Source of the DNA: an uncultured Latescibacterota bacterium
GTDB lineage: Bacteria > Latescibacterota > UBA2968
Length of the DNA stretch: 64,000 nt
NCBI GenBank assembly: GCA_958295785.1
Contig: OY282377.1
Coordinates: 1,688,394 to 1,752,393, forward strand
Reading direction: 5' to 3'
Positions 1-64,000 of this stretch are shown one piece after another. The notes below the pieces were generated by a model. The model did no database searches and was not told the origin of the DNA. It was given only the letters and a program-made list of their open reading frames with translations. The first letter of the stretch is position 1, and each line of letters opens with the position of its first letter. Both the position numbers and the translations under genes were made by a program.

Positions 1-1643
1 CCTTCAATGTGCGTTTTGACATCGACAACCGCGGGTTTGCCCGAAGCCAGGGCCTGCTCCAACGCGCTCGACAGTTCGCTCGGGCGATGAACTGCAATGC
101 CAAAACAATCCATAGATTGCGCGATTTTTGCAAAATCCGCATCCGTGAGGATCCAGAGTTCGTCAGAGCCGGGGGTCTGCCCGCCATAAGTTCGCTCGTT
201 GATGCCCTTTTCTTGGTTTAGGGAGCGATTGTTGTTGACAATGGTCACTGTGGGAATGTCGTATCGCAGGGCCGTGTCCAGTTCGGTGAGGTGATACCAT
301 ATCCCGCCATCGCCGGTGAAGCAGATCACCGGGCGGTCGGGTTCGGCGCATTTGGCGCCGATTGCCGCGGGAAGCCCCCAGCCGAGGGACCCAGCGCAGC
401 GGATGAACCGCTGATCCGGGTGTTTGAGATCCATCATCGTGCCCGTCCATATCCCCGAGTGGCCCGTGTCAGAGACGAGGATGGCGTCGGAAGGCAGGAT
501 GTCGGTGAGTTCTTTGCACAGGCGTTCCGGGCGCGTGGGCAGGTCGTCTGAGTTGGCGAGCGGTTCGACTTCGGCGCGCCATTCGCGCACCAATGCTTGG
601 ACGCGGCTGACCCATTCGGCGCGTTCGGCAACCGGGGCCGCATGGTCGATCATTTTTCGCAGGGATGCCCGCACATCGCCTTGCAGGCCGAGCGCGAGGG
701 GAAATGACCGACCGAGTTCCGCGGGGTTGATATCGAGTTGGATAACGGGCGTGCCTTTGGGCGGGATTTTCCACTCATTGGTGACTTGCCCACCGGTGTG
801 GCTACCGATGAAAAACACGAGGTCCGCTTCGCAGACGGCCTTGTTCGCGCAGGCCCGCGAGTAGTGCCCGCAAACCCCAATGGCGAGCGGATGGTCATAC
901 TGGAAGGTCTCTTTGGCGTTGAGAGAGGTGGCAACCGGGATGGACAATTTCTCCGCGAGTTCCACGAGTTCGGCGCCTGCCTGAGAATAGGTGACACCGC
1001 CGCCGGCAATGATGACGGGGCGTTTGGCGCGGGCGAGCAATTGGATGGCTTCCCGCACGCGCGACAGTTCTGGCTCTGGGCGAAAGGGCGGAACCTGTGT
1101 GAATTGTTCTTCGATGATGACGTCTAAGTCCGCTTCGGCTTCTGCGATGTTTTGCCCGATAAATCCCTCAAAGTCCAGATGAACCGGGCCGGGCGTGCCC
1201 GAGATGGCTTCTCGAAATGCCTGACGCAGGAAATACGGCAGTTGTTCGAGCGCGTTCACGTTGACACTGTATTTGGTGACCGCGCCAAAAGGGCCCTTGT
1301 GATCGACTTCTTGATAGGCGTGCCGGTGCTGGTTGATCTGGGTCTGGCGTCCGGTGATGGCGATCACGGGCGCGCACGCGAGATAGGCGTCTTGCAGGCC
1401 CGCCGCGAGATTGGCCGCGCCGACCGATTGGGCCATGCAAATGCCGGGGCCTCGGCCGATGCGGGCGTACGCATCGGCCATGTACGCAGCGGCTTTTTCG
1501 CCGTGTGTCATAATGCGTTTGATGCCCAAATTTTCCATTTCATACAGCGCTTTGGGCGCGATGACGGGCATAAAAAAAACGTGGCTAATGCCATATCCCT
1601 TAAAGGTTTCGGCGATGAACCGCCCGCCGGTCATTTTGGGCAT
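1..1643 (-). CDS. Thiamine-diphosphate-dependent enzyme, acetolactate synthase-like (3' end outside window)
   Basis: This is a three-domain TPP enzyme of the acetolactate synthase/benzoylformate decarboxylase superfamily. The frame is open from the ATG at 1643 to the window edge (547 codons), so only the C-terminal tail is missing. An AAGGAGA ribosome site precedes the start. The N-terminal domain carries the cofactor-activating glutamate (THGEK, about residue 49) and the C-terminal domain carries the TPP motif GDGG followed about 25 residues on by NNN. The middle domain looks like the usual nucleotide-fold TPP_enzyme_M. The substrate cannot be told: acetolactate synthase, sulfoacetaldehyde acetyltransferase and oxalyl-CoA decarboxylase share this layout. 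It stands alone, with no ilvN-like regulatory subunit next to it, which argues weakly against a biosynthetic acetolactate synthase. Confidence 0.85.
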   Translation of the reverse strand, partial: MPKMTGGRFIAETFKGYGISHVFFMPVIAPKALYEMENLGIKRIMTHGEKAAAYMADAYARIGRGPGICMAQSVGAANLAAGLQDAYLACAPVIAITGRQTQINQHRHAYQEVDHKGPFGAVTKYSVNVNALEQLPYFLRQAFREAISGTPGPVHLDFEGFIGQNIAEAEADLDVIIEEQFTQVPPFRPEPELSRVREAIQLLARAKRPVIIAGGGVTYSQAGAELVELAEKLSIPVATSLNAKETFQYDHPLAIGVCGHYSRACANKAVCEADLVFFIGSHTGGQVTNEWKIPPKGTPVIQLDINPAELGRSFPLALGLQGDVRASLRKMIDHAAPVAERAEWVSRVQALVREWRAEVEPLANSDDLPTRPERLCKELTDILPSDAILVSDTGHSGIWTGTMMDLKHPDQRFIRCAGSLGWGLPAAIGAKCAEPDRPVICFTGDGGIWYHLTELDTALRYDIPTVTIVNNNRSLNQEKGINERTYGGQTPGSDELWILTDADFAKIAQSMDCFGIAVHRPSELSSALEQALASGKPAVVDVKTHIE

Positions 1644-1777
1644 GGTGTTCTCCTTATTGGGTTTGCGTTGAGACAGTCGGGAAACCCCGTCGGTACGTGG
1701 ATGTCGCTGTAATGAACTGCAAAAACATCCGAAATTCAAGAAAAAAACAGTTTGTAAAGACAGGTTACGCAACCTCT

Positions 1778-1816
1778 AAAAAAAGGCCCGCCGCTTGCAG
1801 CAACAAGCGACAGGCC
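1778..1816 (-). terminator. Strong intrinsic terminator of the 82-aa stalk protein gene
   Basis: Read on the minus strand, a 13-bp stem (GGCCTGTCGCTTG with CAAGCGGCGGGCC, two G-U pairs) closes a 6-nt loop and is followed by seven Ts. It lies about 20 bp after the stop of the 82-aa gene. Confidence 0.85.
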
Positions 1817-1839
1817 CGAAGTCAACACGGGGTAGCAAC

Positions 1840-2088
1840 TCAATTCGCCGACATTCGCAACAAAACGATCAGCGTTTGAATCAGCAACCCGCCCAGCACG
1901 ACAAACATTGTGATCTGAATGCCGATTATCCAGCGCAATGTTGCCCGTATGTCTTGAATGTCTGCACGCTGGTCGTCCATGCGCCTGTTCATGTCCGTGC
2001 GTTGGTCGTCCATGCGCCTGTTCATCTGCGCCAATTCGCCGCGCAACTCGGCTAAACCTACGCGCTTGTCCAATTCTTGATCCGTCAT
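1840..2088 (-). CDS. Small coiled-coil protein with C-terminal membrane anchor
   Basis: This is an 82-residue protein with a hydrophilic N-terminal half containing two 11-residue repeats (MNRRMDDQRTD, then MNRRMDDQRAD) and a third diverged one, followed by a hydrophobic segment at about residues 52-76. The plan, a short head, an 11-residue-periodic stalk and a C-terminal anchor, is the same as in the DUF1640/CCDC90-like array at 15.2-25.7 kb, although the sequence is different. An AAGGA site lies upstream of the ATG and a strong terminator follows, so it is probably a single-gene transcript. Function unknown. It could be an independent hendecad stalk protein rather than a true relative of the array genes. 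Confidence 0.7.
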   Translation of the reverse strand: MTDQELDKRVGLAELRGELAQMNRRMDDQRTDMNRRMDDQRADIQDIRATLRWIIGIQITMFVVLGGLLIQTLIVLLRMSAN

Positions 2089-2153
2089 TTGTTTTCAATC
2101 CTTGTCTTGTTTCTATCCGCTATTCTCACTGCCAAATAAGAGTGAGGATCGCA

Positions 2154-3359
2154 TTACCCCTTTCGATAGGGTAGCAGAACGCGGCGCACGATCAGGGCGA
2201 ACACGCCCGCGCTGGCTATGGCGACGACCATTGGCGTGGATGACGCGCTGAACAACAGGCCAAACAGGGTGACGAATAACCCCGCAGTACACATCTGTAT
2301 AAATCCCATCAGCGCGGACGCAAGCCCGGCTTTTTCCGGATAGGGCACAATCGCGCCGGCCATCGCTTGTGGGCGCACCATCCCGCCGCCCAAGGTGAAC
2401 AAACACATTGGGACGACAATGCTCAGGACAGAAAATACCCCGGCCAATTTGAGGCCCATCATCAGCAAACCCGCGCCCGCTGCGATCAGGCTGCCGACCT
2501 GAATGATGCGCGCGCTGCCGAGGGGGTCGCTGAGGCGGGCAGACAAAAACGCGCCGACCATGAGTCCCACGGCGACCGCGCCAAAACAAAAGCCGTAGCG
2601 TTGGGGCGAGACTTGCAACTCGGTGATCAAGACAAAAGATGAATTTGTGATAAAGGCAAACATGCCCCAAAACAAAATGGCGACCATCATCGTGTGCCCC
2701 AAGTACTGGCGGTTGCCCAAGAGGTCGCGGTAATTCTCGCGCATGCGTGCGGGGTTCAAGGCCGTGGAATCGATCATCTGATTGGTCTCGGGCACGGACC
2801 AAAAATAACCAAAAAAAAATAGACCGCCCAAGGCACTCAATACGACAAAGACGGATTGCCATCCAAAATGGGCCTGCAAAAATCCGCCGATTACGGGGGC
2901 GAGAATGGGGGCCAGCGCAATGGCAGTCGCCATATAGGCCATAATTCGGGCCGCATGGGTTTTGCCGTATATGTCGCGCACCACAGCGCGGCTTACAGAT
3001 GGCCCGCTACCCCCGGCAAATCCCTGCACCACGCGCGCCACGATGAGCGCGCCCACCGTTGGCGCGAACAAACAGCCCAGGCCCGCAAGCGCGTAACAGG
3101 CCAGGCCAACGAGCAAAATGGGGCGGCGACCAAATCGGTCAGACAGCGGACCAAACACGAGTTGCGCCGCGCCCAGTGCCATCAAAAACAGGGTGACAGC
3201 GGGCTGGATGCTGGTGGGATGGGTTTGAAACTCCTCGACCATTGCCGGCATCGAGGGCAAGAACATGTCGATAGACAACGGGGGAAGGCCAGACAACCCG
3301 GTGAGCAAGATGGGAATGAGGATGCGAGAAGTTGGAGATTGCGGTTCTGTTGCCTTCAT
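2154..3359 (-). CDS. MFS drug efflux transporter, Bcr/CflA type
   Basis: This is a 401-residue integral membrane protein with about 12 hydrophobic segments. It matches the drug:H+ antiporter-1 family: an early DMFLPSMP motif in the first helix region, the loop 2-3 signature GPLSDRFGRRP, and a VVRDIYG stretch typical of Bcr/CflA pumps. I chose the ATG at 3359 because it overlaps the upstream gene's stop codon (TGATG), a classic coupling arrangement; an in-frame ATG 12 bp upstream is also possible. It probably exports a small toxic molecule. Its tight coupling to an AAA ATPase/nuclease is unusual for this family. Confidence 0.88.
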   Translation of the reverse strand: MKATEPQSPTSRILIPILLTGLSGLPPLSIDMFLPSMPAMVEEFQTHPTSIQPAVTLFLMALGAAQLVFGPLSDRFGRRPILLVGLACYALAGLGCLFAPTVGALIVARVVQGFAGGSGPSVSRAVVRDIYGKTHAARIMAYMATAIALAPILAPVIGGFLQAHFGWQSVFVVLSALGGLFFFGYFWSVPETNQMIDSTALNPARMRENYRDLLGNRQYLGHTMMVAILFWGMFAFITNSSFVLITELQVSPQRYGFCFGAVAVGLMVGAFLSARLSDPLGSARIIQVGSLIAAGAGLLMMGLKLAGVFSVLSIVVPMCLFTLGGGMVRPQAMAGAIVPYPEKAGLASALMGFIQMCTAGLFVTLFGLLFSASSTPMVVAIASAGVFALIVRRVLLPYRKG

Positions 3360-4930
3360 CACATGCCCCAAATGTCGATCTCAATCCCGCTATCCGACGC
3401 CCGGCGATCCCGAAACACCTTATCTTTCCAACGCCGGCCTTCGCGCCGATCAAAAATCACCAGATGGCCCGCCTCCGCATCGCAGCGATCCATATACGCG
3501 GCGGTCTGTTCCAAACCCTCGGCGATGGTCTGATCCAAAGTCTTGTGCAGAATTTTACACTCGATCACAAATTTGCGCGTACCCTCGTCCTGCGGCCAGA
3601 CGATGAGCAGATCGGTACGCAGACGGCCCAGCCCATACTCGCGTTCTATCCGCCCGCCACTGTTCACGATCCGCTGGAGGAATGCCTGAAGCAATAACTG
3701 TGGCCCTGCCTCTTGATACGCGAATCGCTTCACCCAATGCTCGGAGTGTTCTCGGAAAAAGGTTTGGAACTCGGTCAGCAACTCGACCACATCCAAACTG
3801 CCATCCGCATGGACGTACCGAGTTGTTTCTCGATCAAACTCCCCTTGGACCACCCAAGTCAATTCACGCGGCACAACCTCGGCGTAGATCGGATTGGCAA
3901 TGCGGTACGGCGAATCCCGAGCCACGAGACCGAGGTCCTGTACATACTCCAAATCGCGGTCGATGAAACGGCGTTCCTCGCCCCCGCTCAAAATCGGCTC
4001 GATAATGCGTTGCACGCGGGCTTCCTTGAGCTTGTCCGCCAACTGGTCGAGGTGCGTCTCTCGGCGCAGGATGAGTTGTTCTTGGGCTTCGCGGATGGCG
4101 TCTGCGGTGACGGGCAGACTGCGGTCCCGGCCAGCCTCGTTCTTAAAGCAGGCTTCGTACGCCAGGGCATTGACGAGCCACGGCTGGCCTTGGGTCTGCG
4201 TCCAAATCGTCTCCGGTGCGTCGGGGTTGAACACCTGACCCGTCTCCTCGGTGTGTTGTGCGAGCAACGTTTGCATCTCGTCCTGCGAAAAGTCGCCCAA
4301 TCGCAGGGACTCCGCACGGATATTAAACGCGCTGCCGCCAGCAATGACCGCGTTCTCTGCGGTGGATTGGATGCGGTAATCGCGCACATCGCGCACCCCA
4401 CACAACACGATGCTCTGCGGAAAATGCTCCGGGCGCTGGTCGTAGCCTGCCCGCAACTGCCGCAACACGGCCAGGAGCGTATCGCCGATGAGCGAGTCGA
4501 TCTCGTCGATGAGCAACACCAGCGGTTTCGGGGTCGCTTCGGCCCAGCGCGTCAATGCCTCGCCCATGGCACCTGACCCGTACTTCGTCAAGATGCCGAA
4601 CCAGACCCCATCCAAAAACTCGTCGCCCAGTGCGCGCGCCCGAGACGCCAACGCGCCCAAGATGACCTGCAACGCCCGTTCCACATCTTCGCGCATGGCT
4701 TGGGCACCCTCGATATTGACGTACACGCAACGGTAGCTATTCTCTCGGTTGAGCAGGTCGCGCAGAGCCAGCAGGGCAGAGGTCTTGCCCGTTTGCCTAG
4801 GCGCGTGCAGGACGAAGTAGCGTTTGTCGCGGATGAGCCTGCGAATCTCGGCGAGGTCCAGCCGTTCCAAGGGCGGGATGCAGTAGTGGTCTTCAGCCAC
4901 CACGGGGCCGGTGGTGTTGAAAAAGCGCAT
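3359..4930 (-). CDS. AAA ATPase fused to PD-(D/E)XK nuclease-like domain
   Basis: The N-terminal third is an ORC/AAA-like P-loop ATPase: Walker A APRQTGKTS (about residues 43-51) and Walker B LVLLIDEIDS (about 137-146). The middle is a helical/winged region. The C-terminal region has a PD-(D/E)XK-like nuclease core with an Asp at about 440 and the Glu-Cys-Lys triad about 457-459, followed by a helix rich in Glu and Gln. Proteins with this order are common in environmental genomes, and their role (mobile-element or defence related) is not established. The stop codon overlaps the start of the efflux pump gene, so the two are translated together. The start is the ATG at 4930; the upstream 130 bp show no other gene. 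Confidence 0.8.
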   Translation of the reverse strand: MRFFNTTGPVVAEDHYCIPPLERLDLAEIRRLIRDKRYFVLHAPRQTGKTSALLALRDLLNRENSYRCVYVNIEGAQAMREDVERALQVILGALASRARALGDEFLDGVWFGILTKYGSGAMGEALTRWAEATPKPLVLLIDEIDSLIGDTLLAVLRQLRAGYDQRPEHFPQSIVLCGVRDVRDYRIQSTAENAVIAGGSAFNIRAESLRLGDFSQDEMQTLLAQHTEETGQVFNPDAPETIWTQTQGQPWLVNALAYEACFKNEAGRDRSLPVTADAIREAQEQLILRRETHLDQLADKLKEARVQRIIEPILSGGEERRFIDRDLEYVQDLGLVARDSPYRIANPIYAEVVPRELTWVVQGEFDRETTRYVHADGSLDVVELLTEFQTFFREHSEHWVKRFAYQEAGPQLLLQAFLQRIVNSGGRIEREYGLGRLRTDLLIVWPQDEGTRKFVIECKILHKTLDQTIAEGLEQTAAYMDRCDAEAGHLVIFDRREGRRWKDKVFRDRRASDSGIEIDIWGM

Positions 4931-5066
4931 GGTTCAAGTCTCCTTCCGCTCCTTCAAATCGTATATTATCGCATCCTAAGGTGCGGCGAATTGATTGACG
5001 CTTCCATGACCTTGCGTGGTCTTCCCCCACACGCATCGAGTTGGGATTCATCGTTTTTCGTCATTC

Positions 5067-6236
5067 TCAAACCGCGCTTACTGTCTGGGCTTCAATTTGA
5101 TCCCAATCGATCTTTCGTCCAAGCCCCGGGGTCTGGGGTACGTACATATAACCGTCCTTGACTTCGGTCGTGTCTTCAATCAAACCGGCAAAGGCCGCGG
5201 AAATAGCCCTGTCTGTGCCCGTAGGCGGCCACGCCGCAACTTCCCACCAGTCGTCGTTCCGAATTGCCGCCACGACATGGGGGCTTCCCCCATGGCAGTT
5301 CAGCCCAAACATCTCGGCCAGATTAGCCAACTTCATCTGTCCCGTAATGCCCAGTCCCGTTTGACGCACCATGTCGATTGCACCGGCCGTCAGATAAGGC
5401 ACGGCGAGATAGGGATTTCCATGAATCGACTCCAACGCCATCACAGGCAGATCAATCGCATCTGACAGCCGCTTCAGCCCATTGAGGTCAAACTCTTGTA
5501 GGGGTTCTTCGATCCACAAATAACCCAACTCTTCCAGCCTGCGCCCGACCACAATCGCTTCTTCCACTGAATACTGCTGAACCGGATCGTGCATCAGCAC
5601 CATCTCGTCGCCAACCAAATTCCGGAGGTCTTTTGCAAGCGCGAGATTGGTCTGCACCCCTAGCATCGCGTGATCTTTGAAGCCCTTAAACCCCTCGTCA
5701 ACAGCCCGTTGCGCTGACTTTAGCGTATCCTCATAAGGTATGCCCGTTTCCGTGAGGTAGGCCGGGACGCGATTCCGAAATCCCCCGAGCAACTTGTGGA
5801 CGGGCAATTGGGCATGAAGGCCCGCGAGGTCCCAAAGAAGCGAATCAATCAGGGCGAGCGGGGCCGTGGATGGCATGTGAAAATACCGGCGGGCCATCCA
5901 CATTTTGTGCCATAGATACTCGCGATCCAGCGCGTTGCTGCCTATGAGTTCCGGCGTCCACTGAACCTTGAACGTGCGCGCCATCCATTCGATATCTTCC
6001 TTCCCCCATCCCATTGAAAAAACACCGCAAGTTTCCAAATTCGCATCTGTGCGGATGCGGAGCAGACACAGATACGCCGGGCGCTTTGCCAGTCGAATCC
6101 CCTCGCCTTTGAAAAGTTCGTGACCAAACCGCACTTTGTGAGCGTCGGGATATTCCCGCATGGTTCGCAGCGGTCGCCATTCCGGCGTCACGGGTTCGCT
6201 TTCCAGTATCTGAAAATCAATCGCTTCAATTCTCAT
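5067..6236 (-). CDS. Mandelate racemase/muconate lactonizing enzyme family protein (enolase superfamily)
   Basis: This is a 389-residue member of the enolase superfamily, acid-sugar dehydratase/racemase type. The N-terminal capping domain is followed by a barrel carrying the expected metal ligands: Asp217 in MHDPVQ, Glu243 or Glu244 in WIEEPL and Glu269 in ALESIHG. Lysines at about 184 and 187 (GFKGFKDH) take the place of the KxK catalytic motif, and a histidine in NCHGGSPH near residue 325 may be the opposite-face base. It probably abstracts a proton alpha to a carboxylate of a sugar acid; the substrate is not predictable. It is a single-gene unit. Confidence 0.9.
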   Translation of the reverse strand: MRIEAIDFQILESEPVTPEWRPLRTMREYPDAHKVRFGHELFKGEGIRLAKRPAYLCLLRIRTDANLETCGVFSMGWGKEDIEWMARTFKVQWTPELIGSNALDREYLWHKMWMARRYFHMPSTAPLALIDSLLWDLAGLHAQLPVHKLLGGFRNRVPAYLTETGIPYEDTLKSAQRAVDEGFKGFKDHAMLGVQTNLALAKDLRNLVGDEMVLMHDPVQQYSVEEAIVVGRRLEELGYLWIEEPLQEFDLNGLKRLSDAIDLPVMALESIHGNPYLAVPYLTAGAIDMVRQTGLGITGQMKLANLAEMFGLNCHGGSPHVVAAIRNDDWWEVAAWPPTGTDRAISAAFAGLIEDTTEVKDGYMYVPQTPGLGRKIDWDQIEAQTVSAV

Positions 6237-6275
6237 TTCTCTATTCTCTGTTGTGGGCGCTTACGGGCTCTTTGG

Positions 6276-6512
6276 CTAAATCAGGGACATGAGAACCCAG
6301 ATGATGAGGATGGCGACAAAGGGCGAAATGTCCAAGCCGCCCATGTCGGGCAACAAGCGGCGAATGGGTTCGAGAACCGGGTCTGTGACGGCGCATATCA
6401 GTCTGAGGAGCGGATTGTGTGGATTGGGATTCACCCAAGAAATGATCGCCCGCACGATGATGATATAGCCGTAAATTTTAAGCAGACTTGCGAGAAAAAA
6501 CATGAAGAGCAC
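6276..6512 (-). CDS. YggT family membrane protein
   Basis: This is a 78-residue protein with two hydrophobic segments flanking the typical YggT centre: a tryptophan-Val-Asn-Pro stretch, then DPVLEPIRRLLP, then a Gly-rich turn and ISPFVAILIIW. YggT proteins are small inner-membrane proteins whose role is poorly defined, with links to osmotic shock and cell-division regions in other bacteria. Here it stands alone instead of in its common place beside proC/yggS. Confidence 0.88.
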   Translation of the reverse strand: MLFMFFLASLLKIYGYIIIVRAIISWVNPNPHNPLLRLICAVTDPVLEPIRRLLPDMGGLDISPFVAILIIWVLMSLI

Positions 6513-6695
6513 CTTTCGCTATGCGGTTTCAGAAGTCGATGCCCTAAATTATCGGTTTGCCCGATAAAAGCAATGAAAAAGCCGGGGCAATGTCGGCGTT
6601 GCACAGTTCGAAAAATTGTGATATTCTGCCCTGTCCTCAAGGCACTCACGCACGCGGCGAGGTGGGGGCTTTGCACTTTGGTCGAGGAATTTCCA

Positions 6696-6911
6696 ATGCG
6701 TTCTGCCATTTTTTGTCTCTGCTTTTTGCCCCTGCAAGTGCTGGCAAATTCACCGCCGTATCAAAAGATCGCCGATGTTTCGCTTGCAGGTTCGCTTTCC
6801 CTCTAGCACTATCGCCTCGCCAATGGCCTTCACGTTGCGATAGTTGAAGACGATTCGCATTCAAGACGCTTTGGCGGGGGCGGATACAAAAGAAAAAATA
6901 AGGGTTTTTGA
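6696..6911 (+). pseudogene. Remnant of a secreted M16-like metallopeptidase (N-terminal fragment)
   Basis: An ATG preceded by GAGG opens a typical signal peptide (MRSAIFCLCFLPLQVLA), and the frame runs to a TAG at 6804. Read past that stop, the same frame continues YRLANGLHVAIVEDDS, which resembles the first beta strand of M16 (pitrilysin/processing peptidase) proteins, and then degenerates to a TGA near 6911. The HXXEH zinc motif that should follow is absent. I read it as the decayed 5' end of an M16 peptidase gene. The resemblance is short, so confidence is low. Confidence 0.35.
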
Positions 6912-6954
6912 TATCCAAACCCCGATAGAATAGCAAAATAGTTTCTTTGATCTC

Positions 6955-6983
6955 TTGACGTTGCGTTTGAAGTTGGGTATGTT
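6955..6983 (+). promoter_or_regulatory. Promoter of small RNA 1
   Basis: A -35 TTGACG, a 17-bp spacer and a -10 TATGTT predict a start near 6990, three bases before the long hairpin. No coding sequence follows before the terminator. Confidence 0.65.
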
Positions 6984-6989
6984 TTCCAT

Positions 6990-7065
6990 ACAGCGGGTTG
7001 CCTCGCGTTTCTGTTTATTTTTCCCTCCCGATAAATAGAGCGCTCAGTTGGCAACCCGCTTTTTT
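6990..7065 (+). ncRNA. Candidate small RNA 1: long terminator hairpin with pyrimidine loop UCCCUCCCGAU
   Basis: An 11-bp outer stem (AGCGGGTTGCC at 6992-7002 with GGCAACCCGCT at 7050-7060) and a 9-bp inner stem (7010-7018 with 7031-7039) enclose a 12-nt loop at 7019-7030 ending in TCCCTCCCG; six Ts close the unit. Nearly the whole predicted 76-nt transcript folds into this one structure. The 11 nt at 7022-7032 are the exact reverse complement of the entire loop of the next RNA (7131-7141). The CCCUCC loop is also complementary to Shine-Dalgarno sequences, as in the anti-SD 'cuckoo' and CcsR RNAs of alphaproteobacteria. Expression is not shown; the call rests on promoter, fold and terminator. 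Confidence 0.6.
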
Positions 7066-7066
7066 G

Positions 7067-7095
7067 TTGACATGGCTATTTTGGCATCTTATCTT
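7067..7095 (+). promoter_or_regulatory. Promoter of small RNA 2
   Basis: A consensus -35 TTGACA begins one base after the terminator tract of RNA 1. It is followed by 17 bp and a -10 TATCTT, predicting a start near 7102. Confidence 0.7.
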
Positions 7096-7101
7096 GACCG
7101 C

Positions 7102-7160
7102 GCAGTTCGCAATACCGAGCTTTCGAGGGGATCGGGAGGGACCCCTCGAAAGTTTTTTTT
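7102..7160 (+). ncRNA. Candidate small RNA 2: terminator hairpin with purine loop AUCGGGAGGGA
   Basis: A perfect 11-bp stem (CTTTCGAGGGG at 7120-7130 with CCCCTCGAAAG at 7142-7152) carries an 11-nt loop, AUCGGGAGGGA, and is followed by eight Ts. The whole loop is complementary to the loop region of RNA 1, and ten of its bases are complementary to the loop of the minus-strand hairpin at 7531-7564. It has its own consensus promoter and no open reading frame. A loop of this kind could act as a decoy for anti-Shine-Dalgarno RNAs; that function is inference. Confidence 0.6.
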
Positions 7161-7288
7161 GCGTTTTGTCGAAAAAAATAGCGCGCATTCCACGCGATTG
7201 TCACTTGAAAGAAGCGCGGTCGTAACACCGCTTGGGTATTTTCGCAACCCATATCGAGCGATTCATCACTGAAGAAAAAGGAGGCGAT

Positions 7289-7465
7289 ATGCGTACCGAA
7301 TGCGTCGATCCGCGTTATGAATTGAATCCCAATGAAACGCATTGGATTTACAGCGCGGATGCTGTGCGGTCTTTGCTCGGGTTTATTGAGCGCGGAGAAA
7401 AAGACGAAGCCAAGCGCGTTTTGCAAGCGCGGCGATTTCCGCTCGGCTGGCAGTCCAATAAGTGA
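7289..7465 (+). CDS. Hypothetical 58-residue protein
   Basis: A strong AAGGAGG site six bases upstream decides the ATG at 7289. The product (MRTECVDPRYELNPNETHW and on) is soluble and mixed in charge, with a helix-forming Glu/Lys/Arg-rich C-terminal half and no recognisable domain. It is followed within 30 bp by an intrinsic terminator, so it looks like a real single-gene unit. It lies between the plus-strand small RNAs and the minus-strand terminators; its AAGGAGG site could pair with the CCCUCC loops, which is speculation. Confidence 0.55.
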   Translation: MRTECVDPRYELNPNETHWIYSADAVRSLLGFIERGEKDEAKRVLQARRFPLGWQSNK

Positions 7466-7493
7466 GGATGAGGCAGGAAGGGCAATGCAGATC

Positions 7494-7519
7494 AACTCCC
7501 CGGCGCGGGAGTTTTTTTT
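7494..7519 (+). terminator. Intrinsic terminator after the 58-aa gene
   Basis: A 7-bp perfect stem (AACTCCC/GGGAGTT) with loop CGGCGC is followed by eight Ts that overlap the last stem bases. Confidence 0.8.
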
Positions 7520-7523
7520 GTAC

Positions 7524-7564
7524 AAAAAAAGAGACGCTGGTCGGGAGGGAGTAACCAACGCCTC
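7524..7564 (-). ncRNA. Minus-strand terminator hairpin with loop UACUCCCUCCCG (3' end of a candidate small RNA 3)
   Basis: On the minus strand an 11-bp stem (GAGGCGTTGGT with ACCAGCGTCTC, two G-U pairs) closes the loop UACUCCCUCCCG and ends in seven Ts. On the plus strand the same two wobble positions would be A-C mismatches and no T tract follows, so the minus strand is the RNA sense. The loop carries the same CUCCCUCCCG core as RNA 1 and can pair with RNA 2. Upstream on the same strand (7590-7602) GATCGGGGAGTA could pair with the UACUCCC part as an alternative fold. I see no convincing promoter close by, so the 5' end is unknown. Confidence 0.5.
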
Positions 7565-7612
7565 AAAGGGATGTTGCCCGGTGACGTACTCCCCGATCTG
7601 GTTGCAAAAAAC

Positions 7613-7655
7613 AAAAAAACGGCGCTGACTCAGCCGGGGTATAGGAGTCAACGCC
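7613..7655 (-). terminator. Minus-strand intrinsic terminator
   Basis: GGCGTTGACTC and GAGTCAGCGCC form an 11-bp stem (one U-G pair, which is a C-A mismatch on the plus strand) with a 13-nt loop, followed by G and seven Ts on the minus strand. There is no minus-strand gene upstream within the DASS transporter region, so it ends an antisense or leaderless RNA of unknown role. Confidence 0.6.
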
Positions 7656-7793
7656 GATATTTTGCGACTCGCTTTGTCGCATAGTGTTTTTACGTTTCAA
7701 ATGTGGGGAAAGTTCCCCTGCGCGCTTTCTTTTTTTTTCGTTCTGATGTATATTGTCGCGCTTTCCAAAAAGTTGCGAGAAGGATATAAGGAT

Positions 7794-9308
7794 ATGATGT
7801 TGCGCGAACAAAAATTAGAACGCTGGGGCCTGTGGCTCGGCCCGGTGCTCGGGCTGGGATTCGCGGTTTTTGGCGATCTCGATCCGGGGCAGCCCGAAGT
7901 GACCCTGACCGCAGGGGTGGCTTGCTGGATGGCGATTTGGTGGATGACAGAGGCCGTGCCCCTCGCTGCCACCGCGCTGTTGCCCGTGGTGCTGTTTCCC
8001 CTGCTGGGAATTATGGGCGGCAAAGAGGTCGCGCCGCTTTATTTTAACCACATCATTTTCTTGTTCGTCGGCGGTTTTATGGTGGCATTGGCTATGCAGC
8101 GTTGGAATTTGCACCGGCGAATCGCCCTGCGTCTGCTCCTCGTTTTTGGCGGTTGTCCGCGCTGCATCCTGACGGGATTCATGCTGGCAACCGCGTTTTT
8201 GTCCATGTGGATTTCCAACACGGCCACAACGATGATGATGGTGCCCATTGCCATGGCCATCGTGACCAAGATGGAAGATCGGGGAATGGCGCAGCGCGCT
8301 TTTGGCACTGCCGTGTTTTTGGGCGTGGCTTATGCGGCTTCTATCGGGGGATTTGCAACGCTCGTGGGCACGCCGCCCAATTTGTCTTTTGCGCGGATTT
8401 TAGCCATCCATTTTCCCCAAGCACCCGAGATTTCGTTTGCGACTTGGTTTGCGTTCGCGTTGCCCTTGTCGTGCGTGATGCTCCTTTGTGCATGGGCCGT
8501 GTTGTGCGTGGCGTTTGGCATCCGCGGGCGCGGCGAGGACATCGACTTGACTGCGGTGCAGACGCAATACGCCGAGTTGGGGCCGATGTCGTTTGCCGAA
8601 AAAATCGTGCTGGCCGATTTTGTATTGCTGGCATTTTTTTGGCTGTCGCGCCGCCCGGTTCAAATTGGCGATTGGACCCTGCCGGGCTGGTCGCAGCTTT
8701 TTGAATCCGCCGAGTTGATGACCGATGGATCGGTCGCCATGGCGATGGCCCTGATTTTATTTGTCGTGCCCGCGCGAGATGGCACGGGCACGCGCGTGAT
8801 GAATTGGCAAACGGCTGGCAATTTGCCTTGGCATATCGTGTTGCTGATCGGCGGTGGGTTCGCGCTGGCGAGTGGGTTTATCTCGTCGGGCTTGTCGCTT
8901 TGGTGCGCGCAGCAGTTGGAAAGTTTGGGCAGCGTACATCCGCTGTTCTTGGTCGGTGGCTTGTGCGTGATGATGACCTTTTTGACCGAACTCACATCGA
9001 ACACCGCGACCGCAGAAATGTTTCTCCCGGTTTTGGCATCGTTGGCCGTTGCTGTACACGCCAATCCCTTGTTGCTGATGATTCCCGCGACCTTGTCGTG
9101 TTCATGTGCGTTTATGTTGCCCGTGGCGACCCCGCCCAATGCGATTGTGTTTGGCACAGAGCGCGTGTCTATGCGCGATATGGCGCGCGCGGGCATCGTG
9201 TTGAATGTGGTTGGGGCCGTGCTGATTACCCTTGCGATAGCGACCATTGGCCGCGTGGTGCTGGACATCGACCTCGGCGCGATACCCGACTGGGCGAAAA
9301 TCCATTAG
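7794..9308 (+). CDS. SLC13/DASS family anion:sodium symporter
   Basis: This is a 504-residue membrane protein of the divalent anion:Na+ symporter family, which takes up dicarboxylates, citrate, phosphate or sulfate. Two SNT motifs, one in each inverted repeat, are clear: ISNTATTMMMVP about residue 140 and TSNTATAEMFLPV about 405; these bind sodium and carboxylate in the VcINDY structure. About 11-12 hydrophobic segments are present. I chose the ATG at 7794, where homology-like sequence starts and an AAGGA lies upstream; the frame is open further upstream but that stretch contains a terminator-like hairpin. Confidence 0.9.
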   Translation: MMLREQKLERWGLWLGPVLGLGFAVFGDLDPGQPEVTLTAGVACWMAIWWMTEAVPLAATALLPVVLFPLLGIMGGKEVAPLYFNHIIFLFVGGFMVALAMQRWNLHRRIALRLLLVFGGCPRCILTGFMLATAFLSMWISNTATTMMMVPIAMAIVTKMEDRGMAQRAFGTAVFLGVAYAASIGGFATLVGTPPNLSFARILAIHFPQAPEISFATWFAFALPLSCVMLLCAWAVLCVAFGIRGRGEDIDLTAVQTQYAELGPMSFAEKIVLADFVLLAFFWLSRRPVQIGDWTLPGWSQLFESAELMTDGSVAMAMALILFVVPARDGTGTRVMNWQTAGNLPWHIVLLIGGGFALASGFISSGLSLWCAQQLESLGSVHPLFLVGGLCVMMTFLTELTSNTATAEMFLPVLASLAVAVHANPLLLMIPATLSCSCAFMLPVATPPNAIVFGTERVSMRDMARAGIVLNVVGAVLITLAIATIGRVVLDIDLGAIPDWAKIH

Positions 9309-9409
9309 AGCGGCGAAAAAGCAACCACAGCTAAACACGGATAAGGGCGGATGAAATGCGAGAAATGATCGGGCGGCGAGGGCTAAAAGCTGATAGCCAA
9401 TAGCTTGTA

Positions 9410-11188
9410 TCAATCCGCAACGTGCGGCAGGAAGTCTCCATCGCGCGTGAGGTCTTGCGCCCGAACCATGCGCGCATAGAGTCCCCCGCGGGCGATGAGG
9501 GTGTCGTGATCGCCGGTTTCGACTATGCGGCCTTCGTCGAGCACCACAACGGCGTGCGAGCGGCGCACAGTGGAAAGGCGGTGGGCAATGACGAGGGTGG
9601 TGCGATTTTGCGTGAGGCGGGAAAGGGCTTCTTGAATCAGGGCTTCGGTTTCGACATCAACCGAGGATGTGGCTTCGTCCAAGATGAGGATGGGCGCGTC
9701 TTTGAGGAGGGCGCGGGCAATGGAGAGACGCTGTTTTTGACCGCCGGACAGGCGCACGCCGCGTTCTCCAATCACCGTGTCATAGCCTTGCGGCAGGTCG
9801 CGGATAAACGCATGGGCATTGGCGGCGCCTGCGGCTTCTCGCACTGCGCGCTCGGACGCATCCGGGCGGCCAAAGATCAGATTTTCATAGACCGTGCCGT
9901 GAAAGAGGAAAACGTCTTGCAGGACCGAGGCGATGTTTTCGCGCACATAAGCGATGGGCAGGTCGCGCAGGTCATGCCCGCCAATGCGAACCGCGCCCTT
10001 TTGTGGATCGTAAAACCGGGGCAAGAGATTGGCGAGGGTGGATTTGCCCGCGCCCGTGGGGCCTACCAACGCGAAAATATCTCCTTCGCCGATGAAAATG
10101 TCGATGTCGCGCAAGACGGGTGTGGCGGGGTCATAGCCAAAGGTGAGTCCGTCAATGTGAACATCCCAAGTAATGGTTTTGGGCGCGACAACCCGAGGCG
10201 CGTCTGTAATTTCCGGGCGGATAGCGAGCAGTTGAAAAACGCGGTTGGTGCTCACGGCGGCTTTTTGAAGCACGTCATTAAATGACGCCAACTGCAAAAA
10301 GGGCTGGTAGATATGCGCCATATAAACGATGAATACGAACAGATCGGCCACCGAGATGCGGTCGTCGAGGGCCATATTGCCCCCGCTCCATATCACGCAC
10401 ACAATGCCCAATCCACCTGTGGCTTCGATAATTCCGGCGGGCAAGAGCGAGATCGTGTTGGCCTTGATCAAGCGGTCGTGAAATTTCGCGCTGCGGTCGG
10501 CCACATGCCGGGCGCATTCGCGCTCGCGGGCAAAGGATTTGATCACCGCAATGCCCGATAAATTATCTTGCACCAGAGCCGCGAGTTCGGAAAGCCGCTC
10601 GCGCACCGCATGCCACATGGCGCGCACTTTGGACACATAGCGGTACACGAGAAATGCGGCGGGCGGAATGGGCAAGATGGCAATGAGGGCGAGTTCTGGA
10701 TTGAGATAAAAAAGCACGCTGATCATGGAGATGGGGATGACCGTGGCAAGCGCGGTTTCGGGGATGCCGTGCGCGATAAAATCCTCAATGGCTTCGATGT
10801 CGTTGATGGATCGCGCCATCAAATTGCCGGTGCGCTGGCGGTTAAAAAAGCTGTGGGACAAATTTTGTAGGTGAGCGTACACCCGCGTCATCAATGCGTG
10901 CATCACGCGATAGGCCGTGACGTGGGAAAAGAAGCCATACCCATACCGCGAGACGCCGCGCAGCAGATAAACCCCAAAAAGCAGGATGCTGATCCACACG
11001 AGGTCCCCCACGGGCTGCGCCTCGGTGAGCCACTGGATGAGTTTTCGGATGAGCAATGGCGGGATCAGATTGGCCGCTGCAAAGATCAATCCGCAGGCAA
11101 TTGAACAGGCCATAAAAAGGCGGCGGCCCTCGAGCAGGTCGTAGATTTGTTTGATAAAGGTCATAGAGCGATGGGGTTTGAGGGGCAT
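9410..11188 (-). CDS. ABC exporter, MsbA/multidrug type (fused membrane and ATPase domains)
   Basis: This is a 592-residue half-transporter. The N-terminal region has six membrane helices with the EAIEDFIAHG coupling region; the C-terminal ATPase has Walker A GPTGAGKST (about residue 390), signature LSGGQKQR (about 495), Walker B ILILDEATS and the switch histidine in IAHR. It would work as a homodimer in the inner membrane exporting lipid or drug-like substrates. The annotated ATG at 11188 lacks a clear ribosome site; an in-frame ATG at 11164 is the alternative. Confidence 0.9.
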   Translation of the reverse strand: MPLKPHRSMTFIKQIYDLLEGRRLFMACSIACGLIFAAANLIPPLLIRKLIQWLTEAQPVGDLVWISILLFGVYLLRGVSRYGYGFFSHVTAYRVMHALMTRVYAHLQNLSHSFFNRQRTGNLMARSINDIEAIEDFIAHGIPETALATVIPISMISVLFYLNPELALIAILPIPPAAFLVYRYVSKVRAMWHAVRERLSELAALVQDNLSGIAVIKSFARERECARHVADRSAKFHDRLIKANTISLLPAGIIEATGGLGIVCVIWSGGNMALDDRISVADLFVFIVYMAHIYQPFLQLASFNDVLQKAAVSTNRVFQLLAIRPEITDAPRVVAPKTITWDVHIDGLTFGYDPATPVLRDIDIFIGEGDIFALVGPTGAGKSTLANLLPRFYDPQKGAVRIGGHDLRDLPIAYVRENIASVLQDVFLFHGTVYENLIFGRPDASERAVREAAGAANAHAFIRDLPQGYDTVIGERGVRLSGGQKQRLSIARALLKDAPILILDEATSSVDVETEALIQEALSRLTQNRTTLVIAHRLSTVRRSHAVVVLDEGRIVETGDHDTLIARGGLYARMVRAQDLTRDGDFLPHVAD

Positions 11189-11266
11189 TATTTTTTCGGT
11201 TCAAACCTATTGTTTGGTCTCAGAGAAGTCAAGCGAATAGAAAGACGTGACTCTGCACTCGTATCT

Positions 11267-11405
11267 TCGGACAGGCACGGGGGCCTGTCCCTACGGCTGA
11301 TGGGGACGGGTCACTATCTACTGACCCCTGATGATTTTGGGATGGGGGCTCACCACTCACCACTCGTATCTTCGGACAGGCGCGGGGGCACGCCCCTACA
11401 TTCTT
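11267..11405. repeat. Two copies of interspersed repeat R1
   Basis: Copies at about 11267-11296 and 11371-11405 share TCTTCGGACAGGC, a G-run and CCCCTACA. The 256-bp gap otherwise holds no gene. R1 recurs at seven more places in the window, always outside genes. Confidence 0.6.
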
Positions 11406-11444
11406 TTCACTCTCCACTTTGCACTTCAAACTGGGCGATCAACT

Positions 11445-12452
11445 ATGGCGATCAAAACGGAAAAAGAATTGATGGATCAAATGACAACCCCATCTCCCGA
11501 AGTCGTCGAGGCGGCGTCAAAATTGGATGGGCCCGTGATGATTTTGGGCATTGCGGGAAAGATGGGGCCGAGTTTGGCAGAGTTGCTGCTGCGCGCTGGT
11601 GCAGAGCGCGTGATCGGGGTGTCGCGGTTTTCCAATTCCGCAGATCGCGAGGCGATGGAAGCGCGGGGCATTGCGACCCTCAAATGCGATTTGCTGGACG
11701 ATGAAGGCTTGGCGCGATTGCCGCAGGTGCCCTATCTCTATTTGCTGGCCGGGCACAAGTTTGGGGCAACGGGCAACGCGCCTTTGACCTGGGCGATGAA
11801 TGCGGTTTTGCCCGCAAAAGTCATGCAACGGTTTCCAGATTCGCGCATTGTTTATGTATCTTCTGGCAATGTCTATGCCTTTGCTTCGGCGACGGGTTCC
11901 GGGGCAAAAGAGGGGGATGCTGTCGATCCGATAGGCGAATACGCCATGTCTCGGCTGGGCGGCGAACGGCTCGCCGAATTTTATTGCAGAGAAAATGGAA
12001 CGCCACTCACAATTGTGCGTTTGTTTTACGCGACCGAGTTGCGCTATGGCATCATTTTGGACATTGCCGAAAAAATAAAATCCGAGACGCCCATCGATTT
12101 GGCGATGGGGCATGTCAACCAGATCTGGCAAGGCGATGCCAATGCGTATTTGGCGCAGATGTTCCCGCTTTGTGCATCTCCCGCACGGGTGATCAACATG
12201 ACGGGCAGCGAGGTGTTGTCCGTGCGCGATTTGGCGTTGCAACTGGGCGAGCAACTCGGCATCGATCCCATCTTTGAAGGCGAAGAGCGCGAGACGGCCC
12301 TGTTGGGCGATGCGGGCTTGCTGATCAAGAAACTGGGCGCGCCGCGCGTTTCCATCCAACAAATCGTCTCTTGGGTCGCGCACTGGGTTATGGCCGATGG
12401 CCGCACATGGGGCAAGCCGACAAAATACGAGTCGAGAACAGGCGCGTTTTGA
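11445..12452 (+). CDS. NAD-dependent epimerase/dehydratase family protein
   Basis: This is a 335-residue extended short-chain dehydrogenase. Near residue 33 a glycine-rich dinucleotide turn (GIAGKMGPSLAELL, a variant of GxxGxxG) is followed by VIGVSRFS, where an acidic residue usually selects NAD. The catalytic Ser-Tyr-Lys part is altered: YVSSGNVYAF supplies the serines, but the expected YxxxK reads YAMSRLGGE, with Arg in place of Lys. The fold call is firm; the reaction is open and may not be the usual epimerisation. No strong ribosome site; start at 11445 because the repeat R1 lies just upstream. Confidence 0.75.
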   Translation: MAIKTEKELMDQMTTPSPEVVEAASKLDGPVMILGIAGKMGPSLAELLLRAGAERVIGVSRFSNSADREAMEARGIATLKCDLLDDEGLARLPQVPYLYLLAGHKFGATGNAPLTWAMNAVLPAKVMQRFPDSRIVYVSSGNVYAFASATGSGAKEGDAVDPIGEYAMSRLGGERLAEFYCRENGTPLTIVRLFYATELRYGIILDIAEKIKSETPIDLAMGHVNQIWQGDANAYLAQMFPLCASPARVINMTGSEVLSVRDLALQLGEQLGIDPIFEGEERETALLGDAGLLIKKLGAPRVSIQQIVSWVAHWVMADGRTWGKPTKYESRTGAF

Positions 12453-12486
12453 AAGGTGAATACGAGAAGTGAGTATCCGCAGATGC

Positions 12487-12520
12487 AATGTAGGGGCGCA
12501 CGGCTCTCGTGTCCGCCCGA
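12487..12520. repeat. Interspersed repeat R1, inverted copy
   Basis: AATGTAGGGGCGCACGG followed by CTCGTGTCCGCC, the reverse orientation of the 11371 copy, placed between two genes. Confidence 0.55.
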
Positions 12521-12535
12521 AGAATGGAGTGCAAC

Positions 12536-13828
12536 ATGATACGAGCAGGAATTTCCGAAGTGAATATCACCCCGCCCGTGGGGGTTTCGATGTGTGGATT
12601 TGCCGCGCGCAAGGGACCATCGGAGGCGATCCACGACGAGTTGTTTGCCCGAGCATTGGTGCTGGACAATGGCGAAACGCAGGTCGCCATTGTAGGGGCC
12701 GATGTGATCAGTTTCGCGCCAGATCTGGTCAATCGGATTCGGGGGTTGGTCGAACAGGCTGTTGGGATTTCGGGGGATTGCGTTTTGCTCAATGGATCGC
12801 ATTCCCATTCTGGCCCTACAGTGATGGCGTTTCGCTGCATGGGCGACCGCGATGCCGCGTATGAAGATGTGTTGTGTCGCAAGGTGGCCGGGGCCATTGC
12901 AATGGCGGCGAAGGGTTTGGCACCCGCATCGCTTTCGCAGGGGCGCGCGCCTGTGCGTATTGGACACAACCGCCGAGAGATGCGAGCCGGACGCATTGTG
13001 CTGGGGCATCATCCCAAAGGCCCCGAAGCACCATGGGTTGATGTGTTGCGCGTGGATGCCGCAGATGGCACGCCGCTAGCTGTCGTGTTTGCAACTGCGG
13101 CGCATCCCGTGAATTTGAACGCGCTGTCGATCAGCGCGGAATTTCCGGGCTATGCCGCGCAATTTGTGCGAGACAATTTGGCAATGCCCTTGTTTTTGCA
13201 AGGGTGCTGTGGCGACATCAATTGTTCGCCAAAGGACGGGACATTTGAGGGAAGCGCGTTGTTGGGCACGCGCTTGGGGGCGGCAACCCTGACCGCTGCG
13301 TTGCATGCCGAGCGTTTGGAAAGCGATGTGTTGGCGGTGAACAATCGGGTCGTAGAATTGCCGCTGATGTTGCCGAAGGTCGATGAAGCCGAGCATGCCC
13401 TTGCAGACGCCGAGGCGCGTTTGAAACGCACACGCGAGGATCAAAACACGACGCCCTATCAACTCCGCCAACAATGCGAGGGCATGGTCGGGTGGGCAAA
13501 AGATTATGTGAAGGCCGCGCGAACAGGCGGCAATCCAACAGAGCCATTTGCCATTCAGATTATACACATTGGCAATTTGGCGGTGGTGGGTTATCCGGGC
13601 GAGATGTTCGTCGATTATCAGTTATTTTTGGAAGATGCATGCGACAAAACCCTCGCACTGGCCTATACCAATGGGTGCATTGGGTATGTCCCAACCGCCG
13701 ATGCGTATGCGGTTGGCGGCTACGAAGTCGAACAGGCGTTTAAGTATTACGGCACATTGATGATCGGGCCTGAATGTGAAGACATCATCAAAACGACGAC
13801 GATTGAGATGCTGAAAGAAAAGGCTTAA
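12536..13828 (+). CDS. Neutral/alkaline ceramidase-like hydrolase
   Basis: This 430-residue protein starts with AGISEVNITPPVGVSM, the typical opening of the neutral ceramidase N-terminal domain, and has the LNGSHSHSGP histidine motif (about residue 85) and AAHPVNL (about 185), which supply zinc ligands in that fold. It lacks a signal peptide, unlike secreted ceramidases, so it probably acts in the cytoplasm on an amide or ester substrate that need not be ceramide. A GGAG lies eight bases before the ATG at 12536. Such proteins are numerous in bacteria rich in amidohydrolases and enolase-type catabolic enzymes. Confidence 0.8.
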   Translation: MIRAGISEVNITPPVGVSMCGFAARKGPSEAIHDELFARALVLDNGETQVAIVGADVISFAPDLVNRIRGLVEQAVGISGDCVLLNGSHSHSGPTVMAFRCMGDRDAAYEDVLCRKVAGAIAMAAKGLAPASLSQGRAPVRIGHNRREMRAGRIVLGHHPKGPEAPWVDVLRVDAADGTPLAVVFATAAHPVNLNALSISAEFPGYAAQFVRDNLAMPLFLQGCCGDINCSPKDGTFEGSALLGTRLGAATLTAALHAERLESDVLAVNNRVVELPLMLPKVDEAEHALADAEARLKRTREDQNTTPYQLRQQCEGMVGWAKDYVKAARTGGNPTEPFAIQIIHIGNLAVVGYPGEMFVDYQLFLEDACDKTLALAYTNGCIGYVPTADAYAVGGYEVEQAFKYYGTLMIGPECEDIIKTTTIEMLKEKA

Positions 13829-13981
13829 AAAATGTCTATATATTGTATATTGTATGACAACGTGCGCGATACAACATATAGATCTCGCCAAATGCTGAAA
13901 CCGCAGAAAATATTTGACAGGTCGTTTGCATGTTAACTCATGCCAACCGCTAACCCCCTCCCCTTATAGCTGGAGAACACA

Positions 13982-15172
13982 ATGCGTAAAAAAGTTATCC
14001 CCGCGATGTTGGTCGCGCTGATGCCCATTTTGGGATACGCACAATCCAATGTCGATATCGATTTTGACGATAACGGCGTCGTTGATTTCCGCGATTTTTT
14101 GGCCTTTGTCAGAGCTTATGGCTCAAATCAAGCGCGGTATGACTTGCATCGAGATGGCATGGTTGATTTCAAAGATTATCTCATTTTCGTGGATGTTTAT
14201 GGCCGCCAAGATACGTCTGTGGTCGAACCGGTTGCCGAGCAAGTCGATGAGCGAGAAGCTCTGGCTCAGGTGGGGTTTTTTGCACTTTCGACTCCGAACA
14301 GCCACCCAAACGATTTGGCGATTGACCCGCGAGGATATGTATGGTTCACGGATATGGGCGCCAATGCGATTGGCCGATTAGACCCGCGCACGGGAGCGTT
14401 TCAAAGCATTTCTTTGAGCACGCCGGGCGCGCGACCACACAGCATTGTCCTCGGCAACAGGGGCCGCGTGTGGTTTTCAGAAATTGTCGCCAACCGCATC
14501 GGTCGCCTAGATACCTTCTCCGATGAAGTTCAGACATTCACAATTCCAACGCCGGGCAGTCGGCCTACGAGTTTGAGATTTGACGCTCATGGGATGCTTT
14601 GGTTTATTGAAAGCCACGCTGATCAAATTGGGCGGCTGGATCCCGCCACCGAGAGGATTGACGAATTTTCGATCAGTGAACAAGACGTCGATCTTTCTGG
14701 GCTTCAAATTGATGAAGACGGACAGATATGGTTCGTCGATCGCGCACGAGATCAACTGGGTAGGCTGAATCCCGCCAACGGACGAGTGACGATCTTTTCG
14801 CTTCCCGATAGCAGTCTTGAACTTGGGCAAATGGGATTGGATTCGGATGGTCGGGTGTGGTTCACGGATGCGAATTTGAGAAGGCTGGGCATGTTTGATC
14901 CCGCCAATGAACAGACGCGCTTTTTTCTTTTGCCCGAAAAAATGAGGTCCCCTTCTGTTTTGCACGTCGATTTGAATGATCGCGTCTGGATTGGTGACCG
15001 ACTGTTGAAATGGCTGGTTAGCTTTGATTTTCAAGATCCAAAGTTCACGGTTTACGAATTGTCCGATGAGGGAATTATGACCGAAAATTTGCGCGTTGAT
15101 CGCACGGGTGTTGTCTGGTTCGTCGATTCAGCCGGGAATCGGATTGGACGTATCGAAACGCCGAATTTTTGA
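13982..15172 (+). CDS. Secreted EF-hand/dockerin-like plus Vgb-type beta-propeller protein
   Basis: Residues 1-20 are a signal peptide ending GYAQ. Two calcium-loop motifs of dockerin/EF-hand type follow (about 25-38, DFDDNGVVDFRDF, and about 54-66, DLHRDGMVDFKDY). The rest (about 95-396) is made of roughly 42-residue repeats with WF and IGRLD cores, as in virginiamycin B lyase (streptogramin lyase) propellers. The lyase reaction is not implied: many propellers of this type have unknown ligands. It is probably periplasmic or cell-surface. The DUF1640 array starts only 32 bp after its stop, so the first array gene could be read through from here. Confidence 0.8.
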   Translation: MRKKVIPAMLVALMPILGYAQSNVDIDFDDNGVVDFRDFLAFVRAYGSNQARYDLHRDGMVDFKDYLIFVDVYGRQDTSVVEPVAEQVDEREALAQVGFFALSTPNSHPNDLAIDPRGYVWFTDMGANAIGRLDPRTGAFQSISLSTPGARPHSIVLGNRGRVWFSEIVANRIGRLDTFSDEVQTFTIPTPGSRPTSLRFDAHGMLWFIESHADQIGRLDPATERIDEFSISEQDVDLSGLQIDEDGQIWFVDRARDQLGRLNPANGRVTIFSLPDSSLELGQMGLDSDGRVWFTDANLRRLGMFDPANEQTRFFLLPEKMRSPSVLHVDLNDRVWIGDRLLKWLVSFDFQDPKFTVYELSDEGIMTENLRVDRTGVVWFVDSAGNRIGRIETPNF

Positions 15173-15204
15173 CCTTTACCATTTATCGCTAGACGGAGGG
15201 TTTT

Positions 15205-15750
15205 ATGGCTATCATTACTTTTGATACCCACGCCTTTGTGCAGGAACTGACCAAAGCCGGGATGCCGGAAGAACAGGCCGAGGTGCTGGCGCGTTCTCAA
15301 GCGACGTTGATTGACGAAAAACTGGCGACCAAACAGGATTTGAAAGAACTGGAATTGAGGTTGAAGCGCGACATACAGGAATTGACACGCGATATGAAAG
15401 AATTGGAAGCCAACCTGACACGCGATATGAAAGAATTGGAAGCCAACCTGACACGCGATATGAAAGAACTGGAAGCCAACCTGAAACGCGATATGAAAGA
15501 ATTAGAGACGCGATTGACACGCGATATACAGGAACTGAAACGCGATATGCAGGAAATGGAAGCCAGGCTGAAACGCGATATGAAAGAATTGGAAGTCAAT
15601 CTCAAACGCGACATGAAAGAATTGGAGATGCGGTTGACACGCGATATGCAGGAGATGGAATTGCGTCTGAAGCACGACTTGACCGTGCGTCTCGGCTCGA
15701 TGATGGTGGTTGCTATCGGCGTGGTCGCCGCTCTGGTGAAACTTCTGTAA
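15205..15750 (+). CDS. DUF1640/CCDC90-like stalk protein, copy 1 (181 aa, longest)
   Basis: Copy 1 has the most diverged N-terminus (MAIITFDTHAFVQEL) and its own leader (GGAGG, five bases to ATG), which fixes the start register for the other copies. Stalk of 102 residues in the unit order 7-11-11-11-11-7-11-11-11-11. The family (MCUR1/CCDC90B relatives) forms a trimeric or oligomeric head-neck-stalk-anchor structure in the membrane; the cellular role in bacteria is unknown. Confidence 0.9.
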   Translation: MAIITFDTHAFVQELTKAGMPEEQAEVLARSQATLIDEKLATKQDLKELELRLKRDIQELTRDMKELEANLTRDMKELEANLTRDMKELEANLKRDMKELETRLTRDIQELKRDMQEMEARLKRDMKELEVNLKRDMKELEMRLTRDMQEMELRLKHDLTVRLGSMMVVAIGVVAALVKLL

Positions 15751-15851
15751 GGATGATCCTATCTAAGCGGTTGTGCTTGCCCGATGTAAGTAGATGCAAT
15801 TGATCTGTCGTATTGTGCTGATGTTTATTTACCTTCCGAAAGGAGGAGATG

Positions 15852-16211
15852 ATGGTTGCCATGACTTTTGATACCCATGCCTTTGTCAAGGAACTCACGC
15901 AAGCCGGGATGCCGGAAGAACAGGCCGAGGTGCTGGCGCGTTCTCAAGCGATGTTGATTGATGAAAAATTGGCGACCAAACAGGATTTGAAAGAACTGGA
16001 ATTGAGGTTGAAGCGCGACATACAGGAACTGAAACGCGATATGAAAGAATTGGAAGCCAACTTGACACGCGATATAAAAGAATTGGAGATGCGCTTGACA
16101 CGCGATATGAAAGAACTGGAACTGCGTCTGAAGCACGACTTGACCGTGCGTCTCGGCTCGATGATGGTGGTTGCTATCGGCGTAGTCGCCGCTTTGGTGA
16201 AACTTCTGTGA
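15852..16211 (+). CDS. DUF1640/CCDC90-like stalk protein, copy 2 (119 aa)
   Basis: Stalk of 40 residues, units 7-11-11-11. Of two adjacent ATGs I take the second: it is five bases from AGGAGG and matches the copy 1 register, while the first is only two bases away. Leader of the long type (with GCAATTGATCTGTCGTATTG). Confidence 0.88.
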   Translation: MVAMTFDTHAFVKELTQAGMPEEQAEVLARSQAMLIDEKLATKQDLKELELRLKRDIQELKRDMKELEANLTRDIKELEMRLTRDMKELELRLKHDLTVRLGSMMVVAIGVVAALVKLL

Positions 16212-16311
16212 AGATGATTATATCTAAGCGGTTGTGCTTGCCCGATGCAAGTAGATGCAATTGATCTGTCGTATTGTACTGATGTTTATTTATCACCGAA
16301 AGGAGGAGATG

Positions 16312-16584
16312 ATGGCTACAATGACTTTTGATACCCATGCCTTTGTCAAGGAACTCACGCAAGCCGGGATGCCTGAAGAACAGGCCGAGGTGCTGGCGCG
16401 TTCTCAAGCGATGTTGATTGATGAAAAACTGGCGACCAAACAGGATTTGAAAGAATTGGAGATGCGCTTGACACGCGATATGAAAGAACTGGAATTGCGT
16501 CTGAAGCACGACTTGACCGTGCGTCTCGGCTCGATGATGGTGGTTGCTATCGGCGTAGTCGCCGCTTTGGTGAAACTTCTGTGA
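16312..16584 (+). CDS. DUF1640/CCDC90-like stalk protein, copy 3 (90 aa, shortest)
   Basis: The minimal form: head, a single 11-residue unit (TRDMKELELRL) and anchor. It shows that all stalk units but one are dispensable for keeping the frame and the anchor. Starts MATMTF instead of MVAMTF. Confidence 0.88.
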   Translation: MATMTFDTHAFVKELTQAGMPEEQAEVLARSQAMLIDEKLATKQDLKELEMRLTRDMKELELRLKHDLTVRLGSMMVVAIGVVAALVKLL

Positions 16585-16685
16585 GGATGATCCTATCTAA
16601 GCGGTTGTGCTTGCCCGATACAAGCAGATGCAATTGATCTGTCGTATTGTGCTGATGTTCATTTACCTTCCGAAAGGAGGAGATG

Positions 16686-17012
16686 ATGGTTGCCATGACT
16701 TTTGATACCCATGCCTTTGTCAAGGAACTCACGCAAGCCGGGATGCCTGAAGAACAGGCCGAGGTGCTGGCGCGTTCTCAAGCGACGTTGATTGACGAAA
16801 AATTGGCGACCAAACAGGATTTGAAAGAACTGGAATTGAGGTTGAAGCGCGACATACAGGAACTGAAACGCGATATGAAAGAATTGGAAGCCAACTTGAC
16901 ACGCGATATGCAGGAGATGGAATTGCGTCTGAAGCACGACTTGACCGTGCGTCTCGGCTCGATGATGGTGGTTGCTATCGGCGTAGTCGCCGCTCTGGTG
17001 AAACTTCTGTAA
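16686..17012 (+). CDS. DUF1640/CCDC90-like stalk protein, copy 4 (108 aa)
   Basis: Stalk of 29 residues, units 7-11-11. Long-type leader with a CCTTCC variant before the ribosome site, as for copy 2. Confidence 0.88.
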   Translation: MVAMTFDTHAFVKELTQAGMPEEQAEVLARSQATLIDEKLATKQDLKELELRLKRDIQELKRDMKELEANLTRDMQEMELRLKHDLTVRLGSMMVVAIGVVAALVKLL

Positions 17013-17110
17013 GGATGATCCTATCTAAGCGGTTGTGCTTGCCCGATGTAAGTAGATGCAATTGATCTGTCGTAACGCGGATGTTTATTTATCGCCGAAA
17101 GGAGGAGATG

Positions 17111-17602
17111 ATGGTTGCCATGACTTTTGATACCCATGCCTTTGTCAAAGAACTGACAAAGGCCGGGATGCCTGAAGAACAGGCCGAGGTGCTGGCGCGT
17201 TCTCAAGCGACGTTGATTGACGAAAAATTGGCGACCAAACAGGATTTGAAAGAACTGGAATTGAGGTTGAAGCGCGATATACAGGAATTGAGACGCGATA
17301 TGAAAGAATTGGAAGCCAACCTGAAACGCGATATGAAAGAATTGGAAGCCAACCTGAAACGCGATATGAAAGAATTGGAGACGCGCTTGACACGCGATAT
17401 GCAGGAAATGGAAGCTAGGCTGAAACGCGATATGAAAGAATTGGAAGTCAACTTGAAACGCGATATGAAAGAATTGGAGATGCGCTTGACACGCGACATG
17501 CAGGAGATGGAATTGCGCCTGAAGCACGACTTGACCGTGCGTCTCGGCTCGATGATGGTGGTTGCTATCGGCGTGGTCGCCGCTCTGGTGAAACTTCTGT
17601 AA
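17111..17602 (+). CDS. DUF1640/CCDC90-like stalk protein, copy 5 (163 aa)
   Basis: Stalk of 84 residues, one 7-unit followed by seven 11-units; the second unit begins RRDM, unique in the array. First copy with the CGTAACGCGGATG leader, which most later copies share. Confidence 0.88.
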   Translation: MVAMTFDTHAFVKELTKAGMPEEQAEVLARSQATLIDEKLATKQDLKELELRLKRDIQELRRDMKELEANLKRDMKELEANLKRDMKELETRLTRDMQEMEARLKRDMKELEVNLKRDMKELEMRLTRDMQEMELRLKHDLTVRLGSMMVVAIGVVAALVKLL

Positions 17603-17692
17603 GGATGATCCTATCTAAGCGGTTGTGCTTGCCCGATGTAAGTATGATCTGTCGTAACGCGGATGTTTATTTATCGCCGAAAGGAGGAGATG

Positions 17693-18205
17693 ATGGTTGC
17701 CATGACTTTTGATACCCATGCCTTTGTCAAAGAACTGACAAAGGCCGGGATGCCGGAAGAACAGGCCGAGGTGCTGGCGCGTTCTCAAGCGACGTTGATT
17801 GATGAAAAACTGGCGACCAAACAGGATTTGAAAGAACTGGAATTGAGGTTGAAGCGCGATATACAGGAATTGAAACGCGATATGAAAGAATTGGAAGCCA
17901 ACCTGACACGCGATATGAAGGAACTGAAACGCGATATGAAAGAACTGGAGACGCGATTGGTACGCGATATGCAGGAAATGGAAGCTAGGCTGAAACGCGA
18001 TATGAAAGAATTGGAAGTCAACTTGAAACGCGATATGAAAGAATTGGAAGCCAACTTGAAACGCGATATGAAAGAATTGGAGATGCGCTTGACACGCGAC
18101 ATGCAGGAGATGGAATTGCGCCTGAAGCACGACTTGACCGTGCGTCTCGGCTCGATGATGGTGGTTGCTATCGGCGTGGTCGCCGCTTTGGTGAAACTTT
18201 TGTAA
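17693..18205 (+). CDS. DUF1640/CCDC90-like stalk protein, copy 6 (170 aa)
   Basis: Stalk of 91 residues, units 7-11-7-11-11-11-11-11-11. It shares the VRDMQEMEARL unit with copy 15, on the far side of both mobile elements. Short-type leader (a 9-10-bp deletion relative to copy 5). Confidence 0.88.
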   Translation: MVAMTFDTHAFVKELTKAGMPEEQAEVLARSQATLIDEKLATKQDLKELELRLKRDIQELKRDMKELEANLTRDMKELKRDMKELETRLVRDMQEMEARLKRDMKELEVNLKRDMKELEANLKRDMKELEMRLTRDMQEMELRLKHDLTVRLGSMMVVAIGVVAALVKLL

Positions 18206-18295
18206 GGATGATTATATCTAAGCGGTTGTGCTTGCCCGATGTAAGTATGATCTGTCGTAACGCGGATGTTTATTTATCGCCGAAAGGAGGAGATG

Positions 18296-18754
18296 ATGGT
18301 TGCCATGACTTTTGATACCCATGCCTTTGTCAAAGAACTGACAAAGGCCGGGATGCCGGAAGAACAGGCCGAGGTGCTGGCGCGTTCTCAAGCGACGTTG
18401 ATTGATGAAAAACTGGCGACCAAACAGGATTTGAAAGAACTGGAATTGAGGTTGAAGCGCGATATGAAAGAATTGGAAGCCAACTTGAAACGCGATATGC
18501 AGGAACTGAAACGCGATATGAAAGAATTGGAAGCCAACTTGAAACGCGATATGAAAGAATTGGAAGCCAACTTGAAACGCGATATGAAAGAATTGGAAGC
18601 CAACTTGAAACGCGATATGAAAGAATTGGAGATGCGCTTGACACGCGACATGCAGGAGATGGAATTGCGCCTGAAGCACGACTTGACCGTGCGTCTCGGC
18701 TCGATGATGGTGGTTGCTATCGGCGTGGTCGCCGCTTTGGTGAAACTTTTGTAA
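18296..18754 (+). CDS. DUF1640/CCDC90-like stalk protein, copy 7 (152 aa)
   Basis: Stalk of 73 residues, units 11-7-11-11-11-11-11, with three consecutive identical KRDMKELEANL units. Copy 9 differs from it by one extra 7-unit. Confidence 0.88.
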   Translation: MVAMTFDTHAFVKELTKAGMPEEQAEVLARSQATLIDEKLATKQDLKELELRLKRDMKELEANLKRDMQELKRDMKELEANLKRDMKELEANLKRDMKELEANLKRDMKELEMRLTRDMQEMELRLKHDLTVRLGSMMVVAIGVVAALVKLL

Positions 18755-18852
18755 GGATGATTATATCTAAGCGGTTGTGCTTGCCCGATGTAAGTAGATG
18801 CAATTGATCTGTCGTAACGCGGATGTTTATTTATCGCCGAAAGGAGGAGATG

Positions 18853-19299
18853 ATGGTTGCCATGACTTTTGATACCCATGCCTTTGTCAAGGAACTGACA
18901 AAGGCCGGGATGCCTGAAGAACAGGCCGAGGTGCTGGCGCGTTCTCAAGCGACGTTGATTGACGAAAAACTGGCGACCAAACAGGATTTGAAAGAACTGG
19001 AATTGAGGTTGACACGCGATATACAGGAATTGAAACGCGATATGCAGGAAATGGAAGCCAATTTGAAACGCGATATGAAAGAATTGGAGATGCGCTTGAC
19101 ACGCGATATGCAGGAACTGAAACGCGATATGAAAGAATTGGAAGCCAACTTGAAACGCGATATGAAAGAATTGGAGATGCGCTTGACACGCGACATGCAG
19201 GAGATGGAATTGCGCCTGAAGCACGACTTGACCGTGCGTCTCGGCTCGATGATGGTGGTTGCTATCGGCGTAGTCGCCGCTCTGGTGAAACTTCTGTAA
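18853..19299 (+). CDS. DUF1640/CCDC90-like stalk protein, copy 8 (148 aa)
   Basis: Stalk of 69 residues, units 7-11-11-7-11-11-11; begins with TRDIQEL and KRDMQEMEANL, the same opening as copies 10 and 12. Confidence 0.88.
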   Translation: MVAMTFDTHAFVKELTKAGMPEEQAEVLARSQATLIDEKLATKQDLKELELRLTRDIQELKRDMQEMEANLKRDMKELEMRLTRDMQELKRDMKELEANLKRDMKELEMRLTRDMQEMELRLKHDLTVRLGSMMVVAIGVVAALVKLL

Positions 19300-19389
19300 G
19301 GATGATCCTATCTAAGCGGTTGTGCTTGCCCGATGTAAGTATGATCTGTCGTAACGCGGATGTTTATTTATCGCCGAAAGGAGGAGATG

Positions 19390-19869
19390 ATGGTTGCCAT
19401 GACTTTTGATACCCATGCCTTTGTCAAAGAACTGACAAAGGCCGGGATGCCGGAAGAACAGGCCGAGGTGCTGGCGCGTTCTCAAGCGACGTTGATTGAT
19501 GAAAAACTGGCGACCAAACAGGATTTGAAAGAACTGGAATTGAGGTTGAAGCGCGATATGAAAGAATTGGAAGCCAACTTGAAACGCGATATGCAGGAAC
19601 TGAAACGCGATATGAAAGAATTGGAAGCCAACTTGAAACGCGATATGCAGGAACTGAAACGCGATATGAAAGAATTGGAAGCCAACTTGAAACGCGATAT
19701 GAAAGAATTGGAAGCCAACTTGAAACGCGATATGAAAGAATTGGAGATGCGCTTGACACGCGACATGCAGGAGATGGAATTGCGCCTGAAGCACGACTTG
19801 ACCGTGCGTCTCGGCTCGATGATGGTGGTTGCTATCGGCGTGGTCGCCGCTTTGGTGAAACTTTTGTAA
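19390..19869 (+). CDS. DUF1640/CCDC90-like stalk protein, copy 9 (159 aa)
   Basis: Stalk of 80 residues, units 11-7-11-7-11-11-11-11. It is copy 7 with an additional 21-bp (7-residue) unit, so unit gain or loss is directly visible. Confidence 0.88.
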   Translation: MVAMTFDTHAFVKELTKAGMPEEQAEVLARSQATLIDEKLATKQDLKELELRLKRDMKELEANLKRDMQELKRDMKELEANLKRDMQELKRDMKELEANLKRDMKELEANLKRDMKELEMRLTRDMQEMELRLKHDLTVRLGSMMVVAIGVVAALVKLL

Positions 19870-19959
19870 GGATGATTATATCTAAGCGGTTGTGCTTGCC
19901 CGATGTAAGTATGATCTGTCGTAACGCGGATGTTTATTTATCGCCGAAAGGAGGAGATG

Positions 19960-20340
19960 ATGGTTGCCATGACTTTTGATACCCATGCCTTTGTCAAAGA
20001 ACTGACAAAGGCCGGGATGCCTGAAGAACAGGCCGAGGTGCTGGCGCGTTCTCAAGCGACGTTGATTGACGAAAAACTGGCGACCAAACAGGATTTGAAA
20101 GAACTGGAATTGAGGTTGACACGCGATATACAGGAATTGAAACGCGATATGCAGGAAATGGAAGCCAATTTGAAACGCGATATGAAAGAATTGGAGATGC
20201 GCTTGACACGCGATATGCAGGAACTGAAACGCGATATGCAGGAGATGGAACTGCGCCTGAAGCACGACTTGACCGTGCGTCTCGGCTCGATGATGGTGGT
20301 TGCTATCGGCGTGGTCGCCGCTTTGGTGAAACTTCTGTAA
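19960..20340 (+). CDS. DUF1640/CCDC90-like stalk protein, copy 10 (126 aa)
   Basis: Stalk of 47 residues, units 7-11-11-7-11; equals copy 8 minus two 11-units, and copy 12 minus one. Confidence 0.88.
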   Translation: MVAMTFDTHAFVKELTKAGMPEEQAEVLARSQATLIDEKLATKQDLKELELRLTRDIQELKRDMQEMEANLKRDMKELEMRLTRDMQELKRDMQEMELRLKHDLTVRLGSMMVVAIGVVAALVKLL

Positions 20341-20438
20341 GGATGATTATATCTAAGCGGTTGTGCTTGCCCGATGTAAGTAGATGCAATTGATCTGTCG
20401 TAACGCGGATGTTTATTTATCGCCGAAAGGAGGAGATG

Positions 20439-20864
20439 ATGGTTGCCATGACTTTTGATACCCATGCCTTTGTCAAAGAACTGACAAAGGCCGGGATGCC
20501 TGAAGAACAGGCCGAGGTGCTGGCGCGTTCTCAAGCGACGTTGATTGACGAAAAATTGGCGACCAAACAGGATTTGAAAGAACTGGAATTGAGGTTGAAG
20601 CGCGATATGAAAGAATTGGAAGCCAACTTGAAACGCGATATGCAGGAACTGAAACGCGATATGAAAGAATTGGAAGCCAACTTGAAACGCGATATGAAAG
20701 AATTGGAAGCCAATTTGAAACGCGATATGAAAGAATTGGAGATGCGCTTGACACGCGATATGAAAGAACTGGAATTGCGTCTGAAGCACGACTTGACCGT
20801 GCGTCTCGGCTCGATGATGGTGGTTGCTATCGGCGTGGTCGCCGCTTTGGTGAAACTTTTGTAA
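20439..20864 (+). CDS. DUF1640/CCDC90-like stalk protein, copy 11 (141 aa)
   Basis: Stalk of 62 residues, units 11-7-11-11-11-11. Its stop codon lies inside the 8-bp target duplication of the IS1595-type element, so the coding sequence is unharmed although the insertion is at its very end. Confidence 0.88.
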   Translation: MVAMTFDTHAFVKELTKAGMPEEQAEVLARSQATLIDEKLATKQDLKELELRLKRDMKELEANLKRDMQELKRDMKELEANLKRDMKELEANLKRDMKELEMRLTRDMKELELRLKHDLTVRLGSMMVVAIGVVAALVKLL

Positions 20865-20865
20865 G

Positions 20866-22099
20866 GGGAATTATATACTTGCCAACCCTAACCTTTCTTG
20901 TTATATTTATCCAAGTTACGAATGAACAAGGGGGTGTATGATGGCAAAGCAGCTTAGTTTCGTCGCGTTCACACAGAAGTTTGCCACGCCTGAAGCGTGT
21001 ATTTTGCACCTTGAAAAGATCCGCTTTAAGGATGGCGAGTCTTGTCCGCATTGTGGTAGTATGGGAAAAATCTATCGTCGTTCTGATTTGGCGTATCGGT
21101 GCTCGGATTGTGGGCGTAATTTTCATATGATTTACGGAACGATGTTTGGCGCGTCAAAAATCAAGATGTTGCCTAAATGGTTCGCGGCAATATGGATTGA
21201 AACGAACCCCTCAAAAGGTATTTCAAGCGTTCAGTTGGCTAAAATGATCGGTACAACGCAAAAGACCGCTTGGTTTATGCTTCAAAGAATACGAAACGCT
21301 TTTGGCAACAAAGACGATGATGATGATGATTTTCTGTCTGGTATCGTTGAAATTGATGAAACCTCCATCGGTGGGAAAGAAAAGAACAAACATAAATCCA
21401 AAAAGTTGAATGCGGGTCGCGGAACAGTAGGTAAATCGGTTGCTTTCGGAATGCGGGAAAAAGGGGAAGATGGTGAGGCAATGGCGGTTCATGTACAGGA
21501 CGCAAAAGGGGCAACATGACACGAGAAGATGTTGAACCGGGTATTGACGGGCGCAACTATTCATGCAGACGAGAACCGCGCATACGGCGCGTTGAGGGAT
21601 GATTACGAAGTGGAACAAATCAATCATTCTGCCGACGAATATGAACGCGATGGTGTCCATACGAACGCCATTGAGAGTTTGTGGGCACGGGTTAAGCGTG
21701 TCTATATGGGTATTCATCACCACGGGTCAGACAAACACATGCAAAAGGACCTGAATGCTTGCGTGTTTCGCATCAATCGAAAAAAGGGTGATACCTTAAG
21801 TCGTGTTGATGAGATGTTGAATATGGCGATGGGCGCCCGGTTGACTTACAAGCAACTTATAGCCAGTGAGGGGGTTGCATGAACAACCTTTATGGCACAG
21901 GCGGGCGATATGGAAGTCAACGGGAAATGTTATCCACGCATGCAAAGGTTATCCGTTCCTGAAAGACGCGAAGGAAAACGTTTTGAAACGTTAGATGTTA
22001 GGGGCAGGCATGCCCAAAATCAGAGGGCGCTTGCATTCAACACCAAAAACCCGTGATTACTTTAACAAGAAGATTTAGGTTGTCAAGTATATAATTCCC
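20866..22099 (+). mobile_element. IS1595-family insertion sequence, 1234 bp, with 8-bp target duplication
   Basis: Terminal inverted repeats start GGGAATTATATACTTG at both ends. The 8 bp TTTGTAAG occur directly before (20858-20865) and after (22100-22107) the element; 8-bp duplications are usual for IS1595. Removing the element and one duplication restores the array junction between copies 11 and 12 exactly. A possible 27-codon reading frame starts at 21879 overlapping the transposase stop (ATGA); I do not call it a gene. Confidence 0.92.
20938..21882 (+). pseudogene. IS1595-type (ISXO2-like) transposase with in-frame TGA
   Basis: An N-terminal zinc ribbon (CPHCG and CSDCG, about residues 33-62) is followed by the ISXO2-type DDE domain: EIDETSIGG, IHADENRAYG and HTNAIESLWARVKR supply the acidic residues. 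Codon 194 (21517-21519) is TGA, and the frame continues without loss of register for 121 more codons. The surrounding sequence would read naturally with leucine (TTA) there. Probably a nonsense mutation that leaves the copy inactive unless the stop is read through. Confidence 0.85.
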
Positions 22100-22196
22100 T
22101 TTGTAAGGATGATTATATCTAAGCGGTTGTGCTTGCCCGATGTAAGTATGATCTGTCGTAACGCGGATGTTTATTTATCGCCGAAAGGAGGAGATG

Positions 22197-22610
22197 ATGG
22201 TTGCCATGACTTTTGATACCCATGCCTTTGTCAAAGAACTGACAAAGGCCGGGATGCCTGAAGAACAGGCCGAGGTGCTGGCGCGATCTCAAGCGACGTT
22301 GATTGACGAAAAATTGGCGACCAAACAGGATTTGAAAGAACTGGAATTGAGGTTGACACGCGATATACAGGAATTGAAACGCGATATGCAGGAAATGGAA
22401 GCCAATTTGAAACGCGATATGAAAGAATTGGAGATGCGCTTGACACGCGATATGCAGGAACTGAAACGCGATATGAAAGAATTGGAAGTCAACTTGAAAC
22501 GCGATATGCAGGAGATGGAACTGCGCCTGAAGCACGACTTGACCGTGCGTCTCGGCTCGATGATGGTGGTTGCTATCGGCGTGGTCGCCGCTCTGGTGAA
22601 ACTTCTGTAA
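22197..22610 (+). CDS. DUF1640/CCDC90-like stalk protein, copy 12 (137 aa)
   Basis: Stalk of 58 residues, units 7-11-11-7-11-11; same opening as copies 8 and 10. It follows the IS element with an intact short-type leader. Confidence 0.88.
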   Translation: MVAMTFDTHAFVKELTKAGMPEEQAEVLARSQATLIDEKLATKQDLKELELRLTRDIQELKRDMQEMEANLKRDMKELEMRLTRDMQELKRDMKELEVNLKRDMQEMELRLKHDLTVRLGSMMVVAIGVVAALVKLL

Positions 22611-22710
22611 GGATGATCCTATCTAAGCGGTTGTGCTTGTCCGATACAAGCAGATGCAATCGATCTGTCGTATTGTGCAGATGTTTATTTATCACCGAAA
22701 GGAGGAGATG

Positions 22711-23103
22711 ATGGTTGCCATGACTTTTGATACCCATGCCTTTGTCAAGGAACTGACAAAGGCCGGGATGCCGGAAGAACAGGCCGAGGTGCTGGCGCGT
22801 TCTCAAGCGACGTTGATTGACGAAAAACTGGCGACCAAACAGGATTTGAAAGAACTGGAATTGAGGTTGAAGCGCGATATGAAAGAATTGGAGATGCGCT
22901 TGACACGCGATATGCAGGAACTGAAACGCGATATGAAAGAATTGGAAGCCAACTTGAAACGCGATATGAAAGAATTAGAGATGCGCTTGAAACGCGATAT
23001 GCAGGAGATGGAACTGCGCCTGAAGCACGACTTGACCGTGCGTCTCGGCTCGATGATGGTGGTTGCTATCGGCGTGGTCGCCGCTCTGGTGAAACTTCTG
23101 TAA
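22711..23103 (+). CDS. DUF1640/CCDC90-like stalk protein, copy 13 (130 aa)
   Basis: Stalk of 51 residues, units 11-7-11-11-11, ending with KRDMQEMELRL as in copy 12. Long-type leader with a CAATCGATCTG variant shared only with copy 14. Confidence 0.88.
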   Translation: MVAMTFDTHAFVKELTKAGMPEEQAEVLARSQATLIDEKLATKQDLKELELRLKRDMKELEMRLTRDMQELKRDMKELEANLKRDMKELEMRLKRDMQEMELRLKHDLTVRLGSMMVVAIGVVAALVKLL

Positions 23104-23203
23104 GGATGATCCTATCTAAGCGGTTGTGCTTGTCCGATACAAGCAGATGCAATCGATCTGTCGTATTGTGCAGATGTTTATTTATCACCGAAAGGAGGAG
23201 ATG

Positions 23204-23509
23204 ATGGTTGCCATGACTTTTGATACCCATGCCTTTGTCAAGGAACTGACAAAGGCCGGGATGCCTGAAGAACAGGCCGAGGTGCTGGCGCGTTCTCAAG
23301 CGACGTTGATTGACGAAAAATTGGCGACCAAACAGGATTTGAAAGAACTGGAATTGCGTCTGAAGCGCGATATGAAAGAATTAGAGATGCGATTGACACG
23401 CGATATGAAAGAACTGGAATTGCGTCTGAAGCACGACTTGACCGTGCGTCTCGGCTCGATGATGGTGGTTGCTATCGGCGTAGTCGCCGCTTTGGTGAAA
23501 CTTCTGTAA
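23204..23509 (+). CDS. DUF1640/CCDC90-like stalk protein, copy 14 (101 aa)
   Basis: Stalk of 22 residues, two 11-units. Its upstream region is almost identical to that of copy 13, which points to a recent tandem duplication followed by loss of stalk units. Confidence 0.88.
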   Translation: MVAMTFDTHAFVKELTKAGMPEEQAEVLARSQATLIDEKLATKQDLKELELRLKRDMKELEMRLTRDMKELELRLKHDLTVRLGSMMVVAIGVVAALVKLL

Positions 23510-23548
23510 GGATGATTATATCTAAGCGGTTGTGCTTGCCCGATGTAA

Positions 23549-23660
23549 GAGTCCCTAACAGAAAGCGTTGCCATGGATTTGTGAGAGGCCGCCTTTGCGG
23601 CGTTCCTGCGGGTGTTCACTCCTCTGTTTCAGACGCTTGATTTCTTTCTGTTAGGGCTTC
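23549..23660 (+). mobile_element. MITE-like internal-deletion derivative of the IS5-type element (112 bp)
   Basis: Begins GAGTCCCTAACAGAAAGCG and ends with the same right end as the full element at 24851 (GTTAGGGCTTC), with nearly all the interior missing. TAA flanks both sides (23546-23548 and 23661-23663). Confidence 0.75.
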
Positions 23661-23926
23661 TAAGAGGAGGACGCCATGACCCATTGCTCGTATTCCATGC
23701 GCTAGGACAAAAGACGATAGACTATCGCTTTTTCACAAAATTTTCAAATTTTTATCACAAGCACATCTCCACCCCGGGTCGCTTCCTTCTACCCTATAGG
23801 AAAAAAACGACCGAAAAATCGAAAATATACAGACTTTACTGCTTTTTTTTTTCTGACAGGCCCCTCCCGATCATGCCCGTCAGAAAATCCAGATCTCAAT
23901 GAATCTGACATCTACCATGCTATTTA
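23661..23926. other. 266-bp AT-rich segment between two IS5-type ends, no gene seen
   Basis: It is not related to the array sequence on either side. A strong-looking AGGAGG precedes only a 9-codon frame. It contains a small palindrome (CGATAG/CTATCG, near 23720) and a CTGACAGG...CCCGTCAG hairpin near 23854-23883. It looks like DNA carried in between two copies of the same element. Confidence 0.5.
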
Positions 23927-24851
23927 GAGTCCCTAACAAAAAGCGTTGCCATGGATTTGTGAGAGGCCGCTTTTCTTCTCAGCCCAACCCTTACAACGTC
24001 CATGCCCGGCATCTTTACCGGGCGAGGAGGGACAAATGTCCAACCCCCTCGTGAGCGATGCACTCTGGGAAAAGGGGCCCCCCTTTTGCCGGTTCCCAAG
24101 CCTGGACGGTTCCGCTTTCCTGGCCGTAAGCGCATTGACGACCGCAAGGCATTGACCGGCATTCTATTCGTCCTGAAGAGCGGCATCCCGTGGGAGCAGT
24201 TGCCCCAAGAGATGGGGTGGGGTTCCGGGATGACCTGCTGGCGTCGTCTGAAGGCATGGCATGACGCAGGCGTGTGGGAGCGGCTTCATCATCTGCTGTT
24301 GTCCAAACTGCGCGAGGCCGATGGCCTGGACGGGTCTCGTGCCTGCGTGGACAGTGCCTGCCTGCGTGCGGTAGGCGCTGGGGGGAAAAACCGGCCCCAA
24401 TCCCACAGACCGCCGCAAGCCCGGGCGTAAGCATCATGGGATCACCGATGCCAACGGGTTGCCTCTGGCCGCGATTGTGCCCGGGGCGCACCGGCCAGAT
24501 GTGACGCAATGGTTGCCATGGGTGGACGCCGTGCCTGCGGTCAGGGGCAAACGCGGTCGTTCGCGCCGCAGACCCCAACGGCTGTATGCGGCGCGTGCCT
24601 ATGACTCGAAGGCGTGCCGGAAGGCCCTGCGTGCGCGCCACATCTGGCCGGTGATCGCCCGGCGGGGTACAGCGCATGACAGCGGGTTGGGCGTGTACCG
24701 GTGGGTCGTTGAGCGAACGCTGGCCTGGCTCCGGCAGTTTGGCAGCCTGCGGGTGCGCGACGAGCGCAGAGCGGACATCCATGCGGCGTTCCTCTCCATC
24801 GGCTGTTCACTCCTCTGTTTCAGACGCTTGATTTCTTTATGTTAGGGCTTC
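23927..24851 (+). mobile_element. IS5-family insertion sequence (925 bp)
   Basis: Left end GAGTCCCTAAC and right end GTTAGGGCTTC match the 112-bp derivative. The right flank is TAA followed by the array leader GTATGATCTGTCG; the left flank is TTA, so this copy alone has no matching duplication, whereas the whole block 23549-24851 is flanked by TAA on both sides. Confidence 0.8.
24036..24845 (+). pseudogene. IS5-family transposase, frameshifted
   Basis: The product is recognisable in three pieces: LVSDALWEKGPPF (frame of 24036), then FPGRKRIDDRKALTGILF to VDSACLRAVG (another frame), then DVTQWLPWVDAVP to RYRWVVERT-like VYRWVVERTLAW (first frame again). The shifts fall near the GGGGCCCCCCTTTT run about 24080 and the GGGGGGAAAAAC run about 24380. 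One homopolymer shift might be programmed, as in some IS5-family elements, but the two go in opposite directions and the copy is probably dead. Confidence 0.8.
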
Positions 24852-24905
24852 TAAGTATGATCTGTCGTAACGCGGATGTTTATTTATCGCCGAAAGGAGG
24901 AGATG

Positions 24906-25298
24906 ATGGTTGCCATGACTTTTGATACCCATGCCTTTGTCAAAGAACTGACAAAGGCCGGGATGCCTGAAGAACAGGCCGAGGTGCTGGCGCGTTCTCA
25001 AGCGACGTTGATTGACGAAAAATTGGCGACCAAACAGGATTTGAAAGAACTGGAATTGAGGTTGAAACGCGATATACAGGAACTGAAACGCGATATGAAA
25101 GAACTGGAGACGCGATTGGTACGCGATATGCAGGAAATGGAAGCTAGGCTGAAACGCGATATGAAAGAATTGGAGATGCGGTTGACACGCGACATGCAGG
25201 AGATGGAATTGCGTCTGAAGCACGATTTGACCGTGCGTCTCGGCTCGATGATGGTGGTTGCTATCGGCGTGGTCGCCGCTTTGGTGAAACTTTTGTAA
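24906..25298 (+). CDS. DUF1640/CCDC90-like stalk protein, copy 15 (130 aa)
   Basis: Stalk of 51 residues, units 7-11-11-11-11, including the VRDMQEMEARL unit otherwise seen only in copy 6. Confidence 0.88.
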   Translation: MVAMTFDTHAFVKELTKAGMPEEQAEVLARSQATLIDEKLATKQDLKELELRLKRDIQELKRDMKELETRLVRDMQEMEARLKRDMKELEMRLTRDMQEMELRLKHDLTVRLGSMMVVAIGVVAALVKLL

Positions 25299-25388
25299 GG
25301 ATGATTATATCTAAGCGGTTGTGCTTGCCCGATGTAAGTATGATCTGTCGTAACGCGGATGTTTATTTATCGCCGAAAGGAGGAGATG

Positions 25389-25727
25389 ATGGTTGCCATG
25401 ACTTTTGATACCCATGCCTTTGTCAAAGAACTGACAAAGGCCGGGATGCCTGAAGAACAGGCCGAGGTGCTGGCGCGATCTCAAGCGACGTTGATTGACG
25501 AAAAACTGGCGACCAAACAGGATTTGAAAGAACTGGAATTGAGGTTGAAACGCGATATGAAAGAATTGGAAGTCAATTTGAAACGCGATATGAAAGAATT
25601 GGAGATGCGCTTGACACGCGATATGAAAGAACTGGAATTGCGTCTGAAGCACGACTTGACCGTGCGTCTCGGCTCGATGATGGTGGTTGCTATCGGCGTA
25701 GTCGCCGCTTTGGTGAAACTCCTGTGA
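25389..25727 (+). CDS. DUF1640/CCDC90-like stalk protein, copy 16 (112 aa, last)
   Basis: Stalk of 33 residues, three 11-units. The array tail GATGACCCTATCTAAGCGG follows and then diverges at about 25750, marking the end of the repeated segment. No intrinsic terminator is evident. Confidence 0.88.
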   Translation: MVAMTFDTHAFVKELTKAGMPEEQAEVLARSQATLIDEKLATKQDLKELELRLKRDMKELEVNLKRDMKELEMRLTRDMKELELRLKHDLTVRLGSMMVVAIGVVAALVKLL

Positions 25728-25875
25728 GGATGACCCTATCTAAGCGGTTGTGCCTTTCGCGTCTTTCGCGCTTTTCGCAGTCTTTGACGAGTGAGCATGA
25801 TCATACCACATCTGCATGGGGGGTTTATTCAGAGCAAAGCAGCCCGGTATTATTGGGGTGTTTTTTGAAAAAGCG

Positions 25876-25904
25876 TTGACACACCGGAAGGGCGGCCTTA
25901 CTAT
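25876..25904 (+). promoter_or_regulatory. Promoter of the ABC importer operon
   Basis: TTGACA, 17 bp, TACTAT. The predicted start (about 25911) gives a very short leader before the ATG at 25919. Confidence 0.65.
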
Positions 25905-25918
25905 GTTTGAGGGTTGAA

Positions 25919-27361
25919 ATGCGGGTGCGGTGCGTGTTGCTATTCGGGACGATATTTATGAAATATTGCAATGTCATTTTTTGTTTTGTTCTGATCGGAT
26001 CGCTGATTTTGCCCTGTGATGCGGATCACCTGGTGCTGATGTCGCCGCATTCAGATGAGATCCAAAACGAGTTTGAATCGGCATTTGTCGCGTTTTATCA
26101 AAAAGCCACCGGACGCGATGTGCAGGTCGAATGGCTCGATATCGGCGGGGGCACGAGTTCGATTTTGCGCTATATCAAATCGGAGTTTGGGCGGTCGCCC
26201 GAGGGCATTGGAATCGATATCTTTTGGGGGGGAGGCACTGCGCCTTATGTCGATTTGTCCGAGCGCGGGCTTTGTCACGCCTATCGGTTGCCCGATGCCC
26301 TGCTCCAACGGTTGCCCGCTCAAGTCGGCGGCGTTCCGCTTTGCGATTCGGCCTATCGCTGGTACGGTACAACGCTATCTGGCTTTGGCATTGTTTACAA
26401 TCGGCGCGTGCTCGAAATTTTGAATTTGCCCATCCCTAAAACATGGGCAGACTTGGGCGCGCCGGAATTGTTTTCGTGGGTCGGTTCGGGCGACCCGCGC
26501 AAGAGCGGCAGCGTTCACATGGCGTATGAATTGATTTTGCAGGCGTATGGATGGGAAAAGGGCTGGGAAGTGATGACCACGATGGGGGCGAATGTGCGAA
26601 ATTTTGGGGCGAGTGGCTCTTACGCGCCCAAGGAAGTGGCGGTGGGCGAAGTGGCTTACGGTCTGTCTATCGATTTTTACGCATGGGCGCAAGCCGCAGA
26701 GGTGGGCGATGACTATGTGGGCTTTGTGATGCCCGACAATTTGACCATTGTCAATCCCGATGGCATTGCCATCTTAAAAGGCGCGCCCAATTTGGAGGTG
26801 GCGCAGGCGTTTTTGGAATTTGTCATGTCCGATGCCGGGCAAAAGCTCTGGTTTTTGAAAAAGGGATCGCCGGGCGGTCCCGTGAATAAACAATTGAATC
26901 GCTTCACCGTGTTGCCCGATCTGTACACGCGCTATCGAGACGATGCCGCCGTGAAGCTCAATCCCTTTGAATGGCGTTCCGACTTGATATACGACGCGGA
27001 ACGAGGCAGCGGACGGTGGCGCGTATTGAACGATTTGATCGGCGTGATGATCATTGACTCGCATCGGGCATTGCAGGCCGCATGGAAGGACGCGATGAAA
27101 GATGGCGTATCAAAAGAAGAACGCAGGGCACTGGCCGCTGTACCCGTGTCAGAGGACGAAGCATTGGCATTGGCACAGGCGTGGGACGATGCCGAAGTAC
27201 GCAATCGCACAATGGCTGCATGGACGGACTTTGCCCGCGCTAAATACGGCACGCACGATATGCCTTGGTCTGTGCGCTTTATCAACGCGATGACCCTGAT
27301 TTTCCCCTTGGGCATTGCCGCGTGTGTGGTGGCCTATTTGTGGCGTTTGCAAGTGCGATGA
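25919..27361 (+). CDS. ABC importer substrate-binding protein, iron/polyamine type, with C-terminal membrane segment
   Basis: This is an extracellular solute-binding protein of the FbpA-like class. The hydrophobic N-terminus (about residues 5-35) is a signal or anchor; the mature part begins near DHLVLMSPHS. Central motifs SGFGIVYNRRVL and PKTWADL are typical of the class, and NPDGIAILKGAPN lies in the second lobe. It is longer than usual (480 residues) because of a helical tail ending in a hydrophobic stretch (about 457-477) and LWRLQVR, so the protein is probably tethered to the membrane at its C-terminus. The start at 25919 has GAGGG upstream; an ATG at 25958 is possible. First gene of a three-gene importer operon. 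Confidence 0.85.
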   Translation: MRVRCVLLFGTIFMKYCNVIFCFVLIGSLILPCDADHLVLMSPHSDEIQNEFESAFVAFYQKATGRDVQVEWLDIGGGTSSILRYIKSEFGRSPEGIGIDIFWGGGTAPYVDLSERGLCHAYRLPDALLQRLPAQVGGVPLCDSAYRWYGTTLSGFGIVYNRRVLEILNLPIPKTWADLGAPELFSWVGSGDPRKSGSVHMAYELILQAYGWEKGWEVMTTMGANVRNFGASGSYAPKEVAVGEVAYGLSIDFYAWAQAAEVGDDYVGFVMPDNLTIVNPDGIAILKGAPNLEVAQAFLEFVMSDAGQKLWFLKKGSPGGPVNKQLNRFTVLPDLYTRYRDDAAVKLNPFEWRSDLIYDAERGSGRWRVLNDLIGVMIIDSHRALQAAWKDAMKDGVSKEERRALAAVPVSEDEALALAQAWDDAEVRNRTMAAWTDFARAKYGTHDMPWSVRFINAMTLIFPLGIAACVVAYLWRLQVR

Positions 27362-27400
27362 AAACAGCTAGTGGCCTGATCACTTTTCAAAGAGCAAAAC

Positions 27401-28495
27401 ATGTTTGGGATCGAGCTAAAAAATGTGACGCGGCGGTTTGACAATGTTCTGGCATTGGATCGCGTCGATCTAAAGATCAACGCGGGGGAGTTCTTTTGTT
27501 TGTTGGGCCCCTCTGGGTGCGGCAAGACCACACTGTTACGCATTTTGGCGGGGTTTGATCAGCCCGAAAACGGACGGGTGTTTTTTGGCGAACGCGATGT
27601 CACCGCAGTGCCTCCGCACGAGCGCGACACGGGCATGGTGTTTCAAAACTACGCGCTGTGGCCCCACATGACGGTTTGGAAAAATGTGGAATACGGCCTC
27701 ACCATGCGGAACATGGCGCGACACGAGCGCGACCAAAAAGTGAAACGCGCCCTGGAAATGGTGCAGATGAGCGGCTATGCCGAGCGGTCGCCCAATCAAC
27801 TTTCGGGCGGGCAACAACAGCGCGTGGCACTGGCGCGGGCGCTGGTCATCGAACCGGGGGTTGTGCTCTTGGACGAACCTTTGTCCAACTTGGATGCGCG
27901 ATTGCGATTGGAAATGCGCGAGCAGTTGCAGGACTTGCAACGCGCCTTGGGCGTGACGATGGTCTATGTGACACACGATCAAAAAGAAGCCTTGGCAATG
28001 GGGGATCGCATTGCGGTGATGCAAATGGGCGAGGTGGCGCAAATCGGCGCGCCGCGGGCGGTTTATACACAGCCTGCCACGCGCTTTGTCGCGGATTTTA
28101 TCGGCGAGATCAATTTGATTTCCGGCGAGATAAAATCCGTGAATCCCGAGGTGGTCGCAACAGATGTGGGAGAAATCCGCGGGCACGCGGGATATGAGAA
28201 CGCGCAGGTGGGGGATCGCGCGCTGTGTGCCATTCGCCCCGAGGCACTGGATTTTCTGTTGGGTGAACCCAATGCAACGGACAATGTGATTTCCGGGCGC
28301 GTGCGACAGACAACTTATTTGGGCGAGGTCGAGCAATTTTTGGTCGAATTGGCAACTGGCAGCCAGATCAAGCTGATGAAATACGGCGCGACCGCACGGG
28401 GCGCGCAACCCGGCGATGAGGTGCGATTGCGGTTTTCGCAACAGCGCGTCATTGTGTTGCGCGATGGCGAGGAGGATCGCGATGAAGCGGTTTGA
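27401..28495 (+). CDS. ABC importer ATPase, Fe3+/spermidine/sugar type
   Basis: This is a 364-residue ATPase with Walker A GPSGCGKTT (about 37-45), signature LSGGQQQRVALARAL, Walker B VVLLDEPLSNLDA, the switch histidine in VTHDQKEA, and a C-terminal TOBE-like regulatory domain (about 240-360) as in FbpC, PotA and MalK. It energises the importer formed with the neighbouring binding protein and fused permease. The end overlaps the permease start by 14 bp. Confidence 0.92.
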   Translation: MFGIELKNVTRRFDNVLALDRVDLKINAGEFFCLLGPSGCGKTTLLRILAGFDQPENGRVFFGERDVTAVPPHERDTGMVFQNYALWPHMTVWKNVEYGLTMRNMARHERDQKVKRALEMVQMSGYAERSPNQLSGGQQQRVALARALVIEPGVVLLDEPLSNLDARLRLEMREQLQDLQRALGVTMVYVTHDQKEALAMGDRIAVMQMGEVAQIGAPRAVYTQPATRFVADFIGEINLISGEIKSVNPEVVATDVGEIRGHAGYENAQVGDRALCAIRPEALDFLLGEPNATDNVISGRVRQTTYLGEVEQFLVELATGSQIKLMKYGATARGAQPGDEVRLRFSQQRVIVLRDGEEDRDEAV

Positions 28496-30167
28496 TCTCA
28501 ATTGGCCCACCCTCATTTTTCTTTTGGGGCTGATCGCGTTTTTCGCCCTGTTTTTGTTTTATCCCCTGTGGTATGCCTTTGTGCAATCGCTGGTGGTCGA
28601 TGGCCGGCTCACGTTTGCGTTTTACGAATTGATGGTCACGAGTCCGGTTTATCAGGAGGCCATTCTCAACAGTTTTCGGCTGGGCATGATCACGACCATT
28701 GCGACCACCTTGCTCAGTTTGCCCCTGGCGTTTTTGCTGGTGCGATACGATTTTGCCGGCAAAGGGTTTGTCAATGGCCTGATTTTGGTGCCGATGGTCT
28801 TGCCCCCGTTTGTCGGGGCCATTGGCATGAAGCAGATGTTTGCGCGTTTTGGCTCGATCAATTTGCTGCTTATGGATTTGGGCCTCATCGATCAACCCGT
28901 GGATTGGTTTGGCGGCGGCGGGTTTGTGGGCGTGGTGATTTTGGAAGTCCTGCATCTCTATCCCATTATGTATCTCAATGTGGCCGCTGCACTTGCCAAT
29001 GTCGATCCGAGTTTGGAAGACGCGGCGCGCAACATGGGCAGCAGCGGGTTTCGCCTGTTTCGCACGGTGACCTTTCCGCTGATGTTGCCGGGCTATTTCG
29101 CCGGGGCAATTATCGTTTTTATTTGGGCGTTCACCGATTTGGGCACGCCGCTCATTTTTAATTATCGGCAGGTGGTGGCGGTCGAGATTTTCAATTCCAT
29201 CGAAGATATCAACGAAAATCCCATGGCTTACGCGCTCGTGGTCTTCGTGTTGTTGCTGACGGTCTTTTTCTTTTATCTGTCCAAAGCCACCTTGGGCAAT
29301 CGCCGCTACGAGATGATTGCGCGCGGGGCTGTCACTTCGGGGTCGCGGCCAGCGTCTCGGGGGATGACGCTGTTGATTTACGCCGCGATGCTGTCGCTGA
29401 CGGGCATTGCGATGATCCCGCATGTGAGCGTGTTTTTGACGTCTATTGCCGAGCGGTGGTTTATGACCGTGTTGCCCCAAGAGACGACCGGGCGATTTTA
29501 CGCGATGGTTTTTGAACACCCGATGTCCCTGTCGAGTATTGAGATGAGCTTGATGTTGAGTGTGTTGAGCACGACATTGGATATCGGGCTGGGCATTGCC
29601 ATTGCCTATTTGCTCACGCGCACCCGCATCCCGTACAAAGGCGTTTTGGATGCGGTGGCGATGTTGCCCTTGGCCCTGCCCGGCTTGGTGCTGGCGTTCG
29701 GGTATCTGGCCGGGTATTCGGGCACGTTTTTGGATGCGCGGCACTATCCCGTCCCGCTGCTGGTCATTGCCTACGCGGTGCGGCGTTTGCCCTATATGGT
29801 GCGCGCGGCGTACGCGGGATTGCAGCAGACGAGCATCACGCTGGAAGAAGCGGCGCGAAATTTGGGGGCTTCGCGGCTTCGCACGCTGTTGCAAATTACA
29901 TTTCCGCTGATTTTAGCCAATCTGGTGGCCGGCGGCATTTTGTGTTTTGCCTTTGCCATGCTCGAAGTGAGCGACAGTTTGATTTTGGCCCTCAAAGACG
30001 AGTACTATCCGATTACCAAAGCGATTTACGCGCTGATGGGCCGCATTGCAGACGGCGCGTTTTTAGCCAGCGCGATGGGCGTTTTCGGCATGGTGTTGTT
30101 GATTGTGGGTTTGTTTTTGGCCGGGCGATTTTTGGGCCGGCGCATGGGCGAATTGTTCCGCGCATAA
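28482..30167 (+). CDS. ABC importer permease, two fused membrane domains (FbpB-like)
   Basis: This is a 561-residue protein with about 12 hydrophobic segments in two halves. Each half has an EAA loop: LEDAARNMGSSGFRLFRTV (about residue 180) and LEEAARNLGASRLRTLL (about 455), which dock the ATPase. Fused permeases of this kind belong to the Fe3+/thiamine-type importers. The ATG at 28482 follows GAGGAGG and overlaps the ATPase gene. A bidirectional terminator lies about 100 bp downstream. Confidence 0.92.
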   Translation: MKRFDLNWPTLIFLLGLIAFFALFLFYPLWYAFVQSLVVDGRLTFAFYELMVTSPVYQEAILNSFRLGMITTIATTLLSLPLAFLLVRYDFAGKGFVNGLILVPMVLPPFVGAIGMKQMFARFGSINLLLMDLGLIDQPVDWFGGGGFVGVVILEVLHLYPIMYLNVAAALANVDPSLEDAARNMGSSGFRLFRTVTFPLMLPGYFAGAIIVFIWAFTDLGTPLIFNYRQVVAVEIFNSIEDINENPMAYALVVFVLLLTVFFFYLSKATLGNRRYEMIARGAVTSGSRPASRGMTLLIYAAMLSLTGIAMIPHVSVFLTSIAERWFMTVLPQETTGRFYAMVFEHPMSLSSIEMSLMLSVLSTTLDIGLGIAIAYLLTRTRIPYKGVLDAVAMLPLALPGLVLAFGYLAGYSGTFLDARHYPVPLLVIAYAVRRLPYMVRAAYAGLQQTSITLEEAARNLGASRLRTLLQITFPLILANLVAGGILCFAFAMLEVSDSLILALKDEYYPITKAIYALMGRIADGAFLASAMGVFGMVLLIVGLFLAGRFLGRRMGELFRA

Positions 30168-30267
30168 GAGGGACGATCCACGAAGGGCACGTAAGATGTA
30201 AGAGGAGAGACGCGAGAGGCCGCCCAACCGTCATTCTGACGAAAGTCAGAATCCTTTGATACACAAA

Positions 30268-30300
30268 TAAAAAGCCGCCACGTAATGTGACGGCTTTTTT
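30268..30300. terminator. Bidirectional intrinsic terminator between convergent genes
   Basis: AAAGCCGCCAC/GTGACGGCTTT stem with loop GTAAT, As on the left and Ts on the right. Serves the importer operon on the plus strand and the DUF5069 gene on the minus strand. Confidence 0.85.
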
Positions 30301-30316
30301 ATTTTCTGTTGCATCT

Positions 30317-30592
30317 CTATTTGGGATGTGACTTCTGCCACACGGGTTTCACTTTTTCGATGACCTCGGCATCGGTCGGGCTGGACGCGACAATGGCTGT
30401 AAATTCTTCGGCTTCAACCCCGAGTTCCTCCAGGAACTTTTTGTCGGCCGGTCACGGATAGATGTAGTCGCCGATGCAGCCCCGCAATTTGGCGCGGGCC
30501 TTGTCTGTGATGCGCGGAAGCCAGGGCATGTCGCCCATGTAAAGCTGGCGGCTGCGCGGTCTAAAATCGACAGCAGAACTGAGTTTGTCCAT
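30317..30592 (-). CDS. DUF5069 family protein, probable selenoprotein (UGA at codon 47)
   Basis: A 91-residue reading frame opens at 30592 (GAGGAGG eight bases upstream) and closes with TAG at 30317-30319, with one internal TGA at codon 47 (30452-30454). The sequence around it, LPRITDKARAKLRG, GDYIYP-X-PADKKFLEELGV, matches DUF5069, where X is a conserved cysteine (typically YIYPCPLD). So UGA stands exactly at the Cys position, the classic sign of selenocysteine. A hairpin suited to a bacterial SECIS follows (30423-30438). The alternative, a plain nonsense mutation, is less likely because the downstream half is well preserved. Function of DUF5069 is unknown; the pair Cys/Sec suggests redox chemistry. 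Confidence 0.75.
30423..30438 (-). promoter_or_regulatory. Candidate SECIS hairpin downstream of UGA47
   Basis: AGUUCC-UGGA-GGAACU: six base pairs and a 4-nt loop with G at its second position, the loop starting 20 nt after the UGA. This spacing and the loop G fit the known minimal bacterial SECIS; the short stem is the weak point. Confidence 0.55.
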
Positions 30593-30667
30593 TGCTCATT
30601 CCTCCTCTCTCGTGGTATGGGATTCAACGGGTATCAGAACTTAGCGATTTTGCCGGCGAATGGCAAG

Positions 30668-31246
30668 TTAGAAAGTGACGGAATGAGTGTATGTGCTCAA
30701 CATGGTGTCGCCGTATTTCTTTTGACGAGAAAGGATGAGGCCGGAAAGGGATTCGGGAAGGGGTGTTTGAGAGGCGTGTTGCACGAGGATGCGCGCATTG
30801 GGCGCGAGGATGGGGGTTGTTGCGAGGCGGGTGAGCACGGCGCGAGACAAGGGGTGACCGTCTAATTGTTTGGGGTAGGGGGGATCGAGGTAGATGATGT
30901 CAAAGCGGGCATGCGACCGTGCGAGTTGGGGCAAAAGGGCTTGGGCAGAACGCGCGAAAAGCTCAATGCGGCCATCGAGATGCCAATGGTCTATAAGCTG
31001 TGCGATGAAGCGGTTGCAGCGGCGATTCGGTTCATTGATGACCACCCGCGCGCCGCGACTACAAGCTTCGAGGCCGATTTGCCCAGAGCATGCAAAGAGG
31101 TCGAGAAAAGATTTGCCAGAGAGGGTTTCGCCAAGAGAGGAGAACGCGGCTTTTTTGACAAAATCAGAGGTGACGCGGGCATTGCCGTACTTTTTGTTGG
31201 CAAAAGAGATGCGGCGGCCCTTAAATTCGCCGGCGATGATACGCAT
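30668..31246 (-). CDS. rsmD: 16S rRNA (guanine966-N2)-methyltransferase RsmD
   Basis: This is a 192-residue Rossmann methyltransferase that methylates G966 of 16S rRNA. It has the family opening MRIIAGEFKGRRI, the SAM motif FLDLFACSGQIGLEA (about 47-61) and the catalytic DPPY in DIIYLDPPYP (about 118-127). Length matches the family. It sits between the DUF5069 gene and the GWxTD gene on the same strand but with gaps of 75-95 bp, so it may be its own unit. Confidence 0.92.
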   Translation of the reverse strand: MRIIAGEFKGRRISFANKKYGNARVTSDFVKKAAFSSLGETLSGKSFLDLFACSGQIGLEACSRGARVVINEPNRRCNRFIAQLIDHWHLDGRIELFARSAQALLPQLARSHARFDIIYLDPPYPKQLDGHPLSRAVLTRLATTPILAPNARILVQHASQTPLPESLSGLILSRQKKYGDTMLSTYTHSVTF

Positions 31247-31340
31247 AACCAGTCCCTCAAGTACAAAGAACAGGGCCTGCGATGCGTTTCAACACAGGCC
31301 CTAAACGCCTCCATCAGAGTGCAACACCACCCCGGCTTTT

Positions 31341-33809
31341 TTAATTCCCATAGCGGAAGCGCACTTCGCGTTCAACGCGCTTGCCGCTGACCTGATCGGT
31401 TACGATAACCTCGAGGGCGTTGACGCCGGGTTTGACTTTGTTGAGCACAATTTCCACGTATTCGCGCTCGTCTGCGTCGCGCCCGGAGAGTTCGTTGGTA
31501 ATTGCCACTTGGGTTTTGCTCGTTCTGAAAATGGCGCGCAACCCCGTGGCCACTGCGCCAAACACGCCCACGGAGGGCATAGAACTAGAGCGAATGCGGT
31601 ATTCGGTTTTGTACCGGGTTTGTCCAAATGCGTCTTTGGTCAGGTTGTAGATTTCAAAATACGCATAGACATTTTGCGTTTCGGCATAGCTGCGCGTGGG
31701 AATGGGGATGATCCACACGTCTTCTTTTTGAAATTTCGCCACGCCTTCATCCGCGATATTTGAGGCCAGTTGAATTTCGCTGACTTGGAGTTCTGGAATT
31801 TGGTAGTCTCTAACTTCGAGTTCTTGCCGATAGAGGCCAGTGCGCCCAGAAATGAGGTCTTTCATCTGCACTTGAAGTTCGTATTTGCCGGGCGGCACTT
31901 GTGTCTTGACGATTTCGGGGACAAAAGAACCCTGTTCGGTCATGACTTGCACGCCGCGATACAAGAACGCATCGGAGGTGCGATAGATGGATGTGTGGCC
32001 TTCATTTGCCAGCGCGACAGCCAATTGGACGTGGATGAAACTCGAATCGGCTTCTTGCTCTATTTCGACCTGTCCGGGCGGAATGCCGTAGTAAATCTCG
32101 AGATTGGTTTGCCCATCGGCGCCGCGGAAGTGCGCCAAGTCGTAGTAAAAATTGAGCACGTCGCCGGGCAGGCCGGGGCGATAAAAGTCCGGGGAAGTCG
32201 ATACGGCTTGTTGATAGATGACCTCGGGCGTGTGTTCGGTCATGCGGGCGATATAGGAAATGGCTTCGGCGTCTTCGATGGTGGCTTCGGGCAAAGGGGC
32301 AAAGTCGTAGCGGCCATTGCCCCATTCGTCGGTGAATGTGATCTCTATGCCGCCGTTGAGTTGAATATAAGTCCATGTTTCCCACGGCACAGTGTCGATT
32401 TCATTGCCAATGGTAATCGGCGAGTACCGGCCAAATTGCAAGCGGGTATTGAGTTGACCTGTTTGCTCGTCCAAGACGCTCTCGATGCTGCCATCGCGCT
32501 CAAACGGATTGCGCTCAAAGCCGAGTTTGGCCCCCTCGCCCTCGCCGCTTTCGACCTCGGGAAGTTCGCCTGTAATTTCTTCGGCGACGCTCGAATCTTC
32601 GGGCCGCGAAAAATCTTCACTTTGATCACCCGGGCCGCTCGATTCAAAGAGCGATCCGGTTTCGCGGTTGGCGCGAATGGGAAAGACCGGGCCTGTGAAG
32701 GTAAAAAAAGCCGCTTCAGGGCCGTAGATGTCAACGGCCATCTGCGTTCGCACGCGCTCGACTTCGGCGGTTTGGACAAAGTTGCGGTCGTTGGAGCGCG
32801 AGCGATAATCGGGTTCGCCATACCGAATATAAACCGTGCCGCGCTGATCCCACGGATAGACATTGGACGAGAAATAGGTGCGCGCATACCATGTGCGCCG
32901 GTAGTGCTCGATGACGCGCTCGTTGATTTTGGTGAGAATGTCGGGGTCGCGCCGCGCCCAGAATTGCTCGCGGTATGCCTGCTGCTCGGCCCCCGGCGCA
33001 GTGGCGCGGTATTCTTCGAGTTCTACGCCCGAGGCAACATAGGCGATATGGGTGTAGTGTGCGCGTTCGCTGCCTTCGATGTTGGCGAGGTAACGCTCGA
33101 AATATTCCAGGGCTTTTTGCGCGTCGTCATTGTAAAAATGACTCTGGGCGACAATGGGCAAGAGTTGAACGACGTCGGTATGCGTGGCGAGATAGGGGGC
33201 GATGTATTCGAGAATTTTGTCAAAATTTTTGGCTTGCACACAGGCCAAACCGAAATAATACAGGCCCTCGGGATTGTCGGGTTCGAGCGCCACGTATTTT
33301 TGGTAATACTGCATGGCTTTGTCGTGGTCTTCTTGAAACCGCTCATAGACTTCGCCGAGCAGGCGATAGGCAGGGCCGTACTCGGGATCGATTTTGGTGG
33401 CGCGCTTGGCTTCGGCAATGGCCCTGCGAAAATTGTAATAAGATTGCAACCCGCGCGTGGGCGATTCGGCATACGTAAGGCCGAGCCCCACGTAGGCTTC
33501 AACGAGTTTTTTATCCAACTTTTTGGCGGCCTGAAATGCCTCCTCAGCCGCCTTAAATTCCTTCCGGTTGAGATAGATATACCCGAGTTGCGAATGCACA
33601 TGGGCGTCTTCGGGAAAAACTTCTAAGATGTGCTGAAGGCTTGTCACGGCCTCGTTGATTTCCCCCGCATCGATCTGGCGTTGGCTCAGGGCAAACATCG
33701 TATTGCGGAAGGTTTTGTCTTGAGGGGGGGTTTCATTTTCTTCGGCAAAAACCGGCAGCGCGATGCAACAGGCCAAGGCGACCATCCAGAACCGCAGTGC
33801 AATTTTCAT
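31341..33809 (-). CDS. Secreted TPR protein with GWxTD-like C-terminal domain
   Basis: The ATG at 33809 (AGGAGA five bases upstream) opens a signal peptide (about residues 1-22). TPR-like helices occupy about 40-250 (for example QLGYIYLNRKEFKAAEEAF). The second half has the beta-rich region found in GWxTD-domain proteins of FCB bacteria: GTVYIRYGEPDYRS about residue 325, VPWETWTYIQ about 465 and long beta segments to the C-terminus. These proteins are exported and are thought to relate to the cell surface; no enzymatic role is known. A low-complexity acidic linker lies at about 395-430. An ideal sigma70-type promoter lies 54 bp upstream. Confidence 0.8.
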   Translation of the reverse strand: MKIALRFWMVALACCIALPVFAEENETPPQDKTFRNTMFALSQRQIDAGEINEAVTSLQHILEVFPEDAHVHSQLGYIYLNRKEFKAAEEAFQAAKKLDKKLVEAYVGLGLTYAESPTRGLQSYYNFRRAIAEAKRATKIDPEYGPAYRLLGEVYERFQEDHDKAMQYYQKYVALEPDNPEGLYYFGLACVQAKNFDKILEYIAPYLATHTDVVQLLPIVAQSHFYNDDAQKALEYFERYLANIEGSERAHYTHIAYVASGVELEEYRATAPGAEQQAYREQFWARRDPDILTKINERVIEHYRRTWYARTYFSSNVYPWDQRGTVYIRYGEPDYRSRSNDRNFVQTAEVERVRTQMAVDIYGPEAAFFTFTGPVFPIRANRETGSLFESSGPGDQSEDFSRPEDSSVAEEITGELPEVESGEGEGAKLGFERNPFERDGSIESVLDEQTGQLNTRLQFGRYSPITIGNEIDTVPWETWTYIQLNGGIEITFTDEWGNGRYDFAPLPEATIEDAEAISYIARMTEHTPEVIYQQAVSTSPDFYRPGLPGDVLNFYYDLAHFRGADGQTNLEIYYGIPPGQVEIEQEADSSFIHVQLAVALANEGHTSIYRTSDAFLYRGVQVMTEQGSFVPEIVKTQVPPGKYELQVQMKDLISGRTGLYRQELEVRDYQIPELQVSEIQLASNIADEGVAKFQKEDVWIIPIPTRSYAETQNVYAYFEIYNLTKDAFGQTRYKTEYRIRSSSMPSVGVFGAVATGLRAIFRTSKTQVAITNELSGRDADEREYVEIVLNKVKPGVNALEVIVTDQVSGKRVEREVRFRYGN

Positions 33810-33862
33810 AACATTCTCCTGATGGGCAAACGACCGGAAAAGACATCTTGGACATTCGTCCA

Positions 33863-33891
33863 ATTATATTGTCTCACAACCTCTTTGTCAA
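33863..33891 (-). promoter_or_regulatory. Consensus promoter of the GWxTD gene
   Basis: Minus-strand TTGACA (33891-33886), exactly 17 bp, TATAAT (33868-33863): a perfect match to the sigma70 consensus. Confidence 0.85.
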
Positions 33892-34208
33892 TGATTTCCA
33901 ATCAATTCAAACTCTGTGCGTCAAACTACGTTGGTGACGCCTGACAGAAAGGGTAAGTTCCGGTTTTTGGGGTTCTGCACTTGACCGCAAGAGAGAAAGA
34001 GTCTTATGTTGAAGCAAAGGCGGATCGCGGATGAAACGGATGGCGCAGATTGCGCGGATGAAAGGCGAAAAGCAGGGGCAGTCCTCCCCCAATAGCCGCA
34101 AAATCCCACGCATTTCGATGAACTGCTGTTGCGGTTGCACCCGTTTTGCTGATTCGCGTACTGTGATCAAAGAGATAGTTGGGTCTGTCAACATTTTGGA
34201 GGTGATAT
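33892..34208. other. Intergenic stretch with interspersed repeat R2, no gene seen
   Basis: The only recognisable content is an R2 copy at about 34018-34072 (GGATCGCGGATGAAACGG, then GATTGCGCGGATGAAAGG). Open frames across it have no ribosome site or family resemblance. No clear promoter for the plus-strand gene at 34209. Confidence 0.5.
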
Positions 34209-35528
34209 ATGCGGTGTCGATTTTGTTGGGTTGTCGCGTTTTGGGGGCTGATTTTTCAAGGGCTTTTCGCAAATGCGAGGGCGGAATGGGATTTGTCTGG
34301 GCTGATGGGCACAATAACGGTTGGGCAAGCGCAATGGCAACGCTTGGATATGCAGCCCGGCATACGCCTGGGCGAACTGGAAGTCGTTTTTGATCTGGAG
34401 CTTTTTTTAGATCCCGAGGGGCGCGTTCGGAACAGCGGATGGGATTTCTCGACCCGTCGAAAAGGCGTTGAGAGCGCGTTGCGAAAAATTCACTATCTGC
34501 GCTACGGGCGTCCCAATGACCGCAGTCGGCGGTTGTATTTGCAGGCGGGGGCAATGGAAGGGGTCACGTTGGGATCCGGGCTGTTGATGCGGAACTACCG
34601 CAATACGCACGGCGCGCCGGGGGTAAAACGCATGGGCTTGGATGTGCAAATTCGCAATTTTTGGGGCGACAAAATGACGGTGCGAACCCTAGTCGGCGAT
34701 GTGGGCGAGGTGTTGGATTTTGAAGACTCCGGGCCGCTCGTGGGGGGGCGCGTGGAATTTTATCCCCTGCCGCAATTGGATGTGGGCATAACAGCGGTTG
34801 CCGATATCGATCAACTGCGCGGCCTGCCCGATTCGATCCGCGCAGCGAACCCGCGCGATGCGTTTGCCGCCGCGAGTGTCGATGTGGCCTATCCCTTTGT
34901 CGATAAGCAGCATCTCCGCGCAGAGGTCTATGCGGGCATTGGGCGAATTTTGGATGGGGAAAGCGGCACGGGCATCAGTTTGCCCGGCGTGATGGTCGAA
35001 GTGGGCATGTTGCGATTGCGGGCCGAATACCAATGGACGCAGGGGCATTTTCAGCACGGGCATTTTGACGCGCTCTACGATGTCAACCGCGCAGTGGTCG
35101 ATCCAAACACGGGCAGCATCACCACGCGCGAAGCCACCTTGCAGGCCGCGTCCATGCGCGGGATATTTGGCGAGGCATTTTTGACTATTTACCGCACCTT
35201 GTTGGCGAGTGGGTCGTATCAGTATTTGACTGGCGAGGTCAGCAACGCGCAAATTGTGGAAGGCCGCGTGGGATTCGCGCCCGAATTTTTGACGCGACTC
35301 CACAAAGTGTCGCGCGCCGAGGGGTATTTTGAAAAGCGCGTGCGGGGCAGTGACCTGGGAAAATTGCTCGATGCCACGCCCGATACGCGCTTTGGGTATC
35401 TCGTGGTTTTAGAACCCGTTGCCAATGTGGGGATGGTGTGGGATGTCGAATTTACATATCGACCAGACGGCGCGGGCGGGGTTGAGCGTCAGCGGACATT
35501 GAATATTCAGATCAAAATGGATCTGTAA
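34209..35528 (+). CDS. Probable outer-membrane beta-barrel protein, unknown
   Basis: GGAGGT seven bases upstream supports the ATG. A signal peptide (about 1-24, ending ANARA) precedes a 415-residue region dominated by short amphipathic beta strands with aromatic and charged alternation (for example MLRLRAEYQWTQGHF, VGMVWDVEFTYR), typical of outer-membrane barrels. The last residues IQIKMDL lack the usual terminal Phe. No family assigned. It is divergent from the secreted GWxTD gene but shares no visible promoter with it. Confidence 0.6.
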   Translation: MRCRFCWVVAFWGLIFQGLFANARAEWDLSGLMGTITVGQAQWQRLDMQPGIRLGELEVVFDLELFLDPEGRVRNSGWDFSTRRKGVESALRKIHYLRYGRPNDRSRRLYLQAGAMEGVTLGSGLLMRNYRNTHGAPGVKRMGLDVQIRNFWGDKMTVRTLVGDVGEVLDFEDSGPLVGGRVEFYPLPQLDVGITAVADIDQLRGLPDSIRAANPRDAFAAASVDVAYPFVDKQHLRAEVYAGIGRILDGESGTGISLPGVMVEVGMLRLRAEYQWTQGHFQHGHFDALYDVNRAVVDPNTGSITTREATLQAASMRGIFGEAFLTIYRTLLASGSYQYLTGEVSNAQIVEGRVGFAPEFLTRLHKVSRAEGYFEKRVRGSDLGKLLDATPDTRFGYLVVLEPVANVGMVWDVEFTYRPDGAGGVERQRTLNIQIKMDL

Positions 35529-35566
35529 AGGAGATCCAGCATTTAGAAGTGGATTGGGATAGAAAT

Positions 35567-38545
35567 TTAGAAGCCTTCAAACGCGCTCAGATCCACAATG
35601 CCATCGGGCAGGGCGGCGATGTGCTGCGCCAGGGCGAGGCGCGATTGGCGAAGCGCGGGGTCATCGGCCATGATGAGCACGTCTTCAAAGAAGCGGTTGA
35701 TGGGATCGCGCAATTCAGCCATGACTTGAATTAACGCGGCGAGTTTGTCGCTGGCCGCGTCCATTGCGTTGCGCGCGGCTAAATAGGCATTGTGCAAGGC
35801 GCGGGAGGCTTCTTCTGAATCGACATCGGGCGCGAGGGGATGGTGCTCGGACAGGGCGCGCACAATGCGCTTGCACCGCGCGTGGGCGTGCAGCGTGTCG
35901 AGCCAGTGCTCGGACTGAATTTGCGCGCTAAACGCGCTGGCGATCCGCTGGATTTGATAGGGATCATCCAATCGCGCCGCAATCGCAGCCGAGATCGCAT
36001 CGTGGCGCAGGCCCTCGTCTCGCAACGCCACCTCGAGACGGCGGATGATGTAGTCAAACGCTTCGTCGAGGGCATCGCCTTTGACCGCGATGGGCAAGTG
36101 ATACGCCGCGGCTGCAAGACCCTCGCGCAGCGAAAAGTGGATTTTGTGACCGATCAGCGTTGAAAGCAAGCCCAAGGCGTCGCGCCTGAGACCGTAGGGA
36201 TCCGCATTGGATCGGGGTTTGATGCCCGCGCCAAACAGACCGGCCAGGCTGTCCAAGCGGTCGGCTATCGAAACGGCCAGTCCGGGGCGCGTTTGCGGCG
36301 GGGAATCGCCCGGAAAGCGCGGGTGGTAATGGTCTTCTATGGCGCGGGCCACGGCGTCTGTTTCCCCAGAAGACAGGGCGTAGTACCGACCCATAATGCC
36401 TTGCAGGGATGTCATTTCCACCACCATGCTGGTCGCCAGGTCCGCTTTGCACAATTTGGCCGCGCGCAGGGCCGCGTTTTTGTCTTCTTCCCCGAGCGCG
36501 AACGCGGCGGCCAAGTCGTTGACCAATTTTTCAACGCGGCGGGTTTTGTCGCGCATAGAGCCGAGTTTTTCCTGAAAAATGAGGGTGTCGAGACGGGGCA
36601 GAAAGTCCGCGAGTTTTTTGTTTGTGTCGTCGTTGTAAAAAAATTCGGCATCGGCATAGCGCGCGCGAATGACGTTTTCATTGCCTTTGACCACGCGGTC
36701 GGGCGCGCCGGGCGCGCCGTTGGACACGGTGATAAAGTGGGGTTTGAGGTCGCCCCGTTCGTCGAGCACCGGAAAATACCGCTGGTGCTTTTTCATGACG
36801 GAGATGAGCACTTCGCGGGGCAGGGACAAGCGCGCTTTTTCAAAGTGACCGCACAGCGCGTGCGGGGCTTCCACGAGGTCGGTCACTTCGTCGAGCAGGT
36901 CCGGGTCGTCGGGCACATTGCCGCCGATTTCTCGGGCGCGTGCCTCAACTTGCCGTCGGATGGCGTCGCGCCGCTTGTCGCGGTTGACCACAATGCCAGA
37001 GTCTTGCATTTGCGCGTGATAATCGGACGCAGAGGCGATTGCGATTTCGGGCGACGCAAGGGGGCGCAGCCCGCGGCTGGTGCGACCGGCCCTTGCGCGT
37101 GCATAATCAAATGGGATGACCCTATCGCCGAACAGGGCGACGATCCAGCGCAGGGGACGCGGGTACGCCACCCCATCGGAATGCCAGCGCATGGTTTTTC
37201 CAAAGCTGAGTTTGGCGATGATCTCGGGCAGCAGTTCAGAGAGCATGTCTTGCGTTTTGCGTCCGTATCGGGTGATGCCCGCCCAAACATAGTCGTCTCG
37301 CCGTTCCACGTCAGACAGGTCAATGCCCTGCCCTCGGGCAAATCCCTCGAGTGCGCGGGTGGGGTTGCCCGCCGCGTCGTACGCAATGCGAATGGCCGGC
37401 CCGCGCGCTTGCCTAATGGCATCCGGTTGCCGGCCCAGCAGATTTTTGACAATGGCGTATTGCCTGCGCGGCGTGCCGCTGACTTCGATGCTGTCGTACG
37501 TGAGATTGGCCGCGGCGAGGTGTTCGGGCAGCAATTTTTGAAGTTGTGCTATCGCGCTTGTCACATCGGCGGGCGGCAGTTCTTCAGTGCCGAGTTCGAG
37601 CAAGAGATCGGCCGCATCGACTTCGGGCAGGTCGCCGGCTTTGATAGCCCGCGATTCGGATTTTTCTGGCTCTAAAAGGGGATGCCCCAGATCTTCGCGC
37701 TGTTTGACAAAGGCTTCGGCCACACGGCGGGAGAGATCGCGCATTCGGGCGAAAAAACGGGCGCGCTCCGTCACGCCTATCGCGCCGCGCGTGTCCAGCA
37801 AATTAAAGGTGTGCGAACAGCGAATGACGTAATCGTGCGCGGGAATGACGAGGTCGCGGTCGAGGGCGGCCTGGGCTTCGGCCACAAAAATGTCGTACAT
37901 GGATTTGAGTCGGTTGACATCCGCCCAGTAGAACTCGTAGTTGCAATATTCGATTTCCTGTTTTTTGAGGATGTCGCCATACGTCACCGTGTCGTTCCAC
38001 TGCAATTGCCAGACTTCATCCACGCCTTGCAGATACATGGCAATGCGTTCGAGGCCGTAGGTGATTTCAACGGCAACCGGGTCGAGTTGCATGCCGCCGG
38101 CCTGCTGGAAATAGGTAAATTGCGTGATTTCCAAGCCGTCCAGCCACACTTCCCACCCCAAGCCCCACGCCCCGAGCGCGGGCGATTCCCAGTTGTCTTC
38201 CACAAAGCGGATGTCGTGCGCTTTGCAGTCGAGCCCCAAAGCCGCAAGGCTGTCGAGATACAGTTCTTGGGGGTTGCCGGGGTCGGGTTTGAGGATGACT
38301 TGATACTGCGTGTGCATTTGCATGCGATTGGGGTTTTCACCAAAGCGCCCATCGTCGGGCCGATAAGAGGGTTCGGCGTATGCCACGTTCCACGGCTCCG
38401 GGCCGAGCACGCGCAAAACAGTGGCGGCGTTCATCGTGCCCGCGCCCACTTTTTCGCTGTAAGGCTGCCAGATGATGCAGCCCTTATCGGCCCAAAATCG
38501 CTCGAGGCGCGCAATCAGGTCTTGGAAATTCGGTGCATTGCTCAC
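35567..38545 (-). CDS. glyQS: Glycyl-tRNA synthetase, fused alpha and beta subunits
   Basis: A single 992-residue chain holds the bacterial-type alpha subunit (about 1-290; [15 protein letters not shown] at the start, [33 protein letters not shown]) joined directly to the beta subunit (from about 310; [12 protein letters not shown], then [12 protein letters not shown]). The usual arrangement is two genes, glyQ and glyS; fusions are known in Chlamydia and some others. The GTG at 38545 has GAGG upstream and matches the normal alpha N-terminus; the open frame continues far upstream but runs antisense to pyrB and is spurious. Confidence 0.93.
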
Positions 38546-38596
38546 GGTTGGTTCCTCGGTTGGGATAACTGACAACTGCGAAAGGCGCGAAATCGG

Positions 38597-38632
38597 AATG
38601 TAGAGACATGCCCCCGTGCCTGTCCTCTCGGG
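38597..38632. repeat. Interspersed repeat R1, inverted copy
   Basis: GAATGTAGAGACATGCCCCC then GTGCCTGTCC, between glyQS and pyrB. Confidence 0.5.
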
Positions 38633-38711
38633 ATAATACCCTGATTTCCCATTTCTGTCAATTGGCATCCTGCACATTTGCGTGGTCGGCATCGCGGGGT
38701 GTGTTTTCCCC

Positions 38712-38740
38712 TTGCAAAAGTCCGTTTTACCGCCTATATT
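38712..38740 (+). promoter_or_regulatory. pyrB promoter
   Basis: TTGCAA, 17 bp, TATATT, placing the start at about 38747, just before the leader ATG. Confidence 0.7.
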
Positions 38741-38748
38741 TTTTTGCA

Positions 38749-38841
38749 ATGAAAACGCGAATCGCATACCAAACGCTCCCTCATGGGGCGTTTTTTTTTG
38801 CACGGGAGGCAAACGATGGATGGTCTGTATCACATCATTGA
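38749..38841 (+). CDS. pyrB leader peptide (30 aa)
   Basis: The short frame [20 protein letters not shown] runs through the attenuator hairpin, translates the T-tract as Phe-Phe-Phe, and stops 26 bp inside pyrB. It has the geometry of the E. coli pyrL leader of pyrBI, where a ribosome following RNA polymerase closely at low UTP prevents hairpin formation. Its own ribosome site is weak, because the predicted transcript starts only a few bases upstream, so it may be translated as a near-leaderless message. Confidence 0.5.
38772..38799 (+). terminator. pyrB attenuator (intrinsic terminator in the leader)
   Basis: AACGCTCC pairs with GGGGCGTT (8 bp, one U-G) around a 5-nt loop, followed by nine Ts, 17-43 bp upstream of the pyrB start. 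The terminator lies between promoter and gene, so it must act as an attenuator. Confidence 0.75.
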
Positions 38842-39742
38842 GGCGCAGCAATTTAGCCGGGAGGTGATGAAGGGGATTTTTGGCCTCACGCGCGAGATGG
38901 AGCAGGTGGTCAGCCGCTACGGGTCGAATATCTTGAATCGGCGGATTATGGCCACCTTGTTTTACGAACCGAGCACGCGCACGCGGTTGTCTTTTGAAGC
39001 GTCGATGTATCGCTTGGGCGGCCAGGTGATCACCACGGAAAGCGCGCGGGAGTTTTCCTCGGCGGCAAAGGGCGAAACCCTCGAAGATACGATCCGCATT
39101 GTCGAGGGATACGCCGATGTGATCGTGTTGCGCCACTACGAGAGCGGCTCGGCACGGCGCGCAGCAGATGTGGCGGCTGTGCCCATTCTCAATGCGGGGG
39201 ACGGGCCGGGCCAACACCCCACGCAGGCGCTTTTGGATGTGTACACGATTCAGAAAGAGATCGGCAGGTTGGATGGGATTCGAGTGGCATTGGTCGGCGA
39301 TCTCGCCAATGGCCGCACTGCGCGGTCCCTTGCCTATTTGTTGACCAAATACGAGGATGTGAAACTGTATTTTATCGCGCCAGACATGGTGCGGATGAAA
39401 GACGATATCAAAGCGTATTTGGCAGAACACGGGGTCGCGTTTGTAGAAGAAGAAGACCTGATGAAGATCATGCCCGAGGTGGACGTGGTGTACCAAACGC
39501 GCATCCAGCGCGAGCGGTTTGGCGACCGCATCGCAGACTATGAAAAGGTTCGGGGAAAATACATTATCGACCCGGCGGCGATGGCGGTGCTGTCGGACAA
39601 GGCGATAGTGATGCACCCCTTGCCCCGCGTGGATGAGATCGATCAGGCGGTGGATAAAGACCCCCGCGCCGCGTATTTTCGCCAAGCGCACAACGGCGTT
39701 TACATTCGCATGGCCCTGTTGCAGATGGTGTTGGAGGCGTGA
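38816..39742 (+). CDS. pyrB: Aspartate carbamoyltransferase catalytic subunit
   Basis: This 308-residue enzyme condenses carbamoyl phosphate and aspartate in pyrimidine synthesis. The carbamoyl-phosphate motif [13 protein letters not shown] (about 47-59) and the HPLPRVDEI aspartate-site motif (about 260) are present, and HPTQALLD lies between. Length matches the family. GGGAGG sits six bases before the ATG at 38816. No pyrI (regulatory subunit) or pyrC adjoins it. Regulation is probably by UTP-sensitive attenuation in the leader. Confidence 0.95.
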
Positions 39743-39855
39743 TGTGCGATTGGAATGGGGTTATCAAGGGCTCGTCCTTGGGTTTGCGTTTCAGGATGTG
39801 TTGCGTTATACTTCTATGTGATTGAACGGCGCAGTGAATTTCGAGGAGGTGCGAC

Positions 39856-40941
39856 ATGGCAGAGACACGGATGGCCGAGGTTGAAACGCGGCGAAAAACC
39901 GCCGTGATCGATTGCGATGTTCACGTCACCATGAAATCGGGTGACGTGTGGTTTCGATATCTGCCGAAAGCATGGCACGAGTATCACCGAACCATTGGCG
40001 GATACGGGCGAATGGGGTCGGCGTATCCCCGCGCCGTGCCCCATGCCGCGCGCCACGATGCATGGCCGCCATCCGGGCCGCCGGGGTCGAATTTGGCATT
40101 TTTGCGCGCGCAATTGCTGGACGAGTGGGAGATGGACTACGGCATCCTGACGCCTTTGATCGGCGTGGGCGGGCAACAGAATTTGGCTTATGCAGCGGCG
40201 ATGGGACGCGCCGTGAACGATTGGCAAGCCGACGCGTGGCTCAGGCGCGAGCCTCGGTTGCGCGGGTCCGTTGTTGTGCCTTATGAAGACAGCGACTTGG
40301 CCGCCGCAGAAATTGACCGAGTGGGCGATCACCCGGGCTTTGTTCAGGTGCTTCTCATGGTGCGTACGATGGAGCCTTTGGGCAGGCGCAAATACTGGAA
40401 GATATACGAGGCCGCGGTGCGCAATGGGTTGCCCATTGCGATTCATTTTGGCGGCACGGGCGCAGGGCCCATCACGGGCGCGGGCAAGCCATCGCATTAT
40501 ATTGAAGATCACGGGGGAATGCCCGCGGCATTTCAGGCGCAGGTGACGAGTTTGGTGTATGAAGGCGTGTTTGGGCAATTTCCAGATTTGAAGGTGGTGT
40601 TGATCGAAGGCGGTTTTGCGTGGATGCCCGCGTTGATGTGGCGGCTGGATCGCTGTTACCGGCAGTTGAAAATGGAGTTGCCGCATCTGAAACGCCTGCC
40701 GTCGGACTATATTCGCGCTCATTTCTGGATCAGCACGCAGCCGATGGAAGAACCCCCACAGCGCGAATACTTTTTTGAGATGATGGATCATCTCGATATG
40801 AACGACCGCTTGATGTTCGCCACGGATTATCCCCACTGGGATTTTGACGCGCCCGACGTGGCCCTGCCTTCTGGCATGGACAAGGCCGTGCGCCGCGATA
40901 TTCTGGCGGAGAACGCACGGGCGTTGTACAAGTTGGCGTGA
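39856..40941 (+). CDS. Amidohydrolase-2 family metal-dependent hydrolase/decarboxylase
   Basis: This is a 361-residue TIM-barrel protein. IDCDVHV (about 18-24) is a DxH-type first-strand metal motif; IAIHFGG (about 195) and LIEGGFAWMP supply second-shell residues; FATDYPHWDFD (about 318-328) carries the conserved late aspartate. Relatives include gamma-resorcylate and ACMS decarboxylases and lactonases. GAGGAGG precedes the ATG at 39856. It may form a catabolic unit with the Rieske protein that follows 125 bp on, suggesting an aromatic or related substrate, which is inference. Confidence 0.85.
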   Translation: MAETRMAEVETRRKTAVIDCDVHVTMKSGDVWFRYLPKAWHEYHRTIGGYGRMGSAYPRAVPHAARHDAWPPSGPPGSNLAFLRAQLLDEWEMDYGILTPLIGVGGQQNLAYAAAMGRAVNDWQADAWLRREPRLRGSVVVPYEDSDLAAAEIDRVGDHPGFVQVLLMVRTMEPLGRRKYWKIYEAAVRNGLPIAIHFGGTGAGPITGAGKPSHYIEDHGGMPAAFQAQVTSLVYEGVFGQFPDLKVVLIEGGFAWMPALMWRLDRCYRQLKMELPHLKRLPSDYIRAHFWISTQPMEEPPQREYFFEMMDHLDMNDRLMFATDYPHWDFDAPDVALPSGMDKAVRRDILAENARALYKLA

Positions 40942-41066
40942 CGCGAGGCATGCCCGTGCCCGATAAACGCAGGTCATGACATTGTGATCGCAATGCCTCG
41001 CGGCGTATGGCGATATGGATGCGATCTGCGATGATTGATGCGTTTATTTACCGCGAGTAAATTGAC

Positions 41067-41507
41067 ATGGCGAAACACATTATCGGAACAGTGGATGAAA
41101 TCCCGCCGGGCGAGCGGAAATTGGTGACGCTTGAAGGCCGAGAAATCGGCATATTTAATATCCGCGGCGAATTTTACGCCCTTCGCAATCGCTGTCCGCA
41201 TCAAGGCGGCGCGCTGTGCAAGGGGCGGGTATCGGGCTTTGTGACGGCAAAGGTGCCGGGAGAATACGAGTACACGCGCAAGGGCGAAATTTTGCGCTGC
41301 CCGTGGCACGGATGGGAATACGATATTAAAACGGGTCAGTCCTGGGTCGATCCCGCCAGCGTGCGCGTGCGGAGCTATGAGGTGGAAGTCGCTCCCGGCA
41401 CAAAAATAGAGGGCGCGGAAGATATGGCCGGGTTGATGAAAGGGCCTTATGTGGCAGAGACATATCCGGTGACGGTGGAGAAGACATATCTCCTTGTCGA
41501 AATATGA
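41067..41507 (+). CDS. Rieske [2Fe-2S] domain protein
   Basis: This 146-residue protein has both halves of the Rieske cluster site: CPHQG (Cys43, His45) and CPWHGWEYD (Cys78, His81). It is a ferredoxin-like or oxygenase-associated electron carrier without the catalytic oxygenase domain. A C-terminal extension of about 45 residues is of unknown fold. The insert between the cluster halves (VSGFVTAKVPGEYEYTRKGE) is longer than in simple Rieske ferredoxins and resembles nitrite-reductase-small-subunit-like proteins of oligotrophic bacteria. Confidence 0.9.
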   Translation: MAKHIIGTVDEIPPGERKLVTLEGREIGIFNIRGEFYALRNRCPHQGGALCKGRVSGFVTAKVPGEYEYTRKGEILRCPWHGWEYDIKTGQSWVDPASVRVRSYEVEVAPGTKIEGAEDMAGLMKGPYVAETYPVTVEKTYLLVEI

Positions 41508-41558
41508 ACATCTCGGTAGAACGACTTTGGGCAGATGGCCGGGGACTAACCACTATTC

Positions 41559-41592
41559 GGGCGGGCACGGGGGCACCGCCCCTACATTCTCT
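41559..41592. repeat. Interspersed repeat R1
   Basis: GGCGGGCACGGGGGCACCGC followed by CCCTACATTCT, between the Rieske and MlrC-like genes. Confidence 0.6.
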
Positions 41593-41615
41593 CCTCACTT
41601 CTCTAAGGAGTTCCC

Positions 41616-43121
41616 ATGCGCGTGGGCATTATTTCTTTTTTGCACGAGTCGAATACATTTATCGACGCGCCGACGACTTTGGACGCTTTTCAGCGGGATG
41701 GGATTTTTACGGGGCGGGCGATGTATGATCACTATTCGGGCGGGCATCACGAAGTCAGTGGCTTTTTGGAGGGCTTGATGGCGGCAGGCATCGATGCACT
41801 GCCGATTTTTCATGCGGGCACAACGCCGTCTGGGCGCATTGCCAAAGCGACTTGTGACGCATTGATGGCGCAGATGTTTGAGCAGGTGGCAGCGGCCGGC
41901 GAAGTGGATGGGTACCTCGTCGCGCCTCACGGGGCAAATTCGGGAGCGGGCGATGATTACCGCGATTTGGATGGGTACTGGCTGTCGCGGTTGCGCGCAC
42001 GGGTTGGGCCGCAAAAGCCGATGATTTGCACCCTCGATCCCCACGCCAATTTGTCCCCGCGCATGGTTGCCGCGTGCGATGCCACCATTGCCTATCGCTC
42101 GAACCCCCATCTGGATCAGAAACAGCGCGGATTGGAAGCCGCGTCGCTGATGGCGCGCACATTGAACGGCGAAGTCAAACCCACGCAAGCCGGCGCGTTT
42201 CCCCCTATCGGCATCAATATCGAGCGGCAATTGACCTCTGCGCCGCCGTGTTTGCCGATGTGCGAATTGGCAGATGAGATGCTGCGGGAACCGGGGGTGT
42301 TGTCGAACAGCATTCTGCTCGGATTCCCATACTCCGATGTCGAAGAGATGGGATCGGCTTTTGTGGTGGTGACAGATGATGATCCAGCCCGCGCGCAAGT
42401 GCTGGCAAATCGGCTGGCGGATTATTTGTACGCCCATCGCGCGGAATTTGTGGGCGAATACATCGCGATTCCCGACGCTGTCGATAGGGCGATGGCGCGA
42501 AAAGGTCCGGTTTGTTTGCTCGACATGGGCGACAATGTGGGCGGCGGATCGGCCGGCGACGGGATGGCGATTGCCCGCGAATTGCACGGGCGAGGGACTG
42601 CGCCGAGCTTTGTGTGTGTGTTCGATCCGGAATCGCAACAGCGCGCCCGAGACGCGGGGGTTGGCTGTCGCATTGCGTTGCGTATCGGCGGCAAGACAGA
42701 CGAGTTGCACGGCGCGGCCTTAGACGCCGAGGTGCGCGTGCGCAGCCTGCACGATGGGAAATTCAGAGAGTCCGAAGTGCGTCACGGCGGGCGAACATCT
42801 TTTGATATGGGGCCCACCGCGGTTGTGGAGACGGATACCCAACTCGCGATCAGCCTGACGTCGCGGCGCGTGGTGCCCGTGAGTTTGGGGCTGATGACGA
42901 GTTGCGGCCTCAACCCCTCGGCGTTTCAGGTGATCGTCGCCAAAGGCGTCCACGCCCCGGTTGCGGCATACCAACCCGTGTGTACCGCGTTGATCCGAGT
43001 AGATACGCCCGGCGCGACCGCAGCGGATATGCGAAATTTCGACTACCAATTTCGGCGCACGCCCATGTATCCATTTGAAGAGATTGAGGAGCGCGACTTT
43101 GAAAATTCTATTGACCAATGA
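41616..43121 (+). CDS. M81 family metallopeptidase (MlrC/microcystinase C-like)
   Basis: This is a 501-residue protein with the N-terminal DUF1485/M81 domain opening MRVGIISFLHESNTF; FLHESN carries the metal-binding His and Glu. APHGANSG (about 110) and TLDPHANLS (about 145) supply further metal ligands. The C-terminal MlrC domain begins near LLDMGDNVGGGSAGDG (about 302). MlrC cleaves linear microcystin fragments; most relatives act on unknown amide substrates. The 3' end overlaps the SurE-like gene by 23 bp, so the two are coupled. Confidence 0.88.
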   Translation: MRVGIISFLHESNTFIDAPTTLDAFQRDGIFTGRAMYDHYSGGHHEVSGFLEGLMAAGIDALPIFHAGTTPSGRIAKATCDALMAQMFEQVAAAGEVDGYLVAPHGANSGAGDDYRDLDGYWLSRLRARVGPQKPMICTLDPHANLSPRMVAACDATIAYRSNPHLDQKQRGLEAASLMARTLNGEVKPTQAGAFPPIGINIERQLTSAPPCLPMCELADEMLREPGVLSNSILLGFPYSDVEEMGSAFVVVTDDDPARAQVLANRLADYLYAHRAEFVGEYIAIPDAVDRAMARKGPVCLLDMGDNVGGGSAGDGMAIARELHGRGTAPSFVCVFDPESQQRARDAGVGCRIALRIGGKTDELHGAALDAEVRVRSLHDGKFRESEVRHGGRTSFDMGPTAVVETDTQLAISLTSRRVVPVSLGLMTSCGLNPSAFQVIVAKGVHAPVAAYQPVCTALIRVDTPGATAADMRNFDYQFRRTPMYPFEEIEERDFENSIDQ

Positions 43122-43854
43122 CGACAGTTTGGATTCGCCTTTGTTTTGGTTTGCAGGGGATTATTTTCAGGCGATGGGACAGGTGACAGCGGTGGTGCCT
43201 GCGGCAGAGCAGAGTTGGAAAGGCAAGGCGATGACGCGGTTGGGCGCGTTGCATCTGGAGCCTCTGGATGGATTTGCATGTGCGACTTACGCGCTTTCGG
43301 GAACGCCTGCGGATTGCGCGAATTTTGGCATTTACCACCTGTTTGACAGCAAACCCGATCTGGTGATTTCGGGCATTAACATGGGCAGCAATGCGGGCTT
43401 GGGATTCGCGCTTTCATCGGGCACAATTGGCGCAGCCCTGGAAGCCAATATCGCGGGCGTGCCGGCAGTGGCATTGTCACAGGTGTTGCCCGGGCCCGTG
43501 TTTCGGCACTGGATTGAACACCGCGCCCTGCAACCCGATGTGCAGGACAGGCTGTTGAAAAATTGCCGCGCAATGTTGCACCGCGTGTTTGCGTTTTTGA
43601 ACGCACGGGCAGATTTTTTGTCTGACCCGATAACGTGGAATGTGAACCTGCCCTGCGAACTGGCCGCCGACTGGCAGGTCGTGCCAACCGCGCTCGGGCA
43701 TACGTTTTACACCTCGTGTTTCAAGCCATCGGAAAATGGGTATTGTCACAACATCGATCAGCCCGAAGTGGAAGAGCGCAAAGGCACAGATGGCACGGCG
43801 TTGCGCGAAGGGCATGTGAGCGTCACGCGATTGGATATTCGCACGTTGGGATAA
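43099..43854 (+). CDS. surE: SurE-like 5'/3'-nucleotidase (survival protein E family)
   Basis: A TTG start with GAGGAG seven bases upstream gives MKILLTNDD (TNDD, residues 6-9, the metal-binding signature). YALSGTPADCANFGIYHLF (about 80-100) and DLVISGINMGSN (about 103-114) complete the active site. The length, 251 residues, fits the family, which removes phosphate from nucleoside monophosphates. Instead of the usual rpoS/pcm neighbours it follows the MlrC-like gene in overlap, so a dedicated catabolic role is possible. Confidence 0.85.
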   Translation: MKILLTNDDSLDSPLFWFAGDYFQAMGQVTAVVPAAEQSWKGKAMTRLGALHLEPLDGFACATYALSGTPADCANFGIYHLFDSKPDLVISGINMGSNAGLGFALSSGTIGAALEANIAGVPAVALSQVLPGPVFRHWIEHRALQPDVQDRLLKNCRAMLHRVFAFLNARADFLSDPITWNVNLPCELAADWQVVPTALGHTFYTSCFKPSENGYCHNIDQPEVEERKGTDGTALREGHVSVTRLDIRTLG

Positions 43855-43936
43855 AAAAAATATCCTCAGAAGCTATCTTAAGACGAAATAGGACTCCTTC
43901 CCGCAACGGGGAGGGGAGATGTTCTGCCCCTGCTTT

Positions 43937-44027
43937 TCATCCGCGTAATCCGCGCAATCTGTTAATCCGCGATCCGCCTTGTATCTTGCCTTTTCAGGCG
44001 AGCACAGAGGCACCGCCCCTACGGTTT
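43937..44027. repeat. Adjacent copies of repeats R2 and R1
   Basis: R2 at 43937-43980 (CATCCGCGTAATCCGCGCAA, then TTAATCCGCGATCC) and R1 at about 43997-44027 (GGCGAGCACAGAGGCACCGC). The 243-bp gap holds no gene. Confidence 0.6.
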
Positions 44028-44097
44028 CACATCTCGATTTTGCGTGTGGTCGTGCGGGGGCTGATCGCTGACCACTTTATCACCAGAGGAGATTGCC

Positions 44098-44973
44098 ATG
44101 GGCGATTTTGAGGGTGTCGTACCTGCGATAGCGACGCCGATGGACCGAGAAGGACGGTTTAATGAACGGGTGTTTCGCAAAATTGTCGCGTTCAATATTC
44201 AGGCCGGCGTACACGGGTTTTGGGTCGCAGGAGGCACGGGCGAAAGCGTGTTGTTGGACGACGGGGAAAACAAACAGATCGCATCTGCGATTGTGGATCA
44301 AGCGCGTGGCCGGGCAAAGGTCATTATGCATGTGGGCGCGCCGACAACGGATCGCGCTGCGCGATTGGCCGAGCACGCGGCTCGCGCAGGTGCAGACGCG
44401 CTTTGTTGCGTGCCGCCGTTTTTTTATCGCCGCGATGACGACGATATTGCCGAGCACTATCGGATTGTGGCCGGCGCGGCCGATTTGCCGTTGTTTGTGT
44501 ACAATTTGCCGGGGGCAACAGGTGTGGAAATCACGCCGAGGATGATGGCAAAAATTCAGGACCGCGTGCCGCAACTGACGGGTCTCAAGCATTCGGCCCT
44601 GACGTTTGCCAATGTGCAGACCTTTGCACAGATGGAACTGTCGTGTTTTATCGGCAATCACCGCTTGATGTTGCCGGCCATGACCATTGGCGCGTGTGGG
44701 TGCGTGGATGGCCCTCTGAATGTGTTGCCCGAATTGTGGGTGGCAATTTGGACCGCGTATCGCGCAGGCGATTTGCAGGCCGCAGAAGCCGCACAAGAAA
44801 AAGCCACGCATGCTTATGACGCTTTGAGCGCGTCCGGTGGGTTTCACTCGGTGATCAAAGCGGCGTTGAGCGCGCGCTTGGGCATTGACTGCGGCGACCC
44901 AAGGCCCCCGGGCAAACCCGTCAGCGATGCACAGCGCGCCCAGATTGAAGAGACGATGGCAAAGTTGGTTTAG
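44098..44973 (+). CDS. Dihydrodipicolinate synthase/N-acetylneuraminate lyase family aldolase
   Basis: This is a 291-residue class I aldolase. GGTGES (about 42-47) corresponds to the GTTGE substrate loop, YNLPGATG (about 137-144) holds the catalytic tyrosine and GLKHSA (about 161-166) the Schiff-base lysine. The replacement of the second Thr (GTT to GTG) and isolation from lysine genes suggest a catabolic keto-acid or sugar-acid aldolase rather than DapA. AGAGGAG precedes the ATG. Confidence 0.9.
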   Translation: MGDFEGVVPAIATPMDREGRFNERVFRKIVAFNIQAGVHGFWVAGGTGESVLLDDGENKQIASAIVDQARGRAKVIMHVGAPTTDRAARLAEHAARAGADALCCVPPFFYRRDDDDIAEHYRIVAGAADLPLFVYNLPGATGVEITPRMMAKIQDRVPQLTGLKHSALTFANVQTFAQMELSCFIGNHRLMLPAMTIGACGCVDGPLNVLPELWVAIWTAYRAGDLQAAEAAQEKATHAYDALSASGGFHSVIKAALSARLGIDCGDPRPPGKPVSDAQRAQIEETMAKLV

Positions 44974-45013
44974 AAGGCGAGATGGAAGTTTAGCCACAAA
45001 AGGCGAGCCGTGT

Positions 45014-45104
45014 GTGTAGGGGCGATGCCCCGTGCTCGCCTAAAGATACAAGAGGCGGGATAGAAACGCAGGGGCAGGCCCCCGCGCCTGTCCTTTGTGC
45101 CCGC
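45014..45104. repeat. Two R1 copies in opposite orientation to the 41.6-kb copy
   Basis: GTGTAGGGGCGATGCCCCGT at 45014 and GCAGGGGCAGGCCCCCGCGC at 45068. They fill the gap between two convergent genes. Confidence 0.6.
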
Positions 45105-47480
45105 TCAATCCGACAGAGGGAAAAGCGTTTCGAATACCTCGTCTGTGCGGTTTCGCCAACTCGCCCAGCCCGCGCCGTCGTTGATTTCGCCGCCTGTAAA
45201 TGTGTATCCTCTTTTGTGCAACAGCCGGGCAAAGGACGCCGTGCTTTTGCCCAAATCATTTCCCTCCATTGGGCTTCGCAAATCGTATTTTCCCCAGTCC
45301 AAATAAATTTTTATGGGCCATTGGGTTGACGCCGCAAAGACCAACCCGGCATCGTTGGCCTCGGCGGTCTGATCCCACGACATGGATTGGATGGCGAGTT
45401 TGCCAAATATTTCCGGATGTGTAAAGGTCGCGTAAAAAGCCATAAACCCGCCGTAAATGGCACCCGTATTTGCCCGGCCCTCGCGGCGCTTGATCGCGCG
45501 ATACGTCTGTTCGATATAAGGCACGATTTCATCGGTAAAAACCCGCATGTAAGCATCGCGCTTTTCCCCCACATACTCGGAATATCCACCGCCAAAAAGA
45601 GACGGAACAAAAACCACAATGACGGGACGCACGCGCGTGCCAATAATATTGTCCAGCGAAACATCCACTTTCCCGACCGACCAGTGTCGGCGCGCCGCGT
45701 GAACGTAAACAACGGGATACGGTTCACTGCTTTGGGCATAGTCCGCAGGCAGGTAAATCTCCAATTTGCGAGGCCCCCGAATCGCCGCGCTCTCAAAACT
45801 CAGGGAATCAATTTTGCCGCGAACTCCGTCTCGCGGCTTTTTCAGATGATCGGGAAACTGCCAGCGCGGCATCCCAAACCATGAGGCGCGACCAAAAAAG
45901 AGCGAGCGAATTTGTCGCGGGTTGTGCGGGTCCGGAACAGACCGCTGTAAGTTGAGCGTATAGTGATAGGTGATGCGGGCGTCCGCTTCGAGGTGGGCCG
46001 TATAATAGAACAAATCCGTCCCTTCAACGCGGCGCATGGGCTGATCGAATCGCCGCCCGGTGTGATCGCCCGTTACGCTCACGTCGTTCGCGTCGCCGCG
46101 ATACACGAAATGCGCGAGATGATCGCCTTCCAAAATCGGAAAGGTCTTTTGTTGCGCCATAAACGAGTCGATCCGCGCTTTCTTATCTGTGGCTCGATTG
46201 ACTTCTGCGACAACTCGCGCAAACCGCGAGTTCGCTATCGTCCCCTCCCGCTTGCCCGTTGCCGCTGCGATTCCGGGTATGACTTCAACGCAGGCGATTT
46301 CCGACATGCTGCGCGCGTAAAACCTGCCATTGGCAAAGCTGGCGTGTGACCATGCGATATCGTCAAAAAGTGCCAACCGAGCGGTTTCCCGATACCCGTC
46401 CCCCGAAGCCCGTGCGACCGCCAATTTGCCGTCTTTTGTCGCAATGACGAGATGATCGTCCACGACAATGGGCAACCCATCGCCCGGCGCGCGCGATTGC
46501 CACAAGCGTTCTCCCGTGTCCGCGCTGATGCAAGTGAGAATGCGGCGGTTATAGCCAAACAGCAGGCCCTCGTTAAAAACCGCGTCTATGTACGTCCTTC
46601 GGATGTGGCGCGTGCGCCAAATTTCCGCAACCGCAAAGGTGTCGCCCTCTGCCCGCACGCCCACCAGCATCCCGCCGTTCTTCACAAAATATCGGCCTTC
46701 GCCAACCGCGACCGGATGCCCGCTCGTGTTGACCGCGCCGGTATGCCCGCGATGGGCGAATTGCCAGAGCACGTCGCCGGTTTCAGGCGATAGCCCCGCG
46801 AGAGAGGTGTTGCCGAGAAAAACCAAGTGTTTGCGATTGCCAACCGCGAACAGGCCCGGCGATTGGTAATCGACCGCATCGGCAAGGGCCGACCAGATCA
46901 AATCGCCGGATTCGGGATCAAACGCCGACATGGCATGCCTACCCCCTGTTTGCACAATCAGGCGATTGTCGCATAAAATTGGCGATGAAGTAAATCCCCA
47001 GAACGGTGCTTTGGCCCCATAGTCCGCAACGAGATCGACCGCCCAGAGTTTTTCGCCCGTCTTCGCATCGAGCGCGAACAGGTTGCCCCGAGGGCCTAGG
47101 GCGATGACCTTGTCTTCGGTCAAAACAGGCGTTGACAAGGGGCCGCTTTGCGAGCCGTAATGCCCCAAATACGCGGCGCCGATCTTGTATTTCCATCGCT
47201 CTGCCCCGTCTTCGGCATTGAGCCCAATGACATAATCAAAAATCTCGTCGGAAAACATCGTCACAGCCAGGTCGCCGCGCACAGAAACGGGCGAATATCC
47301 CGCGCCGAGCGGCTTTTTCCAAACGACCTTCAGCGCGTAGGGCTGATCGTCCGGAAAGACGCCCGCATCGTCAACCCGAAAATTTCGATTGCGCCCGCCC
47401 CAATTCGGCCAGTCTGTTTCCGCAACTGTCGCTTGAGACAAGCAGAAAATCAGAAGCAGTATCTTTATTTGGAGGTGCAT
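45105..47480 (-). CDS. Secreted PQQ-like beta-propeller fused to a catalytically altered esterase-fold domain
   Basis: A signal peptide (about 1-20) precedes WPNWGGRNRNF, typical of PQQ-like outer-membrane/periplasmic propellers, and repeats such as LFALDAKTGEKLWAV to about residue 400. The C-terminal third (about 520-791) resembles the esterase D/feruloyl esterase fold (LEIYLPADYAQS, YPVVYVHAARR, VFVPSLFGGGYSEY). The nucleophile elbow, normally GxSxGG, reads GAIYGGFM, and the histidine loop near NDGAGWASWR lacks the His, so hydrolase activity is doubtful. It may be a binding protein. GGAGG lies before the ATG. Confidence 0.8.
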   Translation of the reverse strand: MHLQIKILLLIFCLSQATVAETDWPNWGGRNRNFRVDDAGVFPDDQPYALKVVWKKPLGAGYSPVSVRGDLAVTMFSDEIFDYVIGLNAEDGAERWKYKIGAAYLGHYGSQSGPLSTPVLTEDKVIALGPRGNLFALDAKTGEKLWAVDLVADYGAKAPFWGFTSSPILCDNRLIVQTGGRHAMSAFDPESGDLIWSALADAVDYQSPGLFAVGNRKHLVFLGNTSLAGLSPETGDVLWQFAHRGHTGAVNTSGHPVAVGEGRYFVKNGGMLVGVRAEGDTFAVAEIWRTRHIRRTYIDAVFNEGLLFGYNRRILTCISADTGERLWQSRAPGDGLPIVVDDHLVIATKDGKLAVARASGDGYRETARLALFDDIAWSHASFANGRFYARSMSEIACVEVIPGIAAATGKREGTIANSRFARVVAEVNRATDKKARIDSFMAQQKTFPILEGDHLAHFVYRGDANDVSVTGDHTGRRFDQPMRRVEGTDLFYYTAHLEADARITYHYTLNLQRSVPDPHNPRQIRSLFFGRASWFGMPRWQFPDHLKKPRDGVRGKIDSLSFESAAIRGPRKLEIYLPADYAQSSEPYPVVYVHAARRHWSVGKVDVSLDNIIGTRVRPVIVVFVPSLFGGGYSEYVGEKRDAYMRVFTDEIVPYIEQTYRAIKRREGRANTGAIYGGFMAFYATFTHPEIFGKLAIQSMSWDQTAEANDAGLVFAASTQWPIKIYLDWGKYDLRSPMEGNDLGKSTASFARLLHKRGYTFTGGEINDGAGWASWRNRTDEVFETLFPLSD

Positions 47481-47547
47481 AATTTTCTCGATTAGGAGAG
47501 TGGAGAGCGGCTGGGCGGACTAACCCCTAACCACTGCCTTTCGCCTC

Positions 47548-48057
47548 TCACTTTTGCCGCCAGATTTCCCATACGAGGTGCGAGAGTTCGGGAACGATGA
47601 GTTTTTCCATTGCCAGGCGCACTGCGCCAGACGAGCCGGGCATACAGAAGATCATGGTGTCTTTGTACACGCCTGCAACAGCGCGCGAGAGCATGGCCCC
47701 CGAGCCGATGTCTTCCCATGAGAGAAAGCGAAAGACTTCGCCAAAGCCGTCGAGGCGTTTTTCGAGCAGGCCCGTGACGGCTTCATAGGTGGTGTCGCGT
47801 GCGGCAATGCCCGTGCCCCCATTGGTGAGAATGACGTGGCATTCGCCCGCTTCGGCGATTTGTTTGATCAGGTTGCGAATCTGCGCGGCATCGTCTTTGA
47901 CCACGCGATAAAAAGCGATTTTGTGACCGGCGGCTTCAACCAATTCGCCGATGATTTTGCCGCTTTTGTCATCGGCTTTGGTGCGCGTGTCGCTGATGGT
48001 GAGCACCGCACAAGTGACGGGGTCTTTGGCCTGCTCAATGTGGTCTGCATAAGGCAT
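47548..48057 (-). CDS. moaB: Molybdenum cofactor biosynthesis protein MoaB/MogA family
   Basis: This 169-residue protein matches the molybdopterin-binding MoaB fold: AVLTISDTRTKADDKSG at the start, LTNGGTGIAARDTTYE (about 78-93) as the binding loop, and GSGAMLSRAVAG with MPGSSGAVRLA near the end. It adenylylates molybdopterin in related proteins. No other moa gene is nearby. Confidence 0.92.
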   Translation of the reverse strand: MPYADHIEQAKDPVTCAVLTISDTRTKADDKSGKIIGELVEAAGHKIAFYRVVKDDAAQIRNLIKQIAEAGECHVILTNGGTGIAARDTTYEAVTGLLEKRLDGFGEVFRFLSWEDIGSGAMLSRAVAGVYKDTMIFCMPGSSGAVRLAMEKLIVPELSHLVWEIWRQK

Positions 48058-48125
48058 GGGAACTCCTCGGTGTAAAAGCGCGTTTGGGATTGTCGATTGA
48101 TCAATGATGGTTCATGGCGCGTTTC

Positions 48126-48899
48126 TCAGGAAAGACCCATTGCAATCAGGTTGTCATAGCTGATTTTGAGGCTGTCGAAGGGGTCGCGGTCGTAACAGCG
48201 GTCTTGTTCCACGATGTACCAGCGCGTGCCGGATTCGCGGCCCGCTTCAAAAATGGCGGGCCAATTGAGATTGCCTTCGCCGACTTCGGCAAAGCGCGTT
48301 TCCCGGCCTTCCACGGCCATGTCTTTGACGTGGACGAGGTCGATGCGGCTCTTGGCTTTGCGGATCCATTCGGCGGGATCTGCGCCCCCTGCCTGCACCC
48401 AATAGACGTCAATTTCGAGTTGTACCGCTTTGGGATCCGATTCCCGCAAGATGATCTCGAGGGCCGTGCGGTTGCCGAATTTTTGAAATTCAAAGTTGTG
48501 ATTGTGATACGCGAACGTCAGGCCCGCGTCCGCGAGTTTGCGTCCCACTTCTGAAGCGTCTTTGGCAAAGCGAACATACCCGGCTTCGCCCTCTTCCCGA
48601 TAGGATTGCGGCAGGCTGCCTATCGCGGGATAGTTGCATCCCCAAAGGAGATGTTCGTCAATCACGGCTTGCGCGTTGTCGCGCATGCGGTCAAAGCCCG
48701 TGTGCGTGGCGCAAATTTCAACGCCATGGTCATCGGCAATTTGTTTGAGTTCTGCCGGAGCAATCGGGCCAAAACCCGACACCTGCATGGCGTCGTACCC
48801 CATGGCTTTGACTTTTCTGATGGATTCGGCAATGCCCGCCGGGGTTTTCGTAAAATCGCGCACCGTGTACATTTGCGCGGCGATCGCGGTTTTGGGCAT
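48126..48899 (-). CDS. Sugar phosphate isomerase/epimerase-like TIM barrel
   Basis: This is a 257-residue xylose-isomerase-like TIM-barrel (AP_endonuc_2). The ATG at 48899 follows AAAGGAGAA. AQMYTVRDF at the N-terminus, ATHTGFD, AYHNHNFEF (about 135) and LVHVKDM (about 195) with IVEQDRC supply the histidine and acidic metal ligands. Substrate unknown. The gene is divergent from the transketolase-like gene, with 177 bp between, which may hold both promoters. Confidence 0.88.
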   Translation of the reverse strand: MPKTAIAAQMYTVRDFTKTPAGIAESIRKVKAMGYDAMQVSGFGPIAPAELKQIADDHGVEICATHTGFDRMRDNAQAVIDEHLLWGCNYPAIGSLPQSYREEGEAGYVRFAKDASEVGRKLADAGLTFAYHNHNFEFQKFGNRTALEIILRESDPKAVQLEIDVYWVQAGGADPAEWIRKAKSRIDLVHVKDMAVEGRETRFAEVGEGNLNWPAIFEAGRESGTRWYIVEQDRCYDRDPFDSLKISYDNLIAMGLS

Positions 48900-49076
48900 G
48901 ATGTTCTCCTTTCTGAATGCGTTAAAAGCTGTGTGGCGTCTCCTTTCTCTAAACATAATACAGACATGCCGCGGAATCCAGAATTTTGTATCTGGGCTTT
49001 TTTCTGGCTTGTTGCGCGGGGAACGTTTATTTTACAACCGCAAATGGCGATCTGTTCATCACTTTTTGGAGCAATT

Positions 49077-51329
49077 ATGGCAACTGCGAAAACGTTGATC
49101 AAAAAGCAAAAGGGGCGCAATGACGCGCTGTTGAACCAAACGCATTTTCTCGGGCGAGAAATCGCTTCTGATGTGTTGGCACTGCATCTCGATATTGCCA
49201 CAACCGAGACGCTCGGCGAGACGGAAGACCGCGCGTTGACCGCGTTACAAATCGAAGGCGCGCGCACGGCGATTCGGGCGCTGGCGTCTCTGGCCGAGAT
49301 CGGGGAATTGGATCACTTGGGCGGCGGGTTGGAACTGATCCCCGGCTTGTTGATGACCCTTGCGATTGTGGATTACGAGCAGCGCGCTTACACCATCGAA
49401 CACGCGCACACGAGCATCGGGTATTATTCGGCTCTGGCCGCGTTTGGATTTGTCGAGGCCGACCGCGTGGTCGAAACCTTTCGGCGCGGGCTGGATTTTC
49501 CAGGGCATGTGGCGTGGTTGCCTGGAGGGACGCAACTCAACGGCGGGCGTCTGGGCGTCATGATCCCGACGGCTGCGGGCTTGGCATTGGGCAAAAGAGC
49601 CTTGTGCGACCAGGCGTGGGTCATTGCCCATTGCGGGGATGCGGGATGGATTTCGGGGCAGGCGCTCAATGGGTTTAATGCCGCGTCTGTCCACGGCGCG
49701 CCGATTACTTATGTGATGCACCGCAACGGCATTCAGTTGTCCGGCAGCACGGCAAGCATTATGGATGTGGATCCCCGAAGCGTCATTGCCGCACTCGGCA
49801 TTGAGGTGTTGGAAATCGCATCGCTCCACGACAATGCCGCGCTCTATGCGGCGTATCGAGAGGGCTATGGCCTCGCGCAACAGGGCAAGCCGAGTTTGAT
49901 TTATCCCACCGGATTTTCGGGCGAAGATGTGACGCTGAAGACCTTTGGCGAACGCTATGGCCTCGCAGACGCCGTAGAGGCGTTTGCCGCACGCCACGAT
50001 GTGCCGATAGACAAACCCGTGTGGATCCCGGGGTCCTTGATGAGTTTCCGCGATACAGAGCCGATGCTGGAATGTCTGTTTTTGGTCAATGCGTTGCCCG
50101 GCGGCGAGAATCACCACGACGGGAGCATGCAGGGTCGCAATGCCGCAGAGGTGCTCAACGGCGCGATGTTTCAACCCACAGCAGAACAAGGCCATGCTCT
50201 TGCAACCCTGCAAAACAGGGGCACGCGCACTGTCATCACAAAAGCCAGACCCGCCCCCGGAAGCGCGAATCTGGCAATGTCCGATGAAAAAGCCGCAACA
50301 GTCGAATTGCCGACCGAGAAAGCGAGTCCGCGCGATGGCGCGGCCGCGGCATACACCTTGCTGGCCGAGACGCATCCCGACCGCGTGTTTGTGGTGAGTT
50401 GCGATCTCGACCCCTCGACAAAATTGTCGCCTGCGCGGGCGCATCTGTCAGACGATCACCAGTTCGAGATGAGCATCGAGGAACAAGCCGCTGCGCTGAT
50501 GGCAAATGGCTTGGCGATGAGTTCCGATGAACCGCAGCTCAATGTGGTCTCGACCTTTGCCGCGTTTTTTGAAGGGATCGCCCGCGAAGGCTTTGACATG
50601 TGGCAGTATCAGCGCAATTTGAATGGGATCAACGAGGGGCTCAACGTGGTGTTTCACCTCTCGCATGTGGGCGCGTGTACCGGGCGCGATCACTTCTCGG
50701 GGTGGGGCCTCGATTGGATCAACGTGGGCCTGACGTATTTGCCCTATTTGCACCGGTTTTACGCCCCTGCCGATGCGCGCGTGGCCTTTTTGGCGGTGAA
50801 AGACATGGCCGCGCACTACGGCGGACACATCATTGGCATCCCGCGCGATTCGGGTTTGCCCATTTTGCAAGCGCAGGATGGATCAGGCCCCCTGTGGCAT
50901 CCGAGTCAGGCATGGGAGGCGATAACGGCCTATCGCAAATACGCGGGGGCAAAGCACGCGATTTTGGCTTTTGGCGCGCCGGCCTTTTTGGCCTCAGAGG
51001 CTGCGGAGACCCTCGCGGCGTCCGGCATTTCAACAGATGTGTATGTCGTCAACGGGTTGCCCCTGCCCGACGGCGCGTTGGACAATGTGCTGAAAAATTA
51101 CGCGGGCGTGGCGACCGTTGAAGATGGAAAGATCGGAACGTGCGAAACGGGCCTGCGCGGATTCGCGGGGCTGGTGAGCACGGCATGCACTGGCATTGCC
51201 CACGCGCATGTGGGGATTACGGATCCGCGCATCGCGCCATCGGAAGGACTCGAAAAAACCTGGGCCCACTTCGGCATTACCGCAGAGGCGTTGGTTGAGG
51301 TGGTTGAGGAGATGAGGCGGGAGGCGTAA
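49077..51329 (+). CDS. Transketolase-like TPP enzyme
   Basis: This is a 750-residue enzyme with the two TPP domains of the transketolase/DXS/E1 group. HTSIGYYSALAAFG (about 104-117), GDAGWISGQALNG with a later HRN (about 190-225) form the TPP-binding region, and FEMSIEEQAAALMANGLA (about 463-480) carries the catalytic Glu of the second domain. SHVGACTGRDHFSGWGLDW is an unusual stretch in place of the common transketolase HDS motif, so the donor sugar may differ. GGAG lies before the ATG at 49077. It may work with the two flanking sugar-isomerase-like proteins. Confidence 0.82.
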   Translation: MATAKTLIKKQKGRNDALLNQTHFLGREIASDVLALHLDIATTETLGETEDRALTALQIEGARTAIRALASLAEIGELDHLGGGLELIPGLLMTLAIVDYEQRAYTIEHAHTSIGYYSALAAFGFVEADRVVETFRRGLDFPGHVAWLPGGTQLNGGRLGVMIPTAAGLALGKRALCDQAWVIAHCGDAGWISGQALNGFNAASVHGAPITYVMHRNGIQLSGSTASIMDVDPRSVIAALGIEVLEIASLHDNAALYAAYREGYGLAQQGKPSLIYPTGFSGEDVTLKTFGERYGLADAVEAFAARHDVPIDKPVWIPGSLMSFRDTEPMLECLFLVNALPGGENHHDGSMQGRNAAEVLNGAMFQPTAEQGHALATLQNRGTRTVITKARPAPGSANLAMSDEKAATVELPTEKASPRDGAAAAYTLLAETHPDRVFVVSCDLDPSTKLSPARAHLSDDHQFEMSIEEQAAALMANGLAMSSDEPQLNVVSTFAAFFEGIAREGFDMWQYQRNLNGINEGLNVVFHLSHVGACTGRDHFSGWGLDWINVGLTYLPYLHRFYAPADARVAFLAVKDMAAHYGGHIIGIPRDSGLPILQAQDGSGPLWHPSQAWEAITAYRKYAGAKHAILAFGAPAFLASEAAETLAASGISTDVYVVNGLPLPDGALDNVLKNYAGVATVEDGKIGTCETGLRGFAGLVSTACTGIAHAHVGITDPRIAPSEGLEKTWAHFGITAEALVEVVEEMRREA

Positions 51330-51399
51330 GGCGAAACTACGAAAAGCGCGAAAAGACGCGAAAATGCTTGGCTCCGGTGCTCATCCGAAAATAAAAGCA

Positions 51400-51471
51400 T
51401 CCCCTTAATCCGCGATCCAACAATAACAGCCCTTTTTCTATCGGAGAAATCCGCGGGAAAAAGGGCTGTTG
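51400..51471. terminator. R2 repeat fragment and 14-bp inverted repeat between convergent genes
   Basis: CCTTAATCCGCGATCC (R2) precedes a perfect inverted repeat, AACAGCCCTTTTTC and GAAAAAGGGCTGTT (51424-51471), with a 20-nt loop. It lies between the transketolase-like gene and the convergent isomerase gene and could end both transcripts, although the T tract is inside the stem. Confidence 0.45.
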
Positions 51472-51498
51472 GTTTGTGCAGGCGATCAATCAGAGCCA

Positions 51499-52248
51499 TC
51501 ACCCGGCCAATGCGCGCATGGTTTCCACGCATCGGGTCAGCGCGGGCACGGGATTTTCGACATCGGCTTCGTATTCGATGACAGCCATGCCGTCAAAGCC
51601 GGTCTTTTCCAGGCCTGCGACAAAGGCCGGCAGATCGAGCGTGCCTTCGCCGACGACCGTGTCGTGCCACTGACCGTTGGGGTCAAAGACGAAATCTTTG
51701 TAGTGGACGCCGTAGATCTGCCCGGCGAAATCTGTCGTCCATTTGACGGGGTTGCCCTGGCGAGGGCCAATTTGCAAGGCCCAGGCCGTGTCGATGCACA
51801 GGCCGATTTCGGGCGCGCCCAGGCCGATCAGGTGTTTGAGAACCCCGGGTTGTCCGCCAAAGTGATACCCACCGTGACAGTGAATGCCCACGCGAATGCC
51901 GTATTCCCGGCTCCAGGCGCGCACCTGTGTGATGGCTTTGGGGTAGGATTCGAGTTGAAAATGGCAGGAGATGTGTTTGGCGCCGGCAAGGGCCGCGCAC
52001 TCGAAAAAGCTCTTTTCACTGGGGTCGCCCGTGAAGGTTTGCACGCCGATAGAGATGACGGAAACCCCCGCGTCGTTGTAGGTTTTGACGATCTCTCGCC
52101 AGCTATCGGGGTCTCTGAAATTGGCGTGAACTTGGCAGACTTCGATTTTGTCCAAGCCGATGTCTCTGACTTTTTGGGCCACGTCGGCATTGTCTTTGAA
52201 GTGGCGAAAACAAAAACTTTGGACGCCGTAATCCAGGGCTGCGCTCAT
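51499..52248 (-). CDS. Sugar phosphate isomerase/epimerase-like TIM barrel
   Basis: This is a 249-residue AP_endonuc_2-type barrel distinct from the one at 48.1 kb. AAGGAG six bases upstream decides the ATG at 52248. Metal-binding parts: VCQVHANF (about 38), ISCHFQLE (about 92), IHCHGGYHFGG (about 118), LCIDTAWA (about 145), VHYKDFVFD (about 175) and VIEYEAD. Convergent with the transketolase-like gene. Confidence 0.87.
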   Translation of the reverse strand: MSAALDYGVQSFCFRHFKDNADVAQKVRDIGLDKIEVCQVHANFRDPDSWREIVKTYNDAGVSVISIGVQTFTGDPSEKSFFECAALAGAKHISCHFQLESYPKAITQVRAWSREYGIRVGIHCHGGYHFGGQPGVLKHLIGLGAPEIGLCIDTAWALQIGPRQGNPVKWTTDFAGQIYGVHYKDFVFDPNGQWHDTVVGEGTLDLPAFVAGLEKTGFDGMAVIEYEADVENPVPALTRCVETMRALAG

Positions 52249-52360
52249 GAATAACTCCTTGGGTTGGGTGTGGTGTTGGCGGCGATTACGCAATCCCGCC
52301 GGCTGTTTCCAATTTTTTGAACAGATCCGCGAAAAACGAGGTTGTCATTGGGAATCTGCA

Positions 52361-52470
52361 AGCGGGCGAGCACGGGGGCATCGCCCCTACATTTGTTTTC
52401 GTTCGCGTCATGTGTCTGGATCGCGGATTAAGGGATTGCGCGGATTGCACCCGCTGTGTCCTCTGTGTTC
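52361..52470. repeat. R1 followed by R2
   Basis: R1 at 52361-52396 (GGGCGAGCACGGGGGCATCG) and R2 at about 52415-52455 (TCTGGATCGCGGATTAAGGG). They mark the left edge of the defence island. Confidence 0.6.
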
Positions 52471-52478
52471 ATCCCTGC

Positions 52479-53603
52479 TTACATCACGCGGAGATCCGCC
52501 TTCAAAAAATCTTCAATAACCCGTGCTTCCCAATCTGGATAAGCGTCGGAATCAGCATCAAATTTTTTCCAAGCCCGATTCAAAAGACCCACGGGGGAAT
52601 CTTGTTCATTGCTAAACATTTGGGGAGAAGATTCAACCAGCATATCGTCAATGGTCTGCTGTAGTTCAGGCAGAAATATTTCCTCATAGTATCGAAAATA
52701 ATCTTCGATAATCCCCATAGTCTGAGCAATTTTCTCCCATTCTCCTTCTAGTTTATCGGCTTCAGCGTTGTCTCCCATTCTCCTAACCCGATCAGCAAGC
52801 AGTCGAACCCTCAAAAAAGTGACTGGGTGAGAACAGTGTGCCAATTTATTGACTGGTACCTCAAACGCCTGTCGTCCATCCATTCTAAGATACATAGAAA
52901 AGGCCCTGAGAAAAGCAGGGCCACCAATGGAGAATCCAACAGCGTCGCAAAATATCTCTTGTATCCACGCATACCAAGTTTCAACAATAGTAACCCGCTT
53001 TGTTTCCTCATGTTGCGCTTGGAGGTCATTGCGTTGCACATTGGGTTCAAGAAGATCTGAGATAGTTGTTTGGAAATCCCGCGTCAGATCGTCCATCTCT
53101 AATTCGTGACAGGAATATAGAAGATGGCCGTATTCGTGAAAAAAGAGCGGAAGATAAAGAAGGCCGTGTTGGGCTGAAGATGGCATAAAGTAAATAGATG
53201 GTTTTATAGGAAAGATGCTAAATTCTTCGTCGCTGAGAGCAACGGGAATCTGCTCGGTGCTGGGACTGGATGCGTGGAGCCAACGCAGTATTTTCAGGCA
53301 GAGGCGATCCGAAGGCCGTGTACGCAGAATAGGGCTAACCCATCGCTGGTTGAACAGGCGAAATTCTCTTGTGACGGTCTGTGTCTCACTCAGAATATCG
53401 GATAGAATATCTCGTTGCCGAAGGTCGATATCTCGAAGATTTTGCATCACTTTTTGGTATAGGTCGTCGCATTTTTCAACTGCCCATGCATAGTAGGGCG
53501 TGAGTTCATCCGTAAGCGTCTTCGAGTTGGCGGGAAGAATTTTTTTGAGTCTGTCGATCTCCCGAAGCAAATCAGCGTTGTTTTGTCGGAGGATGTGGAA
53601 CAA
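52479..53603 (-). CDS. HEXXH zinc metalloprotease-like protein of a NACHT defence operon
   Basis: This is a 374-residue soluble protein. HEYGH (residues 156-160) and EIFCD (Glu216 to Asp220) form a gluzincin-type zinc site (HEXXH ... EXXXD), so it is probably an active peptidase. The rest is mainly helical. It starts at TTG (53603), immediately after the stop of the preceding gene, with AGGAGAG upstream: tight translational coupling. No known family recognised. As the last gene of the nuclease-NACHT operon it may be an effector or a processing enzyme; that role is inference. Confidence 0.7.
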   Translation of the reverse strand: MFHILRQNNADLLREIDRLKKILPANSKTLTDELTPYYAWAVEKCDDLYQKVMQNLRDIDLRQRDILSDILSETQTVTREFRLFNQRWVSPILRTRPSDRLCLKILRWLHASSPSTEQIPVALSDEEFSIFPIKPSIYFMPSSAQHGLLYLPLFFHEYGHLLYSCHELEMDDLTRDFQTTISDLLEPNVQRNDLQAQHEETKRVTIVETWYAWIQEIFCDAVGFSIGGPAFLRAFSMYLRMDGRQAFEVPVNKLAHCSHPVTFLRVRLLADRVRRMGDNAEADKLEGEWEKIAQTMGIIEDYFRYYEEIFLPELQQTIDDMLVESSPQMFSNEQDSPVGLLNRAWKKFDADSDAYPDWEARVIEDFLKADLRVM

Positions 53604-54056
53604 TTATATCTCTCCTAGCAACCGCGTTGCATCACTGTTGACCTGTTCCTCGAGCAGGTCGCGAAATGCCGCCAATACTTTCAGGACTTCGCGGCTGTCT
53701 CCGGGGCGTTCCGAATAAAACAATTGCCTAATCTGAGAAAGAGGATGTTCGAGAAATGGGGAACGAGATTGACCGCGATCTCGTTTTGCATGGACGTAAT
53801 TTTCCGCCAGATGACGCAGTCGGGCATCCACACCCAAGACAGGCTTTCGATGTCCATATTCGATGTCCTGAACGATCTTGTCCAGTTTCTGAAAAAAAGC
53901 CACAAGGGTTTCCCGCGCCTGTTCTGCGGCTTTTTTTCGGCTCGTATCGGGATAACCTCTGTCAGTCAACTTGCGGTGAATGGACAGGGTGTTAATCGCC
54001 GACAAGAGTTCCTGACTTTGTTGGAAACTCTGAATATCCAACCAATGTGTGCTCAT
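53604..54056 (-). CDS. Hypothetical 150-residue helical protein of the NACHT operon
   Basis: AGGAGG eight bases upstream decides the ATG. The product is predicted all-helical, charged, without signal or membrane segment (for example ETLVAFFQKLDKIVQDIEYG). No family recognised. It sits between the NACHT gene (52-bp gap) and the protease gene (no gap), so it may be an adaptor or inhibitor of the protease. Confidence 0.65.
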   Translation of the reverse strand: MSTHWLDIQSFQQSQELLSAINTLSIHRKLTDRGYPDTSRKKAAEQARETLVAFFQKLDKIVQDIEYGHRKPVLGVDARLRHLAENYVHAKRDRGQSRSPFLEHPLSQIRQLFYSERPGDSREVLKVLAAFRDLLEEQVNSDATRLLGEI

Positions 54057-55592
54057 CGCTTTTCCTCCTGAAATACACGTCTGTGAGTGCTAATGGGCAC
54101 AAATGTCTTTACCGGAATCCTTTTCGTTTCGCCGGTAACAACGCTTTAAAAGCTTGAGGCGATCTCTTTTGTAACCTATTTAATTTTCGGCTAATGAGTT
54201 TTCTTGTCTCTTTATCTTGTTCTTCTATCAGCATCATCAGCAATAGTATCCTCGCTTGTTCTTTTTTTGAAAGATCAACAAGTTTGTCAAGAATACCATC
54301 TATATTCTCTTTGATCTCGCTTGGATTCAGAAAACGACGTATTGACCAAGACAACACAACAGCCATGTAAATGTCATCGTGAGAGTTGGAAGTAACTAAC
54401 TGTTTGAGTATCGTTTTTATGTGACGTTCCAAAAAAGCACTGTTAAAAGAGAGCTCGGCTAAAATCAGGACTGCAAAGTCACTGATAATGTTAGGGATGT
54501 CAGAACTCGAGGAGGTTATGATCTTTTGAAATCTCTCATGAAATCTCGGCGCGTGGTTAATAGCATTTTTTATGCCGTCAATATGCCTTTGAGTTGGTGA
54601 GTGCCAACCAGCTTGTAATAATCTTCCACCAAGAAGTTTATCGAGGATCACTGATAGCGTTTCATTCTTGTATGAATAAATCCCGTCTAATAAATCTTGA
54701 TTTATTTCTCGCCTCAGACCAATATAAAAGAAGGAAACCTCACTCCAAAGGCTGTCAAAATAGGTTCTAACAATCAAATCGTTTAAATCTTGAATATCTC
54801 CTCTATTTTCATAAATGTAGAATGCGACAAAGTAATCCAAAAAGGACCTGTGCTTGAAATTCACTTTCTCTCGTTGATCCAGAATGCCTGCTCTTTCTAT
54901 TTCCTGCACAAAATCTTTGAATTCTTCTGCACTCCATCCATACTGATTCGCGTAGGAATCGAGAAAATGTTTGAAATCTTCGTTAGGAATTTCCAGCCTG
55001 TTTTTGTTCCGAAATTCACAATAGGCAAGCTCACCGAGAAATTTCTTTTTCATTATGTATTCAAATAAAACTTTGATGCCCTTTTCCTCATCCTCCCGGC
55101 CAAGTGCCCTATCAAAAAACCTATCATATAATTCGGTTACTGAGGCAGGAATTTCCTTATGTATTTCAACCAACTCGATAAGCAACATTAGCGAAAGCGG
55201 TACAAGGAGGATTTGAGACTGGATTTTCTCAAGACCATCTCTCATAGTGTTCAAAACTTTGTTATCACTTATCACTTTAGAGAAAAGTTGTAATGCTTGA
55301 TTGAATTCAAATGGTAGCAATTCATATTTCTTATATTTTTCTGGCAATGTGTTGATAATATCAATTTTCCGACTTGTGAGTATGTACGAACAATTTGTTG
55401 CCTCAGAAAATTTATCTAACTTACTGATGAGAGTTTGCCGGTTCTCAGATTCAATTTCATCCAATCCATCAACCATCATTACATTTACATCAAAGCGACT
55501 AGCGACTTTTTCGGACTCAAAATATGCTTTCAGAAAACATTCTGCTGATTCTGATTCCAGTAACTTCCGTGCAGAAACAAAAACAGGTACAG

Positions 55593-56684
55593 TAGGACTT
55601 ACGCATGCTGAGTTAAAAAAGGGTGCAATTCCGTAAAATTTATCACTTTGAGGAGGTGTCAATGCGCCAACCGACGCGTTTGGATTACTGTCAGTATCTG
55701 CTTAGCAGTCCCCTCAACTATACGCTGACCCATTTCGCCGACCATAGCGAAGGGTTCAGTCATGATATGATCAACCGCTATCTCGCCGGTGATCGTATCC
55801 CACCCCGCTTGGTGTGGGAACACGTCAAAGACCACATCGCGTTGACGCCTGAAGGCTATGTGATCTTTGATGACACGGTTTTAGACAAGCGACACGCACG
55901 CAAGATCGCGTTAGTGCGCCGTCAATATAGCGGCAACGCCCAAGGCGTCATCAATGGCATCGGGGTGGTCACATGTGTCTATGTCCATCCGCAACAGGAT
56001 CGGTTCTGGCTGATTGACTATCGGATTTATGACCCGCAAGGCGATGGCAAAACCAAATGGGATCATCTCAAGGACATGCTCTCTGGGTTGGTCTATCAGA
56101 AGGACCTTCCTTTTACCGGGGTCTTGATGGACAGTTGGTATGCGACCAAAACGGTCATGCGACACATAGAGCAGATGCAAAAAACCTATTCTTGTCCCCT
56201 CAAGACGAACCGGCGCGTGGACTATGAGGCAGGCACAATCCCCTACCAGCGCGTAGATAGCTTAACTTGGACGAAAGCGGAGCGCAAACAAGGCAAGTCC
56301 ATTAAAATCAGAGGGTTTCCCAAAGACCACAAAGTGAAATTATTCCGGGTGGCGTCTGCTGCCAGACGCACGGCGTATGTCGTGACCAACGACCATGCTC
56401 AAAACGATTCTTCAGTGGTACAAAAGGTGTGTCACCAAAGATGGAAAATTGAGCCATTTCACCGCGAAGTCAAACAAGTGACCGGGCTTGAAAAGTGTCA
56501 ATGTCGGTTGGCACGCATTGTACGAAATCATATTGGGTGTGCGATGTTAGTTTGGATAAGACTCGAGCAGGTGGCCTATCAAACAGGACAAACCATTTAT
56601 CAAGTCAAATACCGAGGGCTGGCTGACTTCTTGAGACAACAACTCAAAGCACCTCATATTCCAATGGGGATTGCGTAAGTCCTA
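55593..56684 (+). mobile_element. IS701/IS4-type insertion sequence, copy A (1092 bp)
   Basis: Terminal inverted repeats TAGGACTTACGCA/TGCGTAAGTCCTA; 5-bp target duplication TACAG at 55588-55592 and 56685-56689. It interrupts the NACHT gene in the opposite orientation. Confidence 0.93.
55662..56678 (+). CDS. IS701/IS4-type DDE transposase (intact copy)
   Basis: This is a 338-residue transposase with an intact frame. GAGGAGG seven bases upstream supports ATG 55662. YVIFDDTVLDK (about 67-77) and VLMDSWYATK (about 155) carry the catalytic aspartates, and QRWKIEPFHREVKQ (about 265) the glutamate, as in IS701/IS4-type DDE enzymes. Compared with copy B it has a dozen amino acid changes, several at positions where copy B looks ancestral (for example KTKWDH against KTKLDH), so activity is uncertain. 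Confidence 0.9.
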   Translation: MRQPTRLDYCQYLLSSPLNYTLTHFADHSEGFSHDMINRYLAGDRIPPRLVWEHVKDHIALTPEGYVIFDDTVLDKRHARKIALVRRQYSGNAQGVINGIGVVTCVYVHPQQDRFWLIDYRIYDPQGDGKTKWDHLKDMLSGLVYQKDLPFTGVLMDSWYATKTVMRHIEQMQKTYSCPLKTNRRVDYEAGTIPYQRVDSLTWTKAERKQGKSIKIRGFPKDHKVKLFRVASAARRTAYVVTNDHAQNDSSVVQKVCHQRWKIEPFHREVKQVTGLEKCQCRLARIVRNHIGCAMLVWIRLEQVAYQTGQTIYQVKYRGLADFLRQQLKAPHIPMGIA

Positions 56685-57608
56685 TACAGGTATTTTTTGC
56701 TTAGATTTTCCAAGTTTTTTTGATAATAGAGGGTATGCTTTTTTATACATTTCTATTGCCAATTTAGCCATAGCTCCTGTTTTACCAGTGCCCGGATCAC
56801 CTAATAAAATCAGCTTTCTTTCTCGCTTGCATAGTTCACCAAGTCGCAAGAAAGGAAGTTTTTTTTGTTTCCAAACTTTTCTTATTATTTTTTTGTCAAA
56901 ATTGTCAAAACTGAGCGTCATAACTAAGGGTTCAACAAAATAGTCAGATAAATTTTTACCTGATTTTTCCAGCCAATGGTTTCTTTCCAGTTCTTGGATT
57001 TTCTTTTCCATAAAATCAATAACCCGCCCTTCAAAAAAAATCAGAGGATAAAACTCGGTAAAATTGTCAATAAGCCAATTTATATCGAAGACCTCAATTT
57101 CCGACGCTAGCTCTTTTGTCAGCCTTTTTCGACCTTGACTACTAAATTCGCCTGCTAATACAACAAAAACCTTGGAAACTGATAAATTTTTAAGTGATGA
57201 TTTCATTTCAGCGGGATGCGCCAGGGCTTGTTCACTCTGACTTTTAATTTCTTCTAGTCTTTTCTTAGCCCCCTTAGACAGTTCATTTTTAACACTACCT
57301 TTTAAGCTGTCCACATCTCCAAGCGTTCGGCCTTTTATATTTCCGCGCTTAACCACAACACCAATAACCTCTTGGGTAAAATTATCGGTTTTAACGATGA
57401 CTAAATCTTTACCCAATTCATTTGGACCGTGGGTAATTTCAACGACGTAATTAGGTTCCATAGCTTGGAACAATTCTTTTAGATACTCATGTAAAGTAGT
57501 TTCCGGATACTCCATGATGATCTGGCGACGTTGGTCTCTATTTAGTGTTTTTGCTTTATTTTGCCAGTCCATTTTGCCACTCCTCTCTTTAGATCATGCC
57601 TACTGATG

Positions 57609-58700
57609 TAGGACTTACGCAATCACCATTGGAATATGAGGTGCTTTGAGTTGTTGTCTCAAGAAGTCAGCCAGCCCTCGGTATTTGACTTGATAAATGG
57701 TTTGTCCTGTTTGATAGGCCACTTGCTCGAGTCTTATCCAAACTAACATCGCACACCCAATATGATTTCGTACCATGCGTGCCAACCGACATTGACACTT
57801 TTCAAGCCCGGTCACTTGTTTGACTTCGCGGTGAAATGGCTCAATTTTCCATCTTTGGTGACACACCTGTTGTACCACTGAAGAATCGTTTTGAGCATGG
57901 TCGTTGGTCACGACATACGCCGTGCGTCTATCAGCAGACGCCACCCGGAATCATTTCACTTTGTGGTCTTTGGGGAACCCTCTGATTTTAATTGACTTGC
58001 CTTGTTTGCGTTGCGCTTTCGTCCAAGTTAAGCTATCTACGCGCTGGTAGGGGATTGTGCCTGCCGAATCGTCCACGCGCCGGTTCGTCTTGAGGGGACA
58101 ATAATAGGTTTTTTGCATCTGCTCTATGTGTAGCATGACCGTTTTGGTCGCATACCAACTGTCCATCAAGACCCCGGTAAAAGGAAGGTCCTTCTGATAG
58201 ACCAACCCAGAGAGCATGTCCTTGAGATGATCCAATTTGGTTTTGCCATCGCCTTGCGGGTCATAAATCCGATAGTCAATCAGCCAGAACCGATCCTCTT
58301 GCGGATTGACATAGACACATGTGACCACCCCGATGCCGTTGATGACGCCTTGGGCGTTGCCGCTATATTGACGGCGCACTCACGCGATCTTGCGTGCGTG
58401 TCGCTTGTCTAAAACCGTGTCATCAAAGATCACATAGCCTTCAGGCGTCAACGCGATGTGGTCTTTGACGTGTTCCCACACCAAGCGGGGCGGGATACGA
58501 TCACCGGCGAGATAGCGGTTGATCATATCATGACTGAACCCTTCGCTATGGTCGGCGAAATGGGTCAGCGTATAGTTGAGGGGACTGCTAAGCAGATACT
58601 GACAGTAATCCAAACGCGTCGGTTGGCGCATTGACACCTCCTCAAAGTGATAAATTTTACGGAATTGCACCCTTTTTTAACTCAGCATGCGTAAGTCCTA
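57609..58700 (-). mobile_element. IS701/IS4-type insertion sequence, copy B (1092 bp), inverted relative to copy A
   Basis: Same ends and same length as copy A; target duplication TGATG at 57604-57608 and 58701-58705. It lies 36 bp upstream of the NACHT start codon, so it separates that operon from any native promoter. Confidence 0.93.
57615..58631 (-). pseudogene. IS701/IS4-type transposase with two in-frame TGA codons
   Basis: Same 339-codon frame as copy A but with TGA at codon 84 (58380-58382) and codon 227 (57951-57953). In both places copy A has TTA (Leu), so each is a single T-to-G change. Three other TTA codons in the gene are unchanged. The reading frame is otherwise open, so these are recent. 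Confidence 0.9.
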
Positions 58701-58799
58701 TGATGTAAGAAATACACAACACATTAAAGAAGATAACACCCTGTCCTTCCCTCCACAATGGCAATTTTCGCTAGTGATTGCTCCGCGTCGCATCTCCTT

Positions 58800-58960
58800 G
58801 TCTGGATCGCGGATTGTCGCGGATTAAGGGATTACGCGGATTAAAAACCCACAGCCCCGCACCCGCTATGTCCTTCGTACCTTCTGCACGCTTCGCCCCT
58901 ACCTGTGCCGCCTTAATCCGCGTCATCTGTGTAATCCGAGCAAATCCGCGATCCAGACAG
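58800..58960. repeat. Two R2 copies in inverted orientation
   Basis: TCTGGATCGCGGATTGTCGC at 58800 and AATCCGCGATCCAGAC ending at 58957. They flank a gene-free 110-bp stretch between the IS and the methyltransferase gene. Confidence 0.6.
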
Positions 58961-61900
58961 TTACCCGCTATTCCGTGCCCGCCGCTTCCGGTTGGTGACT
59001 AATTTAGTAACGCCGGCATATACGGCGTCTCGTTCTCCGGTTGTGAGACCTAAGGCATTGAACACGGCGTCGTCAATTTGCCGACGTTCCGGCGATGGCG
59101 TCAGCACATCCCAATCCGATGACGCGAATAGCTTCGCATCCAACACCGGCAACAGATTCGGGTTCACTACTGCAATGTTAGCAGTCTCGTAAGTCTGAAT
59201 TTCTAACACTCCTAAGCCAAAGTTTGTCCGTGCTTCGGTGTTAAGCATCAATTGGAAAAGGGTTGCATTTAACGCGGCGCATAGCAGTAGCGCATCTCCA
59301 CAAAAAGATATTACCTGAAAATTGTCACTAAGGAACGAACTGTCTAACATAAGAAAAGTCCTTGCTGTCGTATCGACCAACTTGTTCATCCCTAGATACA
59401 CACCGTCTCGCTCGCCCAAGTCATACCACCGAGGACGCGATGATACGCTCCGCCGTTGGTGATACCCCTGTGCCTCGCCCCATTGAATATACGCCAATGC
59501 TCCTGTGCCATCCAAATCCTCCTCATCCTCATGGCACATAAACAACCGCCGCGGCAGTCCTGCCGGGTCGATGGCGATGCGGCGCGATTCCTGCGGCGTG
59601 GTCATCACCGGTCGGTAGAACTCCAGCGCAATATCCCATTCCTCGATGACTTCCGGCGTTAAAAAAAAGAAATCGTTGGCACCGGTCTTGATACCAAACT
59701 TGACCGTGGCAATATCGCCCAAGCGAACCAACTTGTCGGCGCACTTGTTCAGAATGGCGTGATAGATGTCCGGGGCACGCAGATACTTGCCGCCCCATTT
59801 GTCGCCCACAAACCTGCGCCCGCTGGTGCCCGCCGCTCTCAGTTCCGCCCGGCATTTGAAGATTTCCCGACGCTGACCGCCTTCGGCAACGGCGGCTTCA
59901 AAGGATTCCAGCAGATGTACGAACCGGGTGGCGTCGTCGTCATTGGCGGTAGCCTTGCGGATGAAGCTGATGATGGTGTTGATGTCCGCTGTAGAAAACT
60001 GCCGCTCGACAGCACTTTCGTAGATGGCTTGTACATGGGCGTTTTTCAGCAGATATTCTTGGAGTTTCGCGCCGTAGCCGACATCCAGCCAGCTATTGGA
60101 GCAGACGAAAACGTGTATCCCGCCATCGCGCAGCAGTTGCAGGCCGCGTGCGTAGAAGTAGCAGTACAGGTCAGAACGGGCAGTCGCGGCGTCGGGATAG
60201 AGGGCGAGCAGAACGGGTTTGTCCGGGCCGATTTGCTCTTGGCGCACATACGGCGGGTTGCCTATCACGACATCGAACCCATCGGCGACACCGAACATGT
60301 ACTCGGGATCGAACCAATCGGCGGTGGCGTTTTGGTCGTAGGGATCCCAATGCGTGATCTTATTGGCATCATCTTCGGGAAGGCCGGCGGCGTTGAGTTC
60401 TTCTGCCAATGCACGGCGCAACTTCGTGTCCTCATCTCTGCACGCGAGTTTTTTCGGGCGCGTGGTCGCGTGAAAATGCCGCTCGCGGTTTTCCGTCAGT
60501 TGCGTTTTCAGCCCCTCAATCTGCTGGCGGAACAAGTCCAGTTGATCCGCAGCTTTGAGGGCTATCAGCGTATTCGCCGCTACAAAGCGCGTCTCCAAAT
60601 TCGGCAGCGGCTTGATGCCGTAGTTGGACGCGGTCGCGTCCGGTTCTTGCTCGATGGCGAGGGAGATGAAAAATCGTAGCTTGGCGATCTGCGTGGCTAT
60701 CGTCTGAATATCCACGCCGAAAATGCTGTTTTGGATCAGGTACAACTTGCGCCCAAAGTCGCCCGAATACCGCTCGAAGGTGTCGCTGATCGCCAGCAAC
60801 TCGGCATCGCGTTCTCGTGGGTCTTTCGTATCAAACGCCGCGTCCGCCTTGGCTCGGGCGCGTTCCTTTTGCAACTGCTCCCAGCGGCTGTTGTCCGGGT
60901 CGAGCCGCCGTAACGCCAAGGTGAGTTTGTGCAACATGCCCATTGGAAACGCGCCCGAGCCGACGGCCGGGTCGAGCACCCTGATCTCCGCAATCGCCCG
61001 CACAATGCCCTCGGTTTCATCTGCCTCAAACAGTTCATTGGCGTCGTTGAACGCATCCGCGTAGTCCAACAAATAGCGCAACCGATCTTGCCAAAACCCT
61101 GTATCGCCATCACTTGGCACGCACGCCTGAGCCAATGCCGCAACCAATGCCTCATCCACCATATAATCCACCACAGCGCGCGGCGTGTAGTAAGAGCCGG
61201 TCTGCTTGCGGGCAGTGTCGCGGGTTTCGGGGTTGTACGCGGCGAGGAGATTCTCGAACACCTTGCCGAGAAGCTCCGGGTCGAGCGCGACTTCTTGCTC
61301 AACGGGCGTGTTTTCCTCCACTGTGAACTTGTAGCGATTGAACAGGGGGATCAGTCCATCGTCGTCAAAGAACAGGCGATTGAGAAGGCTCAACTTGTGG
61401 CAGTGGACATCGGAAAAACAGTCAATGCGCCAACCGCCGTAGCGGGTAGCTTCCTCGCTGTCCAGACAATCGAACAAGCCGCCGTTGATGAAGGGCGTTT
61501 GGCGGAACAAGGCCAAAAGCGCGTCGGGATCGCGCATCTCTTTCTTGTAGCGATAGCGGGAAAAGTCGCGGTGGGTGGTGTTTTTTACTTGACTGAAACC
61601 GCGCTTGTCGATCTCGGTGTTTAAGGTGGCAAAAAACAGATTTTGCAACACGGTGCGATAGTAGGAATCGCCCGCGTCTTGGTCGTAATCCATCAGCAAC
61701 GGCTTGATCTGTTCCTCGATGAACAGGGCGTCGGTGATGAGTCTCTTTTCCTTGATGAACCACACAAACAGCAGGCGGGTGATGAAGCGGATGACGTGTT
61801 CTTCGGGGTGCAGAGTTCGCGCTTCGCCGGTCGGGAACCGCGCCTCGTTGACCGCACGCTCAAACCATTTGTACAAATCTTGGTAGAACCGCCGGTTGAG

Positions 61901-62575
61901 TTCCTCAGTGTCCAGCGCGTTCAGCCAAGCGTCCAACAGGCCATCAAAGTTGCGCGGCTTTTCGTGGTCCGTCATCCACTGCAAGCGTTGCAACAGCGAC
62001 AAGTCGGACAAGATGTCCAAGTGGGCGCGATGCGGATTTTTGGGATCGATCTCCCGGATCAGCGACACATGGCCGAGCACATCGCGGTGGGGATCGCGCT
62101 TGTGTTCGCGGCGGTGAACAAAGGATAGGGTCAGGTGGTCGGTAGCGGTCTTGAACAGCGCCACAGTCGGCATTGGAAATCGCTTGTTGAGCTCGCGGGT
62201 AAATGTGGCGTATTGGCCGCGTGGGTAGGACGCGCCGTTTAGCTCAACAGCGGCAAAGAGGAAGCTACGCGCATTGCCCGCGTCAAAATCGCCTGTGTCG
62301 AACAGCGTGCTGTGCGCCGCGATTTCAGCATCGGTCACCTGAAAGAGAATCCGCACGGATTGGACGTTATTGCGGAATGCCTGTTCGGTCTGCGTGTTCT
62401 CGTTTGGCGCGGGGAATTGAGAGATAAAATCATCCACCCTGCCCGAGAGGTCTAAGGTGCGTTCGCTCTCATAACCGAGGACGCCAAGCAGATGTTTGGC
62501 CGCCCCTGTGAACTCTGCGTTGGGCAACGCGGTCAAGGCATCCCCAATTCGCGCTTTGATGTTGTCGTCGTTCAT
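58961..62575 (-). CDS. Eco57I/PglX-like adenine-specific DNA methyltransferase (type IIG or DISARM-like)
   Basis: This is a 1204-residue protein. The SAM motif LDPAVGSGAFPMGML (about 530) and catalytic NPPY in VIGNPPYVRQEQIG (about 785) identify an N6-adenine methyltransferase of the Eco57I type; a region after it (VKFGIKTGANDFFFLT, about 985) looks like a TaqI-type target-recognition domain. The N-terminal 450 residues have no clear PD-(D/E)XK site, so whether it also cuts DNA is open. The ATG at 62575 has AGGA eight bases upstream; the frame extends 25 codons further. With the helicase two genes upstream it recalls the drmD-drmMI pair of class 1 DISARM, but drmA/B/C are not in the window. 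Confidence 0.83.
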   Translation of the reverse strand: MNDDNIKARIGDALTALPNAEFTGAAKHLLGVLGYESERTLDLSGRVDDFISQFPAPNENTQTEQAFRNNVQSVRILFQVTDAEIAAHSTLFDTGDFDAGNARSFLFAAVELNGASYPRGQYATFTRELNKRFPMPTVALFKTATDHLTLSFVHRREHKRDPHRDVLGHVSLIREIDPKNPHRAHLDILSDLSLLQRLQWMTDHEKPRNFDGLLDAWLNALDTEELNRRFYQDLYKWFERAVNEARFPTGEARTLHPEEHVIRFITRLLFVWFIKEKRLITDALFIEEQIKPLLMDYDQDAGDSYYRTVLQNLFFATLNTEIDKRGFSQVKNTTHRDFSRYRYKKEMRDPDALLALFRQTPFINGGLFDCLDSEEATRYGGWRIDCFSDVHCHKLSLLNRLFFDDDGLIPLFNRYKFTVEENTPVEQEVALDPELLGKVFENLLAAYNPETRDTARKQTGSYYTPRAVVDYMVDEALVAALAQACVPSDGDTGFWQDRLRYLLDYADAFNDANELFEADETEGIVRAIAEIRVLDPAVGSGAFPMGMLHKLTLALRRLDPDNSRWEQLQKERARAKADAAFDTKDPRERDAELLAISDTFERYSGDFGRKLYLIQNSIFGVDIQTIATQIAKLRFFISLAIEQEPDATASNYGIKPLPNLETRFVAANTLIALKAADQLDLFRQQIEGLKTQLTENRERHFHATTRPKKLACRDEDTKLRRALAEELNAAGLPEDDANKITHWDPYDQNATADWFDPEYMFGVADGFDVVIGNPPYVRQEQIGPDKPVLLALYPDAATARSDLYCYFYARGLQLLRDGGIHVFVCSNSWLDVGYGAKLQEYLLKNAHVQAIYESAVERQFSTADINTIISFIRKATANDDDATRFVHLLESFEAAVAEGGQRREIFKCRAELRAAGTSGRRFVGDKWGGKYLRAPDIYHAILNKCADKLVRLGDIATVKFGIKTGANDFFFLTPEVIEEWDIALEFYRPVMTTPQESRRIAIDPAGLPRRLFMCHEDEEDLDGTGALAYIQWGEAQGYHQRRSVSSRPRWYDLGERDGVYLGMNKLVDTTARTFLMLDSSFLSDNFQVISFCGDALLLCAALNATLFQLMLNTEARTNFGLGVLEIQTYETANIAVVNPNLLPVLDAKLFASSDWDVLTPSPERRQIDDAVFNALGLTTGERDAVYAGVTKLVTNRKRRARNSG

Positions 62576-62600
62576 TTGTTTGTCCTGTGCTATTCGCCTC

Positions 62601-62957
62601 TTACTCTTCATTCCTTGCCAAGCGCATTTCGATTTTCCGTAAAATCGCATCTACAGTCTCTGCGGGCAAAGGGCATATCAATGTTGCATTTCTCGCCCGC
62701 CAATCCATGCTTTTGACCTGATCGGCCAGAATAACACCTGTCACCTCCAGTCCCGCAGGAAGGGCGACCTCAAAGGGATATCCCTTTACTCAATTGGTGA
62801 TTGGGCATAGAATCGCCAAAAGGGTCTTGTGGTTATAGGTTTCCGGTGAAAGCACAACGGCGGGCCGATGACCGGCTTGCTCATGCCCCGCTTGCGGATT
62901 GAAGTTAATCCAAACTACATCGCCGCGCTGTGGGATGTACTCGGTTGACTTCACCAT
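62601..62957 (-). pseudogene. mazF: MazF toxin with in-frame TGA (codon 56)
   Basis: A 118-codon frame encodes a PemK/MazF RNase: IPQRGDVVWINFNPQAGHEQ, GHRPAVVLSP, then CPITN-stop-VKGYPFEV and VILADQVKSMDWRAR. Everything is in register except the TGA at 62790-62792, where relatives have Gln, Arg or Lys. It overlaps mazE by 7 bp (ATGGTGA) and ends 25 bp before the methyltransferase start. The toxin is probably inactive. UGA here is not at a Cys position and lacks a SECIS-like hairpin at the right distance, so I do not read it as selenocysteine. Confidence 0.85.
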
Positions 62958-63193
62958 ACTTCACCGCCTACCACAGGGCCAGTATCTACTTCGCCGTGCA
63001 AGTTTTCCTCGGTCACTTGGGCTAAAAGGTCGTCCAACTTCAAACTGGGCGCAATCACAGGCGCAATGACCAACTCCGCACCGCGAAGCGACAATTCGAC
63101 AGGTGAATTGGGTTCAATCCCAATCTGGGAAGCGAGCGATTGGGGAATGCGTAGGGCCAAACCATCGCCCCATTGTTGCACGCGGGTTTCCAT
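62951..63193 (-). CDS. mazE: MazE-like antitoxin (AbrB/SpoVT fold)
   Basis: This is an 80-residue protein with the swapped-hairpin N-terminus METRVQQWGDGLALRIPQSL typical of MazE, then a toxin-wrapping acidic tail. GGAGG six bases upstream fixes ATG 63193. It lies 17 bp after the helicase stop and overlaps mazF, so the TA pair is part of the helicase-methyltransferase operon. Confidence 0.88.
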   Translation of the reverse strand: METRVQQWGDGLALRIPQSLASQIGIEPNSPVELSLRGAELVIAPVIAPSLKLDDLLAQVTEENLHGEVDTGPVVGGEVW

Positions 63194-63210
63194 ATCTTCC
63201 TCCTTCAAAA

Positions 63211-64000
63211 TTACAATTCGGGTTGTTTGATCACCAACCATGTTACCAATTCAAAATCGCCGGCAGAACGCGCAGATCGAACTGGCAGTCTAACATCGCG
63301 CGAGCCGCGAAGGCCCAATTGTCGGATTTGCGTCGATTTGTTCGCCCCGCTGATGTGGGCGATCACCGCGTTCATCAACGGGTCGTAAGCCGCCATGTCC
63401 TTGCCGTTTTGGGTCTCGCTGTCAAACTGGTCGCACAGCTTTTGCAAGGGCTCGGTCTTTCCTATCGCCGCCCGTTCAAACAATTCGAGCACCTGTTTGG
63501 CACTGGCACAGCCATAGCGAATATCGCCGCTGTCGCGCACATATACCGCGTAGTATGGATGCACCGGGCTGGCGGCTTTTTCCCGCTTGTCCGCGCTGGC
63601 GTCGCGCTGGCGCAATAAAAATATCGCGCCCGGCCGTGCGGTGTCGCCATCTCCATCCGTTACGGCATAAACCCCATTGGGCGCGGCCTCCAATTCCGCC
63701 TTGTTTTTCTCTAAATACCCCAACAATTGGGCAAAGAAGTAATCGAAGGTGAAATCGCTCATGACCACGCTGTCGGATAAGGCGTCGAAGTCCAGAACCT
63801 CTTCGCGCAATTTTTTCAATTGCTCGTCGCGGAAATTGATCTCCCGTTGCGCCGCTTCTTCGTTCAGCGGGTCATCGTCGCCGCTGGCCGCCGCATCCGC
63901 CAAGGCCATGCGCGCTTCAACGCGGTTTCGCAGGCGCAAATAAACATCCATATCCCGCGTGGGCCAATAGTTGATCATCTGCACGGATGGGTTGCGGTTG
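63211..64000 (-). CDS. C-terminal part of a SNF2/DEAD-type helicase (5' end outside window)
   Basis: The frame is open to the window edge (263 codons seen). The start of the visible part, NPSVQMINYWPTRDMDVYLRLRNRVEARM, matches the region just after the helicase C-terminal domain in RapA/SNF2-like defence helicases; the rest is a helical accessory region with an acidic stretch and a C-terminal domain of unknown fold. Motor motifs lie outside the window. It is the first visible gene of the minus-strand operon helicase-mazE-mazF-methyltransferase. Confidence 0.7.
   Translation of the reverse strand, partial: NRNPSVQMINYWPTRDMDVYLRLRNRVEARMALADAAASGDDDPLNEEAAQREINFRDEQLKKLREEVLDFDALSDSVVMSDFTFDYFFAQLLGYLEKNKAELEAAPNGVYAVTDGDGDTARPGAIFLLRQRDASADKREKAASPVHPYYAVYVRDSGDIRYGCASAKQVLELFERAAIGKTEPLQKLCDQFDSETQNGKDMAAYDPLMNAVIAHISGANKSTQIRQLGLRGSRDVRLPVRSARSAGDFELVTWLVIKQPEL

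What the first reader, a model, noticed from the sequence alone, without database searches (positions are those of the whole stretch)
6955..7160. Two adjacent promoter-terminator small RNAs whose hairpin loops are exact complements
Seen: promoter, 76-nt hairpin RNA and terminator are followed one base later by a second consensus promoter and a 59-nt hairpin RNA. The entire 11-nt loop of RNA 2 (AUCGGGAGGGA) is the reverse complement of the loop region of RNA 1 (UCCCUCCCGAU). Both are transcribed from the same strand, so this is not simple antisense overlap. Established: anti-Shine-Dalgarno loops occur in rhizobial cuckoo RNAs and Rhodobacter CcsR. Inference: RNA 1 blocks ribosome sites and RNA 2 titrates it through a kissing loop.
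Basis: partly seen in the sequence, partly recalled or inferred. Interest (0 to 1): 0.85.

Follow-up and report, generated by a model that had tools for sequence, protein, structure and literature searches.

The report
Anti-ribosome-site small RNA with RNA sponge
Two tiny neighbouring RNA genes in an uncultured Latescibacterota bacterium have hairpin loops that match each other like lock and key; relatives keep the pair, some with matching changes on both sides, which suggests that one RNA blocks protein-making start sites and the other mops it up, although neither RNA has yet been seen in a cell.

Summary
Two sigma-70-type promoters (17-nt spacers) drive two terminated hairpins. The 11-nt loop of RNA 2 (7131-7141) is the exact reverse complement of RNA 1's loop region (7022-7032). 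The genome is a Latescibacterota MAG. Both RNAs, both promoters and the loop match are kept in all 11 genomes examined of its genus. An adjacent pair also exists in another genus of the family (G013) and in another family of the order (G020). In a third lineage (g6, four genomes) homologue-like RNAs lie on different contigs. The loops change together: G-C becomes A-U in G020; g6 has a 10-13-nt match with different flanking pairs. G013 is weaker (one mismatch). In the whole 5.66 Mb genome, pattern search plus folding found three U-tracted hairpins with an open CCCUCCC loop (RNA 1, H3 on the minus strand nearby, RNA1b elsewhere) and one with an open GGGAGG loop (RNA 2). CsrA is not found in the genus, Hfq not in the order. 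No Rfam family matches. Best reading: RNA 1 and its siblings carry an anti-Shine-Dalgarno seed that blocks translation starts; RNA 2 is their sponge. This works like CrfA/SisA-D (Caulobacter) and RosA/RoxS (Bacillus) but belongs to neither. Expression, targets and function are untested.

The parts
6955..6983 (+). promoter of RNA 1 (TTGACG-17-TATGTT)
   Evidence: the 17-nt spacing is also present in the genus and in G013, G019, G020 and G016
6990..7066 (+). RNA 1: about 75-nt hairpin with its own terminator (outer stem 6993-7002 with 7050-7059; U-tract 7060-7065); ends are inferred
   Evidence: fold z = -6.3; conserved in 11 of 11 genus genomes and found in G013, G019, G020, weakly in G016; stem pairs
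7022..7032 (+). RNA 1 seed TCCCTCCCGAT, anti-Shine-Dalgarno-like, in and beside the apical loop
7067..7095 (+). promoter of RNA 2 (TTGACA-17-TATCTT)
   Evidence: hexamers and spacing kept while the spacer sequence diverges across two families
7102..7160 (+). RNA 2: about 59-nt hairpin with U-tract, proposed sponge (stem 7120-7130 with 7142-7152); ends are inferred
   Evidence: fold z = -3.9; 3 stem pairs changed on both sides in the genus alignment
7131..7141 (+). RNA 2 loop ATCGGGAGGGA, exact complement of the RNA 1 seed
7524..7564 (-). H3: third hairpin, minus strand, loop TCCCTCCCGA and U-tract; likely sibling of RNA 1 (no clear promoter seen)
   Evidence: C-A mismatches on + are G-U pairs on -, in 10 genus genomes where it was found; fold z = -4.7

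Best explanation
Two independent small RNAs. RNA 1 presents CCCUCCCG in the loop of a stable hairpin and pairs with G-rich Shine-Dalgarno sequences of mRNAs, blocking translation initiation (inferred). Two other hairpins with the same core loop, H3 and RNA1b, look like siblings (sequence and fold shown; transcription inferred). RNA 2 presents the complementary GGGAGGGA loop, an SD mimic, and binds RNA 1, and probably its siblings, by loop-loop pairing, so it acts as their sponge (pairing supported by comparison; the sponge role inferred). Pairing would be independent of Hfq, since Hfq was not found in the order.
For: The pair with both promoters is in 11 of 11 genus genomes, loops invariant, RNA 2 stem with compensatory changes. 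Adjacent pairs in G013 and G020. Loop co-variation: genus RNA1 CCCGAU with RNA2 (A/G)UCGGG; G020 CCCAAU with CUGGG (G-C to A-U); g6 CCCGGC with GCCGGG in four genomes, 13 contiguous pairs in G016 and 10 in G015. The within-lineage assignment gives the best total duplex energy of 24 (tied 2 of 24). Genome-wide, three U-tracted hairpins with an open CCCUCCC loop and one with an open GGGAGG loop. CsrA not found in 11 of 11 genus genomes; Hfq not found in 21 of 21 order genomes, with positive controls. Experimental precedents: PMC12559287, PMC8216469.
Against: No RNA-seq or any expression data. In G013 the adjacent RNA 2 loop (CGGGAGAGAG) has a C-A mismatch; its own-pair energy is the weakest in its row (-15.4 against -24.1 with the genus RNA 2), though a second RNA 2 in G013 gives 8 Watson-Crick pairs, 9 with a wobble. 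Only four lineages are compared, so 2 of 24 is weak statistically. G019 has RNA 1 but no RNA 2 was found. The g6 RNA 1 was first seen at E = 0.003 and lacks a U-tract. The core GGGAGGG/CCCUCCC hardly varies, so covariation rests on the flanking positions. Tandem constitutive-looking promoters do not show how the two would be regulated apart. No target has been established.
Confidence: 0.6

Rival explanations
1. RNA 2 is not a sponge but a leader hairpin or attenuator of the next gene, and RNA 1 acts on it in trans to control read-through.
For: In G020 and g6 the RNA 2 hairpin lies just upstream of an aldo/keto-reductase-like reading frame and its T-tract is weak.
Against: In the window's genus and in G013 the hairpin has a strong U-tract and the next gene differs: a sigma-70 factor gene in G002/G005, an Na/sulfate-symporter-family gene in G001, a small unknown ORF in the window.
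Confidence: 0.15
2. RNA 2 is a decoy for the translational regulator CsrA (GGA in a hairpin loop) or for the ribosome's own anti-SD, and its match to RNA 1 is a by-product of both being SD/anti-SD-like.
For: The loop contains AGGGA and GGAGG; CsrA occurs in G013, G020 and three other genomes of the order.
Against: No CsrA hit in any of the 11 genus genomes that carry RNA 2. The match extends past the SD core (UCG; GCC in g6; CU in G020) and changes with RNA 1.
Confidence: 0.12
3. Tandem terminators with no regulatory RNA function; the loop match is chance.
For: No expression data; 11-nt inverted matches at this distance are not rare in the window (24 observed, about 3 in shuffles).
Against: A TTGACA-17/18 promoter lies before the RNA 2 hairpin in every lineage with spacers that diverge; loops stay fixed while stems change; only one open GGGAGG-loop terminator was found in 5.66 Mb.
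Confidence: 0.08

Closest known systems
CrfA sponge and SisA-D (alpha-R8 sRNAs), Caulobacter crescentus (PMC12559287)
   Same: a family of sRNAs with an anti-SD seed (UUUCCUCCCU) and one sponge that pairs to it through a G/A-rich stem-loop
   Different: Hfq-dependent; the seed is a single-stranded stretch, not a closed hairpin loop; another phylum; the paralogues of sisA lie at scattered sites. Here Hfq is not found and sRNA and sponge are neighbours.
RosA sponge with RoxS and FsrA, Bacillus subtilis (PMC8216469)
   Same: G-rich sponge RNA against sRNAs with C-rich seeds
   Different: RosA is about 229 nt, heavily processed, with several G-rich regions; RNA 2 is one hairpin of about 59 nt
alpha-r14 sRNAs such as NfeR1 of rhizobia (PMC10746234)
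   Same: identical anti-SD motif in unpaired loops of hairpins whose stems differ
   Different: three hairpins, each with CCUCCUCCC; RNA 1 has one hairpin with CCCUCCCG; no sponge is mentioned in the passages read
QrrX sponge of Qrr1-4, Vibrio cholerae (PMC9732341)
   Same: one sponge RNA serves several sibling sRNAs
   Different: not the CCCUCCC/GGGAGGG loop pair seen here; qrrX lies between vca0830 and vca0832 and is controlled by a LysR-type factor

Membership tests
any Rfam family | match at the curated gathering score | tested here: not met
   whole window scanned against 4227 families, 0 matches; best sub-threshold match GcvB 23.4 bits against 42
alpha-r14 (cuckoo) sRNAs | three hairpins each with CCUCCUCCC | tested here: not met
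   one hairpin with CCCUCCCG; definition from PMC10746234
alpha-R8 (SisA/MmgR) sRNAs | single-stranded UUUCCUCCCU downstream of a weak hairpin | tested here: not met
   seed lies in the loop of the strong hairpin; definition from PMC12559287
Hfq-dependent sRNAs | Hfq in the genome | tested here: not met
   no PF17209 match in 21 of 21 order genomes; 5 of 14 control genomes ring
CsrA-binding sponge RNAs | CsrA in the genome | tested here: not met
   no PF02599 match in 11 of 11 genus genomes; present in 5 other genomes of the order
sRNA sponge (functional kind) | base-pairs to a regulatory RNA at its seed | tested here: inconclusive
   conserved and partly co-varying complementarity; no binding data
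sRNA sponge (functional kind) | lowers activity of that RNA on its targets | not testable with these tools
   needs expression and reporter assays

The most novel reading that the evidence does not exclude
A minimal two-gene module, old at least to the order, of a 16S-tail mimic (RNA 1, anti-SD) and an SD mimic (RNA 2) that acts by loop-loop pairing without Hfq, one sponge serving several unlinked siblings, tuning translation initiation in an uncultured phylum.
Probability: 0.3. Interest if true: 0.72.

Novelty: new variant of a known kind. Interest (0 to 1): 0.55.

Why it matters
A literature search for 'Latescibacter' with 'sRNA' in the held library gave no paper, so these would be among the first regulatory RNAs proposed for the phylum. 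They would show the sRNA-sponge principle in a lineage where Hfq was not found, in a very compact form that is easy to test: two synthetic RNAs of under 80 nt and a two-plasmid reporter.

Tried and rejected
Rfam membership: none. CsrA sponge: CsrA not found in the genus. H3 as a plus-strand SD-like hairpin: rejected, its C-A mismatches on plus are G-U pairs on minus. Targets by pattern CGGGAGG-N4-10-ATG: 69 matches against 30 in the reversed control, which only reflects ordinary SD use; no target is claimed. Lax RNA 1 hits in G014, G015 and G017 (E 0.02-2) did not show a convincing loop and were dropped. Weak RNA 2 hits in G004, G005 and G008 are ordinary terminators without an SD loop. An 11-nt inverted match alone was rejected as evidence.

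Full report
Where it is. The window is part of one 5.66 Mb contig (G000:C1:1688394-1752393). An exact pattern from RNA 1 matched seven GTDB contigs, six titled Latescibacteria/Latescibacterota and one Gemmatimonadota, so the source is taken to be a Latescibacterota MAG; this is inference from its relatives' titles.

Promoter 1 (6955-6983), RNA 1, a U-tract ending at 7065, promoter 2 (7067-7095) and RNA 2 are as described. Folds are much more stable than shuffles (z -6.3 and -3.9). The loop match TCCCTCCCGAT/ATCGGGAGGGA is exact. In the predicted RNA 1 fold three of the eleven bases are in the top of the stem. By itself an 11-nt inverted match is not rare here (24 in the window, about 3 in Markov shuffles), so I asked for more.

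Conservation in the genus. A 301-bp query found the locus once in each of 11 genomes of the genus, the ten others at 75-79% identity to the window. Both promoters, both hairpins and the core of both loops are kept. In RNA 2, three stem pairs changed on both sides while the loop TCGGGAGGGA did not change. RNA 1 has two such pairs, not beyond shuffling on that measure (60 of 500), though overall pairing is (1 of 500). In the other genus members the edge pair is G-U where the window has A-U.

Beyond the genus. With covariance models R1 and R2, adjacent pairs turned up in G013 (same family) and G020 (other family), and RNA 1 alone in G019. In g6 (G015-G018), RNA 2 lies before an aldo/keto-reductase-like frame, and an RNA 1-like hairpin with a TTGAC-17 promoter lies on another contig. 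Promoter spacing is 17 nt in 15 of 16 cases read and 18 in one.

Do the loops change together? In G020 the base after CCC is A instead of G, and RNA 2 has U instead of C. In g6 RNA 1 reads CCCGGC and RNA 2 GCCGGG; G016 has 13 contiguous Watson-Crick pairs, G015 has 10. G013 is the exception: a C-A mismatch in the adjacent RNA 2, while its second RNA 2 (RNA2b) pairs better. Taking one RNA 2 per lineage, the true assignment is the best of 24, tied with the swap of the genus and G013, whose RNA 1 loops behave alike. This is support, not proof.

Siblings. Searching the whole genome for CCCTCCC or GGGAGG before a T-run and folding each match gave three hairpins with a fully open CCCUCCC under a long stem (RNA 1, H3 at 7531-7564 minus, RNA1b at C1:2535347-2535418 minus) and one with an open GGGAGG (RNA 2). 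RNA1b sits just after a reading frame that ends in TGA and looks like a 3'-UTR hairpin; hits to it came up in ten of the eleven genus genomes. H3 was found in ten of the eleven genus members read, and its strand is given by G-U pairs.

Helpers. Pfam Hfq was not found in any of 21 genomes of the order, with five of fourteen control genomes ringing. CsrA was not found in the genus but is in five other genomes of the order.

Mechanism and standing. Shown: sequence, predicted folds, conservation, promoter-like sites, partial co-variation. Inferred: transcription, pairing, SD blocking, sponging. It works like CrfA/SisA-D (PMC12559287) and RosA/RoxS (PMC8216469), and its loop motif resembles that of alpha-r14 RNAs (PMC10746234). 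It fails the tested defining features of alpha-r14, alpha-R8, Hfq-dependent and CsrA-sponge RNAs, so it is filed as a new variant of a known kind.

Noticed in passing
window 6698-6935: Likely remnant of an M16 peptidase gene: its start and its end resemble the ends of the full-length gene (904 aa in G002) upstream of the pair in relatives; most of the middle is missing here.
   Followed up: partly
L010 and L013, just downstream of RNA 2: G002 and G005 carry a sigma-70-family factor gene right after RNA 2; in the window that place holds a 58-aa ORF (7289-7465) with no Pfam match.
   Followed up: partly
window 7610-7657, minus strand: Another strong hairpin between H3 and the symporter gene; in G000 and G004 its plus-strand C-A mismatches read as G-U on minus, by eye, so it too may be a minus-strand RNA.
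   Followed up: no
L095, L096, L097, L092: In g6 and G020 the RNA 2 hairpin lies directly upstream of an aldo/keto-reductase-like reading frame.
   Followed up: no
L022, G000:C1:627082-627091 minus: A TCGGGAGGGA stretch just after a promoter-like site and before an ATG; the 130-aa frame may be spurious.
   Followed up: partly
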